NCBI GenBank assembly: GCA_021740625.1
Contig: JAIOZK010000015.1
Location: 32,161-96,160 of the forward strand
DNA: 64,000 nucleotides
Source of the DNA: Bacteroidales bacterium
Lineage (GTDB): Bacteria > Bacteroidota > Bacteroidia > Bacteroidales > JAIOZK01
Direction: 5' to 3'
Shown: positions 1-64,000 of the stretch, piece by piece
Position numbering within the stretch: the stretch's first letter is position 1
How the letters are laid out: each line of letters begins with the position of its first letter
The notes under the pieces: generated by a model
The model's input: the letters and a program-made list of their open reading frames with translations, nothing else
What the model was told of the DNA's origin: nothing
The model's database searches: none
Made by a program: the position numbers and the translations under genes

Positions 1-2036
1 GGATCTACCTTATAGCAACGATCCTGTATATTTTCCTTGTTTTGCCTCTTTCACTGATCCTGCTGGCCAAATACGGTCCCGACTGGGCAGACAACGGAAA
101 CTCATCTTTTTTGATCTATGGGAATAATGAAACCCAGCTTTCTGATACCATCCCGCAAGTTCAGGATGAAGTTTTGCCCAGGGACTCCCTGGAATCTGAA
201 TTGGAATCAGAAATCCAGGCGACAGAAGAGAACATACAAAAAGATGAGCAAATGCTTATCAAAACCATCAACCTTTTGCCCCAGTTGCTGATCATTTCCT
301 TTCTGGTTGGTTTTGCTTTCAATCTTCCCTTTAAAATTTATTTCAACCGCAAGAGAAAGAAAAAAACAATTTCCGAAGGGCTCAAGAAATTTGTCAAAAG
401 ATTTATTCTTAAAGTACCCATGATCAATGTGGGCATACTTTCCATATCATATGGCCTCATACTCATTTATATGCTCTATGTTATTATTTTCCACAACCAT
501 GATTTCAGTGATATTGTAAGCCGCTTTTATATACGTTACTTTTTCATTTCGGTTCTGGCTTCCCTGCTTACACTGATCTTTGTTTATAACTGGGAAAAAC
601 ACCGGGTACATATCAGATACCTGGATTTTGTCTTTTCAATGGAAGAATTGAAGAAAAGGATATTCAAAGTGAAGGCCGGCAAGATCAGGAACAGGCTCTG
701 GGTCTCCTCCGCAGTAACCACACTGCTGCCATTGATCCTGGTAATATTTTATCTTTTCCTCGGACTGACCAACATACAGGAGTTAAACCTACAGGAGATT
801 GATGACAAGGGTTGGAGAATATTGCTGGGTAAGTATTACGACTTGCTGGAAGAAGGCAGTCTGAGTTTCAGCAACATGCAGGACCTTTTCTATGTCAATA
901 TTTTTGACAGCATCCTGATGCTCACCGGTATCTTTTCCGGGATTTTTGTAGCCTTCATCTACATCCTCTTTTTTGTAAACTGGACCACCAGTGACATTGT
1001 GCTACCCGTAAGCGAATTGTTGCGGAAGATGGAGAAAACAGGCAAGGGGGAAATGGACCAGTTCAGCATCGTAAGGACCAATGATGAAATTGGTGTATTG
1101 ACCGAAGGGTATAACGATATGTCGCAGAAAATCAAAGATTATATCACAAGCATTTCCAGGATTAACCAGGCCAATGCACGATTTGTACCCAAGCAGTTCC
1201 TCGAATACCTGGGCAAGGAAAGCATTGCCGATATCAGCCTGGGCGATCAGGTACAGCAGGAAATGACTGTGTTGTTTTGCGACATCCGCAATTTTACCAC
1301 GATTTCGGAAGACATGACCCCACGGGAGAATTTCAATTTCCTGAACAATTACCTGGGGTATATGGAACCTATCATCCGCCGCAACAAAGGATTTGTAGAT
1401 AAATACATTGGAGATTCCATCATGGCTCTTTTCAGCCAGCGTGCCGAGGACGCCCTCAATGCAGCCATCGAAATGCGTATCAAGCTGGTGGAGTTCAATC
1501 AGGTGATGGAACAATTTGGGAAACCTCCCATCAGCAATGGTTTCGGAATACACACCGGAAACCTGATGCTGGGGATCGTGGGCGGTGAAGGCAGAATGGA
1601 CGGAACCGTTATTTCTGATGCCGTGAACCTCAGCTCACGCCTGGAAGGACTCAATAAACTTTATGGAGGATCCATCATCATATCAGAAGACACCCTGATC
1701 AGGATCAACGACCCGAGTCATTATAATTACAGGTTCCTCGACATTGTAAAAGTCAAAGGCAAAAAAGAAGCTGTCTATATTTTTGAAGTCCTGGATGGAG
1801 AACCTGCCGAAATCAAAGAATTGAAGATCAGTACCAAAACAGAATTTGGCAAAGCACTGCAACTCTATAAAAACATGCAGTTCGAAAAAGCCCTGGAGAT
1901 ATTCCTCAGCATCTATTCCGAAAATCCGGATGACAAAGCTGCCAAAGTATACCTCAACAGGTGTAAAAAACTGATACGGGAAGGGGTTCCCGATGATTGG
2001 GACGGAATTCAGAAATTTGAGAACAAATTTGAATGA
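1..2036 (+). CDS. Membrane-bound class III adenylate/guanylate cyclase with HAMP domain (5' end outside window)
   Basis: The reading frame is open from base 3, so the true start lies upstream; the TTG at 42 is only an internal codon. Six hydrophobic segments can be seen, the first at the window edge and the last near nt 900-985. A HAMP-like linker follows (nt 1000-1150, LPVSELLRKMEKTGKGEM), then a class III cyclase catalytic domain (nt 1210-1800). The two metal-binding aspartates lie in FCDIRNF and YIGDSIMALF, and the transition-state Asn/Arg in AVNLSSRLE. The tail (nt 1840-1980) has TPR-like helices. The family makes cAMP or cGMP from ATP or GTP at the inner membrane; which nucleotide is used cannot be decided by eye. 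The HD-domain phosphohydrolase gene lies 122 bp downstream on the same strand. The family call is secure. Confidence 0.93.
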   Translation, partial: IYLIATILYIFLVLPLSLILLAKYGPDWADNGNSSFLIYGNNETQLSDTIPQVQDEVLPRDSLESELESEIQATEENIQKDEQMLIKTINLLPQLLIISFLVGFAFNLPFKIYFNRKRKKKTISEGLKKFVKRFILKVPMINVGILSISYGLILIYMLYVIIFHNHDFSDIVSRFYIRYFFISVLASLLTLIFVYNWEKHRVHIRYLDFVFSMEELKKRIFKVKAGKIRNRLWVSSAVTTLLPLILVIFYLFLGLTNIQELNLQEIDDKGWRILLGKYYDLLEEGSLSFSNMQDLFYVNIFDSILMLTGIFSGIFVAFIYILFFVNWTTSDIVLPVSELLRKMEKTGKGEMDQFSIVRTNDEIGVLTEGYNDMSQKIKDYITSISRINQANARFVPKQFLEYLGKESIADISLGDQVQQEMTVLFCDIRNFTTISEDMTPRENFNFLNNYLGYMEPIIRRNKGFVDKYIGDSIMALFSQRAEDALNAAIEMRIKLVEFNQVMEQFGKPPISNGFGIHTGNLMLGIVGGEGRMDGTVISDAVNLSSRLEGLNKLYGGSIIISEDTLIRINDPSHYNYRFLDIVKVKGKKEAVYIFEVLDGEPAEIKELKISTKTEFGKALQLYKNMQFEKALEIFLSIYSENPDDKAAKVYLNRCKKLIREGVPDDWDGIQKFENKFE

Positions 2037-2158
2037 TATAAGCCCGGACCGCTGAAAAACCAACTGCCTGAATAATTAAACAATACAGGATCTTTCAAAG
2101 AGATTTTGTAATTTCGAATAATACTGGAATGAAACGCACTTGAAAAGAAGGACTGAAA

Positions 2159-2746
2159 ATGGATTTTGAAAAAGCACGCGAATATATCATACAAAGGATT
2201 GAACAAAATATCAATCCCAATCTTTTCTATCATAACCTTGACCATACCCTGGATGTGTTAGAATCTGCCACTCAGATTGCTGCCAATGAAAAGCTCGGAC
2301 AAAAAGAATTTATACTCCTCAAAACAGCCTGTCTCTATCATGATTCCGGCATGCTGATTGACTATGGATCCCATGAGGAGCAATCCTGCAAAATTGCAAA
2401 AGATTCCCTGGATCAATTCAATTATTCAAAAAAAGACATTGAAAGTATCTGCGACATGATCATGGCCACGAAATTACCGCAGCAGGCCAGCACCATAATG
2501 CAGCAAATTATTTGCGATGCTGACCTGGATTACCTGGGGCGGGATGATTTCTTTATGATCTCTCACAGGCTGCGCCTTGAATGGATCCGGATGGACATCA
2601 TCAATTTTAATTTGAAAGACTGGTATGCGAACCAGATACAGTTTCTTGAATCACATCAGTATTTTACAAACTGGGCCAAACAGGAGCGGGAAGCAGGGAA
2701 ACAGAAAAACCTGGAAATGATCAAAGAAATATGCTCAGTTGAATAA
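2159..2746 (+). CDS. HD-domain metal-dependent phosphohydrolase
   Basis: A 195-residue cytoplasmic protein with an HD signature: H25 and H29 in YHNLDH, H61-D62 in CLYHDSG and an acidic pair D120/D122 in CDADLDYLG. HD proteins bind one or two divalent metals and hydrolyse phosphoesters, often nucleotides. There is no signal peptide or membrane segment. It begins at the first ATG of the frame, with no Shine-Dalgarno site. Its position directly after a cyclase gene on the same strand makes a phosphodiesterase for the cyclic nucleotide an attractive idea, but that is inference: HD folds have many substrates and the 122-bp gap leaves co-transcription unproven. Confidence 0.8.
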   Translation: MDFEKAREYIIQRIEQNINPNLFYHNLDHTLDVLESATQIAANEKLGQKEFILLKTACLYHDSGMLIDYGSHEEQSCKIAKDSLDQFNYSKKDIESICDMIMATKLPQQASTIMQQIICDADLDYLGRDDFFMISHRLRLEWIRMDIINFNLKDWYANQIQFLESHQYFTNWAKQEREAGKQKNLEMIKEICSVE

Positions 2747-2783
2747 TTCATAATTAATTAAATTAATCTCGATAATTATTTTC

Positions 2784-2791
2784 TATATTTG
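2784..2791 (+). promoter_or_regulatory. Bacteroidetes -7 element (TATATTTG)
   Basis: Exact match to TAnnTTTG, 28 nt before the ATG of the universal stress protein at 2820, inside AT-rich DNA. No TTG lies at the usual distance upstream, so the call rests on the -7 box alone. Confidence 0.5.
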
Positions 2792-2819
2792 TTGAAGAAT
2801 TAATTAAAAGCGTTCGAAA

Positions 2820-3647
2820 ATGAATAATGTTCTCTTAGTGCCTACAGATTTTTCCGATGTTACTGCAAACGCCGCCAGGATGGCAGGCAATGCAGCAAAA
2901 TATCTTGGTTTTAAGATCAGCCTTTTGCATGTGATCGACAAAAACACAAAGGCAACTTTGAAAAAAGAAGGTAAAGATATCAATGCAGTTCACGAGGAAT
3001 TGAATACCCAGGCCGCAGAATTGAAAAAAGAATTTGGGGTCGAGGTTGATACCATCGCCAGGGAAGGAAATATTTTCAGTACCATTGGTGAAACAGCCAA
3101 GGACATTGGTGCCAATCTGATCTTTATGGGTACCCATGGAAAAATCGGTATGCAGAAACTGACAGGCAGCTACGCGCTGAAAGTGATCACCAGCTCCGAA
3201 GCCCCTGTCATCGTAACCCAGAAAAGATATTTTGAAAAGCAATATACCGATATTGTGCTGCCGATCACAAGTGATTCCGGTCCATGGGAAAAAACAAAAT
3301 GGGCTGCCTATATCGCAAAACAGTTCAACGCCAAGATACATATTTATCACCTCGACAGTGAAGGCATAGAGGATGCAATTGTTTTGATTACAAACCACTT
3401 CAAGGCAAACGAAGTGGATTATTCTATTACCAAAGCCGGCAGGAGCGGGAACTTCACCAAACAGGTGATCGATTATGCCACCGAAACCAATGCCGGCCTT
3501 ATCATGATCATGACCAATCCCGAAAAAGGTTTTTCATCTTTTATACTGGGCAGCTACGACGAAGATATTATTTTCAACACCTCTCAGATCCCGGTGATGT
3601 GCATCAACCCAAGGGATGTGAACTGGAAAAAGATTGTTTCTCGTTAA
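2820..3647 (+). CDS. Universal stress protein, tandem UspA domains
   Basis: A 275-residue protein with two UspA-like halves. The first begins VLLVPTDFSDVTANAA and ends with the nucleotide-binding loop GTHGKIGMQKLTGS followed by APVIV. The second half starts near residue 140 (YTDIVLPITSD) and has a degenerate loop. USPs are cytoplasmic alpha/beta proteins that bind ATP or AMP and accumulate under starvation or stress. It has its own promoter-like box and a strong downstream terminator, so it is probably monocistronic. Two further USPs occur in this window (14294 and 25409), one near the encapsulin locus and one next to the two-component system. Confidence 0.92.
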   Translation: MNNVLLVPTDFSDVTANAARMAGNAAKYLGFKISLLHVIDKNTKATLKKEGKDINAVHEELNTQAAELKKEFGVEVDTIAREGNIFSTIGETAKDIGANLIFMGTHGKIGMQKLTGSYALKVITSSEAPVIVTQKRYFEKQYTDIVLPITSDSGPWEKTKWAAYIAKQFNAKIHIYHLDSEGIEDAIVLITNHFKANEVDYSITKAGRSGNFTKQVIDYATETNAGLIMIMTNPEKGFSSFILGSYDEDIIFNTSQIPVMCINPRDVNWKKIVSR

Positions 3648-3676
3648 TTTTTATGAATGTCACTAACATTTACCGA

Positions 3677-3701
3677 GGTCCGGCTTTGCCGGGCCTTTTT
3701 T
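3677..3701 (+). terminator. Intrinsic terminator after the USP gene
   Basis: An 8-bp GC-rich stem (GGTCCGGC / GCCGGGCC, one G-T pair) with a TTT loop is followed directly by six Ts. It lies 30 bp after the USP stop codon. Confidence 0.85.
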
Positions 3702-3738
3702 GTTCCTGTGATGCAAGTATAACAAATACTTAAATATT

Positions 3739-3746
3739 TACCTTTG
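3739..3746 (+). promoter_or_regulatory. Bacteroidetes -7 element (TACCTTTG)
   Basis: Exact TAnnTTTG match between the USP terminator and the glycosyltransferase gene. It ends 18 nt before the ATG at 3765, which argues for that ATG over the in-frame TTG at 3744 that overlaps the box. No -33 TTG at the expected spacing. Confidence 0.55.
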
Positions 3747-3764
3747 CTACCTCAATCAATTCTT

Positions 3765-7356
<3,592 letters not shown>

Positions 7357-7357
7357 A

Positions 7358-7414
7358 AACCGCTAAGTTGCCAGGACGCTATTATAAACTTAGCGTCTTC
7401 CTGCCTTAGCGGTT
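7358..7414. terminator. Large hairpin between convergent genes
   Basis: Nested inverted repeats: outer arms AACCGCTAAG (7358-7367) and CTTAGCGGTT (7405-7414), inner arms GACGCTA (7375-7381) and TAGCGTC (7391-7397). It lies between the stops of ligA and the convergent DUF2807 gene, so it may end transcription both ways, though there is no clear T tract. The CGCTAAG/TTAGCGG words recur in the element at 56264-56419. Confidence 0.55.
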
Positions 7415-7433
7415 CAACTTCTTAGCGCCTTAC

Positions 7434-8156
7434 TTAATTCTGATCAACGTCCGCCGCCCCGCTCACATGCTTCATCACCCTGGGATTGCCTTTGAAGTCA
7501 ACCGAAGAGGCTCCCGAAGCATCAATCTTCAATTCTTCAGAAACATTGATCTCTACATCCGATGATCCGCTGGCTTCGATCTCAGCTTCTTTCACCTTCA
7601 GATCCCATCCATCAAATTCAGAAGCTCCGGAGAAATCACCTTTTAACTTGTCTGCATTACCCTTCATCTTAACTTCTGTCGCACCACTGATGTTCAAACG
7701 GATAATTGCAGCCTCCAGCTCCATTTCCACTTCGCTGGCACCACTGGCAATCAGGCCGAAATCACCCAGTTCCAGTTTATCTTTGGCTTCCAGTTCTGCA
7801 GCGCCGCTGATCTCGATGTTTTCCAGTTCAACGAAGCTTATATAAAGATTAAGCTCCCCGGCATCCCTGAATCCTTTCTCCTGGTATATCTTCAGAGTAT
7901 TGCCCTTTACTTCTGTGACAATATATCCGATGAGGTTGTCATCCGCTTCTACCATGCATTTTTCTGCAGTACCCTGCTTCAGTATGATATCAAATGCACC
8001 CCCTACCTCGATAGCATTGAAGCTGCCGATCTGTCTTTCTTCTTTAACCACATCGCCGCTTCCTTTAATTCCCTGTGCGATACAGCTATTCAGCATAAAA
8101 CCGGTTGTCATGACTATGACCAGGCTCGTAAGAAAATTTAATCCTTGTTTTTTCAT
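7434..8156 (-). CDS. Head GIN domain (DUF2807) lipoprotein
   Basis: 240 residues from the ATG at 8156 (an alternative ATG lies 3 codons upstream). The N-terminus is a lipoprotein signal, with lipobox cysteine C25 in MLNSC. The body starts with GSGDVVKEERQIGSFNAIEVGGAFDI in two halves typical of DUF2807, then a series of short repeats built on SGASE/SGAAE, predicting a right-handed beta-helix on the cell surface or in the periplasm. It is the last gene of a minus-strand group with the gene at 8174 (gap 17 nt), the anti-sigma-like gene and the ECF sigma gene. DUF2807 proteins are called putative adhesins; no biochemical role is established. Confidence 0.85.
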   Translation of the reverse strand: MKKQGLNFLTSLVIVMTTGFMLNSCIAQGIKGSGDVVKEERQIGSFNAIEVGGAFDIILKQGTAEKCMVEADDNLIGYIVTEVKGNTLKIYQEKGFRDAGELNLYISFVELENIEISGAAELEAKDKLELGDFGLIASGASEVEMELEAAIIRLNISGATEVKMKGNADKLKGDFSGASEFDGWDLKVKEAEIEASGSSDVEINVSEELKIDASGASSVDFKGNPRVMKHVSGAADVDQN

Positions 8157-8173
8157 AATGATCAATTTATTTA

Positions 8174-9220
8174 TTAAAGATTCACATTTGCATTTTTACA
8201 TTTTATGATTACTTCCGATTGAGGTGAGGTTTCTTCCCCCACAGTACCAGAATAGTAGAATTTGGTATAACCTTCGGTTTCCTTCGAGACCTTCGCCTCG
8301 TCTTTTGGGTAATTTACCGAACCGTATTTTGCTTCAGCTTCCAAGGTGTAGCTGGCATCACTGTCTATGCCAATACTGGCATTCGCGTATTCCGTATTGA
8401 TGTGGATCTTGTTGAAGTTTTTATTGATATTTTCCACTTCCAGATTTCCGTATTTCATTTCAACCATGAGGTCTTTGCTCAACTCATCGATTTCCACATG
8501 TGTAAACTTGGAATCCATTGCAAAGGAAAAACATTCATCAATATCAATTTCATCATATTGAGATTCCAGTTCGATGCTGCGTATGTTTTCCGCTTCAAGC
8601 TGGCTGTATTCCGACTCAACAGCCATTGAAGCAGCCTGGCCAACAAAAAACTCCGAATAAGCGATCTCCATTTTAGCTTTGTTCAATCGATTGATGCTTG
8701 CACTGCTGTATTTGAGAAAAAGTTCAACATCATTGTTGTTCAGTGCAATAATATTCAAAACACCATATTTAACACCGATCTTAGCCTCGCCGCTGATCTC
8801 CTCTGCATGCAGCTTTCCGTATTCCATCAGCAGGTCAACATGCATGGATGCAGGCATCATGATGTTCATGATCACTTCGTAATTGCAATCATTCTTGCAT
8901 TTCACATCCGAGAGGTCTACATATGCTTCAACCAGATCTTTCGAACCTGAGATATTGACTTTAATATCTTTCAGTACCTTGTTGGCTTTTTCTTTTGTAT
9001 TTGCTACAACCTGCATTTCAACATCGAATGCTACCTGGTTTTTATCCCAGTTTTCAATCCTGATCTCCCCATATTTGTTTTTTGCTTTCAACAGGGCATC
9101 TGCATTCACATTGAATTCTTTTTTGATTGTACTGGTGACCTCCTCATCCTGGGCAAAAAGATTGCTGCTAAACAGGCTGATCAAGAGAATTCCGCTTAAG
9201 AGTAAAATTGTTTTTTTCAT
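8174..9220 (-). CDS. Exported DUF4097-like beta-repeat protein
   Basis: 348 residues with a standard signal peptide (MKKTILLLSGILLISLF, cleavage after LFAQ). The body is a regular series of short beta segments with recurring KYG motifs (AKNKYGEIRIENW, GVKYGVLNI, EAKYGSVNY), the pattern of DUF4097 putative adhesins. It has two cysteines in KCKNDCNYEV that could form a disulfide. It probably lies in the periplasm or on the surface. It is encoded 17 nt before the DUF2807 lipoprotein and 148 bp after the anti-sigma-like gene on the same strand, so it is probably part of the sigma factor's own output. Function is unproven. Confidence 0.7.
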   Translation of the reverse strand: MKKTILLLSGILLISLFSSNLFAQDEEVTSTIKKEFNVNADALLKAKNKYGEIRIENWDKNQVAFDVEMQVVANTKEKANKVLKDIKVNISGSKDLVEAYVDLSDVKCKNDCNYEVIMNIMMPASMHVDLLMEYGKLHAEEISGEAKIGVKYGVLNIIALNNNDVELFLKYSSASINRLNKAKMEIAYSEFFVGQAASMAVESEYSQLEAENIRSIELESQYDEIDIDECFSFAMDSKFTHVEIDELSKDLMVEMKYGNLEVENINKNFNKIHINTEYANASIGIDSDASYTLEAEAKYGSVNYPKDEAKVSKETEGYTKFYYSGTVGEETSPQSEVIIKCKNANVNL

Positions 9221-9368
9221 AATAATTAATATTGGTTAGTGAATTACAGCGTTGCGTGGTTTTGATTATGCAAGATATTGGTTGTCAGTCTGAGACCGGA
9301 GTCGAAGACTGGGTTTACAGTGACTTACATTCAAACCAAACAACGCGTTTTTGATTTATAATTTTTGA

Positions 9369-9908
9369 TCAATTCTCAATTGTATTTATTTTATCAAGGA
9401 TCTGGTCCAGCACATTGCTCATCAACTGGTAGTTATTCACCAGGGCATGAAACAACCTGCTGTTCTGCCCACTGCTTTCAAAATCTTCTTCAAGCTGCCG
9501 GGTTGAACGCTCCAACTGGTCGATCTCTTCCGTGGCAAATTGCTTCAGTTCTGCACAATCCGGATTTTCGCAGCTCATTTGCTGGATCTTTTCCAGTTTC
9601 TTCTCTTTCTGAAAACCATAATATTTTTTGATGTTTTGCAGTTCCTGCTCATAATTCTCATCAGTCATAACCTGAGAAGCCAGCTCTCTGCCAGTATTAT
9701 AGGGCTGATCAGGCAAGAGGAAAGATATTGCAAACACGATCACAAACACAGCCGCCACTTTCCATGCAATCCCGAAAACCATGCGTTTTCTTTGTAAGGT
9801 TCTGGAATATCCAAGTTTTTCGCTGAACCTGTCGAAGTGTCCTGCCGAAGGTTCATGCACATCGAAGGATTCTTTGTTCTTTTTTATTTTTTCTTCAAGT
9901 ACCGACAT
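9369..9908 (-). CDS. Probable membrane anti-sigma factor
   Basis: 179 residues with one membrane segment at about residues 46-65 (IAWKVAAVFVIVFAISFLLP). The N-terminal cytoplasmic part contains EPSAGHFDRFSEKL, typical of short anti-sigma regions, and the extracytoplasmic part is rich in Gln/Glu with helical stretches and two cysteines (CENPDC). The gene starts 11 nt after the stop of an ECF sigma gene on the same strand; that pairing is the main evidence for the role. No FecR or zinc anti-sigma (ZAS) motif is visible, so the exact family is open. Confidence 0.6.
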   Translation of the reverse strand: MSVLEEKIKKNKESFDVHEPSAGHFDRFSEKLGYSRTLQRKRMVFGIAWKVAAVFVIVFAISFLLPDQPYNTGRELASQVMTDENYEQELQNIKKYYGFQKEKKLEKIQQMSCENPDCAELKQFATEEIDQLERSTRQLEEDFESSGQNSRLFHALVNNYQLMSNVLDQILDKINTIEN

Positions 9909-9919
9909 AACAATTCTTT

Positions 9920-10513
9920 TTAATTGGCCGAATGAAACAGGGCCGTGTTCTTTAATTCCTTTGATAATCGCTTCCTGGCTCTGGAATAACGGGTGCGGGC
10001 ATTTTCATAGCTGATGTCAAGGATATTCGAGATTTCCTCATGATCGTATCCTTCCAGCAGGTAAAGAGAAACAATCACGCGGTAATCATCCGGGAGTTCC
10101 TCTATCTTTTTCCTGATCTCACTGATTTTGTATGAAAGGATTTCCAGGTGATCCTCTTCCTCCTGAAGGGCATTCTCAACATCGATATTTTCAATGGGAA
10201 CATATGTTTTCCTTCCCTTATAAAGATCAATGGACTTATTGATGACGATGCGCTTCAGCCATGCACCGAAAGTGGATTGCCCGTCAAACTGCCCAATCTT
10301 CCTGAAAGCATCCAGGAAAGCCTCCTGCATGGCATCTTCTGCTTCTGCTTTATTTCCGGTTATTCTATATGCTGTATTGTACATGGCTTTGTAGTATAAT
10401 TTATACAACTCGAACTGGGCTCTCCGGTCATCCGAACGGATCTTGTCTATCAGTGCATCGGTTTTTGGTGTATTGCTTTTCTCCAAACCTGCTTGATTTT
10501 TGTCTAAAGACAT
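9920..10513 (-). CDS. RNA polymerase ECF sigma factor
   Basis: 197 residues from the ATG at 10513; a longer upstream frame would run through the terminator hairpin at 10583 and is rejected. Region 2 is clear (YRITGNKAEAEDAMQEAF then TFGAWLKRIVINKSID), as is region 4 with its helix-turn-helix (YDHEEISNILDISYENARTR). ECF sigma factors direct RNA polymerase to a few promoters in response to envelope signals and are held by a membrane anti-sigma, here most likely the next gene. Genes downstream encode two exported adhesin-like proteins, suggesting a surface or envelope response. Confidence 0.93.
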   Translation of the reverse strand: MSLDKNQAGLEKSNTPKTDALIDKIRSDDRRAQFELYKLYYKAMYNTAYRITGNKAEAEDAMQEAFLDAFRKIGQFDGQSTFGAWLKRIVINKSIDLYKGRKTYVPIENIDVENALQEEEDHLEILSYKISEIRKKIEELPDDYRVIVSLYLLEGYDHEEISNILDISYENARTRYSRARKRLSKELKNTALFHSAN

Positions 10514-10582
10514 AAAAAAATATTTGATGTTACACTTTCTCAGAATTTTCTGAATTAAAAATACAAAGACCGGAAGTGAAAT

Positions 10583-10613
10583 ACAAAAAAAGTCCCGCGC
10601 ATTCAACGCGGGG
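10583..10613 (-). terminator. Intrinsic terminator for the TonB-type gene
   Basis: Read on the minus strand, a stem CCCGCG/CGCGGG with a 7-nt loop is followed by AC and a run of seven Ts. It lies about 105 bp after the stop of the outer-membrane protein gene at 10720 and upstream of the sigma gene, separating the two units. Confidence 0.75.
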
Positions 10614-10719
10614 CCAAGCGACTCAGGAGGCTAAGCAGCAATTTTTAAAGGAAAACCAGCCTCCGCATTCAAGTCATTCAACCGGAGAACAGTTGTTAAC
10701 GGAATCCGCATCTACTTGA

Positions 10720-13191
10720 TTAATATCCGTAATCCATCTCCTCACCCGTATTTTCCTGCAGTTTTCTGTTTTTTTCACCATCCTGTTGATAATTGTTGAT
10801 CCTGTAGCTCAGGGTGAGTTGTACTATTTGCGATTCACGTTGCATCATGATATGTTCATAATAATCATCCTGGTCAGCAGTAAATTCTCTTTTTGCCGTT
10901 CCAAACAAATCCCGTATCTGCAAGGTGGCCGAAGCTTTCCGGTTGAAGAAATCATGACGAATCGCAAAATCACTCATGAACATACCCTTATAAGTCCCCT
11001 GCAGACTTGCCGAAGGCCCCCGGTATCTCAGCATAAGCTGAGCCCTGCTGGAAGGCAGGAACTTATAAGTTGTATTGAAATGAGCATTGTAGTTGGTACT
11101 TTCCTTTACAACGTTTTCGCTTGAAAGTTCACCATCCAGTTTATAAAAATACAGACTGCCACTGATATTGAAATTCAGCTTTTTACCCAGATGACTGCTA
11201 AACATCAACTCTCCACCCAGGCGGTGATCTTCATTCAGATTTTTGACAGTATGCAGTACCATTCCATCTTCCATTGGCGTCAGTATCCTGGTAATTCGAT
11301 TCTCAGTATGCCGGTAAAAAGTTTCAAAAGAGAAAAATGTACTGCCCCACTTTTTGAGATAAGACAGCTCATAAGAATTCACATATTCGGGCTTTAAATC
11401 CGGATTTCCCTGCCAGAAATTTTTGATATCCTTATAGCGCTTGAATGGGTCCAGGTAGCGCCCTCTGGGTCGGTCTATCCTTCGTGAATAACTCATCATA
11501 AGCTGGTTATCGTTTGTAAGCTGTTTCGACAAATGCATGGAAGGAAACAGGTCAAAGCGATCAATATTAAACTCTGAACCGGTCCTGGAATCCGTAATGC
11601 TTCTTAATGTATATTCTCCCCTCAGGCCCAATTGATAGCCAAAACTCATGCTTTCAATTTCATCAGAAAAGGTGGTGTAGGCGGCCCAGATTTCCCTGTC
11701 ATAATCCGAAGAACTGCTGAACGCATCGTCTTCAACCCAACCTACATTTTCCACATATCGCTCAAAAGTCTGGACTTCATCATCATTTTCAATCCTGCTT
11801 TGAAAACCGGCCTGCAGGTGGGACGATTCATCGAATGGCAGGGTGTAATCCAGGTTTGCCCTGATTTCTTTCGAATCACCTGTTTCCTTGCTATTGATAC
11901 TGTTCAGGGTCTCCAAATTAATCCAATTTGCATCCGTAAGCCATTCCAGGGTTTTGTCCTCACTTGTTCCTTCACGGTCCGACCAATATAAGGAAGCCTC
12001 AATCTTGTGACCCGGTTTGTTGAAATTATGCGTAAGATTGGTGTTAAGCCTGTAAAAACCTCTTGGTCTTTTCATCTCCGACTCCGATTTATAATATATG
12101 CTTGTATCTCCGGGCTCTATCCACTCGTGGTTTTTTCCATTCCCGCTGAATCCAAACTCAAAACTTCCGTATTCCCCGGAAAACCCCAGTGTTGTTTTCT
12201 CGCTAATGTACCAGTCGGTGCCGAACTTAATATTGTATCCGCCCCGGTGCATGGTCCTGTCATCATTACTTTCAAGAAATGTTGTGGTATCCTTGTACCC
12301 GGTTCTTCGCTCAGATTCGCGGTCCATACTAAAGTCATCGCTGCGATAATCAAAACCGCCATAAATATTGAACTTACCCAAACGCTGGTTCAGCAGAATA
12401 TTCCCGGAATACTTATTATTTGTGCCCATACCAAGATTTACCAAACCCGTCAAACCTGGGTCTTCTTCTTTCTTGGTGATCACATTCAATATGCCGCCGG
12501 TTCCGTCGGGATCGTATTTTGCAGAAGGATTGGTAATGATCTCAATACTTTTGATTGTACGTGCAGGAATTTGCTGCAAGGCATCGCTTCCCTCTAGCAC
12601 GCTGGGCCTGCCGTTGATAAGCACCTGAAAGTTTTCGCTTCCGCGGATGCTTACATTCCCTTCAATATCCACATCCACAGAGGGTGTGTTTTCCAGAACA
12701 TCCACAGCCGTGCCACTGGCAGATTTCAGATTCTGGCTCACATTAACCACTTTTTTATCGATCTTGTATTCAAAAGGGAGCTTATCGGCTACCACTTCCA
12801 CCTGATCCAGGGAATAGCTTCCGGGACTGATCCTGATATCGCCCACTTCAACATCAGGCTTGCCGCTCTGCACATTGATCTTGTCCCTGTATGTTTTCGC
12901 ATAACCAATGAAATCAGCCGTCAAATAATACATTCCAAAAGGAACCATTTGAATGGCAAACTTTCCATCCGAATCTGTCACCCCGCCAGTAACCATCGTA
13001 GAATCTTTTTGACTGTAAAGTATGATGTTGGCATATTCAACAGCCAGCCCGCTTTTTTCATCCAGTACCATTCCATACACACTTCCATATCCACGGGCAG
13101 AGCCTCTTTTTCCACCTCCCACATCGTGATCTTGTGCCACGATCGTGTGGCTTGCAAGAGCCAACAAACAAAACAGTAAAATCCTTTTCAT
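10720..13191 (-). CDS. TonB-dependent outer-membrane beta-barrel protein with N-terminal carboxypeptidase-like domain
   Basis: 823 residues: signal peptide (LLALASHTIVAQ), a CarboxypepD-regulatory-like beta-sandwich (about residues 37-115), a plug domain (about 130-235, DVLENTPSVDVDIEGNVSIRG) and a long barrel ending in SYRINNYQQD plus a hydrophilic tail. It belongs to the 'outer membrane beta-barrel family' of Bacteroidetes TonB-like proteins. The ligand is unknown. No SusD partner or TonB box is evident. It is a close paralogue of the gene at 42363 (shared VLENxPSVxVDIEGNVSxRG, TNPSAKYDPxGTxGIxNxxTKK and SYSRRIDRPRG). It is divergent from the DUF3108 gene at 13284. Confidence 0.88.
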   Translation of the reverse strand: MKRILLFCLLALASHTIVAQDHDVGGGKRGSARGYGSVYGMVLDEKSGLAVEYANIILYSQKDSTMVTGGVTDSDGKFAIQMVPFGMYYLTADFIGYAKTYRDKINVQSGKPDVEVGDIRISPGSYSLDQVEVVADKLPFEYKIDKKVVNVSQNLKSASGTAVDVLENTPSVDVDIEGNVSIRGSENFQVLINGRPSVLEGSDALQQIPARTIKSIEIITNPSAKYDPDGTGGILNVITKKEEDPGLTGLVNLGMGTNNKYSGNILLNQRLGKFNIYGGFDYRSDDFSMDRESERRTGYKDTTTFLESNDDRTMHRGGYNIKFGTDWYISEKTTLGFSGEYGSFEFGFSGNGKNHEWIEPGDTSIYYKSESEMKRPRGFYRLNTNLTHNFNKPGHKIEASLYWSDREGTSEDKTLEWLTDANWINLETLNSINSKETGDSKEIRANLDYTLPFDESSHLQAGFQSRIENDDEVQTFERYVENVGWVEDDAFSSSSDYDREIWAAYTTFSDEIESMSFGYQLGLRGEYTLRSITDSRTGSEFNIDRFDLFPSMHLSKQLTNDNQLMMSYSRRIDRPRGRYLDPFKRYKDIKNFWQGNPDLKPEYVNSYELSYLKKWGSTFFSFETFYRHTENRITRILTPMEDGMVLHTVKNLNEDHRLGGELMFSSHLGKKLNFNISGSLYFYKLDGELSSENVVKESTNYNAHFNTTYKFLPSSRAQLMLRYRGPSASLQGTYKGMFMSDFAIRHDFFNRKASATLQIRDLFGTAKREFTADQDDYYEHIMMQRESQIVQLTLSYRINNYQQDGEKNRKLQENTGEEMDYGY

Positions 13192-13269
13192 AAGTTAATT
13201 TTTGCTATTAGACAATGGAAAGGTCAAAAACATGCGTTACTGGAAAAAAATTCAAGAAAAAGAAATCCT

Positions 13270-13277
13270 TACATTTG
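13270..13277 (+). promoter_or_regulatory. Bacteroidetes -7 element (TACATTTG), nearly at the start codon
   Basis: Exact TAnnTTTG match ending only 6 nt before the ATG at 13284. If real, transcription would begin at or next to the start codon, giving a leaderless or almost leaderless message. Confidence 0.4.
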
Positions 13278-13283
13278 CGATCA

Positions 13284-14099
13284 ATGAACAAGCTAAAGGA
13301 TCATCTGCTGCTCATACTTTTGTTGCTGGCCTACCTTGCAACGCAATCACAATGCATTGATACGAATAAAGCCTTCCGCGAAGGCGAACAACTCAAATAC
13401 CAGATGAGCTACCAGTGGGGATTCATCTGGATCAGGGCAGGTGAGGTATATTTTAAGGTAGATCGCGGAATGTACAAAAACCGCGATGCTTACCACTTCA
13501 CAGCTACGGGTGGAAGTTTAAAAAAAATCGACTGGCTTTTCAAAGTCAGGGAGCACCTTGAATCCCGGGCAGCAGTGCCGGATTTGAAACCCATGTTTTT
13601 CGTTAGAAATTCCCGGGAAATGGGATTTCTCAAATACAACAGCATTTTGTTCGATGATAAAACGAATGAAATATATACGAAGGTCAGCACATCAAAAAAC
13701 CTCTCCAACATGGATACTTTGCAAAAACTTCCCTGCACCTATGATGTGATCACGGCTGCCTACGTCTTGAGAAACCTGGACTATGACAATCTAAAACCGG
13801 GCGACAGCCTGCAGGTACATACCATACTTGATAACAGGGCTTACAATTTTCTGGTTAAATATTCAGGCCGGGAAACCGCCCGGGATGCATCCGACGAAGA
13901 ATACAATTGCATAAAGCTATCTGCCATCCTGGAAGAAGGCACACTTTTCAAAAGCGGTGAAAGCCTGACCATCTGGGTCACGGATGATGAGAACAAACTT
14001 CCCGTAAAGGCAGAAGCAGAAATCCTGATCGGTAAGGTAAATGCCTTTCTGGTTTCTTCAAAAAACCTGAAACATCCTGAAAAAGCTAAAATCCAGTAG
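13284..14099 (+). CDS. DUF3108 exported protein
   Basis: 271 residues from the ATG at 13284, which gives a proper signal peptide (MNKLKDHLLLILLLLAYLAT); an upstream GTG/ATG extension is Lys-rich and is rejected. The mature protein matches DUF3108: GEQLKYQMSYQWGFIWIRAGEVYF near the start, the central FFVRNSREMGFLKYNS, and a late ESLTIWVTDDENKLPVKAEAEI. It is predicted to be periplasmic and mostly beta. DUF3108 members occur with envelope biogenesis genes, but no reaction is known. It is divergently placed from the TonB-type gene with a 92-bp gap. Confidence 0.8.
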   Translation: MNKLKDHLLLILLLLAYLATQSQCIDTNKAFREGEQLKYQMSYQWGFIWIRAGEVYFKVDRGMYKNRDAYHFTATGGSLKKIDWLFKVREHLESRAAVPDLKPMFFVRNSREMGFLKYNSILFDDKTNEIYTKVSTSKNLSNMDTLQKLPCTYDVITAAYVLRNLDYDNLKPGDSLQVHTILDNRAYNFLVKYSGRETARDASDEEYNCIKLSAILEEGTLFKSGESLTIWVTDDENKLPVKAEAEILIGKVNAFLVSSKNLKHPEKAKIQ

Positions 14100-14201
14100 A
14101 AATCCTGTGGAAAAATATTCACAATCAATGATGAAATACACAAAAAACGAATTCATTATTCAGGGTTATTCCACATATTAAAATTGAGTATTACCTGCTT
14201 A

Positions 14202-14265
14202 TCAGGGATTAGGGGCAGGATAATGTATCCCTGAAACCATTCAAATGATTTGGCATATTCTTTTA
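14202..14265 (+). promoter_or_regulatory. Upstream region of the USP operon: inverted repeat plus TTGGCAT box
   Basis: Inverted repeat TCAGGGAT (14202-14209) / ATCCCTGA (14227-14234) followed at 14250 by TTGGCAT, which resembles a sigma-54 -24 element. The expected -12 GC is replaced by TTTA, so the promoter call is weak. The box lies about 43 bp before the ATG at 14294, a spacing that would suit a sigma-54 promoter with a short leader. Confidence 0.3.
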
Positions 14266-14293
14266 ATCCTTATTGTCAAAAAAGGAGGAATAA

Positions 14294-15172
14294 ATGTCGA
14301 GCATTTTGATCCCGGTCGATTTTTCAGCAACATCAAAAAACAACATACAGTACGGATTGAATCTGGCCAGGGAAACTGGCAGAAACATAGAATTGCTGTA
14401 TGTTGTGCAAATCGACTACCCCTCATACGGGCAGATAGGCCCCATAGAACCCCTGTCGAACCCTGCTGGAACAGGAACTATTTCCCCCATAAATATTAAA
14501 GAACAGGAAGAAACTGCAAAAAATGAATTTGACAAATTACTGCTGGAAATAAAATCTAACATCCCGGAGGATGTTAATATTGAAACAAATATCAGGACAG
14601 GTATTTATCCCGATGTGGTCATCGAGGAATCCAGCAGGAAAAAGATTGAGATCATTCTGCTGAACAGCAGAGGGAAGGAAGAAAAACTACAGGGAATGGC
14701 CATTGAATCCATCGATGCAATCCTGGAAAGTGCCCCTTGTCCCACCATTATTATATCACCCCAGACAAGGTTTGAAAATATCAAGAAGATCTTGTATGCA
14801 ACGGATTTTCAAAAAGAAGATATCGAATCACTCAAAGAGCTTTCAGGTTTTGCAGGACGGTTCAAAGCTGATATACTGGCGCTGCATATCACTGAAAACC
14901 CTGACTTCAGGGAAAGGATTGAAAAAAAGGGATTCAATGAACTGGTCAGTGAAAAGGTGGGATATCCCCATATCAGCGTGATGAGTATGCCTTCCGATAA
15001 AATTGCAAAAGGAATTGCAAACTATGCATATAATACCAGCGTCGACATGATCGCATTGCTGAAAGAAAACAAAGGTTTCTGGAAAAGTCTTTTCAGTAAA
15101 AGTACCACCGAAAGACTCATGAAAGAAACCGATCTGCCAATCATTGTTTTTAACCAGGCAAATAAAGGATAA
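14294..15172 (+). CDS. Universal stress protein, tandem UspA domains
   Basis: 292 residues, two UspA-like domains: the first starts MSSILIPVDFSATSKNNIQY and ends APCPTIIISP; the second begins ENIKKILYATDFQKEDIESL and ends LPIIVFNQ. Nucleotide-binding glycines are only partly kept, so ATP binding is uncertain. The start is well supported by a strong Shine-Dalgarno site (AAAGGAGG, 6 nt before the ATG), unusual for this phylum. It is followed 3 nt later by the baeRF gene and then by the FAD oxidoreductase and a secreted protein, all on the plus strand with short gaps, so a four-gene operon 14294-18546 is likely. Confidence 0.9.
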   Translation: MSSILIPVDFSATSKNNIQYGLNLARETGRNIELLYVVQIDYPSYGQIGPIEPLSNPAGTGTISPINIKEQEETAKNEFDKLLLEIKSNIPEDVNIETNIRTGIYPDVVIEESSRKKIEIILLNSRGKEEKLQGMAIESIDAILESAPCPTIIISPQTRFENIKKILYATDFQKEDIESLKELSGFAGRFKADILALHITENPDFRERIEKKGFNELVSEKVGYPHISVMSMPSDKIAKGIANYAYNTSVDMIALLKENKGFWKSLFSKSTTERLMKETDLPIIVFNQANKG

Positions 15173-15175
15173 TTT

Positions 15176-16333
15176 ATGATAAACATGGATAAGAAGACAT
15201 TTGAAGAACTTGCAGAATTTCATGAACCGCATTGCACAAGCATATACATACCGACTCATAGAGCCGGACAGGAGGTGAATAAAGGACTGGATAAAAAATT
15301 ATTTAAGAACAGTCTGAAGAAAGTGAAAGAGGAATTAAAACATGTTTACCAGATGAGTGAACCGGAAATCAATGATTATCTGGCACCTGCCAGTGAATTA
15401 CTTTCAAAAAGTGATTTCTGGAATTACCAGTCGGACGGGCTGGCAGTTTTCATCGGCAAAGACTTTTTCAGGCATTTTACCTTGCCGGTCCATTTTGAGG
15501 AATACTATTATGTGGCGGATCATTTTTACCTGAAACCGCTCCTGCCGCTGCTGAATGAAGAGGCAAACTTTTACATACTGGCACTCAGCCTGCATGATGT
15601 TAGGCTTTATGAAGGACATCCTCATCAGATAGACGAACTTGTGGTTGATGATCTGCTGCCGGAAAGACTTGAAGAAGCTGTGGGTTTCGATTACAGGCAA
15701 AAATACCTGCAGTTCCGGGAGGGACAATCCGGAACCGATAAAACCATTTTTCATGGACATGGCGAAGGAAAAGATGAAAAGAAGGAAGAAGTGTTAAAAT
15801 ATTTCAGGGCAGTTAACAATGGTGTGATGCAGGTACTCCACGATAAAAAATCCCCCCTGATCATTGCAGCAGTCGATTATCTCATACCGATTTACCGTGA
15901 AGCAAATGAATACAATCATCTTCATAATGAGCATATTCAGGGAAATCCGGAACACAGCGATCCGGTCCTTTTGCATGAAAAGGCCATGAATATTCTGAGC
16001 GATTATTTCGCAAAGGATCAAAAAGTGAAAATCAAAACCTTCGAAAGAGAACTGAGCAACAAGAAGGCTTCCTTTGAAGCAAAAGAAATCATCCCGGCTG
16101 CCCTTAATGGAAGAGTCGACACCCTTTTCATCAGAAACAGGTCCAGCCTGTGGGGCACTTTTGAGAAGGACACGAACAGCATAAACAAAGAAGACCAAAA
16201 AACTCCTCACAATGCCGACCTGCTGAACACTGCAGCCATTAACACACTGATGCAAAGTGGCAAAGTATTTCTTCTTGAAAAAGAAGAAATGCCTGAACCA
16301 GGCAGTCTTGTGAATGCAATTTACAGATACTAA
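15176..16333 (+). CDS. baeRF-family protein (bacterial relative of archaeo-eukaryotic release factor eRF1)
   Basis: 385 residues, soluble. The N-terminus (FHEPHCTSIYIPTHRAG) and the core (FYILALSLHDVRLYEG, then PLIIAAVDYLIPIYREANEY and the C-terminal NTLMQSGKVFLLEKEEMPE) match the baeRF7-like group, whose fold is related to the middle and C-terminal domains of eRF1/Pelota. Such proteins are predicted to act near ribosomes or RNA, but experiments are lacking. It starts 3 nt after the USP stop, with AAAGGA upstream; a second ATG three codons on is possible. The combination with a USP and an oxidoreductase suggests a stress-time role. Confidence 0.75.
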   Translation: MINMDKKTFEELAEFHEPHCTSIYIPTHRAGQEVNKGLDKKLFKNSLKKVKEELKHVYQMSEPEINDYLAPASELLSKSDFWNYQSDGLAVFIGKDFFRHFTLPVHFEEYYYVADHFYLKPLLPLLNEEANFYILALSLHDVRLYEGHPHQIDELVVDDLLPERLEEAVGFDYRQKYLQFREGQSGTDKTIFHGHGEGKDEKKEEVLKYFRAVNNGVMQVLHDKKSPLIIAAVDYLIPIYREANEYNHLHNEHIQGNPEHSDPVLLHEKAMNILSDYFAKDQKVKIKTFERELSNKKASFEAKEIIPAALNGRVDTLFIRNRSSLWGTFEKDTNSINKEDQKTPHNADLLNTAAINTLMQSGKVFLLEKEEMPEPGSLVNAIYRY

Positions 16334-16362
16334 GACGGAGATATAAAACAAAAGGAGATATT

Positions 16363-17601
16363 ATGAAAAAATATAAATATGTTATCATTGGTGGCGGCAC
16401 CACTGCCGGATATGCAGCGAAAGAATTCGTCAAACAGGGGTTAAATAAAGGAGAACTGTGCATCATTTCGGCTGAAAACATCTTACCCATGGACCGGCCT
16501 CCCCTTTCAAAAGATTTCATCACAACAAACATGGATAGAAAAGACATTCTTGTGAATGATTCTGACTTTTACAACAATCACGGAATCGATATTCTGCTGA
16601 ATGTCAGGGCCGATTCTATCGATTTTGAAGACAAAGTTGTTGCACTGAACAAAGGCAGCAAGATCGGATACGACAAATTATTAATTGCTACCGGAGCAGA
16701 ACTCAGGTACCTCGCCGTTAATGGCCACACCCTCAACAACATTCATTATCTCCGTACAATCGAGGATGCGGAAAACATCAGGAAGGCTGCCCGGGAGGCC
16801 AGTAAAATTGTTGTGATCGGCTCACAATACATCGGTACTGAGATGGCTTCTTCATTGAAACAACTTGGCAAAGAAGTCACTATGGTATACCCCGAAGACC
16901 GCTTACTTTCCAAATTTGCATCTGCCGATATCGCAGGCTTTCTCCAGAATTACTATCGCGATCAGGGAATTGAGCTTATCAATCATGATGAAGTGGTTCA
17001 GTTCAACGGCAACAAAAAAGTTGAAGAAGTTGAACTACGATCCGATAATATCATAAAAGCCGATATGGTGGTTGCCGGTATTGGGGTAAAACCCAATATC
17101 AATGCAGTTAAAAAAACGAACATTGCATTGAACGACGGTATCCTGGTAAATGCATACCTGGAAACCAACATCCCGGATGTTTATGCTGCCGGTGACGTGG
17201 CAAGGTTTCCCGATAAGACTTTTGATCAGTTACGCCGGGTGGAACACTGGGAAAATGCCTTCAAACAGGGAAAACATGCGGCAAAAGTATTGAGCGGACA
17301 AAAAGAACCTTATGAATTCCTGCCTTTCTTTTTCTCCGATATATTTGATCTCTCCTATGAATATTATGGAGATAACAAGGAAGCCGATACGGTCTTCAAC
17401 AGAGGAGATGTAAAAGCAGGCGATTTTAGCACCTGGTGGTTCAGGAATGATGTGCCCGTAGCTGCATTTATCATGAGCAGTCGCCCCGAAGTAGAAGGTG
17501 AAAAAGCCAGGGAATGGATCAGCAACCAAAGTATACTTGAGGCCGAAAAGATCGAGAACGAAGATATTGAATTACATGATATGATTATAAAAGAAGGATA
17601 A
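16363..17601 (+). CDS. FAD-dependent NAD(P)H oxidoreductase, AIF/ferredoxin reductase-like
   Basis: 412 residues. The FAD-binding Rossmann motif is at the N-terminus (VIIGGGTTAGYAA), followed by MDRPPLSK, the conserved IATGA, a second NAD(P)-binding fold (VVIGSQYIGTEMASSL, where the first Gly-rich position is atypical) and the second FAD motif VYAAGDVARFPD; an AIF-like C-terminal dimer domain ends the chain. Such enzymes pass electrons from NAD(P)H to ferredoxins, rubredoxins or flavins. No Rieske or rubredoxin partner gene is in the operon. A strong Shine-Dalgarno site (AAAAGGAGA) precedes the ATG. Being about 3 kb from an encapsulin ferritin locus, it could supply reduced flavin for iron release; that is inference. 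Confidence 0.85.
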   Translation: MKKYKYVIIGGGTTAGYAAKEFVKQGLNKGELCIISAENILPMDRPPLSKDFITTNMDRKDILVNDSDFYNNHGIDILLNVRADSIDFEDKVVALNKGSKIGYDKLLIATGAELRYLAVNGHTLNNIHYLRTIEDAENIRKAAREASKIVVIGSQYIGTEMASSLKQLGKEVTMVYPEDRLLSKFASADIAGFLQNYYRDQGIELINHDEVVQFNGNKKVEEVELRSDNIIKADMVVAGIGVKPNINAVKKTNIALNDGILVNAYLETNIPDVYAAGDVARFPDKTFDQLRRVEHWENAFKQGKHAAKVLSGQKEPYEFLPFFFSDIFDLSYEYYGDNKEADTVFNRGDVKAGDFSTWWFRNDVPVAAFIMSSRPEVEGEKAREWISNQSILEAEKIENEDIELHDMIIKEG

Positions 17602-17604
17602 ACT

Positions 17605-18546
17605 ATGATTTGCAAAAAATTTAAATCAATCGTCATCTTGCTTTTAATGACAATACCAAGCTCGCTTGTCATGGCACAAAATACCAATATGGAAATCCAT
17701 GAAAAGTATGCCGGAGATATTGTTTTTGCAAGGGAAAAGATCAATTTTGAAAACATCAACAATGGGATACTGAAAGACAATTTCAAGCTTTTAAGCAGTA
17801 TCTATGGCAAAATCTTCCTGAAAAAACCGCTTGCGGATTATTATGAAGATTTTGACTGGACCTATGATTACAATGATGAAAAATACAAGTACAATTTTTC
17901 CACTGTCATTTATATAGATGGCAAGATGGAGATCAAATGGTTGGACGAGCTGTCAAGAGAGGCTTTTAATAAATTCACAGCTTTTGACATCATCATTGCA
18001 CCGGATGAAAAAGACAAAATGAGGTACAGCGAACAAAGCAGTGACTGGAAAAACAAAATTTCCATGCTGAGCGAAGGCAAACATGAAATCAGGGTTGAGA
18101 TGCGGGCTGAAAACATTTCCAAACCGGGCCTCATGAAAGATCCGCTGGCAAGCGGTGATTTCAGCCTGCAGGTGGAAAAGTCCAAAATGGATGAATTCAG
18201 GCGTAAATTCGGTATCCGCCTTCCTGAAGCAACCATTATCGCGCCTGAAGTAGAAGAAGGTGTACTCGTTGCCAGTAAAAACATGTACAATGGCATGACA
18301 CCGGTTAAAGCCATCATTATTGAACCAACAGGTCAATGGCAGTACAGTCGCGATATTGAAGATAATATACTCTCCAGGAATTTTATTGCTGCCGTTGTTT
18401 TGAAAAGCTTCGACGGGGATTGTTTCGTTAAAACTGCCAGGTATTTTCAGGAACATAAAGGGAATTATCAATTCGACGATGTCCGAATGTCGGAAAAACT
18501 GGAGGATTACCTGAACTATCAAATTCCCTGTGAGAACATCAAATAG
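17605..18546 (+). CDS. Exported protein of unknown function
   Basis: 313 residues, not recognised as any named family. It has a signal peptide (FKSIVILLLMTIPSSLVMAQ) and then a mature part with no further membrane segment, rich in charged residues and probably alpha/beta. It starts 3 nt after the stop of the FAD oxidoreductase and has AAAGAAGG before the ATG, so it is co-translated with that gene. It has a single late cysteine pair (C in DGDCFV and IPCENI) that might form a disulfide. The link of a periplasmic protein to a cytoplasmic stress operon is notable. No function can be assigned. Confidence 0.75.
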   Translation: MICKKFKSIVILLLMTIPSSLVMAQNTNMEIHEKYAGDIVFAREKINFENINNGILKDNFKLLSSIYGKIFLKKPLADYYEDFDWTYDYNDEKYKYNFSTVIYIDGKMEIKWLDELSREAFNKFTAFDIIIAPDEKDKMRYSEQSSDWKNKISMLSEGKHEIRVEMRAENISKPGLMKDPLASGDFSLQVEKSKMDEFRRKFGIRLPEATIIAPEVEEGVLVASKNMYNGMTPVKAIIIEPTGQWQYSRDIEDNILSRNFIAAVVLKSFDGDCFVKTARYFQEHKGNYQFDDVRMSEKLEDYLNYQIPCENIK

Positions 18547-18682
18547 ATGGCTGCATTGTGCATATTCATCAACATCATATGTAAAGACTTATACACAGGC
18601 AAATCACCGTTTTTAAGGTGCAACATCAGGAAAAGCCCGGATAAAGGCCTTAAACGTACAATCACCTGCAGGTTTGTTGCAA

Positions 18683-18697
18683 TGGTATCAAGTTTGA
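18683..18697 (+). promoter_or_regulatory. Weak sigma-54-like element before dodecin
   Basis: TGGTATCAAGTTTGA resembles TGGCACGnnnnTTGC (TGG and TTG correctly spaced, final C replaced by A). It is 48 bp before the dodecin ATG in a 198-bp intergenic gap that otherwise holds nothing recognisable. Confidence 0.25.
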
Positions 18698-18744
18698 ATT
18701 TTAATAAAAGAAATTGAATGTAGAATCTCAAAAAAAGATTGATT

Positions 18745-18948
18745 ATGAAAATTGTAAAAGTTATAGAAGTAATTGCAGGATCGGAAAAGAGTTTTGAAGA
18801 TGCCATTCAGAATGCTCTGGAACAGGCATCCAAATCAGTTAAGAACATCAAATCAATTTATGTAAAAGAGATGAATTGCAACGTAGAGAACAATCAAATC
18901 GTTTCTTACGGTGTCAATGCAAAAATCTCTTTTGAAGTAGATGAATAA
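18745..18948 (+). CDS. Dodecin-family protein
   Basis: 67 residues: KIVKVIEVIAGSEKSFEDAI, QNALEQASKSVKNI, then a beta hairpin ending YGVNAKISFEVDE, the beta-alpha-beta-beta dodecin pattern. Dodecins form hollow dodecamers that store flavins or related ligands. In haloarchaeal and mycobacterial dodecins a Trp in the segment after the helix (NVVW, NLDW) sandwiches the flavin; here that place is Ser (NIKS) and the protein has no Trp at all, so normal flavin stacking is doubtful. The ATG at 18745 is preferred over a TTG two codons earlier. It is monocistronic, with a strong terminator downstream. Confidence 0.85.
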   Translation: MKIVKVIEVIAGSEKSFEDAIQNALEQASKSVKNIKSIYVKEMNCNVENNQIVSYGVNAKISFEVDE

Positions 18949-18974
18949 GGGTATTTGATCCCAGATGCTTATTT

Positions 18975-19019
18975 TTGTCCGTGGAGATGATGATTAGATT
19001 CTTCACGGACAATTTTTTT
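18975..19019 (+). terminator. Intrinsic terminator after dodecin
   Basis: A perfect 9-bp stem TTGTCCGTG (18975-18983) / CACGGACAA (19004-19012), extended by wobble pairs, followed by seven Ts (19013-19019). Confidence 0.88.
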
Positions 19020-19036
19020 AACCAAATAAAAATATT

Positions 19037-19426
19037 ATGAAGTATTATATCAACAGAGAAATTAAATCAGGCTTTGAAGAAGCCATTGAAAAAGTTACAG
19101 AGGAATTAAAAAAAGAAGGTTTTGGTGTATTGAGCGATATTGATGTTAGCGCAACATTGAAGAAAAAACTGGATGTGGACTTTCCCAGGTACAGGATACT
19201 GGGGGCCTGCAATCCCGGATTTGCACACAAGGCACTCCAGGAAGAAGAAAAGATAGGAACCATGTTACCATGCAACGTGATCGTACGCGAAATTCCGAAT
19301 GATTACGTAGAAGTAGCAGCCATAGATCCTGTAGCATCCATGCAGGCTGTCGAGAACGAAAAAATAAAGCCCATTGCCGAGGAGGTAAAAAAACGGCTTA
19401 CAAAAGTCATTACACAACTAGGATAA
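19037..19426 (+). CDS. DUF302 domain protein
   Basis: 129 residues matching DUF302: start YINREIKSGFEEAIEKVTEELKKEGFG, then YRILGACNPGFAHKALQEEEKIGTMLPCNVIV and a late DPVASMQAVENEKIKPIAEEV. DUF302 proteins are small soluble or periplasmic proteins of unknown activity; the two cysteines in GACNP and LPCNV are well kept in the family. There is no signal peptide. It lies directly after the dodecin terminator, so it must have its own promoter or depend on read-through; no promoter box is clear. It ends the plus-strand half of the stress region and converges with the GNAT/encapsulin operon. Confidence 0.88.
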   Translation: MKYYINREIKSGFEEAIEKVTEELKKEGFGVLSDIDVSATLKKKLDVDFPRYRILGACNPGFAHKALQEEEKIGTMLPCNVIVREIPNDYVEVAAIDPVASMQAVENEKIKPIAEEVKKRLTKVITQLG

Positions 19427-19440
19427 TAAACAGTATTTAA

Positions 19441-19545
19441 CTTCAGGGCAGAACCCTGGGCCCATTTTCCGATGCAAAGCATCGGGGAAACTTGCCTGAC
19501 GGTCAGGTTAAACCATAACTTCCTGTCCACGGGAGCAAACGCGAA
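19441..19545. repeat. Intergenic hairpin-rich repeat
   Basis: Between the convergent DUF302 and GNAT genes lie short hairpins: CCGATGC/GCATCGG with an AAA loop near 19470 and CCTGA/TCAGG near 19495, followed by the words GGTTAAACC and CCGTGGACAGG in one or other orientation. Similar words (TAGGCAAGTTTAAACC) recur near 58310, so this looks like a member of a small dispersed family rather than a gene. Confidence 0.45.
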
Positions 19546-19550
19546 AGCAG

Positions 19551-19600
19551 AATAAAAAAATGGTCATTTCGCTCAAAACAGTACAGAACGAAATGACCAT
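19551..19600 (-). terminator. Intrinsic terminator of the encapsulin operon
   Basis: A perfect 12-bp stem ATGGTCATTTCG (19560-19571) / CGAAATGACCAT (19589-19600) with a 17-nt loop, followed on the minus strand by a run of seven Ts. It is 33 bp after the GNAT stop. Confidence 0.88.
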
Positions 19601-19633
19601 CTCAATTATTAATTATTAATTACTAACTGTCAA

Positions 19634-20080
19634 CTATTTGTCTCCGGTCCAGCGCATTTCCAGGTATTTATTGGTATATCCTACTTTCTCGTAAAGATAG
19701 CGTGCTGGATTATCCGGTTCAACATGCAATTTCATGGTACCATCGGCCATCTGATGTGTTTTTTTCATCAGTTGCCGGCCGAGGCCTTTCCCTCTGAAAT
19801 CACGATGCACTGCAATATAAACCAGGATGTTTTCAGGGATATAGCCTTTCATTCCGGTTTTATTCACCACTACAGCACCTGCCAACTGCTCATCGATATA
19901 CCCCATCAGTACATATCCCCCGAAAGAATCGAATTCTTTCATTGCGAAGTCAACACATCTGGTAATATCTTCTTTGGGATCTCCAAACTGGTCAAGATGC
20001 TTGTATAAAAAATCGATCAATTTTTCTTTTTCCTCTGCCGGAATACCGGATTCCGGCGTATACTCTTTGATTTTTAACAT
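19634..20080 (-). CDS. GNAT-family N-acetyltransferase
   Basis: 148 residues with the acetyl-CoA binding signature in VYIAVHRDFRGKGLGRQLM (R-G-K-G-L-G P-loop) and the late LYEKVGYT. The N-terminal half includes a FGGYVLMGYIDEQLAGAVVV strand typical of the family. It acetylates an amine on an unknown acceptor. It is the last gene of the minus-strand operon, 11 nt after the encapsulin stop, and is followed by a strong terminator. It has no C-terminal tag like that of EncFtn, so it is probably not shell cargo; whether it modifies the shell or its cargo cannot be told. Confidence 0.88.
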   Translation of the reverse strand: MLKIKEYTPESGIPAEEKEKLIDFLYKHLDQFGDPKEDITRCVDFAMKEFDSFGGYVLMGYIDEQLAGAVVVNKTGMKGYIPENILVYIAVHRDFRGKGLGRQLMKKTHQMADGTMKLHVEPDNPARYLYEKVGYTNKYLEMRWTGDK

Positions 20081-20091
20081 ATCTGTTTTTA

Positions 20092-20886
20092 TTATTTTAG
20101 TAAAACAAAAGCGGCGGGGTCGATCACCTGGAATGTAAATGCTTCTGTAAAATAAAGCTGGACATTGTTGCGGTCATGGGTTTCATAACCGATCGAAATA
20201 TCTTTGCCCAGGGTAATTTTAAAATCACCGCCTCTTTCCGATACCACAAATGCGCCTTTCAGGTTGGGAGCCAGGATCAGGCTTCCGCCGAGAATGTGCT
20301 CCAGTTGTTGCCGCAATGGATAACCGTGCACAAAAGTAGATATATTCTCCCACTTTTCAACATCCAGCACCAAACTGTATGGGCCTTCGATGGCAGAAGT
20401 TTTCAACACACTCAATGCTTCCGTTACGGCATGCAAGATCTTTGAAGAATCCTCCGGAAAATCGTGCGCCTGGTTTTCCGCCATATTTTTCAATCCTTTA
20501 ATATTGGCATTTTTCAAACCTTCATAAATAGCATTTTCTTCGAAGGCCGCCAGTCGTTTGGCTGCTTTTTCCAGGGGATCCAGGTCGATATCCTTGGCAC
20601 CCCGTTCAATATTATCAAGTTCCCATAAATCAAGCTTAAAAGCTGTTCGCACCTCAATCAAGGGATGTACTTCCTGTATCCCATATTGCAATTCCTTTTT
20701 ATCCTGGTTTTTGGGTATGTGCAATCTGCCAGCCGGTATGGCACCCATGTCCAGACCATTCGGGCCATCCACATCGGCAAACTTCCTGGCCGACAAATCC
20801 GATTTAAACACCTCGCTTGCCTGCTCATTGATTTCCTCCCATGCTGCTTCGGTAATGGGAGCAAGTTGTTTTTTCAAAATATCCAT
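20092..20886 (-). CDS. Encapsulin nanocompartment shell protein (family 1)
   Basis: 264 residues, aligned by memory along its whole length with the Thermotoga maritima encapsulin: LAPITEAAWEEI, RKFADVDGP, FKLDLWELDNIERG, IEGPYSLVLD, VVSERGGDFKITLG and the C-terminal FTFQVIDPAAFVLLK. The fold is the HK97 phage capsid fold, forming icosahedral protein shells in the cytoplasm. The Trp in DLWELDN (W88, equal to T. maritima W87 on which flavin stacks) is kept. The ATG at 20886 is chosen because AAAGGAG lies just upstream; the longer frame would run into EncFtn. It is 13 nt after the EncFtn stop. Shell size (T number) cannot be deduced by eye. Confidence 0.97.
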   Translation of the reverse strand: MDILKKQLAPITEAAWEEINEQASEVFKSDLSARKFADVDGPNGLDMGAIPAGRLHIPKNQDKKELQYGIQEVHPLIEVRTAFKLDLWELDNIERGAKDIDLDPLEKAAKRLAAFEENAIYEGLKNANIKGLKNMAENQAHDFPEDSSKILHAVTEALSVLKTSAIEGPYSLVLDVEKWENISTFVHGYPLRQQLEHILGGSLILAPNLKGAFVVSERGGDFKITLGKDISIGYETHDRNNVQLYFTEAFTFQVIDPAAFVLLK

Positions 20887-20899
20887 AATATATTCTCCT

Positions 20900-21241
20900 T
20901 TACTTGATTTTACCGATTCCCAGATCACTTTCATTTTCACCTTCCTCCTCCTCACCTTCTTCCAGTTCGGTGATATTACCATCGGTAAAGAGATAGGTCT
21001 TCAGATTCTCATCCCATGCATCCATATTTCTCCTCAGCCATTCGATGGCCATGCATGCATGCTCGATCTCCTCATCCCGGTTGTGGGCAAGAATCTGCTT
21101 CAGCCCTTCGTCGCTGGTTATATCAATGCGCTGGTTGTACCAGTCGACGGCTTCAATTTCTTCTTTCAAACTTACCAGAGCGCGTGTAATGTCCCTGGCC
21201 TTTCCTGATAATTCATTTGCTGGTTCGTGATATTGTGACAT
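20900..21241 (-). CDS. Encapsulated ferritin (EncFtn) with C-terminal cargo peptide
   Basis: 113 residues. It matches the Rhodospirillum rubrum EncFtn core closely: SQYHEPANELSGKARDITRA, LKEEIEAVDWYNQR, ILAHNRDEEIEHACMAIEWL. Ferroxidase residues are present (E28, E58, H61, equivalent to R. rubrum E32, E62, H65), as are W34 and the entry-site glutamates E27/E30. It forms a ring-shaped ferroxidase that cannot store iron itself and works inside encapsulin. After a long acidic linker (EEGEEEEGENES) the tail SDLGIGKIK fits the cargo-loading peptides that bind the shell interior. The ATG at 21241 is used; a TTG three codons earlier is possible. There is no Shine-Dalgarno site. Confidence 0.96.
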   Translation of the reverse strand: MSQYHEPANELSGKARDITRALVSLKEEIEAVDWYNQRIDITSDEGLKQILAHNRDEEIEHACMAIEWLRRNMDAWDENLKTYLFTDGNITELEEGEEEEGENESDLGIGKIK

Positions 21242-21312
21242 AATTTTCAATTTTTTTGATTGTCATGGGAAAAAACCCTGCCAATAAAAACTTTCCTGAT
21301 TTATTATAATTT

Positions 21313-21642
21313 CTATATGATACGATTCGATCTCATTGTATTCTTTGGTATTCTCACATAGAGTATATTCCCGTCTACATTGGCGGATATCAATCTTGAA
21401 TTTGCATTTGCCGGCAATTTGAAATTACGCTCATACACCTTTTTACTTTCATGGCCCATGATGCGCTTCTTTCTAATGGAAAGCTGCAATATATCATCCT
21501 TCACATTCATCTTCAGATCATCCTGCCCAAAATCAGGCACGGCAATGCTTATCGTATAATCCTTTTTGTCTTCACTAATATCTATGGGGCGTTTACTGTA
21601 GGGGTTTCTTTTTATCAATTCTTCTTGGTTTATCTTTTCCAT
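21313..21642 (-). CDS. Small heat-shock protein (Hsp20/alpha-crystallin)
   Basis: 109 residues with an alpha-crystallin domain: RPIDISEDKKDYTISIAVPDFGQDDLKMNVKDD, IRKKRIMGHESKKVYERNFKLP, then the late ANVDGNILYVRIPK; the N-terminal arm is short (about 18 residues) and the C-terminal I-x-I motif is replaced by NRII. It is an ATP-independent holdase that forms oligomers. It is upstream of EncFtn by 71 bp on the same strand with no terminator between, so it probably leads the operon Hsp20-EncFtn-encapsulin-GNAT. AAGAGG before the ATG is a moderate Shine-Dalgarno site. Confidence 0.92.
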   Translation of the reverse strand: MEKINQEELIKRNPYSKRPIDISEDKKDYTISIAVPDFGQDDLKMNVKDDILQLSIRKKRIMGHESKKVYERNFKLPANANSRLISANVDGNILYVRIPKNTMRSNRII

Positions 21643-21669
21643 AAGTTAACCTCTTAAAGCAATATGAAC

Positions 21670-21685
21670 CAAAATAAGATGCCAA
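21670..21685 (-). promoter_or_regulatory. TTGGCAT box upstream of the Hsp20/encapsulin operon
   Basis: On the minus strand TTGGCATCTTATTTTG begins 43 bp before the Hsp20 ATG. TTGGCA is an exact sigma-54 -24 core, but the -12 part is TTTG instead of TTGC. The gene immediately upstream encodes a sigma-54 activator. A similar box precedes the USP operon at 14250. Confidence 0.35.
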
Positions 21686-21839
21686 CAATTGCGATGGAAT
21701 TAACGAACTTATGAAATGCTTTCAATTTCAAATGCTCCATTAATTTTCTCGGTAAAGAAATAAAATACCGCAATGCAGATTGTAGAATAATATTCACAAC
21801 AATGGGAATGAATTTCTTCAGCTTCGATGGGATGACCCA

Positions 21840-23189
21840 TTATGATCTTGTGGGATCGATATTGAACTTATTGATCTTATTATACAAGGTTTTCCGGTCG
21901 ATCTTCAGTATCTTGGCGGCCCTGGATTTATTAAAATCAGCTTTGTGCAGGGCATCCAGAATAACCTGCCGTTCGGCATGATGCGAAGCCTCTTTAAGAT
22001 CTACATCAGATCGCGGATCAGTTGACTTTTCCGAAAAATGACCGGGACGCCTGATCTCATCCGGGATATGGATGCTTTCAACAACTTCATTATCGCAAAG
22101 CAATACAGAACGTTTGACAACATTTCTGAGCTCTCTCAGGTTTCCCATCCATTCATAGTTCTGCAATATTTTTTTAACCTCATCATCAAAGTCTTTTACA
22201 GATTTATCCAGTTCATCATTGGCCTGTTCCCTGAAATAATCTGCAAAAATTACAATATCCTCAGGCCTTTCCCGAAGTGGGGGCACTTTTATTTTAAATT
22301 CATTGATCCTGTGGTAAAGATCATCGCGGAAATTATTTTCCTTCACCATATTCACAAGGGGCTCATTGGTAGCTGCAATGATCCTCACATCAATGCGAAT
22401 ATCCTTATTCTCTCCTACCCTGTTTACCGTGCGCTCCTGAAGTACGCGCAATAGTTTTACCTGCACCTCATAAGGCAGGTTACCGATCTCGTCAAGGAAC
22501 AGGGTACCGCCATGGGCTGCTTCAAAGGAACCCATTTTATCCTTAATGGCTCCTGTAAAAGCGCCTTTAACATGCCCGAAGAGCTCGCTGTTGGCCAATT
22601 CATACGGGATTGCACCGCAATCAACGGCTATAAATGGTTTTTCTTTTCGCTTGCTGTTGTAATGAATGGCCTTGGAAACATATTCTTTTCCTGTTCCCGT
22701 TTCGCCTTCTATCAGTACAGTCATATCGGTGGGCGCCACGATCCTGGCCAGTTTCAGAATTTCTTTCATCTGCCGGCTTTCCCCGATTACAAATTCTTTT
22801 TCAAAGCTTTTCTTTCCCCTGCTTTTGCGCCTGCCCTTCAACGCCTGTTTGATGAGTGAAAGCATTTCCTCAGGACGAATGGGCTTGGTAACATAATCAA
22901 ATGCCCCCGCCTTGATCAGCTTGACGGCTGCCGATACTTCAGCATAAGCAGTAATGACGATCACTTCCAAAGTACTGTTCATCCTTTTGATGCTATTCAG
23001 GATGTTCATGCCGTCGCTGTCGGGCAACCTGTAATCCAGCAGCACCAGGTCATAATTATTGTCTTTGAGCTTTTGAAGTCCTTTGTTTCCAGCAAAGGCT
23101 ACATCCACTGCATAGCCTTCTTCTTTCAGAAAGTTTTCCAGCAAAGTGCAGATATAAGTATCATCATCAATGACCAGTATTCTCTTCAT
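21840..23189 (-). CDS. Sigma-54-dependent response regulator, NtrC family
   Basis: 449 residues in three parts. Receiver domain 1-120 with D8-D10 acidic pocket and phospho-acceptor D52 ([12 protein letters not shown]), K102. AAA+ domain about 135-370 with Walker A GETGTGKE (162-169), the sigma-54 contact loop GAFTGA (209-214) and Walker [10 protein letters not shown]-terminal Fis-type helix-turn-helix ([20 protein letters not shown]). When phosphorylated such regulators open sigma-54 promoters from upstream sites. The partner kinase gene is 9 nt upstream on the same strand. Targets are likely to include neighbouring stress genes, because TGGCAT-like boxes precede several; that is inference. 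Confidence 0.96.
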
Positions 23190-23198
23190 AATACGTAT

Positions 23199-25148
23199 CT
23201 ATTGTTTTAATTCTTTTTTCAATTCCCTGATGATGTGGTCTGAGCTATCAACAATCTTATGAATCATCTCAGGTATTGTGCCATAATTTTTCTTTCGTAG
23301 GGTGAGGTCTTCAGTATGCTCAAGTAATTCGACAAGATGCATGGCCTGGATATGCCTGCCGGAGGGGATCATTTTATGCGCCAGTTCTCCGATGCTTTTC
23401 CAATCTTCTTTTTGCAGAAAATGCCTCATTAGCTTTATATTGGAGTGTGTATTGGAGATAAAGGTATTGACCATTGTATTGAAGAATGTCTTGTTCCCCC
23501 TGGTTGTGCTTTCAAGCTCTGCCAGGTTGTAAGGCCTGTCCTGATCCACAAAAACCTGTTCTGTCGCCTTTTCCTCTTCTGTTTTGCTGAGTGTTTGCAT
23601 ATCCTCAATGTTTTCATCGAAGAAAAACCGCACAAGTGTATCAAAAAGTTCTGATTCGTTAAAAGGTTTTAACAGATATCCATCCATGTCTGCATTCAAA
23701 AATCTCCGCAAGTCCCTTTCGATTACATTTGCCGTTACAGCCAGGATGTACAGCGGTTCTTTTCTTTGCTTTTTCATTTTGCGGATACGCTGTGTTGCTT
23801 CCATACCACTCATGCCCGGCATATGAATATCCATTAGGATGATATCAAAATCGTGTTCCTGGCACATTTCAATCGCCTGGAAACCATCCACAGCAATCTT
23901 ATATCGAACGTCCCATTCATCGAATATGGTTTTTGCCAGCAAGCGGTTTAATTCGTCGTCGTCAACCAGCAGGATGAATTTATTTTTTAATACAATGGGA
24001 TCAATGTGAACCTGTTGCGTTGCGGGCAGCTTCTCTAAAGGCACTTTCTTAAAGGGCAGTGTCACGATAAACTCCGAACCTTCTCCGGGAGTACTTTCAA
24101 TGGCAATTTTACCATTTTGCATTTGTACCAGTTTTTTTGCAATCGTGAGTCCCAGTCCGCTCCCTCCAAATTTCTTTGTAATTCCACCATCAGCCTGGGT
24201 AAACTCTTTGAATATCAATTTACGTTTGCTTTCTTCTATTCCGATCCCGGTATCAATTACCCTGAAAATGATCCCAACCTCATCTGCATATTCATTTTCT
24301 ATTTCAGCAGAAACGGTAACTGATCCTTTCTCAGTAAACTTAATTGCGTTGTTTACAAGGTTAAGCAAGATTTGTTTCAGCCTGACCACATCGCCTGATA
24401 TCGGATAATCCAACCGATGACTCTTGATCATAAACAGCTCAATTCCTTTTTTTTCTGCTTTCAGTCGTTCAATATTTTCAATCTCACTGAATACATCTCC
24501 CAGGTTAAACACTTTGCTTTCGAAGTTAATTTCTCCGATTTCTACCTGGGATAGGGTAATGGTTTCATTAACAATGGAAAGCAAATGAGAAGAGGAGTCC
24601 CTGATTGCATTCAAAAAAGTACTTTGCTTTTCATCCAGCTTGGTTTTCAGGAGCTGTTCCGTAAATCCGATCACAGTATTCAATGGTGTCCTGATTTCAT
24701 GACTAACGCTGGCCAGAAATTTACTTTTGGCCTCATTGGAACGCTCTGCACGCTTCATAGCTGACTTCAGGGCTTCAGCGCTCAATTTATCTTCGGTAAT
24801 ATTTTCAAATATGAGCATGCACGCTACAACATCCTCACTGTTGTTCTCCCTGATCGGTACTGCCTGAATGAAATAATAGTGATCATTGATCATCAATTCA
24901 TGCGAAACACTGGTACCTTTCATAGAAACCCGCAAAAGGGGATTCAGGGCATGATAAACCTTTGTTTCAAAAAACTCACGAATGTGTCCTTTTTCGCTCA
25001 AATTTCTATCCCGAAATGTTTTACGCAATTCCGCTCCCTCTGCCATGATTGCTTGAAGATCCCTGTCGATCAGCCATATCATAGCATTGGGTATATTCCG
25101 CAGCATTTGCATCAGAAGTTCCTGTTTTCTGCTTGATTTATCCTCCAT
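23199..25148 (-). CDS. Cytoplasmic hybrid histidine kinase (PAS-HisKA-HATPase-REC-Hpt)
   Basis: 649 residues without a membrane segment. A PAS-like domain (about 10-115) is followed by a coiled coil, the H box SVSHEIRTPLNTVIGF (H150), ATPase with the N box LNLVNNAIKFT and G boxes DTGIGI and GGSGLGL, a receiver domain with D440 in IILMDIHMPGMSG, and a C-terminal Hpt domain with H591 in ELAHKMIP. The multi-step relay H-D-H would pass phosphate to the NtrC-type regulator encoded next. A soluble PAS sensor suggests an internal cue such as redox state, oxygen or a metabolite. A promoter box lies 20 nt upstream of the ATG. Confidence 0.95.
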   Translation of the reverse strand: MEDKSSRKQELLMQMLRNIPNAMIWLIDRDLQAIMAEGAELRKTFRDRNLSEKGHIREFFETKVYHALNPLLRVSMKGTSVSHELMINDHYYFIQAVPIRENNSEDVVACMLIFENITEDKLSAEALKSAMKRAERSNEAKSKFLASVSHEIRTPLNTVIGFTEQLLKTKLDEKQSTFLNAIRDSSSHLLSIVNETITLSQVEIGEINFESKVFNLGDVFSEIENIERLKAEKKGIELFMIKSHRLDYPISGDVVRLKQILLNLVNNAIKFTEKGSVTVSAEIENEYADEVGIIFRVIDTGIGIEESKRKLIFKEFTQADGGITKKFGGSGLGLTIAKKLVQMQNGKIAIESTPGEGSEFIVTLPFKKVPLEKLPATQQVHIDPIVLKNKFILLVDDDELNRLLAKTIFDEWDVRYKIAVDGFQAIEMCQEHDFDIILMDIHMPGMSGMEATQRIRKMKKQRKEPLYILAVTANVIERDLRRFLNADMDGYLLKPFNESELFDTLVRFFFDENIEDMQTLSKTEEEKATEQVFVDQDRPYNLAELESTTRGNKTFFNTMVNTFISNTHSNIKLMRHFLQKEDWKSIGELAHKMIPSGRHIQAMHLVELLEHTEDLTLRKKNYGTIPEMIHKIVDSSDHIIRELKKELKQ

Positions 25149-25168
25149 TTATCAATGTAATTTTAAAA

Positions 25169-25176
25169 CAAAAGTA
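25169..25176 (-). promoter_or_regulatory. Bacteroidetes -7 element for the kinase/regulator operon
   Basis: TACTTTTG on the minus strand, an exact TAnnTTTG match, 20 nt before the kinase ATG. A TGG, not TTG, sits at the -33 distance. Confidence 0.5.
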
Positions 25177-25342
25177 GAGTGATTTCTACACTTCTCCACA
25201 GTTTTGCAGTCAGATTCAATTCAAATTAATAATACAAAAAATATGAATATAAACAAAAATAACACCTGCAAGTGTTGATTTTCAATCTCTGATAAAAATC
25301 TTTATCGTTTAAACCATGGCCACAGGTTCAACTGTATAAAGA

Positions 25343-25357
25343 TGGCATAACCTTCGT
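25343..25357 (+). promoter_or_regulatory. TGGCAT box upstream of a USP gene
   Basis: TGGCATAACCTTCGT, 60-odd bp before the ATG at 25409, shares the -24-like TGGCAT with the boxes at 14251 and 21684. The -12 part is poor. The rest of the 260-bp gap between the divergent kinase and USP genes is AT-rich with nothing else recognisable. Confidence 0.25.
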
Positions 25358-25408
25358 GAGTAATATACAGGAATCTAAATCACCTAACACACGTAATATT
25401 TTTTAGCT

Positions 25409-26254
25409 ATGAAAAGAATACTTGTACCGACAGACTTTACGGATACCGCAGAAAACGGACTTGACGTTGCGGCAGATCTTGCCGAAGAACTGAATGCTGA
25501 AATTCTATTGCTGAATGTAATCTATCCTGTAAGAGGTACCACTTTTACCGCAATGGGTGACATTAACAAAATGCCCAGGGGTGAAGCCGACCGTTTTATG
25601 GTAGAGCTTGTGCGTACCAACAAAGTCAGATTACAGGAAGAGATCAAAAACTACGAAGACAGGAATATCACAATCACTCCACATATCGACTTTGAGAACA
25701 AAACCCATGGTCTCAATCATTTTGTAAAAGAAAATGAAGTTGATTTTATCGTAATTGGAACAAAAGGCAGCAAATCTTTAACAGAATACCTATTTGGCAG
25801 TCATACGGAAAATATTATCAAGGCTTCTGATTGCCCTGTTATATCGATAAAAGAACCAACGAAAGATTTTAAGCCCAAAAATATTGTTTTTGCAGTTGAC
25901 ATTCAAAAGGAAGAATATTACGGTATAGATGACCTCCAGGAGTTCGCGGAAGAATTCAACAGCCAGGTACATTTCCTCTATGTCATGGATGATGGTGTCG
26001 ATAACAACGAAGCAGTAAGCAAATTACAAAACCTGGCCGATTCAAATCATTTTAAAAACTACACCATCAATACGCTCGAAAACAGCAATGTTGAGAACAC
26101 CATAAAAAAGTTCGCCAGGCGGAAGGAAGCCGACATGCTTGCCGTGGTATCAGAAGGTAAGAAGGGGATCAAAGAACTTATCTTCGGCAGCGTAACCAAT
26201 GATATCATCAATAATATGCATGAGCCTGTTCTCGTAATGAGCAAAGAAAAGTGA
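25409..26254 (+). CDS. Universal stress protein, tandem UspA domains
   Basis: 281 residues. First domain MKRILVPTDFTDTAENGLDVAADLAEELNAEILLLNVIYP with the nucleotide loop GTKGSKSLTEYLFGSHTENI (G-x2-G-x9-G-S type) and CPVISI; second domain from about residue 150 (KPKNIVFAVDIQKEEYY), ending EADMLAVVSEGKKGIKELIFGS and EPVLVMS, which also keeps a Gly-Ser loop. Both loops look able to bind ATP, unlike the USP at 14294. It is divergent from the two-component operon and is a candidate target of it. There is no Shine-Dalgarno site. Confidence 0.92.
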   Translation: MKRILVPTDFTDTAENGLDVAADLAEELNAEILLLNVIYPVRGTTFTAMGDINKMPRGEADRFMVELVRTNKVRLQEEIKNYEDRNITITPHIDFENKTHGLNHFVKENEVDFIVIGTKGSKSLTEYLFGSHTENIIKASDCPVISIKEPTKDFKPKNIVFAVDIQKEEYYGIDDLQEFAEEFNSQVHFLYVMDDGVDNNEAVSKLQNLADSNHFKNYTINTLENSNVENTIKKFARRKEADMLAVVSEGKKGIKELIFGSVTNDIINNMHEPVLVMSKEK

Positions 26255-26274
26255 TTTTATTTCCATAATCCCTG

Positions 26275-26282
26275 TATATTTG
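26275..26282 (+). promoter_or_regulatory. Bacteroidetes -7 element (TATATTTG)
   Basis: Exact TAnnTTTG match ending 16 nt before the ATG at 26299. It favours that ATG over the TTG at 26284, which would lie before the expected transcription start. Confidence 0.5.
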
Positions 26283-26298
26283 TTTGAAATTTAACTGC

Positions 26299-27042
26299 AT
26301 GCAATTCAATAAACATGTTGAGGAAAAGCTCATCATGAAGATGTTCAGGGATGCATACCAGGATTTCCCAAAAGGCAGGCTTGTAAAATCCGAATCGCCT
26401 GATTTTTTCCTCCGGGAGGCCCGAAAGAAAAAAACCGGTATTGAACTTACCAGGTTGCACGACGGAAATCATGATGCGAACAATCCGGCTGAAGTCATGA
26501 CAACCGAATCCTACCTGGTACAAAAAACCTCCCGGAACTTTTACAACAAACACAACACACCCCTCCTGGTCAAATTCTTTTTTAATGAAACGCCAATAGA
26601 ACGGGAAGATACTGATATTTATGCCGATTTCCTGAGCCTCTACATTGAAAAACTACTGGATACAATATCGCTGAAGTCATTGAACATATTAGAAGTACAC
26701 GATAAATTACCTGACTTTCTCGACGGAATTGCCCTGATTTCTCATCCTGATTTCAAAGAATCATGCTGGAGCCCTGCCAAAAATTTCCTGATCTATGACC
26801 TGAGCAAGGATATACTCCAGAACACCATCAACCTGAAAGAAGAAAAATTGAAACTATACCAGAGCAGGGATTTTGATAAATACTGGCTGGTGATCAGCAC
26901 ATTGAAGATCAATCCCGGCAAAAAGTTCAACATCAGAAATAAAATTGAGAAATGGAGTTTCCAAAGCGGTTTCGACCGGATATTGCTTTATGAGATCCTT
27001 TCCAACAGGGTGTTTGAATTGAATACACCTGGTTCGGAATAA
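26299..27042 (+). CDS. Unknown soluble protein with a possible PD-(D/E)XK-like motif
   Basis: 247 residues, no signal peptide or membrane segment, not recognised as a named family. Near the N-terminus it reads SPDFFLREARKKKTGIELTR: a PD followed after about 13 residues by a hydrophobic strand with Glu (GIEL), the layout of the PD-(D/E)XK nuclease core in which the usual Lys after E-x is replaced by Thr. A helix before the motif (EEKLIMKMFRDAYQDFP) and a Gln/Lys-rich C-terminal half also fit. The nuclease reading is weak without structure comparison. It has its own -7 box and no mobile-element or methylase neighbour. Confidence 0.45.
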   Translation: MQFNKHVEEKLIMKMFRDAYQDFPKGRLVKSESPDFFLREARKKKTGIELTRLHDGNHDANNPAEVMTTESYLVQKTSRNFYNKHNTPLLVKFFFNETPIEREDTDIYADFLSLYIEKLLDTISLKSLNILEVHDKLPDFLDGIALISHPDFKESCWSPAKNFLIYDLSKDILQNTINLKEEKLKLYQSRDFDKYWLVISTLKINPGKKFNIRNKIEKWSFQSGFDRILLYEILSNRVFELNTPGSE

Positions 27043-27059
27043 TATCTTAAGAATTAGAT

Positions 27060-27160
27060 GAGGATTTTATTGCTCGATTGTTCGATTGTTCCGACTTTTA
27101 TCGAAGGTTCATGTCCGGGAGATGGGCTTCGATTGACTTGAGGTGATTCGATCGATTGCC
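27060..27160. repeat. Short simple repeat between convergent genes
   Basis: The 123-bp gap holds CGATTGTTCGATTGTTC near 27076 (the reverse complement of the CAATCGAACAATCGAAC at 53648) and several GATTCGATCGATTG-type words. No gene or terminator is visible. Confidence 0.35.
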
Positions 27161-27165
27161 CCCCC

Positions 27166-29544
27166 CTATTCATAACGCAATGCATCCACGGGCTTGGTTC
27201 TGGCTGCTTTCACGGATTGATAAATGACTGTGACAACAGCCTGGATATAAGCAAGGGCTGCTGCCAAGAGGAAAAACCACCAGAAATGCATGATCTCAAT
27301 GCGGTATTCAAATTTTTGCAACCAGTTTTCCATAAAATAATAGGCCACAGGCCAGGCAATGAGGTTGGCAATAAGAGCCCATTTTGTGGTGCTGTTCAAC
27401 AACAGGAATACAATGCTGCCTGCATTGGCGCCCAGTGTTTTTCTTATACCAATCTCCTTTCTTCTTTTTTGCATGATCAGTGCCGTTAAGGAAAAAATCC
27501 CAAGGATGGAGATCAGTATGGCGAGTATGGCCGCATAGGTAAAAAGCCTGAAGCTCCTGTTCTCTGCATCATACAGATTTTGAAAAGCTGCATCCACGAA
27601 AAAGTAATCCGTTTCATAGGCGGGATCAAAAGCCTGAATTTTTTCTTTTATTTTCTGCAGGCTCTCCTTTGTGCTCCCGGGAACAATGCGAACGGAAACA
27701 TAGGAGAAATAATGGCTCGACATTTTCAGGATCAGGGGTTCGATGGGACTGTGCAGGGATTTCACATGATAATTTTTCAACACACCAATGATTCTCCCCT
27801 TCCTGTCCATTTCATAAATGTTTTTTCCTACCGGATCTTCAAGGCCCAGTTTTTCTGCAGCAATTTCATTCAGGATGAATTTAGCCGTATCCAGTCCGTA
27901 TTCTTTAGAAAAGTCCCTGCCCGCAGCCAATTCTAAACCATAGGTTTCCAGATAATCATGCTGTACGCGGTTGATGTTGATCAGAATGGAATTATCGAAA
28001 TCATCCCCTTCCTTATGAACCATATTGTTGCTGCTTCTTTCTTTACCCGGAACCAGGTTAGAGGCCGTAACACTGATTACTTGCGGAATTTGCTCCAGTT
28101 CAGTTTTCAAACTTTCGTAGCTGTTCCTCAATTTTTCAGTAAAATTCTGATAGACAACGACATTTTCCTTGTCAAATCCCAGTTCTTTGTTTTTCACAAA
28201 GCTCATCTGTGCATAAAACAACAGTAATATCACGATCATAAAAACCGAAATACTGAATTGAAACACCACCAGCACCTTTCTCAGCGTATATTTTCCGCCG
28301 GATTGCGAAGCTCCGCGAATGGCTGAAATGGGTCGTATGCCCGACAGGTAGAAGGCAGGATATGCCCCAGACACAACTCCTACCAGAATCACAAATAAGA
28401 TCATTGCAATCAGCTTTGCTAAGCTTTGCCACCAGATAATCGGAATGGTGGTGTTCATCAGCATGCTGAAACGCTCGGCCAGTAATTCGACCCAGACCAG
28501 TGAGAACACAAATGCGATCAGGGACACAACAACGGATTCGAAAATAAATTGCCTCGCCAGACTGCTTCGATAAGCCCCTGCAACTTTTCTGATGCCGATT
28601 TCCCTTGATCTTTTTTCATATAATACAGTTGACAAATTAATAAAATTAATGACCGCGATCAGGATCACAAAAAAAGCAAGAGCCGAAAAAATATAGATAT
28701 TTGAAATACTGCTTGTTTTCGCATATTCAAAAGTATAACCCGATCTTAAATGAATATGGTTGAGGCTTTGCAGCCATGAATCCACTTCAATGGTAAAATC
28801 ACCAAATAAATCATCGATCAGTTTCATTGTCAATGTATCGACCCGGTATCCCATGCTGTCGGGATTGGCACTTTCGGCAAGAAGCAAATAAGTGGGAAAG
28901 CTGATGCCATCCCTTGTGGTAATATCATATTCGGGATTGCATATGGTGGTAAAGGAAGCGATTAAATCGAATTGCAGGTGAGAGTTCAGTGGAGGATCTT
29001 TCATAACACCTGTAATGGTGTAATTGTCTCCATCAATTTTCATACTTTGCATAAAGGGATCTTTCTTTCCAAAAACTTTTTGTGCAAGACTTTCGGTAAG
29101 CACAACGCTGTATGGATCGACAAGTGCATCATCCCTGTCGCCGCTGATCAACTGATAATCAAAGATCTGGAAAAAAGTTGAATCAATATAAATCCCTTTT
29201 GTATTGGTGAACTTTCTACCATCCTCTTTGTCGATCTCAAAACTGGCAAAGCTATAGGTGCGCACTGCATTTTCGACGCCGGGCAATTGCCGGCGTGCTT
29301 CAATACTGAGCGCCCCGATCGTAAAAGGAGCTGAAACTTCCCGACCGGCCGTTTGTGTTTTCAGCACCACGCGATAGATCCTGCCCTTCTTTTCATTAAA
29401 CTGGTCATAACTCAGTTCATGGATGATGTAATTCAGGATCATAAAACATACGGCCAGTCCGACTGATAAACCAAATACATTGATTATGGTAAAGCCCAAA
29501 TGCTTTTTCAAAAACCTTAAGGTAACTTTTATGGCATGCAGCAT
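27166..29544 (-). CDS. ABC-transporter permease, MacB/FtsX type
   Basis: 792 residues. N-terminal membrane helix after LRFLKKHLGFTIINVFGL, a large periplasmic MacB-type core domain (about 45-275), three membrane helices with EIGIRKVAGAYRSSLARQFI, then a second periplasmic domain and a C-terminal three-helix block with KEIGIRKTLGANAGSIV and a closing PVDALRYE. This duplicated layout is common in Bacteroidetes, where the proteins work with a LolD/MacB-like ATPase as mechanotransmitters rather than classical pores. No ATPase gene is in the window, so the partner is encoded elsewhere. It is similar to the gene at 30424; the two flank the oppositely oriented flavin reductase. Confidence 0.9.
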   Translation of the reverse strand: MLHAIKVTLRFLKKHLGFTIINVFGLSVGLAVCFMILNYIIHELSYDQFNEKKGRIYRVVLKTQTAGREVSAPFTIGALSIEARRQLPGVENAVRTYSFASFEIDKEDGRKFTNTKGIYIDSTFFQIFDYQLISGDRDDALVDPYSVVLTESLAQKVFGKKDPFMQSMKIDGDNYTITGVMKDPPLNSHLQFDLIASFTTICNPEYDITTRDGISFPTYLLLAESANPDSMGYRVDTLTMKLIDDLFGDFTIEVDSWLQSLNHIHLRSGYTFEYAKTSSISNIYIFSALAFFVILIAVINFINLSTVLYEKRSREIGIRKVAGAYRSSLARQFIFESVVVSLIAFVFSLVWVELLAERFSMLMNTTIPIIWWQSLAKLIAMILFVILVGVVSGAYPAFYLSGIRPISAIRGASQSGGKYTLRKVLVVFQFSISVFMIVILLLFYAQMSFVKNKELGFDKENVVVYQNFTEKLRNSYESLKTELEQIPQVISVTASNLVPGKERSSNNMVHKEGDDFDNSILININRVQHDYLETYGLELAAGRDFSKEYGLDTAKFILNEIAAEKLGLEDPVGKNIYEMDRKGRIIGVLKNYHVKSLHSPIEPLILKMSSHYFSYVSVRIVPGSTKESLQKIKEKIQAFDPAYETDYFFVDAAFQNLYDAENRSFRLFTYAAILAILISILGIFSLTALIMQKRRKEIGIRKTLGANAGSIVFLLLNSTTKWALIANLIAWPVAYYFMENWLQKFEYRIEIMHFWWFFLLAAALAYIQAVVTVIYQSVKAARTKPVDALRYE

Positions 29545-29630
29545 AAACTCTTGTCTTTGAAAAATGGGACGAACGAAAAAGGAAAAAGTTACGTGCTTGC
29601 TTGGCAGAATTTACTATCTTTAAAAAGAAT

Positions 29631-29693
29631 TACCCCGCTGCAGAGCAGGGGAGTATCAAAAGGAAAAACTTGTCCGCCTACTGGCGGATTAAA
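29631..29693 (+). repeat. 63-bp dispersed hairpin repeat, copy 1
   Basis: It starts TACCCCGCTGCAGAG and ends with the hairpin TCCGCCTACTGGCGGA followed by TTAAA. A second copy at 58189-58251 has the same length with about four differences. Copy 1 ends 10 nt before the ATG of the flavin reductase, so it forms most of that gene's leader. Confidence 0.8.
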
Positions 29694-29703
29694 AAATTAT
29701 TCA

Positions 29704-30291
29704 ATGAAATCAAAACTCGGTCCACAACGTATTATGTTTCCCCTGCCCACCGCACTTGTGGTAGCAGGCAACATGGAAAGATCAAATATCATAACCATAG
29801 CATGGATCAACATGCTTACCGGGCTGCCGCCAACCCTTGGAGTCTCGATTGGATCAAAAGGCTATTCCGCTGAACTGATCAAAAAGAACAAAGACTTTTC
29901 AGTAAACCTGGCCTCGGTGGAAATCATGAGAGAAGCTGATTTTTGCGGGATCACTTCCGGTGAGGAAGTTGACAAATTCTCCGCCACAGGCCTCACAAAG
30001 ATACCATCTGATAAGATCCATTCGCCGATCATACAGGAATGCCCGGTCAATATCGAATGCAAACTGGTCGAAACCAGGATGACCGGAAGAACCCATCAGC
30101 TTGTCGGTGAAATCTTGCAAACACACGTGGATGAGGATAAAATCAGAGACACAAAACGCCCTGACTCAATTGACATATTATCCATCAATCCGCTGATCTA
30201 TTATTCCAGGGCAAGGGAATACTGGGCCCTTGGAAGAAAAGTCGGGGATGCTTATAAGATCGGATATGAGTTGAAGCAAAGGAATGACTAA
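29704..30291 (+). CDS. Flavin reductase-like FMN-binding protein
   Basis: 195 residues from the ATG at 29704; a longer frame from 29536 would translate the dispersed repeat and is rejected. The split-barrel flavin reductase fold is shown by PTALVVAGNMERSNIITIAWINMLTGLPPTLGVSI, then KDFSVNLAS, a late QLVGEIL and NPLIYYSRAREYWALGRKVG. Such proteins bind FMN and reduce flavins with NAD(P)H or act as diflavin partners. The gene is between two ABC permease genes on the other strand, and its leader carries the 63-bp repeat, which might affect expression. Confidence 0.9.
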   Translation: MKSKLGPQRIMFPLPTALVVAGNMERSNIITIAWINMLTGLPPTLGVSIGSKGYSAELIKKNKDFSVNLASVEIMREADFCGITSGEEVDKFSATGLTKIPSDKIHSPIIQECPVNIECKLVETRMTGRTHQLVGEILQTHVDEDKIRDTKRPDSIDILSINPLIYYSRAREYWALGRKVGDAYKIGYELKQRND

Positions 30292-30423
30292 GAGATTGAG
30301 AGACTGAGTGACCTCTGAGTTTCCACTGAGGCAGCAATACATAACAGAACTTACGAAACATTCAAACGCCAGTATATCCTGATCCGGAGAGAAACAGGAA
30401 ACATCACACATCCTATTAGATGA

Positions 30424-32787
30424 TCACTCATACTTCACCACTTCGGCCGGGTTGGTATTGGCAGCCCTGAGGCTCTGGTAACTTACTGTTATAAATGCCA
30501 GCACGAAAGCCAGCAAACCGGCAAATAAAAAGATCCATAAACTCAAAGGAATGCGGATGGCAAATCTTTCGAGCCAGTTTTGCATGATATACCAGGCCAC
30601 CGGCCAGGCGATGACATTGGAAATGATCACCAGCTTCGAAAAATCCCAAGACAACAATCTCACTACGTTTCCCGATGAAGCCCCAAACACTTTGCGTATC
30701 CCTATTTCCCGGGTGCGTTGCTCAACCATGAAGGCTGCCAGTCCCAACAAACCGAGACAGGCAATCAAGATTGCAAGGATTGAGAAATATAGGAATAACT
30801 TGCCGAAGTTGCGCTCACGCTGATAAACCTTTTTAATCCAGCTGTCCATAAACTCATACACGAAAGGTTCACCCGGTACCAGGCTTTTCCATTTTTCCTC
30901 AATTTTCGACAAAGAATTTTGCAGATCATTCATATTCATTCTCAGGGCAAGATATTCGAAACCCTGCCATGGCTCATTGGTAATGATCAGGGGCAATACC
31001 TCAATGTAAAGGGGGGCAAAATAAAAATCTTTGACCACGCCGATCACTTTGTGCTTGCCGTTTCTTTCGATCTCTTTCCCGATGGGCTCCTTCCATCCGA
31101 ATTCCTTCACAAAAGCCTGGTTCACCAGGTATTGATCATCATCCAGCGAAGAAACATCTGAAAAACCCTCCCCTTTCGCAATTTCGATATCCATGGTTTC
31201 CAGGAAGTCCTCATCCACATCCAGCACATTGATCATGACCGGCTCTTCATATCCCTCGGGGAAATACCCATTCCGTGTAAAATTCCACCCGGGCATGGCA
31301 GAAGTGGCACCGGCAGCATAAACAAATGGGAAAGCTTTGAGTTCGTTTTTCAAGACTTCCACACTTTCTTTTGCATGATCACCCAACAGGGGAAAATATA
31401 CAATACTTTCTTTTTCATAACCCAGGTCCGTTTTATTCAAATGATTGAGCTGTCTGTAAATTACAATGGTTGAAATGATCAATACGGTGGTTATACAAAA
31501 CTGAAAGACTACCAGCACATTGCGGAATAACGTTTTCCCGGATGGTGAGAACCAGCCTCCTTTCAGTACTTTAACGGGTTTAACCGACGACAGGTAAAAA
31601 GCAGGATAACTTCCACTCAGTATTCCCACCAGGATCACCAGCAAAAACAATCCAAGCAGCAATACCAGATTGTCAGATGAATACAAACTAAGATTTTTTC
31701 CGACAATATTGTTGAAAGAGGGCAAAAACAATTCAACCAGCATCATTGCCAGTACTGCAGATGCAAAACTCATGATCAAAGCTTCTGTAAGAAACTGCCA
31801 GCGCAGCGACCTGCGTGTTCCACCCAGTACTTTACGGATACCCACTTCCCTGGATCGCTTTGCTGAACGGGCTGTAGAAAGATTCATAAAATTAACGCAG
31901 GCAATCAGTAAAATCATGAGTGCGATAGCAGAGAAGGTTATGAGTCCGGCAACATTGCTTCCTTCTCCATCGGCTTTCGTAAACAAATGTATATCTTCCA
32001 GGGCTTCGAAATACATATCCAACTCTACACCAATTTTTTTATATTTATGGTTGATATGTTTTTCAAGAAAAGGCGGAAGTTTTTCATAAACTGATGACAA
32101 CTCGCTGTTTTCTCGCAGCAGGATATATGTAGTATAAGCATAACCCCCGTCCCAGGAAAGATAAATATCATCATAGGTATAAAGGGTGGAAAAAGAAGCC
32201 AAAGCATCATATTGCAATGTTGAATTGGAGGGTGCATCTTCCACAATCCCCCTGACTACAAATCCATGCTTGTTATTCAGGCGCAAAACTTCGCCAACAG
32301 GGTCATCGTCGCCAAAAATCTGTTTGGCAAGCGATTCTGACAAGACCAATGAATAGGGTTCATTCAGAACGTTCTTTTCATTGCCCTTAATCAATTTAAA
32401 TGTAAAAACATCAAAAAAGCTGGAATCTGCATAGGAGAGTTGTCTTAGCTCGTGGGTTTTACCCTCATGGGCAAGAAAGGCTGATTGGGGATGAGAAAAC
32501 CTGAGCATGTTTTCGATCTCCGGAAATTCAGCAAGCAGGTCAGGCCCCATTGCTGCAGTGGAAGTTCCACCCATGCTTTGCGAATTCTGTTGCCGGAAGA
32601 TCACATTCGTCCGGTAAATCCTGTCTGAGTTTTCATGAAACCGATCATGATTGAACTCGTTAAAAACGTAAAGAAAAATGAAGATACTTGCTGTAAGCCC
32701 CACAGCCAAACCCACCAGATTGATCAGTGAAAACATGATGTTTCTTGAAAAATTCCGCAGAGCAGTCTTGATGTAATTCTTAATCAT
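30424..32787 (-). CDS. ABC-transporter permease, MacB/FtsX type (paralogue)
   Basis: 787 residues with the same plan as the gene at 27166: N-terminal helix after LRNFSRNIMFSLINLVGL, a periplasmic core domain to about 270, helices with SREVGIRKVLGGTRRSL, a second periplasmic domain with FVYEFMDSWIKKVY, and the C-terminal block REIGIRKVFGASSGNVV and AEVVKYE. It probably moves or extrudes an unknown envelope substrate, or signals, with an ATPase encoded elsewhere. No accessory membrane-fusion protein gene is present. The first 178 bp upstream hold no clear promoter. Confidence 0.9.
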   Translation of the reverse strand: MIKNYIKTALRNFSRNIMFSLINLVGLAVGLTASIFIFLYVFNEFNHDRFHENSDRIYRTNVIFRQQNSQSMGGTSTAAMGPDLLAEFPEIENMLRFSHPQSAFLAHEGKTHELRQLSYADSSFFDVFTFKLIKGNEKNVLNEPYSLVLSESLAKQIFGDDDPVGEVLRLNNKHGFVVRGIVEDAPSNSTLQYDALASFSTLYTYDDIYLSWDGGYAYTTYILLRENSELSSVYEKLPPFLEKHINHKYKKIGVELDMYFEALEDIHLFTKADGEGSNVAGLITFSAIALMILLIACVNFMNLSTARSAKRSREVGIRKVLGGTRRSLRWQFLTEALIMSFASAVLAMMLVELFLPSFNNIVGKNLSLYSSDNLVLLLGLFLLVILVGILSGSYPAFYLSSVKPVKVLKGGWFSPSGKTLFRNVLVVFQFCITTVLIISTIVIYRQLNHLNKTDLGYEKESIVYFPLLGDHAKESVEVLKNELKAFPFVYAAGATSAMPGWNFTRNGYFPEGYEEPVMINVLDVDEDFLETMDIEIAKGEGFSDVSSLDDDQYLVNQAFVKEFGWKEPIGKEIERNGKHKVIGVVKDFYFAPLYIEVLPLIITNEPWQGFEYLALRMNMNDLQNSLSKIEEKWKSLVPGEPFVYEFMDSWIKKVYQRERNFGKLFLYFSILAILIACLGLLGLAAFMVEQRTREIGIRKVFGASSGNVVRLLSWDFSKLVIISNVIAWPVAWYIMQNWLERFAIRIPLSLWIFLFAGLLAFVLAFITVSYQSLRAANTNPAEVVKYE

Positions 32788-32965
32788 GATAGTCAGTTTT
32801 CACTCCCCCATTCAAGCTACATACCAAAATAACTAATAATATAAGAGCCAATAACATAGCGACGGGTCATGAAAATAAACACATACAATGTGTCTGAATA
32901 CGAACAGCAGACTGTATCGAAATGATACACTCTTTTCTATTACCTCAGAATAATGGCAACTTTTT

Positions 32966-33373
32966 TCAGTGCCCCATGATGAACCACTCAGGATCGATAT
33001 ACTTGCTTAGTTTTGCACCATATGATGTGATTTGTTTATCATCATGCACCTGAAAGGAGGACTTCTCACCGTAGACACGTGAAATAACGACGGTAGATTT
33101 TTTGCCATCTTCGTCAAGATGGGTGATTCCGGCAAGCCCTTCTCCTTTCTCAATATCCAGGCTTTCCTGACATACCGGGCAGTAAAAATTCACCATATCT
33201 CCCGGCGACACCTTCAGGCTCGTGCTGATTTCACTGCTGTAATTTCCGATCTCCTCGTGCAAAAACACCAGGCCTTTGTTATCAATATCTTTTAAATTCC
33301 TGGCAGCAAGGACTACATTGCCTTTTACATTTATCGCGGCCCGGCAAAAAGGACATAAGTATTGTGGTTTCAT
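32966..33373 (-). CDS. Small zinc-ribbon protein of unknown function
   Basis: 135 residues from the ATG at 33373 (MKPQYLCPFCRAAI); a 16-residue upstream extension is possible but lacks support. Two CxxC pairs, CPFC near the N-terminus and CPVC at about residue 75, are likely to bind one zinc. The C-terminal part, with SRVYGEKSSFQVHDD, and YIDPEWFIMGH, is not recognised. It is soluble and single-gene, placed between the ABC permease and a lipoprotein, with no operon partner. Confidence 0.65.
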   Translation of the reverse strand: MKPQYLCPFCRAAINVKGNVVLAARNLKDIDNKGLVFLHEEIGNYSSEISTSLKVSPGDMVNFYCPVCQESLDIEKGEGLAGITHLDEDGKKSTVVISRVYGEKSSFQVHDDKQITSYGAKLSKYIDPEWFIMGH

Positions 33374-33486
33374 AGCATTGAATTTTTCTAATAAATTTAC
33401 TGCATACCGGCCAGATTTCAAAATTTAACATAAAAAAACTGCACCAGCAAAGTAAACTGATGCAGTAAAACCAATGCTGGGTTCAT

Positions 33487-34416
33487 TTACAACCAGAGAA
33501 AGATAAATCCTCCACTGTTGATCGTTTGCCATTCCAGTTTAAATTTCTTGCCACAGTCGCCCGGTTGTATCGGATTGTTATTCTCATCAAATCCATAGGT
33601 AAGGGTCAATGTGGTATTGATGTCGGGCAGGTTATAAACTTTGATACCTGCGGATGGTTTCCAGAAGCAGTCTTTCCGTCTTTCGACCGGAAGTGTAATC
33701 TGTGTATAAAACTGGTTTCCGGCACGATCCACTCCCCATACAACCAGATCATCGTATTCTCCATAGCTGCCATATCCCCATGTCTCAAGATTCAAATCCG
33801 GGAATGTACCTGTAAACAGCTTGGCACGTGCCACCTGCCAGGTTTTGGTAGTATTGTCCATGAAAGTTACTTCAACATCACCATCAATGTGATGCTCAAT
33901 ACTTTCCAGGCCATTCCCGAGATGGATAAGCATGCCACCACTTACATTTGTGTAATCATGATAACCGTTGAAGATCATCCATTTGCTGTCGCTGATACGT
34001 GTAACTTTAAAATTAATGAGCTCGACGTGTACCACGGCATTGGCCTGTGGCCAGATAGCACTCATATCTGTTCTTACAACAGCATTACCATGCCTGTAAA
34101 GCGTTTGATTACAGTTAAGACCATCAAAGGTGAGGTAAAAATACATGGTATCATTCTGGTAAATCGTAGAATCCAGAACAGAACCGCAGGGCAGATCCTG
34201 CATATCCCGCTGGGTTTCGGAGGAGAGGAAGTTACCTACATCTTCCAGCACATCATCGGTTGCACGCATAAAAAAATCTTCATCATAGGATAACTTCTCC
34301 ATTTCAGATGTATCGGTTTCCTTTTCAGGTATAGGTTCTGTTTCGTCTTTTTTACACCCGCTGATCACCAGCGCGAAAAACAACAGGAATAAAGCAGTCA
34401 ATTTCAAATTTTTCAT
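33487..34416 (-). CDS. Lipoprotein of unknown function
   Basis: 309 residues from the ATG at 34416, which gives a clean lipoprotein signal (LFLLFFALVISGC, lipobox cysteine C21) and then the usual Lys/Asp/Glu-rich export stretch KKDETEP. The mature part is mainly beta (TMYFYLTFDGLNCNQTL, VEVTFMDNTTKTW) and ends in LEWQTINSGGFIFLWL. It resembles uncharacterised outer-membrane lipoproteins of the phylum; no enzyme motif is seen. An ORF extension of 27 codons upstream lacks any signal and is rejected. The 178-bp gap to the next gene contains repeated GGATAC words only. Confidence 0.7.
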   Translation of the reverse strand: MKNLKLTALFLLFFALVISGCKKDETEPIPEKETDTSEMEKLSYDEDFFMRATDDVLEDVGNFLSSETQRDMQDLPCGSVLDSTIYQNDTMYFYLTFDGLNCNQTLYRHGNAVVRTDMSAIWPQANAVVHVELINFKVTRISDSKWMIFNGYHDYTNVSGGMLIHLGNGLESIEHHIDGDVEVTFMDNTTKTWQVARAKLFTGTFPDLNLETWGYGSYGEYDDLVVWGVDRAGNQFYTQITLPVERRKDCFWKPSAGIKVYNLPDINTTLTLTYGFDENNNPIQPGDCGKKFKLEWQTINSGGFIFLWL

Positions 34417-34594
34417 AATTGTTTGTTTTTTGATTGTTACCATATTAATTCTGTATTCATTAACAATACACATGAAACAGGATTTACCCTGATACAATAC
34501 TGCATTTTCTGTTAATTTTTGATTTTTGATAGTGATGGGGGGATACTGGATACGGGATACTGCCTGCTAAAAACTACCAATCATCTCCTCCACC

Positions 34595-35413
34595 TTACCA
34601 TACAAAAATCGTATCAGCCGTAACACCGCATGCTCCAAAATACCCAACTGCTCCATCGCTCAGGTTTCCTCCGGTGTTTGCATGGATGGGATCAAAGAGG
34701 CCACCGGTCCATGTGGTTTCAAGCAAAACATCCCGGATATATGCAGCATGCTCCTCCGTGAGGGAATATCTTTTTTGGAGGATAATGGTTCCGGCAGGGA
34801 AATGCACCTTTTCAGCAGCCGGTGCAAATATCTGGCTGACATCCAGACTTGGCAATGCATAATAGTACAACAGTGCCCTTGTGTCATTTTCAGCCGAATC
34901 AGCATAGGGTGGCAAATACGACCAGTCGAGATACAATTCATACATTGCAGGGGTATTGAAATCGTATTCGTTGCTTACCTGTCTTATCTCAAAAAGATCA
35001 CTGCCCGGAACTTGCTGGTATTCCAGTTTTTGAAAATCCTTGCCTGGCTGCATATAGGCAACTGCCTGGTATTCTTTGCCCTCGCTTTTCACCGAAAGCC
35101 GGTAGTACCGGTCGGGCGTTGCAGCAAGCGGAAAAGCCGTAAAGTAATACCCTGGATACAAATTGGATTCATGCAAAAAAACCAGGGTATCTTTGCTGAT
35201 GATCCTGACATTTGCATTGCATACTGCTTCGGGCTTTTCATTCAATTCCTTGATAGGATGAAAAATTTCAATACGCTGGTACTTGTGTTCATTCGTAATG
35301 ATACCATCTATTACGATGACTCCGGGATCTTCATTTTCCAGGGGCCAGTCCGCTTCTTCTTCACATGAAACCATCAGCAAAACGAACAATATGTAAAATA
35401 CTTTCCTGATCAT
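34595..35413 (-). CDS. DUF4249 lipoprotein
   Basis: 272 residues with a lipobox (YILFVLLMVSC, C17) and the DUF4249 start VIVIDGIITNEHKYQRIEIFHP, then the middle PDRYYRLSVKSEGKEYQA and the conserved C-terminal GNLSDGAVGYFGACGVTADTIFV. DUF4249 proteins are surface or outer-membrane lipoproteins encoded right after TonB receptors; they may help to bind the ligand, as SusD does for SusC, though this is not shown. Its ATG overlaps the receptor's stop by 4 nt, so the two are translationally coupled. Confidence 0.9.
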   Translation of the reverse strand: MIRKVFYILFVLLMVSCEEEADWPLENEDPGVIVIDGIITNEHKYQRIEIFHPIKELNEKPEAVCNANVRIISKDTLVFLHESNLYPGYYFTAFPLAATPDRYYRLSVKSEGKEYQAVAYMQPGKDFQKLEYQQVPGSDLFEIRQVSNEYDFNTPAMYELYLDWSYLPPYADSAENDTRALLYYYALPSLDVSQIFAPAAEKVHFPAGTIILQKRYSLTEEHAAYIRDVLLETTWTGGLFDPIHANTGGNLSDGAVGYFGACGVTADTIFVW

Positions 35414-38073
35414 TTGAACCTGAATCTATAATTAATTGAAGGCACCATGCCCGAAACTGACAGCGTTGACGGAATCAAATCTGCCGGTTCATCCATATCT
35501 TTGGGAACAACAAAATCACCCTGTTCATTAATCTCCTTATTAAAATTTATCGCAAAGGGATTTTTATTTCCCAGTGCATTGTATAGCGTCAGTTCAAGGC
35601 TGTGCTGATATTCATTTCTTTCTTTACCAAAATGTAATTCCACGGAAAGGTCCAGTCTCCGGTAATCCGGTAAGCGGTCATTGTTCTTCTTCCCATAAAC
35701 TGGCACTTGGTAACCGTATGAATAATAGAAGCCAATGGGAGTGGTAATGGCACCACCGCTGATAAAATACCAATTGGCTGCCATACTCCACCTGAAAGAG
35801 GGCTGCCATATCAGGCTGATATTAAAATTATGTGGCCGGTCGTAAAAAGGATGAAATTCTTTTCCATCATTCACGTCTGCAATGGTTTTGAAAGCCCTCG
35901 ACCATGTGTAAGCAATCCAGCCGTTTAGTTTTCCGGTTTTTCTTCGTAGCAGGAATTCAAGGCCATATGCCCGGGCATCCCCAAAGCGCAATTCTCCTTC
36001 AAACAATGGATTCAACAGCAAACTGGCATGTTCGGTATAATCGATCTCGTTGTAAATCTTTTTAAAATAGGCTTCAGCCGAAAACTGCAACTTTTCTGCA
36101 ATGATATCCCGGAAATATCCAACAGATACCTGGTCGGCTTTCCTGGCCTGGATATTCGGCCCTGCCGGCACCCAGACTTCCAGTGAGGTAAAAGGTGAAG
36201 TTGTATTGGAAAGAAGCTGGAGGTACTGGACATTTCGGGTATAAGCCGCCTTCAGCGAAGCTGAAGATCCCAGCAAATAGGTCAGGCTGATCCTGGGTTC
36301 AGGATTGACAAAAGTTTTATAAACATCTTCTCCCATGATTTCTTCCGTTTCCGTATGACGATAAAATTCGTCAAAATGATAAACTCTTGTGGGCCCGTAA
36401 TCCTGCCAGCTGGAAACCCTCAATCCAAACCTGCTGATGAACTTCTTGCCTAATTGCAATTCATAACTGCCATAAAGATTGGTTTCGAAGGCATTGTATT
36501 CCGGAATTGCCGGTGCTGCCGCTTGTGTTTCAGGATCTGAAAAGTGAATATTGCCAGGGTTCATTGCATAGTTCTTCAGCGCGATCCCAAATCTCAATGT
36601 ACTTCGGGGATTGAAATAATAAGACATATTGGATTTCAACCCCTGGATTTTAATTGCAGATATCCAGTAATCATCGTTCTCCCGATCGATATACATATAA
36701 TAATTGTATTCGCTTGCGAACAGGATGTTGTTTATAAAAATTTTATCCCCAGGGGTGTAGTTCCACCTGAGGGAAGCAAGACTATTGTCCCAACTGATCC
36801 CGAAAGCATTGTTAGTGTTTATGATGCGACTGTAATCATCCTGTCCTTTATAAAAAGTAATGAAAAACTGATTCTTGTTATTCGGTTTAATATTGAGTTT
36901 GGTATGAATATCATAAAAGCTGAAATCAAAGGTCCGATTGACCTCTGCCAGTTCTCCCATCCAGTTGAGGTTGGAACGCCGGACCGAAAAGAAAAAGGAA
37001 AACCTATCTTTTACAAAAGGACCTTCCATGGAAAAGCTTGAAGTAAAAGGCCCCAGCTTTCCGCCAAATCCAAGATTACGCATATTGCCATCTTTGGAGT
37101 GAATGTCAATTACCGAAGAAAGCCGTCCACCAAAGGTGGCCGGAAAATCTCCTTTGTAGATCTCAATATCGCGAATGGCATCGGGAGCCAGTGCCGTAAA
37201 AAACCCGAACAAATGCGTTGGATTAAATACCGGTGCATCATCAATGTTGATCAGGTTCTGGTCGCTGTTCCCACCACGCACATAAAACAATGTGGATCCA
37301 TCCCCATAATTGGTAATACCCGGAACGGTATTCAGGGATTTGATCACATCCACATCACCTGCAAATGCAGGCAGGGAGTTCAGTGTTTTCGGGCTGAACT
37401 TCATACCTCCCAGTTGGTTCAGCCTAAGCAGGTTTTCCTCAGGCGCGCGGATAACAACCTCTGAGATATCCAAACCACTTTCCACCAGATCTATATTAAT
37501 TACGGTATCCCGTAAGGGAGAAAATGAGATGGTCCTGCTTTCATATCCCAAGAAAGTAAAATGCATTATGTAATTGCCCGCAGGTAGAGTGAGAGAATAG
37601 AAACCGTACGCATTGGTTATGGTCCCGAAATTCAGGTCACGCGTATACACGTTGGCTCCGGCAATATACTCACTGCTTTCATCATCCCTGACCCTTCCGC
37701 TGACTGTAATCTTCTCCTTCTGCTTCTCCGACTTCGTCTTTGCTTCCGACAGTACAATCTGCTTCTCAACCACTTGATAACTGATTTCCATTGGACTCAA
37801 TACATCATCCAGAATTTGCCTTTGCTGTTTCTCCCGGGCTTTGTATGATACTTTTTCTTTCAAGGCCTTCAGGGCTGAAGGATATGAGAAATTCAAACCG
37901 GATTTTTCCCCGAATTCATTCAGAAATACTTTGAGTGTTTCATCTTCAATTTCAATTGTGATGGTCTTATCGAGATCCTGAGATAAGGAAATTTGCCCGA
38001 TGCACAGTGACAAAAGCACAATGAGTGATATTCTAAAACGGGTGATATTCAAAGTAAACTTCTTTATTTGCAT
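35410..38073 (-). CDS. TonB-dependent receptor with STN domain
   Basis: 887 residues: signal peptide, STN (secretin/TonB N-terminal) domain (about 38-108, KTITIEIEDETLKVFLNEF), carboxypeptidase-like beta-sandwich (about 120-210), plug (about 225-330, LPAFAGDVDVIKSLNTVPGI and FYVRGGNSDQN) and a 22-strand-type barrel. The STN domain is the part that contacts a FecR anti-sigma protein, and here sigma and FecR genes stand upstream with overlaps or short gaps. It is therefore a transducer receptor in which ligand binding at the outer membrane turns on its own operon. The ligand is unknown. The FecR gene overlaps its start by 10 nt. Confidence 0.93.
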   Translation of the reverse strand: MQIKKFTLNITRFRISLIVLLSLCIGQISLSQDLDKTITIEIEDETLKVFLNEFGEKSGLNFSYPSALKALKEKVSYKAREKQQRQILDDVLSPMEISYQVVEKQIVLSEAKTKSEKQKEKITVSGRVRDDESSEYIAGANVYTRDLNFGTITNAYGFYSLTLPAGNYIMHFTFLGYESRTISFSPLRDTVINIDLVESGLDISEVVIRAPEENLLRLNQLGGMKFSPKTLNSLPAFAGDVDVIKSLNTVPGITNYGDGSTLFYVRGGNSDQNLINIDDAPVFNPTHLFGFFTALAPDAIRDIEIYKGDFPATFGGRLSSVIDIHSKDGNMRNLGFGGKLGPFTSSFSMEGPFVKDRFSFFFSVRRSNLNWMGELAEVNRTFDFSFYDIHTKLNIKPNNKNQFFITFYKGQDDYSRIINTNNAFGISWDNSLASLRWNYTPGDKIFINNILFASEYNYYMYIDRENDDYWISAIKIQGLKSNMSYYFNPRSTLRFGIALKNYAMNPGNIHFSDPETQAAAPAIPEYNAFETNLYGSYELQLGKKFISRFGLRVSSWQDYGPTRVYHFDEFYRHTETEEIMGEDVYKTFVNPEPRISLTYLLGSSASLKAAYTRNVQYLQLLSNTTSPFTSLEVWVPAGPNIQARKADQVSVGYFRDIIAEKLQFSAEAYFKKIYNEIDYTEHASLLLNPLFEGELRFGDARAYGLEFLLRRKTGKLNGWIAYTWSRAFKTIADVNDGKEFHPFYDRPHNFNISLIWQPSFRWSMAANWYFISGGAITTPIGFYYSYGYQVPVYGKKNNDRLPDYRRLDLSVELHFGKERNEYQHSLELTLYNALGNKNPFAINFNKEINEQGDFVVPKDMDEPADLIPSTLSVSGMVPSINYRFRFK

Positions 38074-39056
38074 CCTTCCCCTTCTATCCTGATCTGGTCT
38101 TTTGTTCTGCTGATCTTTAAATCAAATGTGGCCTGCAACACTTTTAATATGGAGCTAAGTGACTGGTCCTGGAAACTTGCATTAAGCCTGCAGTTAGTTA
38201 GGTTTTTACCGGACAAGTTTATTCGGGTATTGTATACCTCTTCAAGCAATTGAACAACATCAGCCAATGCAACATCATTAAAAACGAAATCTTTTGTTTT
38301 CCATGAAAGATAATTGGGATCGGTATTGGGTTTTTTAAGTATTTTTTGCTGTTTTAGGGATATCTCAACCCTGTCGTCGGCTTGCATGATCATTTTACCG
38401 GAAGGCCGGCTCTCAAGATAAACTGAAAGTTTACCTTCCTGCAAAACAACTTCAACCTTATCTTCATGGCTTTCACCTACCAGGAAAGAAGTTCCAAGTA
38501 CCTGTATGCGGGCTTTCTTGCAGGAAACAATAAAAGGGCGATCTTTGTCAGGTTCCACCTCAAAAAAAGCTTTGCCATGAAGATTTACCTCTCGTTTCTC
38601 TTTTGAAAAGTCATTTGCATATTCAAGCACCGCATTTTGTTTCAGGCTTACCCGGGATCCGTCGGGCAGTTCAACCTCCAGGATACCATCTTCTGCAACC
38701 AGCTTTTCATATGAGGGAGGAAATACCAGGTATTGCAGTATAAAGAAAAGACCAGTTAATATGAGCAAGCCAGCAGCCATCGCCTGCAGGCGGCGATCCT
38801 TCCAGAGCGGGACCTTTTTCTGGGTCTTTGCGCTCATTCTTTCCCGGAGCTTTGACCAGGCAGTCTCCGTATTGATGCTTTTATCAATACTCACGCTGTT
38901 TACGGCCATCCACGAGTGTCGGTATTCCTCAAACTGTTTTTCATTCCGCTTATGCGATCTCACCCATTCCGCCAGTTCCGATATATCAGTTTCTGTGGCT
39001 TCTCCCGAAAAGTAGCGGTCCATCAGCGCATGATAATATGTTTGATCCTTTTTCAT
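38064..39056 (-). CDS. FecR-family anti-sigma regulator
   Basis: 330 residues. Cytoplasmic N-terminal part (YYHALMDRYFSGEATETDISELAEWV), one membrane helix at about 90-112 (AMAAGLLILTGLFFILQYLVF) and a periplasmic FecR domain (VELPDGSRVSLKQNAVLEYANDF, KAFFEVEPDKDRPFIVSCKKARIQVLGTSF), followed by a C-terminal STN-like DUF4974 region (FNDVALADVVQLLEEVY). It holds the sigma factor until the receptor signals. It lies 122 bp downstream of the sigma gene and overlaps the receptor gene. Confidence 0.94.
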   Translation of the reverse strand: MKKDQTYYHALMDRYFSGEATETDISELAEWVRSHKRNEKQFEEYRHSWMAVNSVSIDKSINTETAWSKLRERMSAKTQKKVPLWKDRRLQAMAAGLLILTGLFFILQYLVFPPSYEKLVAEDGILEVELPDGSRVSLKQNAVLEYANDFSKEKREVNLHGKAFFEVEPDKDRPFIVSCKKARIQVLGTSFLVGESHEDKVEVVLQEGKLSVYLESRPSGKMIMQADDRVEISLKQQKILKKPNTDPNYLSWKTKDFVFNDVALADVVQLLEEVYNTRINLSGKNLTNCRLNASFQDQSLSSILKVLQATFDLKISRTKDQIRIEGEGCK

Positions 39057-39178
39057 TTTTTCTTCATCAATAATACACCTGAAACTGCATTTACCCTGAT
39101 CTCAGTTTCTGAAGATAATATTTCTTTATCGATCCATCTAAGACCTGTTGAAAGACACGGATAACAATGCAAACCTGC

Positions 39179-39700
39179 CTAAAGCAATAATATCATCATG
39201 TATTTCTTCAGATTGTGCCGCAGGTACTGTAACGCTTTCGACATCTGGGTTTCAACTGTTTTAACCGAAATACCCAGTTTTTCAGAAACCTCCCTGTATT
39301 TCAATCCTTCAAACCTGTTCAGGATAAAAACCTCTCTGCATTTAACCGGAAGGTCGCTAATCAAATCCTCAATCTTTTCTTTCAATTCCGTCATCTCATA
39401 TACTTGCGAAGAATCGTTTTCAGTTTCTACGGCAAGTCCCTCTAATTCCAGGAGATCCCTGTTGAACTTTTTATGATCGCGCAAATGATTCAGACATTTG
39501 TTCCTGACACTGGCAGTGAGATAGGATTTAACATCATTTGAAATATTGATATCCGTTCGCTTTTCCCACAAAGCCATAAAAGCTTCCTGAGCGATCTCTT
39601 CAGCAGTATCATGATCCTTGACATAACGCAAGGCAAAAAACACCATTCCTTTATAGTGATCCTTAAATACTTGCTCGAAATGTTGTTTCGCGAATTGCAT
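39179..39700 (-). CDS. RNA polymerase ECF sigma factor (FecI-like)
   Basis: 173 residues with region 2 (MVFFALRYVKDHDTAEEIAQEAFMALW) and region 4 (CREVFILNRFEGLKYREVSEKLGISVKTVETQMSKAL), the latter typical of the Bacteroides expansion group of ECF factors that pair with FecR. It directs transcription of the downstream FecR, receptor and DUF4249 genes and perhaps others. It is divergent from the lipoprotein gene at 39809 across a 108-bp gap that contains the latter's promoter. Confidence 0.95.
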   Translation of the reverse strand: MQFAKQHFEQVFKDHYKGMVFFALRYVKDHDTAEEIAQEAFMALWEKRTDINISNDVKSYLTASVRNKCLNHLRDHKKFNRDLLELEGLAVETENDSSQVYEMTELKEKIEDLISDLPVKCREVFILNRFEGLKYREVSEKLGISVKTVETQMSKALQYLRHNLKKYMMILLL

Positions 39701-39749
39701 TTATCCTGAATAATGATTGTTGATAATCCGCTTATAAAAATAATGATAA

Positions 39750-39779
39750 TTGTAGTGTCAGCCTGATTTCATATATTTG
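39750..39779 (+). promoter_or_regulatory. Bacteroidetes sigma-ABfr-type promoter (TTG-N19-TATATTTG)
   Basis: TTG at 39750-39752 and TATATTTG at 39772-39779, a full match to the phylum's -33 and -7 elements with the usual 19-bp spacing. The ATG of the lipoprotein gene follows 29 nt later. This is the best promoter in the window. Confidence 0.75.
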
Positions 39780-39808
39780 ATAAGGACAATATTAAAAAAT
39801 CGGAAATT

Positions 39809-40285
39809 ATGAAAAAAGCAATACTTGCAATATTCGTACTCATTGCAATGGTTTCCTGCAACGGACCCGGCTCTGAAGAAAAAAAAGAAGCAACAGCATC
39901 AAAAATAACTGAAAAAGTCGATGGAAGAATGCTGGAAAAAAAAATCTGGAGGGATTTCAACAAAAGAGATATGGATGCAATTTCAAGCAAGATCAGTGAT
40001 GCATTCCAGTCGGTGCATCAGGATGGCGCCCGCGACAAGCAACAAGAATTGAAATTGCTCAGGAACCTGGATCTTGGTCAGTATAAACTCAGTGATTTTA
40101 AAGTTACGCAACAGGGTAATGTTGTCGTGGTTACTTATATGATCAGTGCGATTGAAACCATTGACGGAAAGATTTTATCGAAAAAACCTGCTCCCAGGAT
40201 GAGTGTCTGGATCAAAGATGATACAAGCTGGAAATGGATCGGGCATGCGAACCTGAAACCCCAGGATGAACAGGCGCAATATTAA
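39809..40285 (+). CDS. Small lipoprotein, NTF2/DUF4440-like
   Basis: 158 residues with a lipoprotein signal (ILAIFVLIAMVSC, C17) and a helix-rich start (MLEKKIWRDFNKRDMDAISSKI) followed by curved strands ending WIKDDTSWKWIGHANL, the pattern of the NTF2-like DUF4440 fold. No catalytic residues are visible; a ligand-binding or periplasmic chaperone role would be typical. It is monocistronic with a clear promoter. Its stop codon overlaps that of the convergent carboxyltransferase gene in a shared TTAA. Confidence 0.7.
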   Translation: MKKAILAIFVLIAMVSCNGPGSEEKKEATASKITEKVDGRMLEKKIWRDFNKRDMDAISSKISDAFQSVHQDGARDKQQELKLLRNLDLGQYKLSDFKVTQQGNVVVVTYMISAIETIDGKILSKKPAPRMSVWIKDDTSWKWIGHANLKPQDEQAQY

Positions 40286-42222
40286 TCTGCATTTGATGGT
40301 GATTGCGTCTTATCATCCTTTTCATCAGCCTTTTCCTCTTCCTTCATGCTATATTGTGGATAAAACCTGAAATCCCTGATCCGGCCATGTAACTTTCTTT
40401 TTTCCGGGAATTTCAGATCATAATAGATATCCACGTAATATGAGAGTATGTCCTTCAGTTCCCTGCGTTGCACCAGGTGCTGAATTTTTTCTGTTTCATA
40501 CAATTTATCCGTACACACGACCTCACGGTCAACATCAAAACCGGCACCCATCACTACCCGTGGCCCGGCGAATTCCACCAGTGCGCCTTTTTCACCGATC
40601 ATGATATCACCCTGTGTTACATAACTGGCATAAGCCCCCCCCGTTGTGGGTCCGGAAATAACAGAGAGGTAAAGCACCCCTTCTTTTTTCAGGTCATGGA
40701 TGGCCATGTTCATTTTGGCCATTTGCGCCAGTGCCATGGGTCCTTCATTCATTCTTGCGCCACCTGATGAATTAACAGATATGAAAGGATAATTCTTTTT
40801 CACCGCATAATCGATAGCCCTTCTGAACTTTTCGCCAAAAACAGCACCAAAAGAACCCCCGATAAATTTGAGATCCGAAATCACCAGGACAACATTCCGT
40901 CCATTTACTTTTGCTGTTCCTGTTACCAGTCCCTCTTTTGAAAAGGTCTTTCCTTCCATTTTTTCGAGCAGTTCCTTGTATTTACCAGTATTGTAATAAT
41001 TGGTATTTACAAGTTTTTTGATGGTGAGATCACCTTCCAGTTCTTTGAAAGTATTTTCATCGCAGATCTTTTCTATTTGCTCTTCCACGCTTAAATACTC
41101 ACCTTTTCCGCATTTGGGACAGGCATAAAAATTATCTACATAATCATGAAAGGAAACGAATCCACATCCTCCGGCCACTCTGAACAAATTGTTATCCGGG
41201 TCCCATTCTTTTTCACAATTGTACAATTCTGTATCGGTAATACCCTCTCTTTCCATATGGGCTTTAATCTGCAACCAATTGTGAAAATCTTCTCTTTCAA
41301 TATCGATGGCTTTCAGATGATCGGGCGTTTTACGGCGTGTTTTCCTTTTGGCAAGAATTCCCATGGTATCGTAAAAGCGTCCGTAATTCAGCACTTTTTC
41401 CCTTCTCTCTTTTCGCAATTTCCTGACAACACCCTTTTTTACGACCTTTTTACCGCCTTTTTGCGATTGCATCCAGTCATCCAGGGTTTCGCTCAATTTC
41501 TTTTTTATCGCTGCAATTGTGAATTTATAATCGGTATGGGCGCCTTCGGGGGGTTCGGGCAGGATTTCGTCGATCATACCGATCTCTTTGATGTGTTCAG
41601 CACCCGGCCGCAATACAGCCAGAGCATCACCCAGTGTACTTTCAATATCTTCACCGGCTGCCAGTCTTTTATGAAAAATGATGCGGCTGCAACTTTCGGG
41701 AGCGATCACGGAATAAAGGGCATTTTCAAGCATGAAGCTTTTGTCAGCCACCTGTAAAGCCAGTGCTCCACCGCTGCCGCCTTCACCGATCACAAACGAC
41801 ACGGTTGGCGTGGCGATCTCACAATAGCGGGATATGCAATCAGAAATCATAAAGGACTGTCCGTCCATTTCCGATTTCATGGAAGAGTCTCCTCCAAACG
41901 TATCGATAAAACTTACAACTGGTAATTTCTTTTGTTCTGCCTCATCAAGCATGTCAAGCACAAATGCAAATCCCCTGGCCAGCAACATACCTGTAGCTTT
42001 TGACTCTTTGCCTTTGCGTTTCTTTTCCTGTCCCAGGATGATACATTCAACTCCATCGAGCGTACCTTTTGCAGCAATCAAAGATGGGTCGGGGGACTCG
42101 TAAAAAGATAGGTACTCAAATATCCCTTCAATCACATCAGAGCTTCTGATTCTTTCGGGATGGCGTACCAAATCATAACGTAATTTGTAATCTTTGGCAG
42201 GTTTAAAAGCTACTTTTTTCAT
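40282..42222 (-). CDS. Fused acetyl-CoA carboxylase carboxyltransferase (alpha then beta)
   Basis: 646 residues joining two crotonase-fold halves. The N-terminal half is AccA-like (LVRHPERIRSSD, SFVIGEGGSGGALALQVADK, LYSVIAPESCSRIIF). The C-terminal half is AccD-like (SSGGARMNEGPMALAQM, ISGPTTGGAYASY, VEFAGPRVV). Together they would move the carboxyl group from biotin to acetyl-CoA in fatty-acid synthesis. The zinc ribbon of the beta half is irregular: CPKC forms the second pair, but the first pair has only one Cys at its place (GGCGF) plus a Cys 17 residues earlier. The alpha-beta order is the reverse of the usual single-chain AccD/PccB type. No AccB or AccC gene is nearby, so housekeeping or accessory use is open. 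Confidence 0.85.
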   Translation of the reverse strand: MKKVAFKPAKDYKLRYDLVRHPERIRSSDVIEGIFEYLSFYESPDPSLIAAKGTLDGVECIILGQEKKRKGKESKATGMLLARGFAFVLDMLDEAEQKKLPVVSFIDTFGGDSSMKSEMDGQSFMISDCISRYCEIATPTVSFVIGEGGSGGALALQVADKSFMLENALYSVIAPESCSRIIFHKRLAAGEDIESTLGDALAVLRPGAEHIKEIGMIDEILPEPPEGAHTDYKFTIAAIKKKLSETLDDWMQSQKGGKKVVKKGVVRKLRKERREKVLNYGRFYDTMGILAKRKTRRKTPDHLKAIDIEREDFHNWLQIKAHMEREGITDTELYNCEKEWDPDNNLFRVAGGCGFVSFHDYVDNFYACPKCGKGEYLSVEEQIEKICDENTFKELEGDLTIKKLVNTNYYNTGKYKELLEKMEGKTFSKEGLVTGTAKVNGRNVVLVISDLKFIGGSFGAVFGEKFRRAIDYAVKKNYPFISVNSSGGARMNEGPMALAQMAKMNMAIHDLKKEGVLYLSVISGPTTGGAYASYVTQGDIMIGEKGALVEFAGPRVVMGAGFDVDREVVCTDKLYETEKIQHLVQRRELKDILSYYVDIYYDLKFPEKRKLHGRIRDFRFYPQYSMKEEEKADEKDDKTQSPSNAD

Positions 42223-42362
42223 CTTGATTGAATTTGGTTCAGTAATCGATTAACTGATCAATCTCCATTCAACACTGCATAAACTGGTTTCGTAAAGTTG
42301 TTTTTCCATCTTGAAAAAAACACGGCAAGATATAAAATATATGTGAAACAATAAGAATTCTG

Positions 42363-44795
42363 CTACATTTCACCTTCACCACCAAAATCACCATTGGCAC
42401 CATTCATACCCCTGCCATTGTTTTCGCGGTAGTTATTGATCCGCCAGGTTACATTCAGCATCACAATGGGAGATTTGTGTGTGTATAACCGGTAATTATA
42501 AAAGTCGGCTCCCTCAATTTCGGATTCATGCTTTGCTGTTGAAAAGACATCCCGAACCTGCAGTGTGGCATTCAGGTGTTCCTCAAAAATAACCTGCCTC
42601 AAAGCAGCATGCATAACAAAATATCCCTCCTCTTTTTCCTGGGCTTCCACTTCCGGGCTGTGGTATGCGGGATTTAGCTGTATACGGGTTTTTTTCGTAA
42701 TATTCAAAATATTATTCCAGCGGACAGACCATGTAAAACTTCTCTTGTCGAAACTCACATCATTCAATTGCCCTTCCACCCTGTAATCGTAGAAGTTTCC
42801 GGTCAGGTTGGCTTCCCACCATTTCAACGGGACCAGGTTCAGCATTACTTCCGTACCAAGCGCATAATCAGTACCAACATTCTCAAAAGTACGCAGGATG
42901 ATATTTTCTTCATAAACGCTTCTGATCCTCTCGATGCGGTTCTTTGTTTTGCGGTAATAACCCTCTATTGAGATGGAATTGTCACCAAAACTTTTCTGGT
43001 ACCCCAGTTCCCATGAATCGATGTATTCGGGCTGTATGCCCGGATTGCCCCTTCTGACATTATAGGCATCCGACCAGGTAATAAAAGGTTCCAGGTACCA
43101 GCCCCGCGGCCTGTCAATTCGCCGGCTGTAGCTGGCCATCAATTGGTTGTCGTTGGGCAACTTGTAAGAGGTATGCACTGTTGGAAAATAATCCCAGCGA
43201 TTGATGTTAAAATCCTCTTTGGTATCAAGCAATTCAATATGGCGGAATGTATATTCTCCACGCAATCCAAGCTGAAACCCAAAATCGCCGAGCTCTCCCA
43301 TTACCAATCCATACAAGGCATGTATGCTTCTCGAGTATTGCACATCATGACTGAATGCTTCCTGAAGTTCGTAATTACCTGTGGCAGTATTATAATAATA
43401 TACATGATTGTCCTCTTCTGATTTCCGGATTCTTCCCTGTGCACCGGCTTCCATTTTAAGAATACTATTCAGCGGTCTTTTATAATTCAGCCGGTAATGC
43501 ACTCCTTGTGAGGGACCTGCTTCGGTCGATCTCTGACTGTTGTTGATCTCGCCGGTAGTATCCCTGAGGGTATTGATCGATTCTTCATCCCCTTCCCTGT
43601 TGTAGAGCATCAGATGCATGTCAAGCTTGTGTTCCCTGTCGCCAAACAGATGTGTGTACTCCGACCTGATGGAGTAAAAGTCACCGCCCCGGTTCCAGTC
43701 TTCGTCGCTTGAATATATACGTTTCACTGGCTCAAGCGAAGTCCATTCCCGGAAGGTGGTATTGGAAAGTCCCTCCATGCTTCGCCCGCCATATCGACCG
43801 CTGAGGCTCAGCGTTATATTTTCCCGGGGGAACCATTCCACGCCTGCCCTGGCGCTGTATGATTCTCTTTTCCGCTGGTAACCACCGTCGGAATTTAAGT
43901 AAAAGGTAGTATCATGCTGATAGCTACGGTTTTTTTCTTCGACATTACCTGGGTAATTTCTTTTGTTGTAATCCCCGCCCACAAAAAGGTTGAACTTCTC
44001 AGAGCGGTAATTCAAAAGCAAATCCGATCCGTACTTGTCATCAAGCCCGAGATTCAGATGCGCAATGCCATTCAGTCCTGTCAACCTTTTCTTTTTTGTC
44101 ACAATGTTGATGATCCCGGCAGTTCCTTCAGGATCGTATTTGGCCGAAGGATTGGTGATGATCTCGATATCTTCGATCATGCTTGCCGGGATTTGCTGCA
44201 GGGCTTCGTTTGCATCCAGCACCGTAGGACGATCATCGATGAGTACCGTAAAATTACTGTTGCCGCGCAAGCTGACATTCCCTTCGATATCCACCTGTAT
44301 TGAGGGAACATTTTCAAGCACATCGACCGCATTGCCCGAAATGGCTGAGAATTGTTCGGATACATGCACTACTTTTTTATCGATCTTGTACTCCACTCCA
44401 TGTCGGTTTGCCACAATATTCACCTCATCAAAAGTCTCTGCCGAAAGCGCCAGCTTTATCTCTCCCACCTGAATTTCTTCTGAACCAGGAGCGACTTGAA
44501 TTTCCTCATAATGCCGGGCGTATCCAATGAATCCAATTCTTAGGATAAAATCTCCGCTTTCATTCGTTTGGATTAAAAAATCACCACGCAAGTTGGTGGT
44601 GGCTCCACTCACCATGGAACTGTCAGACTGTCGTAAAAGTGTTACCGTTGCATATTCCAGGGGCTTATCAGATTCTTTTTCCAACACACGGCCCGAGATC
44701 TTATATGGGTTTTGCGTTGATGGGTTTTGTGCACCCAGGTTTTGAACAAGCAGGCTTGCAAATATAAAAACAAATATTAACGTATATCTTATCAT
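42363..44795 (-). CDS. TonB-dependent outer-membrane beta-barrel protein with carboxypeptidase-like domain (paralogue)
   Basis: 810 residues, same plan as the gene at 10720: signal peptide, beta-sandwich (about 32-110, ISGRVLEKESDKPLEYATV), plug with VLENVPSIQVDIEGNVSLRG, and barrel with MASYSRRIDRPRGWYLEPF and RINNYREN. It ends with an unusual Asn/Gly tail (NNGRGMNGANGDFGGEGEM). The two genes are clear paralogues at different loci, with no SusD or transporter partner. Substrate unknown; some members of this family act in copper or peptide handling, but nothing here decides it. Confidence 0.88.
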   Translation of the reverse strand: MIRYTLIFVFIFASLLVQNLGAQNPSTQNPYKISGRVLEKESDKPLEYATVTLLRQSDSSMVSGATTNLRGDFLIQTNESGDFILRIGFIGYARHYEEIQVAPGSEEIQVGEIKLALSAETFDEVNIVANRHGVEYKIDKKVVHVSEQFSAISGNAVDVLENVPSIQVDIEGNVSLRGNSNFTVLIDDRPTVLDANEALQQIPASMIEDIEIITNPSAKYDPEGTAGIINIVTKKKRLTGLNGIAHLNLGLDDKYGSDLLLNYRSEKFNLFVGGDYNKRNYPGNVEEKNRSYQHDTTFYLNSDGGYQRKRESYSARAGVEWFPRENITLSLSGRYGGRSMEGLSNTTFREWTSLEPVKRIYSSDEDWNRGGDFYSIRSEYTHLFGDREHKLDMHLMLYNREGDEESINTLRDTTGEINNSQRSTEAGPSQGVHYRLNYKRPLNSILKMEAGAQGRIRKSEEDNHVYYYNTATGNYELQEAFSHDVQYSRSIHALYGLVMGELGDFGFQLGLRGEYTFRHIELLDTKEDFNINRWDYFPTVHTSYKLPNDNQLMASYSRRIDRPRGWYLEPFITWSDAYNVRRGNPGIQPEYIDSWELGYQKSFGDNSISIEGYYRKTKNRIERIRSVYEENIILRTFENVGTDYALGTEVMLNLVPLKWWEANLTGNFYDYRVEGQLNDVSFDKRSFTWSVRWNNILNITKKTRIQLNPAYHSPEVEAQEKEEGYFVMHAALRQVIFEEHLNATLQVRDVFSTAKHESEIEGADFYNYRLYTHKSPIVMLNVTWRINNYRENNGRGMNGANGDFGGEGEM

Positions 44796-44879
44796 TGTAT
44801 ATGTTCAGGATTTTAAAAATTGGTAAAACGTGTTGGCAAAAATGATGCAAATACAGGCAGAACCATGTTTGCATTATAC

Positions 44880-45668
44880 CTACCGTTGTTTTAACTTAAC
44901 AAATGGAGATGTGTCTTTGTTCTTGTATCCATGGTAACTTGCTGCCAGAAAAAGTATGATGGCCACAATCAGTGCCGTCCAGGCTACAAAGTCATTTGCC
45001 TGCCATTGTTTCACAGCAATGGCAACGAACGCCCATGTGCCTACCAGGGCGGCCTCCCTCATATTTCGATAAACGATCAACAACAGGTATATGATGGCAG
45101 ATGCAACCAGCATGATAATGGTCCATTGCTCTTCCGACATTACACCTTTATTCCATCCCAGGAAAATAAAAAATATTGCATAATTGGCCACCGTGGCCAC
45201 GATGATCCATCCCAGGTAAATACATATCGGCCACCAAACAAAAACAATGGTCCTCAAAGGAGCATCCCATGTTTCCAGCCGCAACCGAAACATCAGAACG
45301 ATCAGAAGAACCAGCAACAGGCTCGTCAATAAAACTGAAATACCAATATACTCATGCAACCATGCATAGATCCAGGCTGAGTTGACCAGGTTGCTCAAAG
45401 CAAACCAAATACCGGTCTTCTTCAACTCATGATCATCCTTTCTTTTTAACCAGGCATACCACTGGTATCCAACAAAAGCGATCAGCAAGAGGTAGATTGG
45501 GCCCCAGATGCCAAAGGCATATCCGGCAGGTGTGAAAAGACTTTCATATTGTGCACTCACTTCCCCAACCGACTGACCATTGATGGCACCTGTTCCGGAT
45601 AAATAATTTACCAAAAGAACCACAACAAGTGTGACCGTATTGACTATCAAATATGTTATTTGTTTCAT
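44880..45668 (-). CDS. TspO/MBR-like tryptophan-rich membrane protein (long form)
   Basis: 262 residues from the ATG at 45668 with about eight membrane helices and many Trp residues. The N-terminal part keeps TspO-type features: LFTPAGYAFGIWGPIYLLLIAF and LSNLVNSAWIYAWLHEY, then VWWPICIYLGWIIVATVAN. Classical TspO proteins have five helices and about 160 residues; this long form has extra C-terminal helices and is frequent in the phylum. TspO binds tetrapyrroles and steroids and helps in stress; the long form is uncharacterised. Monocistronic, with a repeat element between it and the OsmC gene. Confidence 0.75.
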   Translation of the reverse strand: MKQITYLIVNTVTLVVVLLVNYLSGTGAINGQSVGEVSAQYESLFTPAGYAFGIWGPIYLLLIAFVGYQWYAWLKRKDDHELKKTGIWFALSNLVNSAWIYAWLHEYIGISVLLTSLLLVLLIVLMFRLRLETWDAPLRTIVFVWWPICIYLGWIIVATVANYAIFFIFLGWNKGVMSEEQWTIIMLVASAIIYLLLIVYRNMREAALVGTWAFVAIAVKQWQANDFVAWTALIVAIILFLAASYHGYKNKDTSPFVKLKQR

Positions 45669-45786
45669 TGTTTCATTTTCAGGAAAAATACAAAATAATT
45701 TCTGCTTCCTGATTGAATTAATTGTTAAAACGTCATAAAATATACCTGAAGGCACAACATTTGAGTGTTGGGATTGTTCAAGTAAA

Positions 45787-45950
45787 TAGAGTCAGTCCAT
45801 AAACTCGCCCTCCTTCGCAAACCCCTCTAACTCTCCGCCTGAGGCGGAGAGAACCATCCAACCCCTTGGTTGTGTGGGGGATCTCCCCTTCAGGGGACTA
45901 AGGGGGTGCGGAGGGTGGTGGTAAAATTGAGACTTTTTGGACAGACTCTA
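45787..45950. mobile_element. MITE-like element A (164 bp, terminal inverted repeats)
   Basis: The ends are inverted copies: TAGAGTCAGTCCATAAA at the left and, reverse-complemented from the right, TAGAGTCTGTCCAAAAA. The interior holds a perfect palindrome CTCTCCGCCTGAGGCGGAGAG-type stem (45831-45851) and CCCCT/AGGGG words, but no ORF. It fills most of the 317-bp gap between the TspO-like and OsmC genes. Confidence 0.6.
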
Positions 45951-45985
45951 AATAATCTTATTGTTTAACATAAAAATAGAAAATT

Positions 45986-46411
45986 ATGAGTATACACAAA
46001 TCCTCAGCAATATGGAATGGTAACTTGCCAGAAGGCAATGGAAAGATGACCATTGGAGAGAAAGCCTGGACAGGCAAGTATTCATTTAAATCAAGATTTG
46101 AAGACGGCACAGGTACAAGCCCTGAAGAACTTATTGGCGCTGCACATGCAGGTTGTTTTTCCATGGCATTTTCGCACGCACTCGACGGAGCAGGGTACAC
46201 ACCCGGGAGCGTGGAAACCAAAGCAGAAGTGAGCCTGGAAAAAGGAGAAGGCGGATTCAGCATCACAAAGATCCATCTCATTTCGGAAGGAAAAGTGGCA
46301 AACATCAGCGAGGAAGATTTCCAGAAGATCGCCAATGATGCCAAAGAAAACTGCCCGGTTTCAAAAGCGCTGAAAGCCGTTGAGATCACATTGGATGCCA
46401 GCCTTGTTTAA
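45986..46411 (+). CDS. OsmC-family peroxiredoxin
   Basis: 141 residues with the two redox cysteines of the OsmC/Ohr family, C57 in GAAHAGCFSMAFS and C123 in AKENCPVSKAL, and the N-terminal WNGNLPEGNGKMTIGE. The family reduces organic hydroperoxides with thiols or lipoyl proteins in the cytoplasm. The segment EELIGAAHAGCF is closer to OsmC than to Ohr. It is monocistronic, flanked by MITE-like elements on both sides (ends 36 bp before the ATG and starts 11 bp after the stop). Confidence 0.94.
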   Translation: MSIHKSSAIWNGNLPEGNGKMTIGEKAWTGKYSFKSRFEDGTGTSPEELIGAAHAGCFSMAFSHALDGAGYTPGSVETKAEVSLEKGEGGFSITKIHLISEGKVANISEEDFQKIANDAKENCPVSKALKAVEITLDASLV

Positions 46412-46422
46412 TAAGCTGCGAA

Positions 46423-46575
46423 GAGGCTGTCTGAGAAGTGCGATATTTCGTCAGGCTGATCTCCCTGCCTGCCGGCCAGGCAGGGAGTCGAAGCCTTAGG
46501 ATGATTGATTAACAGTGCATCTCGACTATGCTCAATGTAACCCATAAAATTTTAGGGCACTTTTTGGACAGCCTC
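46423..46575. mobile_element. MITE-like element B (153 bp, terminal inverted repeats)
   Basis: The left end reads GAGGCTGTCTGAGAAGTGC and the right end, reverse-complemented, GAGGCTGTCCAAAAAGTGC: 16 of 19 bases match. The interior has a CTGCCTGCCGGCCAGGCAG palindrome (near 46477) and no ORF. It sits 11 bp after the OsmC stop and 3 bp before the TauE stop. Confidence 0.65.
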
Positions 46576-46578
46576 ACA

Positions 46579-47370
46579 TCATAAGACATGGGCAGCCAAT
46601 ATTATCGCTGCAGCAAGTGTCGTGCCTGCAAAAAGGATCTTTAATATAACCGGTTTTGTTTTTAGTGCAATGCTTCCGCCAATGATCCCACCGACAGATG
46701 CCCCGATCGCAAGCGGCAGCGCGACGCGATAATCAAAATGGCCGTTCAGGGCATGTCCTGTAAACCCCGACAGGGCCGAGACAGAGACGAGCACACTCAC
46801 GGTACCCACCGCATTTTTTATGGGGACCCTGCCTGCCAGCACCATCAGAGGCACCAGAAAAGAACCTCCCGAAATACCTACCATTCCTGATATAAACCCA
46901 AAGACAAGTACTACAGGAACAATCAATAACAGGTTCAGGCTATAAACATGCTCCTTATCGATCGACCGCACGTTCCAGTTTCGCCATCCCCTTTTAATCC
47001 TCTTATCAGAGCTCATTTTTGAGGGAATGATCATGAAAATTGCAAGGATGAAAAGCAATACAGACAGGATCAATTTCAAAGATTTGCCAGGAAGGTAATC
47101 CGAGAAGTAGCCTCCCGAGAAAGAAGATATTAAGATCAGAAGTCCGAAAAGAATTGCCACTTTCCACTCCACAACTTTTTTCCTGCCAAACACAATCATT
47201 GCAAAAAAAGCTGCTGAAAACAAAATAAATTGCACGCTGCAGGCAGCAACATGCATATCAACACCTGCGAAAACGAGTGTTATAATAAAAAAGTTCCCAC
47301 CTCCATGGCCCGTCATCACCATAAAAACGGCAATCGTCATGATGACAAGGGCCAGTAACCAAATATTCAT
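46579..47370 (-). CDS. TauE/SafE-family sulfite exporter-like permease
   Basis: 263 residues with about eight membrane helices and two repeated halves: the first with VMTGHGGGNFFIITLVFAGV, the second with FGFISGMVGISGGSFLVPLMVL and GTVSVLVSVSALSGF. The Gly-rich turns are the family's substrate-path signature. These permeases move sulfite, sulfoacetate or related anions across the inner membrane; the actual substrate is not known. It is single-gene, with no sulfur-pathway neighbours. There is no clear Shine-Dalgarno site. Confidence 0.85.
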   Translation of the reverse strand: MNIWLLALVIMTIAVFMVMTGHGGGNFFIITLVFAGVDMHVAACSVQFILFSAAFFAMIVFGRKKVVEWKVAILFGLLILISSFSGGYFSDYLPGKSLKLILSVLLFILAIFMIIPSKMSSDKRIKRGWRNWNVRSIDKEHVYSLNLLLIVPVVLVFGFISGMVGISGGSFLVPLMVLAGRVPIKNAVGTVSVLVSVSALSGFTGHALNGHFDYRVALPLAIGASVGGIIGGSIALKTKPVILKILFAGTTLAAAIILAAHVL

Positions 47371-47628
47371 TGTGTATTTTTTTCTTTAAGGCCTGAAAGC
47401 TTCATTGAGCGTGATTTCACCAAATGAATAAAACTTTACAATTGTTTCTTTGTCCTTTCGCGCTTTAAAATACAGCTTTCACAAATTTACCAAATACCTC
47501 TGAATGTTTAATCAATCATTTTTCCCTTGATCCATAAAACCAATCGTGAATTCGTGTACATTTTAATTCCATCTTTCATCTTTTTTCCTGACCTTTACAA
47601 ACTGATAACAACCAAAAAATCTCCAAAG

Positions 47629-49725
47629 ATGAAAAGCATATTTTACTTCATGACAATTGCCATTGCGGCAGTTTTGTTCTCCTGCCAGCCGGCCGGAGAA
47701 GAAAAAACAAAAGATCAAGAGATCATCGGCAAGCCCGACATTGAACTGACTTCCAACCTGATGACACCAGAAGCCCTCTGGTCATTCGGAAGGGTGAGTG
47801 ACCCACAGGTATCCCCCGACGGGCAGAAAGTCCTGTATGGTGTTACCTATTACTCCATTGAGCAGAACAAAGGCAATCGTGAGCTTTACACCATTAATCT
47901 TGACGGTAGCGACAACAGGAAAATAACGGAAACAGCCCAGGGTGAATACAATGCCATCTGGCGCCCGGATGGAGAAAAGATCGCATTCATGACCTATGAA
48001 GGCGGCAGCATGCAGATGTGGGAAATGAATCCGGATGGCAGTGAAAGGGTTAAGATATCGGATGTTCCCGGCGGTATCACCGGGTTCAAATACGCACCGG
48101 ATCAAACAAAAGTTCTTTACACAAAAGAAGTGATCATTGAAAACAAATTCGAATACCTGTACGAAGGTCTGCCCAAAGCCACCGGAAGACTGATGGACGA
48201 TTTGATGTACCGGCATTGGGATGAATGGGTGGATACTTACAGCCATGTTTTTTATGCTGATTATGATGGAAGCTCCCTGAGCAATCATATAGATATTATG
48301 GAAGGTGAACCCTACCAGAGTCCGTTGAAACCATTTGGCGGCATGGAGCAGATCAACTGGAGCCCCGATGGAAAAACCATCGCCTATACCTGCAAAAAAC
48401 TTTATGGCAAAGAAGCCACGCTGTCTACCAATTCAGACATTTACCTCTATGATCTTGAAAGCGGTAAAACGACGAATATGACAGAAGGCATGATGGGATT
48501 TGATGTTGCACCCTCCTGGTCACCCGATGGCAAATACATCGCCTGGGAAAGCATGGAACGTGAAGGTTATGAATCAGACCAGAACCGCATGTTCCTCCTC
48601 AATACTGAAAGCGGTGAAAAGACATATGCCTCCAAAGGTTTCGACCAGAATGTTGGCAGCATAAGCTGGAATGAAGACAGCAAGGATATTTATTTTACCA
48701 GCGACTGGCATGGCGCGTTCCAGATATACAGGTACAACCTGGAAAGCGGTATCATCGAACAGATTACCGATGGTTTGCATGATTACAGAAGTGTAAGCGT
48801 AGCAGATGGTCAGCTTGTGGCAACCAAACAAACCATGGCCATGCCCACAGAGTTGTTTGCCGTTAAGCCTGAAAACGGTGAGGGCGCACAGATCACCTTT
48901 ACCAACCAATGGCTGCTGGATCAATTGCAGATGGGTAAAGTTGAAGAAAGGTGGATCAAAACACATGATAATAAAGACATGCAGGTGTTTGTCATTTACC
49001 CGCCCAATTTCGATCCGGAGCAAAAATACCCGACGCTGCTGTATTGCAAGGGCGGTCCGCAGGGCCCCCTGAGCCAGAGTTTCCATTTTCGCTGGAATTA
49101 CCAGATCATGGCGGCCAATGGCTACATTATAGTAGCACCTGCACGACGGGGTGTTTCCGGTTTCGGGCAAGCCTGGCAGGAACAGATCAGTGGTGATTAC
49201 CATGGAAAAAGCATGCAGGATTATCTTACGGCCATCGACTATATGGCCAAAGAACCTTTTGTAGATGAGGACAGACTGGGAGCCATCGGCGCAAGTGCAG
49301 GCGGATATGCCGTATTCTACCTGGCCGGCAACCACGATGGAAGATTTAAAGCTTTTATCGCACACGATGGTATTTTTAACGAAGAAGCACAGTATCTTGA
49401 AACAGAGGAATTGTGGTTTGAAAACTGGGACAAGGGAGGTCCTTTCTGGGAAGAAGACAATGAAGTGGCACAGGAAGCTTATGCTCATTCACCCCATAAG
49501 TTTGTTCAAAACTGGGATACCCCCATCCTGGTCATCCACGGGCAAAAGGATTACAGGGTTGTTTTCACACAGGGCATGACTGCTTTCAATGCGGCCGTAT
49601 TGCGTGATGTACCCGCAGAGTTCCTCTATTTCCCGGATGAAAACCACTGGGTACTCAAACCCCAGAATGGTATCCTCTGGCAACGCACCTTCTTCGACTG
49701 GCTGGATAAGTGGTTGAAGGAATAA
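47629..49725 (+). CDS. S9-family (prolyl oligopeptidase-type) lipoprotein peptidase
   Basis: 698 residues from the ATG at 47629, which gives a lipoprotein signal (FYFMTIAIAAVLFSC); the 34-codon upstream extension is rejected. A seven-bladed propeller of WD/PD40-type repeats (SPDGKTIAYTC, SPDGKYIAWES) covers about residues 45-420. The alpha/beta-hydrolase domain follows with catalytic S556 in GASAGGYAVF, the Asp in HGQKDYRV and the His in DENHWV. It degrades short peptides, probably in the periplasm or on the outer membrane; dipeptidyl peptidase specificity is likely but not proved. Confidence 0.94.
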   Translation: MKSIFYFMTIAIAAVLFSCQPAGEEKTKDQEIIGKPDIELTSNLMTPEALWSFGRVSDPQVSPDGQKVLYGVTYYSIEQNKGNRELYTINLDGSDNRKITETAQGEYNAIWRPDGEKIAFMTYEGGSMQMWEMNPDGSERVKISDVPGGITGFKYAPDQTKVLYTKEVIIENKFEYLYEGLPKATGRLMDDLMYRHWDEWVDTYSHVFYADYDGSSLSNHIDIMEGEPYQSPLKPFGGMEQINWSPDGKTIAYTCKKLYGKEATLSTNSDIYLYDLESGKTTNMTEGMMGFDVAPSWSPDGKYIAWESMEREGYESDQNRMFLLNTESGEKTYASKGFDQNVGSISWNEDSKDIYFTSDWHGAFQIYRYNLESGIIEQITDGLHDYRSVSVADGQLVATKQTMAMPTELFAVKPENGEGAQITFTNQWLLDQLQMGKVEERWIKTHDNKDMQVFVIYPPNFDPEQKYPTLLYCKGGPQGPLSQSFHFRWNYQIMAANGYIIVAPARRGVSGFGQAWQEQISGDYHGKSMQDYLTAIDYMAKEPFVDEDRLGAIGASAGGYAVFYLAGNHDGRFKAFIAHDGIFNEEAQYLETEELWFENWDKGGPFWEEDNEVAQEAYAHSPHKFVQNWDTPILVIHGQKDYRVVFTQGMTAFNAAVLRDVPAEFLYFPDENHWVLKPQNGILWQRTFFDWLDKWLKE

Positions 49726-49775
49726 GGCTTCGGCTTCGGCTTCGACTACGCTCAGCATGACACAACATTGATACA
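49726..49775. repeat. Short dispersed repeat words
   Basis: GGCTTCGGCTTCGGCTTCGA just after the S9 stop, then CTACGCTCAGCATGACACAA. These are words of the same style as the 51-bp repeat that follows, and no terminator is seen. Confidence 0.35.
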
Positions 49776-49904
49776 GTCACACCGAGCGTAGTCGAGGTGC
49801 CGTCAACCTGATGGCACACCAATTGTGTCACACCGAGCGAAGCCGAGGTGCCGTCAACCTGATGCCACACCGATTGTGTCACACCGAGCGAAGCCGAGGT
49901 GCCG
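49776..49904. repeat. 51-bp tandem repeat, 2.5 copies
   Basis: Each unit begins GTCACACCGAGCG and contains GTCGAGGTGCCGTCAACC or the same with AGCCGAGG. Units start at 49776, 49827 and 49878; the last is cut at 49904. The core belongs to the GGCACCTCG..CGCTCGGTGTGA family also present at 52585 and 62207. Untranslated. Confidence 0.85.
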
Positions 49905-49962
49905 CTCAAGGTGATAAGCTTTTAAGAATTTTGAACAAGCTCTTTTTTGATTTTTAATATTT

Positions 49963-50319
49963 GTGAAAGACATCAACAAAATAAAACTCCTCGCCCGCAT
50001 CACGGGCATCATTGCCTCGGCTGTGGTCATTTATTTTATTGTCAGCATAGGCCTGGCACCCGAAAACCAGGGCAATGAACAGATCATCACCATCAATACC
50101 ATGTTTGCCTTTCTGATATTCGGTTTTATCATTGCCTGGTTCAGAGAAAAGGAAGGCGGAATCATCCTGAGCTTCGGGAGCGTGATCACGTATATGTACT
50201 TTTCCTACCTGCCCCCCGACAAGCAATTCCCCCTTTCGTGGATGTATGCTTTTATGTATGTGATTCCTGGTTTGTTGTTCTTGTATTGCAGTTACCTGAA
50301 ATACAAACAGGATAATTGA
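49963..50319 (+). CDS. Small four-helix membrane protein
   Basis: 118 residues with four hydrophobic segments (IASAVVIYFIVSI; MFAFLIFGFIIAWF; GGIILSFGSVITYMYF; MYAFMYVIPGLLFLYC), typical of uncharacterised inner-membrane proteins in this phylum. The start is a GTG at 49963; the nearest in-frame ATG would lose two helices. AATATTTG precedes it closely but is not a perfect -7 box. Its stop abuts the stop of the convergent channel gene (50319/50320). No function is known. Confidence 0.6.
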   Translation: MKDINKIKLLARITGIIASAVVIYFIVSIGLAPENQGNEQIITINTMFAFLIFGFIIAWFREKEGGIILSFGSVITYMYFSYLPPDKQFPLSWMYAFMYVIPGLLFLYCSYLKYKQDN

Positions 50320-51393
50320 TCACTTCTGGTATTCCAGGTTATAAGTTTCGAGAATATCTTTCCAATCAACACTTTCTATTTTGTTGATCAGGGCAGGATT
50401 GATCTTATCGATCAATGCCTGGTTTTTCGAGGCAAAACTGAAATACTCCTTGCTGTATGAACTGGGTATGATGATCAGGCGTTCGTTCAGCTTGTTCTCA
50501 TGTATCAGGTAACGCAGAATGGCTTCATCATACACAAAAGCCTTAATAACATCTTTATCAACATCTTTCAGGCCTTTTTCCAGATCGTTGTATTCGTAAA
50601 AAATAATTCCGTAATTCTTTAAAAAGGAAGCAGATGCCGATTTTGCAATCGTCCCGACTTTAACTTTTCTCAGATCATCAATCCCTTTAATATTGGATTC
50701 AAGTTGATTAACGGTAAGGGATGAAGCGATCCCTGCCGTAAAACTTGATATCACGATCACTGCCGTAAACATCCAGACGATGGAAATGATGCGCCCCCAG
50801 GTAGTGACCGGGGCTTTATCACCATAGCCTACAGTGGTCATGGTTACCGCCGACCACCAGATCCCGTCTCCCAACCCCCTGGCTCCTTTTTCAAACTGTT
50901 GTTTGTTATGCTTTCTTTCTACCAACCACACAATCAGGCCAAACACAAAAATGATCAGCAACAGCAATGAAACCGCTTTGATGAATTCAAAAGAGAACAT
51001 TTTTTTGATAAAAGCCAGAATGGTACTGTCATCTTTGTACCTGGTTGCAATACCGAGATTGGTCACATAAAAGGGCTGGGAAAAGCTGAACTTTTTAATC
51101 CGCTCAGAGGTTACCGTAAGGGGATTAATGCTCAGGTCAACCTCTTCCTTTTCAATAGCAATCAGCAAATTATCGAGATTATACTTTTTGAATTCATATT
51201 CAAAACCGAGTTCATCGGCAAGTTCCGACCACAAGTCGATGCATACACCTTTGTATTTCCCTGATTCTTCCATGACAAAGGGAGGAGATTCTTTGAGCCC
51301 GATGCGCAATTTTTCACCGCCCGGGGCCGCCTGCATTACCGGAATATTTAGAACAAATAAAAATATCGCGGATAATAAAATATGCCTCTTCAT
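50320..51393 (-). CDS. GluR0-like ligand-gated potassium channel
   Basis: 357 residues with the layout of prokaryotic ionotropic glutamate receptors: signal peptide, first ligand lobe (GEKLRIGLKESPPFVMEESGKYKGVCIDL; R98 in TSERIKKFSFSQPFYV for the amino-acid carboxylate), first membrane helix (about 138-157), pore loop with the K+ filter TVGYG (T187-G191), last pore helix IVWMFTAVIVISSFTAG, then the second lobe (IKGIDDLRKVKVGTIAKSASA; acidic YDEA). Such channels pass potassium when an amino acid binds outside. The ligand is not predictable by eye. The filter is intact. A -7 box lies upstream (51419). Confidence 0.93.
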   Translation of the reverse strand: MKRHILLSAIFLFVLNIPVMQAAPGGEKLRIGLKESPPFVMEESGKYKGVCIDLWSELADELGFEYEFKKYNLDNLLIAIEKEEVDLSINPLTVTSERIKKFSFSQPFYVTNLGIATRYKDDSTILAFIKKMFSFEFIKAVSLLLLIIFVFGLIVWLVERKHNKQQFEKGARGLGDGIWWSAVTMTTVGYGDKAPVTTWGRIISIVWMFTAVIVISSFTAGIASSLTVNQLESNIKGIDDLRKVKVGTIAKSASASFLKNYGIIFYEYNDLEKGLKDVDKDVIKAFVYDEAILRYLIHENKLNERLIIIPSSYSKEYFSFASKNQALIDKINPALINKIESVDWKDILETYNLEYQK

Positions 51394-51418
51394 AATCGTT
51401 ATTTTGATGACATCAATA

Positions 51419-51426
51419 CAAATTTA
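51419..51426 (-). promoter_or_regulatory. Bacteroidetes -7 element for the channel gene
   Basis: TAAATTTG on the minus strand, an exact TAnnTTTG match, 25 nt before the channel ATG, in the 54-bp gap shared with the divergent DUF3078 gene. Confidence 0.45.
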
Positions 51427-51447
51427 ATAAATGTTGCTGAAGAAAAT

Positions 51448-52428
51448 ATGGCTGCTTTGAAAAACACATTTTTTCTATTGTTCTTACTTACGATTTCATT
51501 TTCAGGCTTTTCAAATGAAAAAAACGATAGCATCGCCTCAGTTATCCCAGATTCACTGAAAAAATGGAAATTCAAGGGAAAAACTTCTTTGCATTTTAAC
51601 CAGTTATCACTAACGAACTGGTCTTCGGGAGGTGAGAGCTCCCTGGCAGGCAAGGGAAACGCCAGGCTGGATTTTGATTATAAGAAAGATAAATTTACGG
51701 TGGACAACGATCTCAACATGGTATTCGGGCTGATCGGACAGAAAGGCAGGGAGGTTCAAAAAACGGATGACAAGATCAACCTGAGCTCTACAATTTCTTA
51801 CGAAGCTTTCGATAACTGGTTCTATTCTACTTACCTGAATCTGAAAACCCAGTTTGCCAACGGGTTTAAATATCCGGATGATTCTACCCTGATCTCAACA
51901 TTTTTTGCCCCGGCCTTCCTGACTACCTCCCTTGGCATGAAATACAAACCATCGGATGAATTCCTGCTCATTCTTTCACCAGCCTCGGGAAAGTTTATTT
52001 TCGTTTGTAACCAGGAACTGGCCAACAAAGGATCTTTCGGGGTTACCCCTGCAGTAATAGATGATTCAACCGGAGCGATCATTGAAAAAGGAAAAAACCA
52101 CAAAGCTGAATTTGGGCTGAACGTAGTAGTTAAGCTAAACAAGGAAATCTTCAAAAATATCAGTGCTGAATCCAAGTTAAACCTTTATAACAACTACCTG
52201 GATGAGGATATTTCGAATCGCTGGAACATCGACCTCGACTGGGAGTCCACCATCACCTTTGCCGTGAATGACCATGTATCCACCGACCTGTTCATCCATA
52301 TGATATACGATCACAACACCAAGATTCCTGAATATGAAGTCCGCGACGGAGAGAAAGTTATTGTAAGTGAAGGTCCGAAACTTCAGTTCAAAGAATCCTT
52401 TGGGATTGGCTTGAATTATAAGTTTTAA
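51448..52428 (+). CDS. DUF3078 exported protein
   Basis: 326 residues from the ATG at 51448, giving a signal peptide (LKNTFFLLFLLTISFSGFS); a 22-codon upstream extension is rejected. The mature protein matches DUF3078: WKFKGKTSLHFNQLSLTNWSSGGESSLAGKGNARLDFDY, then KTDDKINLSSTISYEAF and the terminal LQFKESFGIGLNYKF. Many regular amphipathic strands suggest an outer-membrane barrel. Its ligand or role is unknown. It is divergent from the channel gene and might share control with it. Confidence 0.88.
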   Translation: MAALKNTFFLLFLLTISFSGFSNEKNDSIASVIPDSLKKWKFKGKTSLHFNQLSLTNWSSGGESSLAGKGNARLDFDYKKDKFTVDNDLNMVFGLIGQKGREVQKTDDKINLSSTISYEAFDNWFYSTYLNLKTQFANGFKYPDDSTLISTFFAPAFLTTSLGMKYKPSDEFLLILSPASGKFIFVCNQELANKGSFGVTPAVIDDSTGAIIEKGKNHKAEFGLNVVVKLNKEIFKNISAESKLNLYNNYLDEDISNRWNIDLDWESTITFAVNDHVSTDLFIHMIYDHNTKIPEYEVRDGEKVIVSEGPKLQFKESFGIGLNYKF

Positions 52429-52728
52429 AAATAATATGCTATTGATGCGTCATAAAAGTTTGCATTTTCATTATCTTTAAATCATCATTGAATTATTGGT
52501 TTAGCTAATTATGTAATTTAGGCAAAAACAGAGATTCAGGACTATGCCAAACGGAATTGAGGTCACGTTGAAAATAGATAGTGCGGCACCTCGACTTCGC
52601 TCGGTGTGACGCAATGATAATAACGGGTTAATACCAAAGCTGTGTCAGGACGAGCGCCTTGCCTGCCGGCTAGGCAGGGAGTCGAGGCCGCGTACATAAC
52701 AATAAAACAACCAATTAACAAGCAAATT
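52429..52728. repeat. Non-coding gap with dispersed repeat words
   Basis: 52585-52610 is a GGCACCTCGACTTCGCTCGGTG member of the family seen at 49776 and 62207. At 52655-52695 follows GCCTTGCCTGCCGGCTAGGCA and GGGAGTCGAGGCCG. A TATCTTTA near 52480 is one base off a -7 box. The rest is AT-rich and shows nothing. Confidence 0.5.
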
Positions 52729-53472
52729 TTGGAAACACTTATCAAAGAATCAGCAGCACTTATCAAAAAGTCAAAGTATAACATTGCTTTTACCGGATCG
52801 GGCATTTCTGTTGAAAGCGGTATCCCGCCATTCAGGGGGGAGCATGGGATCTGGTCAAAATATGATCCCATGGTGCTTGATCTGAATTACTTCTTCTCAA
52901 ATCCCAAAGAATCCTGGTCGGTGATCAAAGAGATCTTTTATGACTATTTCGGAGTGGCAAAATTTAACCGGGCCCATGAAGTACTGGGCCTGATGGAAAA
53001 AGCAGGTCTTCTGGAATGTGTCATCACACAGAACATCGACAACCTGCACCAGGAAGCCGGCAATACAGTTGTTCATGAATTTCACGGCAACTCCAAAAAA
53101 CTGGTTTGCACATCCTGCCAGAAACATTTTGATGTGGATGAAAGCGTATTTCTCAATATACCTCCAGGCTGTGCTGAATGCCAGGGTTTGCTCAAACCCG
53201 ATTTTATCTTTTTTGGCGAACAAATCCCACCCGATGCTTACATGGCTTCCATGCAGGCGGCTGAAAAAGCTGAAGTCTGCCTGGTCATCGGCACAACGGG
53301 CGAGGTCATGCCGGCCAACCAAATCCCGGTAGTGGCCAAACAAAGCGGAGCAACCATCATCGAAGTCAATCCTGTAAAGTCAATGCTAACCGACAGGATA
53401 ACGGACATATGGTTGCAAGGGAAAGCATCGGAAGTGATGGATAAACTGGCGAAGGCACTGGTACTGGAGTGA
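52729..53472 (+). CDS. Sir2-family NAD-dependent protein deacylase
   Basis: About 247 residues. Motifs: GSGISVESGIPPFRG (NAD loop), TQNIDNLHQEAG, catalytic His in VVHEFHGN, a zinc site of four cysteines (CTSC and CAEC), then FFGEQIP and VIGTTGEV. It removes acetyl or other acyl groups from lysines. There is no ATG upstream in a suitable place; TTG at 52729 gives the usual length and the homologous start. A dispersed repeat lies upstream and the 16-bp minisatellite follows 31 bp after the stop. Confidence 0.92.
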   Translation: METLIKESAALIKKSKYNIAFTGSGISVESGIPPFRGEHGIWSKYDPMVLDLNYFFSNPKESWSVIKEIFYDYFGVAKFNRAHEVLGLMEKAGLLECVITQNIDNLHQEAGNTVVHEFHGNSKKLVCTSCQKHFDVDESVFLNIPPGCAECQGLLKPDFIFFGEQIPPDAYMASMQAAEKAEVCLVIGTTGEVMPANQIPVVAKQSGATIIEVNPVKSMLTDRITDIWLQGKASEVMDKLAKALVLE

Positions 53473-53503
53473 TTTTGCAGTTGCAGTTGCAGTTTGCTAA
53501 TAA

Positions 53504-53666
53504 CAATTGAACCATTGAGCAATTGAACCATTGAGCAATTGAACCATTGAGCAATTGAACCATTGAGCAATTGAACCATTGAGCAATTGAACCATTGAGC
53601 AATTGAACCATTGAGCAATTGAACCATTGAGCAATTGAACCATTGAACAATCGAACAATCGAACTT
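53504..53666. repeat. 16-bp minisatellite, nine copies
   Basis: The unit CAATTGAACCATTGAG is repeated without change eight times from 53504 to 53631, a ninth copy (53632-53647) has G to A at the end, and degenerate copies CAATCGAA follow to 53666. CAATTG is itself a palindrome. It lies between the Sir2 gene and a beta-lactamase-like gene, 30 bp before that gene's start region. Confidence 0.95.
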
Positions 53667-53670
53667 CCCT

Positions 53671-53678
53671 TATCTTTG
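53671..53678 (+). promoter_or_regulatory. Bacteroidetes -7 element (TATCTTTG)
   Basis: Exact TAnnTTTG match 4 bp after the minisatellite and 18 nt before the ATG at 53697. The -33 region lies inside the degenerate last copies of the repeat (53643-53652, with one TTG at a longer spacing). Confidence 0.55.
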
Positions 53679-53696
53679 TCAAAAAAAACAAAACCT

Positions 53697-55226
53697 ATGA
53701 AAAGAATAATACTCCTTTTTCTTGTATCATTTTTTGTAATACCATCATTTGCCCAGAGATCCTTAAAGAAGAAACTCAAAGATCTTGATACTTACTATTC
53801 CGAAAGCCTTGAAAAGTGGGAAGTTCCCGGAATGGCAATCGCGATCGTAAAAAATGATTCCATTGTCTTTGAGAAAGGATACGGCGTCCTCGAGATTGAT
53901 GAGCAAGACCGGGTAGATCAATACAGCATGTTCCCCATTGCTTCCAATACCAAAGCTTTTACAGCCGCTGCCCTGGGCATCCTGGTCGAGGAAGGCAAAC
54001 TCAAGTGGGACGATAAAGTGAGGGAGCAGCTGCCGTGGTTCGAATTGTATGATCCATATGTAACCTGCAACATGACCGTGCGGGATCTTCTATGTCATCG
54101 CAGCGGATTAAAAACATTCAGCGGCGACCTCATCTGGTATGGCACGGATTATAACCGTCAGGAAGTTGTCGAACGCGCCCGCTACCTGGAACCGGTTTAC
54201 GGCTTCCGGGCGCATTATGGTTATTCCAACATCATGTACATCGCTGCCGGACTGGTGGTCGAAAAGATCAGCGGGATGCGCTGGGATGAATTTCTGAATG
54301 AACATTTTTTTGAACCCCTGAAGATGCAAAGAACCATTACATCTACAAGCGAACTACCCGGCTATCAAAATGTTGCCACACCGCATACAACCTACCAGGA
54401 TGAAGTAATTGCCATTCCATACCTCAACTGGGACAATGTGGGCCCGGCCGGCTCCATTATTTCATCTGTTCATGATGTATCCCAGTGGCTCAGGATGCAA
54501 CTGAACAATGGTGTTTATGAAGGCGATACTTTGTTTGGCGAACGTACTGCACTCGAAATGTGGTCGCCACAAACGATACAGGGCGTAAACCGGTGGACCA
54601 TGGAAAACATGCCAACCCACTTCAAATCCTACGGGCTGGGCTGGGCATTGATGGATTACCACGGCAAAAAGGTGGTCAGCCACGGTGGCGGTTATGACGG
54701 CATGATCTCCCAGACAGCCATGGTACCGGAAGAGGATCTGGGTATCGTGATCCTGACCAACAAGAATGCATGGCTGATCCTGCCCGTTTTGTATGAGACG
54801 CTCGACATTTTTCTTGCGGAGCATCAAAAAGACTGGAATGAATTTTACCTGGAATTCTGGAACAAGAGGAAAGAGGCCGAAAAGAAAAGAATTCAAAGAC
54901 TGGAAGATGAACGAATCAGAAACACCAGTCCCTCCCTCCCATTGAACGAATATACAGGCCTGTATCATGATAAAATGTACGGGGATGCGGAAATAAAACT
55001 GACAGATGGAAAACTGAGGGTCCAACTTCTGCCCGCTCCCGAATTTAAGGGACGCATGGAACACTATCATTTCGATACCTTTGAAATCGAGTTTTACAAT
55101 TTTCCTTCCCTGCCAACAGGACTGGTAAATTTCAATCTGGATGAAAAAGGAAAAGTTGCAAGCATGCTCATCGATGTACCCAATCCGGATTTTGATTTCA
55201 CGGAAATGAAATTTGTAAAACAATAA
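53697..55226 (+). CDS. Serine hydrolase of the class C beta-lactamase fold, with C-terminal DUF3471
   Basis: 509 residues from the ATG at 53697, giving a signal peptide (MKRIILLFLVSFFVIPSFAQ); an ORF start 54 bp upstream would translate the repeat. The S-x-x-K motif is SNTK (S83, K86), Y-x-N is YSN (Y176), and H-G-G is in VSHGGGYDG. A C-terminal DUF3471-like domain starts near 430 (NEYTGLYHDKMYG). The class includes peptidases, esterases and aminopeptidases as well as lactamases; antibiotic resistance should not be assumed. Just upstream is the minisatellite. Confidence 0.92.
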   Translation: MKRIILLFLVSFFVIPSFAQRSLKKKLKDLDTYYSESLEKWEVPGMAIAIVKNDSIVFEKGYGVLEIDEQDRVDQYSMFPIASNTKAFTAAALGILVEEGKLKWDDKVREQLPWFELYDPYVTCNMTVRDLLCHRSGLKTFSGDLIWYGTDYNRQEVVERARYLEPVYGFRAHYGYSNIMYIAAGLVVEKISGMRWDEFLNEHFFEPLKMQRTITSTSELPGYQNVATPHTTYQDEVIAIPYLNWDNVGPAGSIISSVHDVSQWLRMQLNNGVYEGDTLFGERTALEMWSPQTIQGVNRWTMENMPTHFKSYGLGWALMDYHGKKVVSHGGGYDGMISQTAMVPEEDLGIVILTNKNAWLILPVLYETLDIFLAEHQKDWNEFYLEFWNKRKEAEKKRIQRLEDERIRNTSPSLPLNEYTGLYHDKMYGDAEIKLTDGKLRVQLLPAPEFKGRMEHYHFDTFEIEFYNFPSLPTGLVNFNLDEKGKVASMLIDVPNPDFDFTEMKFVKQ

Positions 55227-55298
55227 AGAACAAACAAGGCTGTGGAATAATATCCGCAACAAACGGAACACATCATTGCTTATAAACAATTTTAAAAC

Positions 55299-56210
55299 TG
55301 CCTATGCCGCGGTAACACGCCCGGCATGCAGAAATGAAGCATCACAGCATTTGGGGGAAAGACAGGAAGGTCAACTGGTAAAATCTTTGATCCGGTATTG
55401 CTGAACCAATAATAAAAGGAACATGGCAAAAGAGAAGATGTGGTGCTTACCACCAAAGTAGGTCTCGACTGGGATGAGGATGCTGATGAAAAGCAACCTG
55501 TCAGGAATTCTTCCCCGGAAAGGATCATGAAAGAGATTGATGACTCATTGCGCCGCCTGCAAACCGACTATATCGATATCTACCTGGTACACTGGCCCGA
55601 TCCGCTGGAAGCCTTTGAAAAAACCGCCATGAGTTTGTACAGGCTATTGGAGATCGGGAAAATACGTTCCATCGGGGTCAGCAATTATTCAACGGATCAG
55701 ATGGAACAGTTCAGAGCTGGTGGTCCCTTGCATGTGAATGAACCCCCATTCAATCTTTTTGAAAGAAAAATCGAGGAAGATGTTTTGCCCTATTGTAAGA
55801 AGAATGAAATCAGAACATTGGGGTATGGCGCCCTGTGCCGGGGACTACTTTCCGGCAAGATGTCACAAGACAGGGAATTCAAGGGTGATGACCTCAGAAA
55901 ATACGATCCGAAATTCCAGGGTAAACAATTCGAGCAATACCTGAATGCAGTAAAAAAGCTGGATACTTTTGCACGAAAAAACTATGGCAAACAAGTCATC
56001 CACCTTGCAGTTCGCTGGATCCTCGACCAGGGAATAAGCACAGCCCTCTGGGGAGCACGCCGGCCCAAACAACTGGAAGCCATCGACCAGGTCAGTGGCT
56101 GGCATATTGATGATGATGCCATGCAGGAGATAGATCAAATTCTCAAAGAAACCATCAAGGATCCCGTTGGCCCGGAGTTTATGGGTCCACCATCGCAGGA
56201 AGATAAGTAG
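55299..56210 (+). pseudogene. Aldo/keto reductase, decayed at its 5' end
   Basis: From 55416 the frame encodes KEHGKREDVVLTTKVGLDW, then DYIDIYLVHWPDP (with the catalytic His) and a normal C-terminal half to 56210, including GVSNYS, LGYGAL and a late ALWGARRPKQLEAI. The catalytic Lys in TTKVGL is kept. The N-terminal 60-70 residues with Asp and Tyr of the tetrad are missing. Just upstream, in the same frame, RGNTPGMQK-stop-SITAFGG (55308-55352) resembles an N-terminal strand of the family, followed by two stop codons at 55410-55415 and about 80 nt fewer than expected. So the gene appears to be broken by stops and a deletion. The GTG at 55440 is not a real start. Confidence 0.65.
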
Positions 56211-56263
56211 AAATTGACCATTTGGTGTCCGGTAAATTGACTGACAATTTGAAAAATGCCTTA

Positions 56264-56419
56264 GGTGCTGTTTCAAAAAGCAATAAAAACTTAACCGCTA
56301 TGACCGTAAAAATTTACGCTAAGAATTCGCTATGTTGCTCACTTTATTTATTTTGCGCTTTTCGCACTTTGCTTAAACTTCGCGTCCATTGCGGTTAAAA
56401 TCACTTTTGAGACAGCCTC
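56264..56419. mobile_element. MITE-like element C (about 156 bp)
   Basis: The left end GGTGCTGTTTCAAAAAGC matches the reverse complement of the right end, GAGGCTGTCTCAAAAGTG, imperfectly. Inside are a second inverted pair TTAACCGC (56291-56298) / GCGGTTAA (56391-56398) and CGCTAAG words like those of the hairpin at 7358. No ORF. Confidence 0.5.
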
Positions 56420-56543
56420 TCCCTCAAACCCCTATTAAATAGTCACTCTGATCCGCCGGCTGGCGGAGATGAGTCATTGGTCACTTAAGCGGTCATTGGC
56501 AAAAAATTCATACTTACTTAATATCCAAATAAGTATTTTCATC

Positions 56544-56551
56544 TATTTTTG
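56544..56551 (+). promoter_or_regulatory. Bacteroidetes -7 element (TATTTTTG)
   Basis: Exact TAnnTTTG match ending 21 nt before the ATG at 56573. It argues against the in-frame TTG at 56549. No TTG at -33. Confidence 0.45.
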
Positions 56552-56572
56552 GGAATTAAACCAAATAAGAAG

Positions 56573-58078
56573 ATGAAATCTGTAAACATTATCGGAGCCG
56601 GCATTGCTGGTCTTTCCGCCGGCTGTTACCTGCAAATGAACGGGTATAAAACCAGGATATTCGAATTGCACAACATGCCGGGTGGCCTTTGCTGCGCCTG
56701 GGAAAGAGGAAACTATACTTTCGAAGGATGCATCCACTGGCTGGTGGGTTCCCATCCGAAAAGTACGTTCTATCCAATGTGGAATGAATTGATCGATATG
56801 AAGAAGCAAAAATTCTACGATCATGAAATCTATGCCACAGCATATGATGAAAACAATAATTCTATTTCATTTTATACAGATGTTGACAAGCTCGAAAGTG
56901 AACTGCTTCAAAAGGCGCCTGAAGACCAGGATTTCATTAAAGCCTTCATTAAATCGATCAGGAAAATGTCCGGACTCAAAATGGACCCTGCCAAAGCCCG
57001 GGAGCTGATGAATTTCTGGGACAGGATTAAAATGATGTTTGCTTTTATACCCTATATGTCTGACATCAATAAATGGAACAAGAAAACCAGCGAAGTTGCA
57101 GAAAGCATCCACAATCCTTTGCTCAAAAAAGCAATTTACAATTCATTCGATCCCGACATGGCTTTCATCTTCATGATCTTTACCCTGGCCTGGATGAACA
57201 ATAAAGAGGCCGGTTATCCCATCGGAGGCTCCCTTGCCCTCGCCAGGCAAATCGAGAAAAGATACCTCGACCTGGGTGGTGAGTTGCACTATCATAACAG
57301 GATTGAAAAGATACCAACTGAAAGAGAAAATGGAAAAGAAAAAGCAAAAGGGGTAGTAACAAGCAAGGGAGAAGAATTCCCGGCCGACATCACCATATCG
57401 GCCGCCGACGGACATGATACCCTCTTCCATATGCTGGATGGGAACTTCATGGATGAAAGGAAAAAGCATTTTTATGATCATCAGATCACTTTCCCCTCTT
57501 ACTTCCAGGTTTCCCTTGGTGTGAACCGGGATTTAAGCAATCAGAACAATATGCAATTGTTTCCTTTGAAAAAGCCCATTCGTTTCGACCCAGAAACAGA
57601 ACATGATCTTCTTGGCATGAGGATCATGAATGAAGATCCGGGCCTCTCACCCGAAGGCAAGAGCATGATCATCCTGTTGATCCCCTGTAGAAATCACGAA
57701 TACTGGGTCAAGCTCAGGAAGGAAAAGCTTGAACAATATAAAACCGAAAAGGTAAGGATTGCCAATGAGGTGATCGAAGCCGTGGACCATTGGCTTGGTG
57801 ATATCAAAAGCAAAGTGGAAGAGATCGATGTTTCCACACCGGCCACGGTGATCCGGTACACCAACAACTGGAAAGGAAGTTACGAAGGCTGGATCATGAC
57901 TCCGGAAATTGGCATGAAACCACTGGAAAAAACATTGCCCGGACTGAAGGATTTCTACATGATCGGGCAGTGGATAGAACCGGGAGGTGGCCTGCCAACA
58001 GCATTAAAATCAGGCAGGGACGTCGTGCAGATGATCTGTAAGAAAGACAGAAAAAAATTCAGGTCAGATCATTTTTAA
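56573..58078 (+). CDS. Phytoene desaturase/carotenoid isomerase-like FAD oxidoreductase
   Basis: 501 residues. The N-terminal dinucleotide motif is IIGAGIAGLSAGCYLQMNGY followed by HNMPGGLCCAWERGNYTFEG; the C-terminal flavin motif is YMIGQWIEPGGGLPTALKSG. The middle has helical segments with MNNKEAGYPIGGSLALARQIEKRY, typical of the CrtI/CrtISO/RetSat group (COG1233). Such enzymes desaturate, isomerise or saturate polyenes at a membrane; the substrate is not clear, and no carotenoid genes are nearby. The ATG at 56573 is favoured by the -7 box. Confidence 0.88.
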   Translation: MKSVNIIGAGIAGLSAGCYLQMNGYKTRIFELHNMPGGLCCAWERGNYTFEGCIHWLVGSHPKSTFYPMWNELIDMKKQKFYDHEIYATAYDENNNSISFYTDVDKLESELLQKAPEDQDFIKAFIKSIRKMSGLKMDPAKARELMNFWDRIKMMFAFIPYMSDINKWNKKTSEVAESIHNPLLKKAIYNSFDPDMAFIFMIFTLAWMNNKEAGYPIGGSLALARQIEKRYLDLGGELHYHNRIEKIPTERENGKEKAKGVVTSKGEEFPADITISAADGHDTLFHMLDGNFMDERKKHFYDHQITFPSYFQVSLGVNRDLSNQNNMQLFPLKKPIRFDPETEHDLLGMRIMNEDPGLSPEGKSMIILLIPCRNHEYWVKLRKEKLEQYKTEKVRIANEVIEAVDHWLGDIKSKVEEIDVSTPATVIRYTNNWKGSYEGWIMTPEIGMKPLEKTLPGLKDFYMIGQWIEPGGGLPTALKSGRDVVQMICKKDRKKFRSDHF

Positions 58079-58376
58079 TCATTTCTTTTTTGTGCAATAA
58101 TTTCTTGTCCTTAACAATCTTTTAACAAAGTATCTATATATTCATATGTTTTTATATATACATTTGTTTTATTAAGTAGTTAATGAACTACCCCGCCGCA
58201 GAGCAGCGGGGTATCAAAAGAAAAAACTTGTCCGCCTACTGGCGGATTAAATAGCGCCCCAAGGGGCGGGGAACCTGACTGCCCTGCCTGGCCGGCAGGC
58301 AGGCGTTAGGCAAGTTTAAACCCTTGTCCGCCTATTGGCGGATTAAAACCTCAATTTTAAACCAAAATCATTTATT
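58079..58376. repeat. Gene-free stretch with several hairpin repeats
   Basis: After an AT-rich part (58079-58188) come copy 2 of the 63-bp repeat, GCGCCCCAAGGGGCGGG (58253-58269), CTGCCTGGCCGGCAGGCAG (58285-58303), GGCAAGTTTAAACC and a third TCCGCCTATTGGCGGATTAAA (58328-58348). These are stacked palindromes without any coding sign. Confidence 0.65.
58189..58251 (+). repeat. 63-bp dispersed hairpin repeat, copy 2
   Basis: Same length as copy 1 at 29631 with about four differences. The first hairpin TACCCCGC/GCGGGGTA is perfect here and imperfect in copy 1. Confidence 0.8.
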
Positions 58377-59131
58377 ATGATAAGAAAGTCATACACTTCT
58401 ATTCTTTCAATTGTCTTTACTATTTTTTCCTTCGGGATATTAAATGCGCAAAGCATCCAGGATGAAATTCAGGGTATTGACAACAGCAAACCAACTGTAA
58501 CTTCCAGTTCGCAACGGGGAACAAACGACATCCCGGACGGAGGGTATTTGCTGATACCGGAATCGACCAATGACAGGGTCATGGCGTTTGACCCGGTTAC
58601 AGGAGATCTTGTAGACGCAGATTTTATTCCTTCTGATGTCACAAATTTAGCTACGCCAATCCAGGCAATCATGAATCACAACGGTACGGGCATACTTGTC
58701 AGCGACCAGCTCAGTGACGGTGTTTATGAATATGATCTGGATGGAAACTTTGTTGGTATCTTTGCTCCGGCCGGGGGCGTCAATACCACCATGCTCGACA
58801 ATGCCAGGGGCATCTGCCTCAGGCCAAAATGGAATTTTCAGTAGGAGGTCAGTGGGGATGGGTAGGGCACGCTGCTCCACAGATTTTCAATGAATTCGCA
58901 AACCAGGATCCTTGCAACATCCTGGGAGGTACTTGGCCGGCAACGTTCGGACCCGGGTCCGACCAGTTTCCTGGAAGAGATAGTTATGATTTTACCTTTG
59001 CGCTGTATGGCAATGAAGTTGAACAGGCCCCTCTTTCAGACTGGCCCATCTATCTGGGTGTTTTCCTGATCCTGGCATTTACTGTCATCAGAGTAAAAAA
59101 GCTTTATAAGAAACAGCAAAGCAAGATTTAG
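58377..59131 (+). pseudogene. Exported beta-propeller protein, broken, with C-terminal membrane anchor
   Basis: The first frame (58377-58844) has a signal peptide (IVFTIFSFGILNAQ) and about one and a half NHL-like blades (PDGGYLLIPESTNDRVMAFDP; GILVSDQLSDGVYEYDLDG), then RGICLRPKWNFQ and a stop. The second frame (58829-59131, another phase) encodes VGGQWGWVG, a Cys-containing middle and a C-terminal helix after APLSDWPIYLGVFLILAFTV with basic residues behind, the shape of a surface-sorting anchor. RP followed by NG would be expected where CCAAAATGG stands, so one extra A may have shifted the frame; several blades are also missing. Expression of either part is doubtful. What it did is unknown. 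Confidence 0.6.
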
Positions 59132-59955
59132 GATATCTGCAGTCCATTCATCAAACCTACTCTGAGGATCAATATTACAACAATCAAAATTAATAGCGGG
59201 CCGGTTGATAAAGCAAAGCGATCATTCTTTCGCTTAAACTGCAATGTTTTGAGGCGGGGGAAGCGGATCAGCAGTCCGATGATGAACAAAAACACACACA
59301 TCAGCACATACATATCCAAATAATCAAAATCAGCCAGGTGGGGCATTTTGAACAATGCGACAATGCCAACGCCAAATATGGCCGGCAAGATTACTTGCAA
59401 CAGGAAGAATATCCCGATGCGGTAAGCAGGAATCTGGGTAAAGTAGGAGTTGGCAGAAATAACAACATTCTTTTGCGCATTGTATCCCATATAACCCAGA
59501 AACGCAAGCCCGACAAATGCAAAGATCAGCCTGACAAAAAGCGGCAGGTCCATGGCCCGGATGGCAGCGCCCATGCCAAAATTAAAGAATGCCCCCACGA
59601 TGATATTCCCAAAAAACCAGGTATAGGCCAAAATATAAGTCCACATGAAAAAGAATTTCCTCCTGCTGATCTTTTTCCGGTGTTTCACATAAAGATATTC
59701 AAAGAAAAGCCCAACGAACAGGGTGATGCTGCTTCCAATGAAGAAAATGATAAATATGTTCTCATTATTCCAGTGTTCACCACTCAACCCATAGCCATAA
59801 TAGTACAATACTGCATCAAATCCACTTGGCAATGCCAGGAGTATTGAAAAAAGATTGTTCACCAGAACAACAAAGAAATACGCCAAAAGGAAATAGATCA
59901 ATGAATTGGCAATAATAATCAAATACGACAATGGATTATTTGCTGATGAAGACAT
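59128..59955 (-). CDS. Multi-helix membrane protein of unknown function
   Basis: 275 residues with about seven membrane helices, for example LIYFLLAYFFVVLVNNLFSILL, IFIIFFIGSSITLFVGLFFEY, LFVRLIFAFVGLAFLGYMGY and LLILIVVILILRVGL. Basic clusters (KHRKKISRRKF; RFPRLKTLQFKRK) mark cytoplasmic loops. No metal-binding or transport signature is visible; it is probably an inner-membrane protein specific to the phylum. Its stop overlaps that of the broken propeller gene. Its own promoter is not evident. Confidence 0.65.
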   Translation of the reverse strand: MSSSANNPLSYLIIIANSLIYFLLAYFFVVLVNNLFSILLALPSGFDAVLYYYGYGLSGEHWNNENIFIIFFIGSSITLFVGLFFEYLYVKHRKKISRRKFFFMWTYILAYTWFFGNIIVGAFFNFGMGAAIRAMDLPLFVRLIFAFVGLAFLGYMGYNAQKNVVISANSYFTQIPAYRIGIFFLLQVILPAIFGVGIVALFKMPHLADFDYLDMYVLMCVFLFIIGLLIRFPRLKTLQFKRKNDRFALSTGPLLILIVVILILRVGLMNGLQIS

Positions 59956-60066
59956 AGTAATTATTTTTATTTGGTTTTGATTCCTGGGAATTTAGCAGCA
60001 TTTTAGCACTTATGTTCCCATTCCCCATCAGCAAATATAAGCATTGTATCTTAAAACATATAGATA

Positions 60067-62148
60067 TTATTTCAGAATGATTTTTCTGAGGGTAGCTGAT
60101 TTGTCATCCATGGTAAACCTGAGAAAATACAATCCGGGCTTCAGAAAATTCAGATCAATCTGACAATCATCACAATCGAGCGGCCCGAACTGTTGCATCA
60201 CTTGACCGTGTGTATTCATGACTTGAAGGTTTTGAATTTTGTTTTGTTTCGACAGCCCTTTGATATTCAGGTATCCTGAAACCGGATTCGGGTATAATAC
60301 GAATTGATTCCCGGAAGCATTGGATTCAATATTTACATATAGCGTATTGAAAGTTTCGGGTCCTGCCCAGTTGCTGCTGAGGGTATCATTGCAAACCGCC
60401 CTTACATAAAAATCATAAAGCGTACCTGAATCCAGGCCTTCCAGTAAATAAGTTGTTTCAAATATTCCGGTTACAAGATTGCCCTGGTTTGTGGTATCAA
60501 ATCCTGCAGTATCCCACAATATTTCCCATTCAACTTCATCTCCGCTTGGCACCCAGTACAATGCTGCAGAAGTGAGTGTGATGTTCCCGGCAGACAATGC
60601 CACGGGCATGGAGCAATCGATGATCTCCAGGAAATGTGCCATGAGATTATGATCATCAAAAACCTCAAAAGAAAATGCAGAATCGTAAGAAACCGCTTCT
60701 CCATCTTCGGTCCAAACGATGAACTTATACCCTTCTTCAGGCGTGGCGACAACTGTGGCCGTATCTCCGTATTCATACTCTCCGCCTCCTGTTGTTGTCC
60801 CCCATTCCGGGTTGTTGGGCTGTACGCCAACATTGTATATGATGACACTGAAAAAGGCGGTCATGGTATCATCATGGGGTGGCATGATGAAACTGTATTC
60901 AGGATTGTAAGAAACGATGGAATCGCCGTTGTGCCAGTAATCGAACTGGTATCCTTCATCTGGAATGGCATTCAGGTTGGCCGTATCATTTACATTGTAG
61001 GTTCCCCCGCCACTCACCTGCCCCGCTTCTTCAGGTGATGCAAGCACAGTGAGTGTATAATCGATGGCTGTGTAATTTGCTGTGAGCAATACATCATATG
61101 CAGGCATGCTGAACAAGAAAGCAGGATCGCTTGATACGATGCTGTCGTCAATGGTCCATTTCTCAAAACTATATCCCGGTTCCGGTGTAGTGCTTACGTT
61201 TACCCCGGCTTGTGGCATATAATAGCCTGATCCGTTTGTAGTACCGGCAACGACAGGTTCTGCTGCAAGATCAAGATAATACTCGAAATCCACATATCCA
61301 TGCTCGTAAGCAGAGGTAACCAGCACCTTATTGTTGTATACTTTGCAGCCCGGCAAAAAATCAATTGTTGTGATGGTATCTCCCGTAACGCCATAGTTCA
61401 GGTTGAACAAGGTATCCAGGCTGGTAAAGTCCATGGGGTTGAGTGTATCCATCCAGTCGATGGTCAGGATGCCATTGGTATTTTCAAGTGCAATACCACT
61501 GATTGCTATTTCCGTAAAACTGCTGTATTCCAGGATTGCAGTATCGTAAGCAATGCGCAAATGTGTTTGTGTAACGGAATCGAAACCCGCGCCTTCAATG
61601 GTTACGGGCATCACCAGTTCTGCACCCGTATGGGTGGTCAGGGAATCCATCATTACAACACCCAGCGGTGTTTCCTGATAAACATGGCCATCGGTATAAC
61701 TTACATTGGTTAATGTTTGCAGGTTTACATTGGAGATTTCGCAATCATCATTGAAATGCAGAAGGGCGTCAAAGCCGCCATGATATTCAAAACGCAGGTC
61801 GAGCAATTTACCGTCGATATCATAACCTGTATTCTGGGGTGCATTATAATTGATGGCAAGTACATTTTGATTTGTATTATAATTGACATACCAGTTGCCA
61901 AAAAGTGCAGGATTTTCAAAACTAAGGTAAGTAAGCAGGTTTGTATCGATCTCTATTCTCAGAGAGATGGCAGCAATATCCCCGTTGTCCCCGGTAAAAT
62001 CGAGTGCATTCACATGCATTACCACTTCGCCGGGGCCTGCGGTAGTGTCGTTCATTGTTATGGATGGATCTTGTGCTTTTGCTGATTCATTCGTGAAAAT
62101 CAGGTTTATCAAGCACAAAAGAAAGAAAGTGTATATGATCTGTTTCAT
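60067..62148 (-). CDS. T9SS substrate with cohesin-like, InlB-type and FN3 domains
   Basis: 693 residues. Signal peptide, then two cohesin-like beta domains (about 27-150, AGPGEVVMHVNALDF, and 155-285, LVMPVTIEGAGFDSVTQ), three divergent repeats of the InlB/Bacterial-repeat type (PGYSFEKWT, EGYQFDYWHNGDSIVSYNPEYSF, EGYKFIVWTEDGEAVSYD), an FN3 domain (about 515-605), and a type A sorting domain (FVLYPNPVSGYLNIKG to LYFLRFTMDDKSATLRKIIL) that directs export by T9SS and anchoring to the surface. No enzyme domain, so adhesion or scaffolding is likely. Upstream are a full promoter and the tandem array. Confidence 0.92.
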   Translation of the reverse strand: MKQIIYTFFLLCLINLIFTNESAKAQDPSITMNDTTAGPGEVVMHVNALDFTGDNGDIAAISLRIEIDTNLLTYLSFENPALFGNWYVNYNTNQNVLAINYNAPQNTGYDIDGKLLDLRFEYHGGFDALLHFNDDCEISNVNLQTLTNVSYTDGHVYQETPLGVVMMDSLTTHTGAELVMPVTIEGAGFDSVTQTHLRIAYDTAILEYSSFTEIAISGIALENTNGILTIDWMDTLNPMDFTSLDTLFNLNYGVTGDTITTIDFLPGCKVYNNKVLVTSAYEHGYVDFEYYLDLAAEPVVAGTTNGSGYYMPQAGVNVSTTPEPGYSFEKWTIDDSIVSSDPAFLFSMPAYDVLLTANYTAIDYTLTVLASPEEAGQVSGGGTYNVNDTANLNAIPDEGYQFDYWHNGDSIVSYNPEYSFIMPPHDDTMTAFFSVIIYNVGVQPNNPEWGTTTGGGEYEYGDTATVVATPEEGYKFIVWTEDGEAVSYDSAFSFEVFDDHNLMAHFLEIIDCSMPVALSAGNITLTSAALYWVPSGDEVEWEILWDTAGFDTTNQGNLVTGIFETTYLLEGLDSGTLYDFYVRAVCNDTLSSNWAGPETFNTLYVNIESNASGNQFVLYPNPVSGYLNIKGLSKQNKIQNLQVMNTHGQVMQQFGPLDCDDCQIDLNFLKPGLYFLRFTMDDKSATLRKIILK

Positions 62149-62175
62149 TGATTCTGGAATTGAAAAATACTACAG

Positions 62176-62206
62176 CAAAGTTAAGCATTTGGGGGATTAT
62201 GAGCAA
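62176..62206 (-). promoter_or_regulatory. Bacteroidetes promoter of the T9SS substrate gene (TTG-N20-TAACTTTG)
   Basis: On the minus strand TTG (62204-62206) lies 20 bp before TAACTTTG (62176-62183), which ends 27 nt before the ATG. The -33 TTG abuts the GGCACCTCG repeat at 62207. Confidence 0.65.
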
Positions 62207-62231
62207 GGCACCTCGGCTACGCTCGGTGTGA
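62207..62231 (+). repeat. GGCACCTCG..CGCTCGGTGTGA dispersed repeat
   Basis: Third member of the family present at 49776-49904 and 52585-52610; here just upstream of a promoter. It is part of the left flank of the ~207-bp array. Confidence 0.65.
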
Positions 62232-62251
62232 ACTGCATCCCGTTTTTGTTA

Positions 62252-63863
62252 CCCCCTCGCCCGTCTCCCCCTGCAGGGGGAGAAGCCAGGGGATGCATGA
62301 TAAAAAATGGATCAGGCTTATTGAACAGTTCTTTTCTGAAACATCTCCCGATAGCAGGCAGCCCCCAAAGTCCCTCTCCTCCAGGGGAGGGATTTAGGGT
62401 GGGGTGAAAGATTGCGGAGCGCATCAGTAAATTGGAAGATGGTTAACCCTTTTTATAAACCCCCTCGCCCGTCTCCCCCTGCAGGGGGAGAAGCCAGGGG
62501 ATGCATGATAAAAAATGGATCAGGCTTATTGAACAGTTCTTTTCTGAAACATCTCCCGATCGCAGGCAGCCCCCAAAGTCCCTCTCCTCCAGGGGAGGGA
62601 TTTAGGGTGGGGTGAAAGATTGCGGAGCGCATCAGTAATTTGGAAGATGGTTAACCCATGTTATAAACCCCCTCTCCCCTCTCCCCTGCAGGGGGAGAAG
62701 CCAGGGGATGCATGATAAAAAATGGATCAGGTTTATTGAACAGTTCTTTTCTGAAACATCTCCCGATCGCAGGCAGCCCCCAAAGTCCCTCACCTCCAGG
62801 GGAGGGATTTAGGGTGGGGTGAAAGATTGCGGAGCGCATCAGTAATTTGGAAGATGGTTAACCCATTTTAAAAGCCCCGCTCCCCTCTCCCACTGCAGGG
62901 GGAGAAGCCAGGGGATGCATGATAAAAAATGGATCAGGTTTATTGAACAGTTTTTTTCTGAGACATCTCCCGATAGCAGGCAGCCCCCAAAGTCCCTCTC
63001 CTCCAGGGGAGGGATTTAGGGTGGGGTGAAAGATTGCGGAGCGCATCAGTAAGTTGGAAGATGGTTAACACATTTTAAAAGCCCCCTCTCCCCTCTCCCC
63101 CTGCAGGGGGAGAAGCCAGGGGATGCATGATAAAAAATGGATCAGGTTTATTGAACAGTTCTTTTCTGAGACATCTCCCGATGGCAGGCAGCCCCCAAAG
63201 TCCCTCACCTCCAGGGGAGGGATTTAGGGTGGGGTGAAAGATTGCGGAGCGCATCAGTAAATTGGAAGATGGTTAACACATGTTATAAACCCCCTCTCCC
63301 GTCTCCCACTGCAGGGGGAGAGGCCAGGGGATGCATGATAAAAATGGATCAGGTTTATTGAACAGTTCTTTTCTGAACATCTCCCGATCGCAGGCAGCCC
63401 CAAAGTCCCTCTCCTCCAGGGGAGGGATTTAGGGTGGGGTGAAAGATTGCGGAGCGCATCAGTAATTTGGAAGATGGTTAACACATTTTAAAAGCCCCCG
63501 CTCCCGTCTCCCACTGCAGGGGGAGAAGCCAGGGGATGCATGATAAAAAATGGATCAGGTTTATTGAACAGTTCTTTTTTGAAACATCTCCCGATAGCAG
63601 GCAGCCCTCAAAGTCCCTCTCCTCCAGGGGAGGGATTTAGGGTGGGGTGAAAGATTGCGGAGCGCATCAGTAAGTTGGAAGATGGTTAACACATGTTAAA
63701 AGCCCCCGCTCCCGTCTCCCCCTGCAGGGGGAGAAGCCAGGGGATGCATGATAAAAAAATGGATCAGGTTTATTGAACAGTTCTTTTTTGAACATCTCCC
63801 GATGGCAGGCAGCCCCCAAAGTCCCTCTCCTCCAGGGGAGGGATTTAGGGTGGGGTGAAAGAG
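62252..63863. repeat. Tandem array, eight copies of a 205-208-bp unit
   Basis: The marker GGATGCATGATAAAA occurs at 62291, 62499, 62706, 62913, 63121, 63329, 63534 and 63742, giving spacings of 208, 207, 207, 208, 208, 205 and 208. Each unit holds the palindromic CTCCCCCTGCAGGGGGAG, a unique AT-rich centre, CTCCTCCAGGGGAGGGATTTAGG, and GCGGAGCGCATCAGTAA before AGATGGTTAAC. Differences are few, mostly single bases. The eighth copy stops at about 63861 within GGGGTGAAAGA, where the IS flank begins. Reverse-strand ORFs of about 62 codons recur in several copies but look spurious. Confidence 0.97.
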
Positions 63864-63899
63864 GTTCACCAGTAATATTAGGTGGGGAACAGTATTTAG
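63862..63899. mobile_element. Probable right end of an insertion sequence
   Basis: The tandem unit is interrupted after GTGAAAGA and replaced by GGTTCACCAGTAATATTAGG followed by TGGGGAAC; the stop codon of a transposase follows at 63900. This stretch should hold one terminal inverted repeat of the IS; the other end lies beyond the window. Confidence 0.5.
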
Positions 63900-64000
63900 C
63901 TACGCAAAGATCAATGTCACCCTGTAGATAAAAAACCCGATATCATTAATTCCCCTGAAAACAGATCTGAAAGCCTTGATCTTGGAGTTAAAGTTTTCTG
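63900..64000 (-). CDS. Transposase C-terminus, ISL3-like (runs off window)
   Basis: On the minus strand a frame open at the window edge encodes ENFNSKIKAFRSVFRGINDI then GFFIYRVTLIFA and a TAG at 63900-63902. This matches the conserved C-terminal end of ISL3/IS204-type transposases of Bacteroidetes, in which (A)ESFNAKIKAFR..FRGVRD..FFLYRL is nearly invariant (recalled pattern). Only about 32 residues are inside the window, so completeness and activity of the element cannot be judged. It appears to have inserted into or beside the tandem array. Confidence 0.7.
   Translation of the reverse strand, partial: ENFNSKIKAFRSVFRGINDIGFFIYRVTLIFA

What the first reader, a model, noticed from the sequence alone, without database searches (positions are those of the whole stretch)
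19634..21642. Iron nanocompartment operon: Hsp20 - EncFtn - encapsulin - GNAT
EncFtn with its ferroxidase residues and a C-terminal LGIGKIK-type cargo tail stands 13 nt from a family 1 encapsulin gene. Unusual here is the gene order with a small heat-shock protein in front and an acetyltransferase behind, closed by a strong terminator. A holdase could aid shell or cargo assembly, and acetylation could tune the shell or its cargo. The core system is known; the four-gene combination may not be described.
Basis: partly seen in the sequence, partly recalled or inferred. Interest (0 to 1): 0.75.

Follow-up and report, generated by a model that had tools for sequence, protein, structure and literature searches.

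The report
Stress-switched iron nanocompartment operon
A Bacteroidales-type bacterium carries genes for a protein shell predicted to store iron beside the genes of a likely stress-sensing switch, and DNA motifs that resemble that switch's predicted control sites stand in front of them, so iron storage would here be one arm of a general stress response.

Summary
In detail: Hsp20, EncFtn with ferroxidase residues and a LGIGKIK tail, a family 1 encapsulin and a GNAT lie in one direction with gaps of 71, 13 and 11 nt, then a hairpin terminator. Among 80 related EncFtn loci a close Hsp20 homolog recurs once, in the same genus, and the GNAT never. GNAT relatives sit in a symporter-peptidase-racemase cluster. 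What recurs is the upstream kinase and NtrC-type regulator, beside varying stress genes. The regulator co-occurs with encapsulin (10 of 18 genomes with it, 3 of 180 without). Sigma-54-like boxes stand 42-43 nt before Hsp20, EncFtn and Usp1. A dyad TGTRGAA-N4-TTCYACA stands upstream of Hsp20, Usp1 and the kinase. Both are enriched at such loci. Best reading: a known iron store wired to a sigma-54 enhancer-type stress regulon, with Hsp20 and GNAT as co-expressed neighbours. It is a new regulatory variant of a known kind; there are no expression data.

The parts
21313..21642 (-). Hsp20 small heat-shock protein, 109 aa
   Evidence: PF00011 46.4 bits; close homolog (43%) only in the same-genus genome G645 among 21 chosen genomes
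20900..21241 (-). EncFtn ferroxidase cargo, 113 aa, with C-terminal tail DLGIGKIK
   Evidence: TIGR04535 155.4 bits over cut-off 125; PF22277; PDB relatives 33bf, 7oe2, 5da5; ferroxidase positions
20092..20886 (-). Family 1 encapsulin shell protein, 264 aa
   Evidence: NF041155 273.9 bits over cut-off 100; closest solved chains are Maritimacin (the T. maritima shell, organism recalled), E 2.2e-71
19634..20080 (-). GNAT-fold acetyltransferase, 148 aa, 11 nt behind the encapsulin
   Evidence: PF13508 and PF00583 over cut-off; no PDB sequence match at 1e-3
19551..19602 (-). Rho-independent terminator: 17-pair hairpin plus T run
   Evidence: 90-nt stretch -27.8 kcal/mol, z -5.9, 0 of 200 shuffles
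21671..21684 (-). Sigma-54-like box TGGCATCTTATTTT, 42 nt before the Hsp20 ATG
   Evidence: same-genus Hsp20 has one at 44 nt
21781..21798 (.). Enhancer-like dyad, 2 mismatches to TGTRGAA-N4-TTCYACA, 114 nt upstream of the Hsp20 box
21270..21283 (-). Sigma-54-like box TGGCAGGGTTTTTT, 42 nt before the EncFtn ATG
   Evidence: 13 of 14 bases identical in the same-genus genome
21840..23189 (-). NtrC-type sigma-54-dependent response regulator with GAFTGA loop and Fis-type HTH
   Evidence: PF00158, PF00072, PF02954; alignment of 12 sequences, the window's included
23199..25148 (-). Hybrid histidine kinase (HisKA, HATPase, receiver; Hpt below cut-off)
25173..25190 (.). Enhancer-like dyad (2 mismatches) between the kinase and Usp2
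25343..25359 (+). Weak sigma-54-like box TGGCATAACCTTCGTGA, 66 nt before Usp2
   Evidence: Score 9 of 11
25409..26254 (+). Universal stress protein (Usp2), divergent from the kinase
   Evidence: PF00582; same place in 7 of the 14 other regulator loci looked at
14106..14123 (.). Enhancer-like dyad (2 mismatches), 145 nt upstream of the Usp1 box
14251..14264 (+). Sigma-54-like box TGGCATATTCTTTT, 43 nt before Usp1
14294..19426 (+). Convergent gene set: Usp1, baeRF protein, pyridine nucleotide reductase, unknown ORF, dodecin, DUF302 protein
   Evidence: Pfam; Usp1 and baeRF homologs also beside encapsulin in G810 (L192)

Best explanation
By sequence this is a family 1 EncFtn-encapsulin gene pair, predicted to form an iron-storing nanocompartment, and it is likely switched on together with Hsp20 and universal stress proteins by the adjacent histidine kinase and NtrC-type regulator, which is predicted to bind enhancer dyads and drive sigma-54 promoters. 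Shown by sequence: the genes, their order, the boxes, the dyads and their enrichment at related loci. Inferred: under stress (probably redox or energy stress; the signal is unknown) the kinase phosphorylates the regulator. Its oligomer on the dyads at 21781-21798, 14106-14123 and 25173-25190 would activate RNA polymerase with sigma-54 at the boxes before Hsp20, EncFtn and Usp1. The Hsp20-EncFtn-encapsulin-GNAT transcript would end at the terminator at 19602-19551. EncFtn would oxidise ferrous iron and dock by its tail inside the shell, where ferric iron would be kept away from peroxide. Hsp20 would be a parallel output that protects proteins. The GNAT would be a co-expressed gene of separate, probably small-molecule, function; it was found beside the encapsulin in this genome only.
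For: Core identity. Regulator and kinase directly upstream on the same strand; RpoN in the genome; GAFTGA loop present and HTH stretch DRKTLYNK invariant in the 12 aligned sequences. The kinase-regulator-Usp2 arrangement is present in 8 of 15 regulator loci looked at, window included; flanking genes include trehalose synthase, a ferritin-like protein, Ku and LigD, hemerythrin, PfpI, PRC, CsbD and SOD. In G810 (another family) it is kinase-regulator-SOD-EncFtn-encapsulin; in the same-genus G645 it is kinase-regulator-Hsp20-two genes-EncFtn-encapsulin. Co-occurrence of regulator and encapsulin: 10 of 18 versus 3 of 180 genomes, Fisher 5e-10, no correction for kinship. Boxes scoring 9.5 or more at 30-70 nt: 17 of 140 gene starts near the regulator versus 2 of 204 in Bacteroidota EncFtn loci; resampled DNA mean 2.1, maximum 6. 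Without window and same-genus locus, 11 of 102 versus 2 of 192. Dyads with at most 2 mismatches, kinase starts left out: 18 of 122 versus 3 of 192; also without Usp2, 13 of 114 versus 3 of 192. Both elements, kinase and Usp2 starts left out: 6 of 114 versus 0 of 192. Window dyads 5 versus 1.28 expected, 0 of 100 shuffles reach 5. The EncFtn of G683, on another contig than its regulator, also has both elements.
Against: No expression data. In the window the -12 half is TTTG, TTTC and TTTT, not the canonical TTGC; the full consensus with up to 2 mismatches is not enriched in the window (22 versus 23.5 expected), nor is TGGCA-N6-TTT as such (8 versus 6.3). The window's EncFtn has no dyad of its own within 400 nt (best 4 mismatches). 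Gene starts elsewhere in the window are not clearly poorer in boxes (2 of 34 at 9.5 or more; 6 of 34 at 9 or more, against 23 of 140). Box weights and distance limits were set after seeing the window and same-genus sites; the dyad was first noticed by eye before kinase genes. Outside the genus the dyad enrichment is modest (8 of 86 versus 3 of 192, p 0.0045). Of 11 other order-level EncFtn loci tested only that of G683 has both elements, so the wiring is not general. Three of 13 encapsulin genomes lack the regulator at the threshold used. 7 of 15 regulator loci looked at lack the full kinase-regulator-Usp2 arrangement. Over-representation of stress genes there was not tested. In G810 the EncFtn beside the encapsulin lacks a cargo tail.
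Confidence: 0.65

Rival explanations
1. One reading: Hsp20 is a dedicated holdase for shell or cargo assembly, and the GNAT acetylates shell or cargo, so the four genes form one functional machine.
For: Same strand, gaps of 71, 13 and 11 nt, common terminator; the GNAT lies 11 nt behind the encapsulin.
Against: Hsp20 near EncFtn in 1 of 80 and GNAT in 0 of 80 related loci; 68 immediate neighbours gave no HSP20 or GNAT family among the 25 of 101 families listed, families with a single member mostly not shown; GNAT relatives belong to a symporter-M20-racemase cluster in three genomes examined; no cargo tail on either protein.
Confidence: 0.08
2. An ordinary EncFtn-encapsulin operon under housekeeping promoters; the kinase, regulator and stress genes are neighbours by chance and the boxes are A+T-rich coincidences.
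For: Neither box pattern is enriched over the whole window; other EncFtn genes have a TAnnTTTG element within 130 nt (16 of 45 rows, which hold some places twice).
Against: Placement at 42-45 nt in both species of the genus and before Usp1; enrichment outside the genus; dyads in enhancer position; no TAnnTTTG before the EncFtn of the window, G645 or G683.
Confidence: 0.2
3. The GNAT alone has been newly recruited and tunes the store, for instance by acetylating a small molecule or an EncFtn lysine under stress.
For: It is the only match of its kind in this genome at E 1e-3 and is placed as the last gene before the terminator.
Against: Seen in one genome only; the same-genus genome keeps its copy (59% identity) in the symporter-racemase cluster, and no GNAT homolog stands behind its encapsulin.
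Confidence: 0.06

Closest known systems
EncFtn (Flp) family 1 encapsulins such as those of Rhodospirillum rubrum, Haliangium ochraceum and Thermotoga maritima (PDB 5da5, 7oe2, 3dkt)
   Same: Cargo and shell families, cargo tail, ferroxidase residues and cargo-before-shell order (PMC8346489 section 7)
   Different: Placed behind a kinase and NtrC-type regulator with sigma-54-like boxes; Hsp20 and GNAT flank it. Section 7 and the passages of PMC8346489 that I read mention neither for EncFtn systems; its supplementary figures were not seen.
NmpRSTU of Myxococcus xanthus (PMC11841059, abstract and passages)
   Same: NtrC-like regulator with a hybrid kinase, dyad enhancer sites upstream of sigma-54 promoters, a universal stress protein in the regulon, induction under hypoxia
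   Different: Different dyad (GCGCA-N5-TGCGC); 'encapsul' and 'ferritin' do not occur in its main text; orthology of the present regulator was not tested.
Predicted sigma-54 regulons of Bacteroidota (PMC12316311, passages)
   Same: Chaperones including IbpA predicted under sigma-54 and enriched in Bacteroidota and Planctomycetota
   Different: 'Encapsulin' and 'ferritin' do not occur in that text

Membership tests
Family 1 EncFtn encapsulin system | Shell protein of the family 1 equivalog above cut-off | tested here: met
   NF041155 273.9 bits versus 100
Family 1 EncFtn encapsulin system | Cargo of the encapsulin-associated ferritin-like subfamily above cut-off | tested here: met
   TIGR04535 155.4 bits versus 125
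Family 1 EncFtn encapsulin system | Ferroxidase residues | tested here: met
   E28, E58, H61 and neighbours conserved with 80 relatives; role numbering recalled from R. rubrum
Family 1 EncFtn encapsulin system | C-terminal cargo tail | tested here: met
   DLGIGKIK; by my reading a tail of this type ends 77 of 80 relatives (46 by the script's strict pattern, 31 more by eye)
Family 1 EncFtn encapsulin system | Assembly of iron-filled shells | not testable with these tools
   Needs expression and electron microscopy
Sigma-54 / NtrC-type enhancer-driven regulon | RpoN in the genome | tested here: met
   PF04552 178.5 bits
Sigma-54 / NtrC-type enhancer-driven regulon | Activator with sigma-54 interaction domain and GAFTGA loop | tested here: met
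   PF00158, alignment
Sigma-54 / NtrC-type enhancer-driven regulon | -24/-12 promoter (GG-N10-GC) | tested here: inconclusive
   -24 half present, -12 half deviates in the window; canonical ones before flanking genes of L191, L192 and L194
Sigma-54 / NtrC-type enhancer-driven regulon | Enhancer dyads upstream of the promoter | tested here: met
   Hsp20 and Usp1 in the window; Hsp20 and EncFtn in G645; EncFtn in G683, each with 2 mismatches; not for the window's EncFtn within 400 nt. Binding untested
Sigma-54 / NtrC-type enhancer-driven regulon | Expression depends on rpoN and the activator | not testable with these tools
   Needs mutants or an in vitro system
Nmp-type oxygen regulators | Same binding dyad | tested here: not met
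   GCGCA-N5-TGCGC differs from the dyad found here
Nmp-type oxygen regulators | Orthology of the regulator | not tested
   No comparison with NmpR was made

The most novel reading that the evidence does not exclude
A so far undescribed sigma-54 enhancer-driven general stress response of Bacteroidales-type bacteria, built on a hybrid kinase, an NtrC-type regulator and a divergent Usp with the operator TGTRGAA-N4-TTCYACA, has captured the EncFtn encapsulin in one lineage. The iron nanocompartment is there a switchable stress organelle and no longer a constitutive iron store.
Probability: 0.5. Interest if true: 0.66.

Novelty: new variant of a known kind. Interest (0 to 1): 0.5.

Why it matters
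How encapsulin operons are switched on is poorly known (my judgement); the passages that I saw of the 2024 review describe iron regulators in general and give no regulator for EncFtn (PMC11202242). The locus names a regulator, an operator and promoters that can be tested directly, and it links iron sequestration to proteome protection in one circuit. It also outlines a candidate stress regulon for an order of bacteria, which could be read in other genomes by its dyad and boxes.

Tried and rejected
Rejected: a dedicated Hsp20 or GNAT role. Plain sigma-70 promoters: 9 found versus 10.2 expected in 18800-22600. The full sigma-54 consensus and the bare TGGCA-N6-TTT pattern are not enriched over the window as a whole; only their placement and the related loci carry the signal. 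TAnnTTTG is not clearly enriched either (61 versus 55). A first, wider version of the box test (25-110 nt) gave 23 of 139 near starts versus 25 of 564 control starts and 3 of 33 far starts at 9.5 or more. The 28 control loci are EncFtn loci of other Bacteroidota, chosen by record title; some belong to genomes that carry the regulator (L059 and L209 share 300 of 300 upstream bases), which works against my reading. The 'near' set holds 14 of the 18 regulator genomes: G734, G777 and G803 were not fetched, and G675's short contig (L200) was left out. In one search at most 8 candidates per genome were scored, so the regulator may be missed in some. PDB search with the GNAT gave nothing at 1e-3. The neighbour scan used 68 of the 79 same-strand neighbours within 300 nt, one of them (L045) cut short, and listed 25 of 101 families. 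Of 329 EncFtn relatives found the tool kept 80; some of the 80 and of the order-level loci are the same place. The 21 genomes were chosen by hand: all with regulator or encapsulin. Structure prediction, fold search and the search for homologous proteins were not used. The signal of the kinase remains unknown.

Papers: PMC8346489, section 7 and passages; PMC11202242, start of the abstract and passages; PMC11841059, abstract, outline and passages; PMC12316311, start of the abstract and passages. All others only as search listings. Searches behind 'not in print': encapsulin with Hsp20 (1 paper, one mention of each term), with acetyltransferase (20, 19 listed), with sigma54 (0), with universal stress protein (1); EncFtn with Bacteroidetes (1); encapsulin, histidine kinase, two-component system, ferritin-like (56 papers with three of four, 20 listed); Bacteroidetes with general stress response, sigma-54, universal stress protein (18 with three of four); Bacteroidetes, sigma54, NtrC, stress (6); Hsp20, sigma54, universal stress protein, response regulator (64 with three of four, 20 listed). 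The library lacks most subscription papers.
Full report
What is there. On the minus strand lie Hsp20 (21642-21313), EncFtn (21241-20900), a family 1 encapsulin (20886-20092) and a GNAT (20080-19634), with gaps of 71, 13 and 11 nt. A 17-pair hairpin with a T run follows. EncFtn and shell pass the curated cut-offs of TIGR04535 and NF041155; their nearest solved relatives are EncFtn and encapsulin structures. The ORF list gives the encapsulin a longer start at 20982; the ATG at 20886 aligns with the solved homolog from residue 1.

Are the flanking genes part of the system? I fetched 80 EncFtn loci, the best of 329 found, and searched their ORFs with the window's proteins. The GNAT was in none. 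The Hsp20 was in one, L020, which is identical over 3,777 bases to a locus of G645, a genome of the same genus; there a 65-aa protein and a methyltransferase stand between Hsp20 and EncFtn. The 65-aa protein has no Pfam match but is related by phmmer to a CsbD protein of L201. Among 21 genomes chosen because they carry the regulator or encapsulin, only G645 besides the own genome has a close Hsp20 homolog (86 bits; the rest 35 or less). GNAT homologs are present in 55 of 295 genomes of the class and in 16 of the 21. In the three places of this order that I fetched (G645, G683, G810) the GNAT lies in a cluster of sodium:solute symporter, M20 peptidase and alanine racemase genes (families by Pfam in G645; in the other two by my reading of similar sequences). 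In the seven of 29 further loci printed a symporter-like or racemase-like gene adjoins it (by my reading).

What does recur. Upstream are an NtrC-type response regulator and a hybrid histidine kinase, with a universal stress protein divergent from the kinase. Close homologs of the regulator (E at most 1e-140) occur in 18 of 198 genomes of the order, the own one included. I looked at 15 of these 18 loci: 8, the window included, have kinase, regulator and Usp2 side by side; 7 do not. Flanking genes vary and include trehalose synthase, YtxH, a ferritin-like protein, hemerythrin, Ku and LigD, PfpI, PRC-barrel, CsbD and SOD; whether stress genes are over-represented was not tested. In G810 the order is kinase, regulator, SOD, EncFtn, encapsulin, with Usp1 and baeRF homologs on the far side as in the window. 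Encapsulin occurs in 13 of the 198 genomes; 10 of these carry the regulator, against 8 regulator genomes without encapsulin (Fisher 5e-10, not corrected for kinship). Linkage of the two genes is seen in three (G000, G645, G810); in the other seven they lie on different contigs.

Control sites. Before Hsp20, EncFtn and Usp1 of the window stands TGGCA-N6-TTT at 42, 42 and 43 nt from the ATG; in G645 before Hsp20 and EncFtn at 44 and 45 nt. The two EncFtn copies of the box share 13 of 14 bases in otherwise diverged DNA. The -24 half is canonical; the -12 half is not in the window, but canonical forms stand before flanking genes of other families (L191, L192, L194). Scored against a recalled sigma-54 consensus with some slack, boxes of 9.5 or more lie at 30-70 nt before 17 of 140 gene starts near the regulator, 2 of 204 in Bacteroidota control loci and 2 of 34 elsewhere in the window; resampled DNA gives 2.1. 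Without the window and G645 it is 11 of 102 versus 2 of 192, and with strictly canonical weights (score 9 or more) 15 of 102 versus 5 of 192. At the laxer score of 9 the rest of the window (6 of 34) is as rich as the near set (23 of 140).

Enhancer-like dyad. In the output a dyad, TGTRGAA-N4-TTCYACA, was noticed by eye before kinase genes. With at most 2 mismatches it lies 114 nt upstream of the Hsp20 box, 145 nt upstream of the Usp1 box and between kinase and Usp2 in the window; two further window sites lie in an ECF sigma gene and before a truncated aldo/keto reductase. With kinase starts left out it precedes 18 of 122 gene starts near the regulator versus 3 of 192 controls and 1 of 33 far starts. 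With the divergent Usp2 also left out it is 13 of 114 versus 3 of 192, and outside the genus 8 of 86 versus 3 of 192, p 0.0045. Dyad and box together: 6 of 114 versus 0 of 192. In G683 the EncFtn is on another contig than the regulator and still has both elements; the other 10 order-level EncFtn loci outside the genus do not have both. The window's EncFtn has the box but no dyad of its own within 400 nt; it would depend on the Hsp20 enhancer about 500 nt upstream of its box, or on read-through from Hsp20.

Mechanism. Shown: genes, order, motifs, enrichment, co-occurrence. Inferred: kinase to regulator phosphotransfer, binding of the dyads, sigma-54 transcription, co-expression of Hsp20, Usp and the iron compartment. 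EncFtn and shell function follows from their families. The stress type is a guess from the company of genes; the nearest described circuit by design that I found is NmpRSTU of M. xanthus, a hypoxia-induced NtrC-like system.

Verdict. The core system is known and the flanking pair is not a conserved part of it. The regulatory wiring is the new point and is testable.

Noticed in passing
L016:1492-2862 (own genome, contig C36) and L082:3787-5231: An EncFtn paralog without cargo tail stands beside a patatin-like phospholipase (PF01734 in both) and a ~93-aa protein related between the two places (41 bits); the other place is a Neomarinimicrobiota MAG. No encapsulin match in the DNA held at either place. 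'Encapsulated ferritin' with 'patatin' finds no paper.
   Followed up: partly
L192:3862-5588: In G810 the EncFtn directly before a full-length encapsulin gene lacks a cargo tail (ends SIVKIEDD) and follows a superoxide dismutase that also ends without one.
   Followed up: partly
L037, L052, L082: By my reading only these 3 of 80 EncFtn relatives lack a tail; L052 and L082 show no encapsulin and L037 only a 69-aa match, so tail loss seems to go with loss of the shell (L192 is an exception).
   Followed up: partly
L003, L004, L005, L006, L017: Stand-alone EncFtn-like proteins of 104-108 aa in other genomes of the phylum with no encapsulin match in the about 3.3 kb held around each.
   Followed up: no
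window 55241-56210: Dyad (2 mismatches) and a sigma-54-like box stand before an aldo/keto reductase ORF whose match starts at profile position 65 of 291, so the gene looks truncated at its N-terminus.
   Followed up: partly
window 21654-21839, minus strand: Between regulator and Hsp20 an open frame of 61 residues with no ATG in its first half reads like a small hydrophobic protein and overlaps the Hsp20 box. The same-genus genome was not searched for it.
   Followed up: no
neighbours of EncFtn-encapsulin in L027, L057, L083, L210: A DNA photolyase family occurs in 4 of 68 scanned neighbours, by my reading these four genes behind the encapsulin; L057 and L210 are the same place.
   Followed up: no
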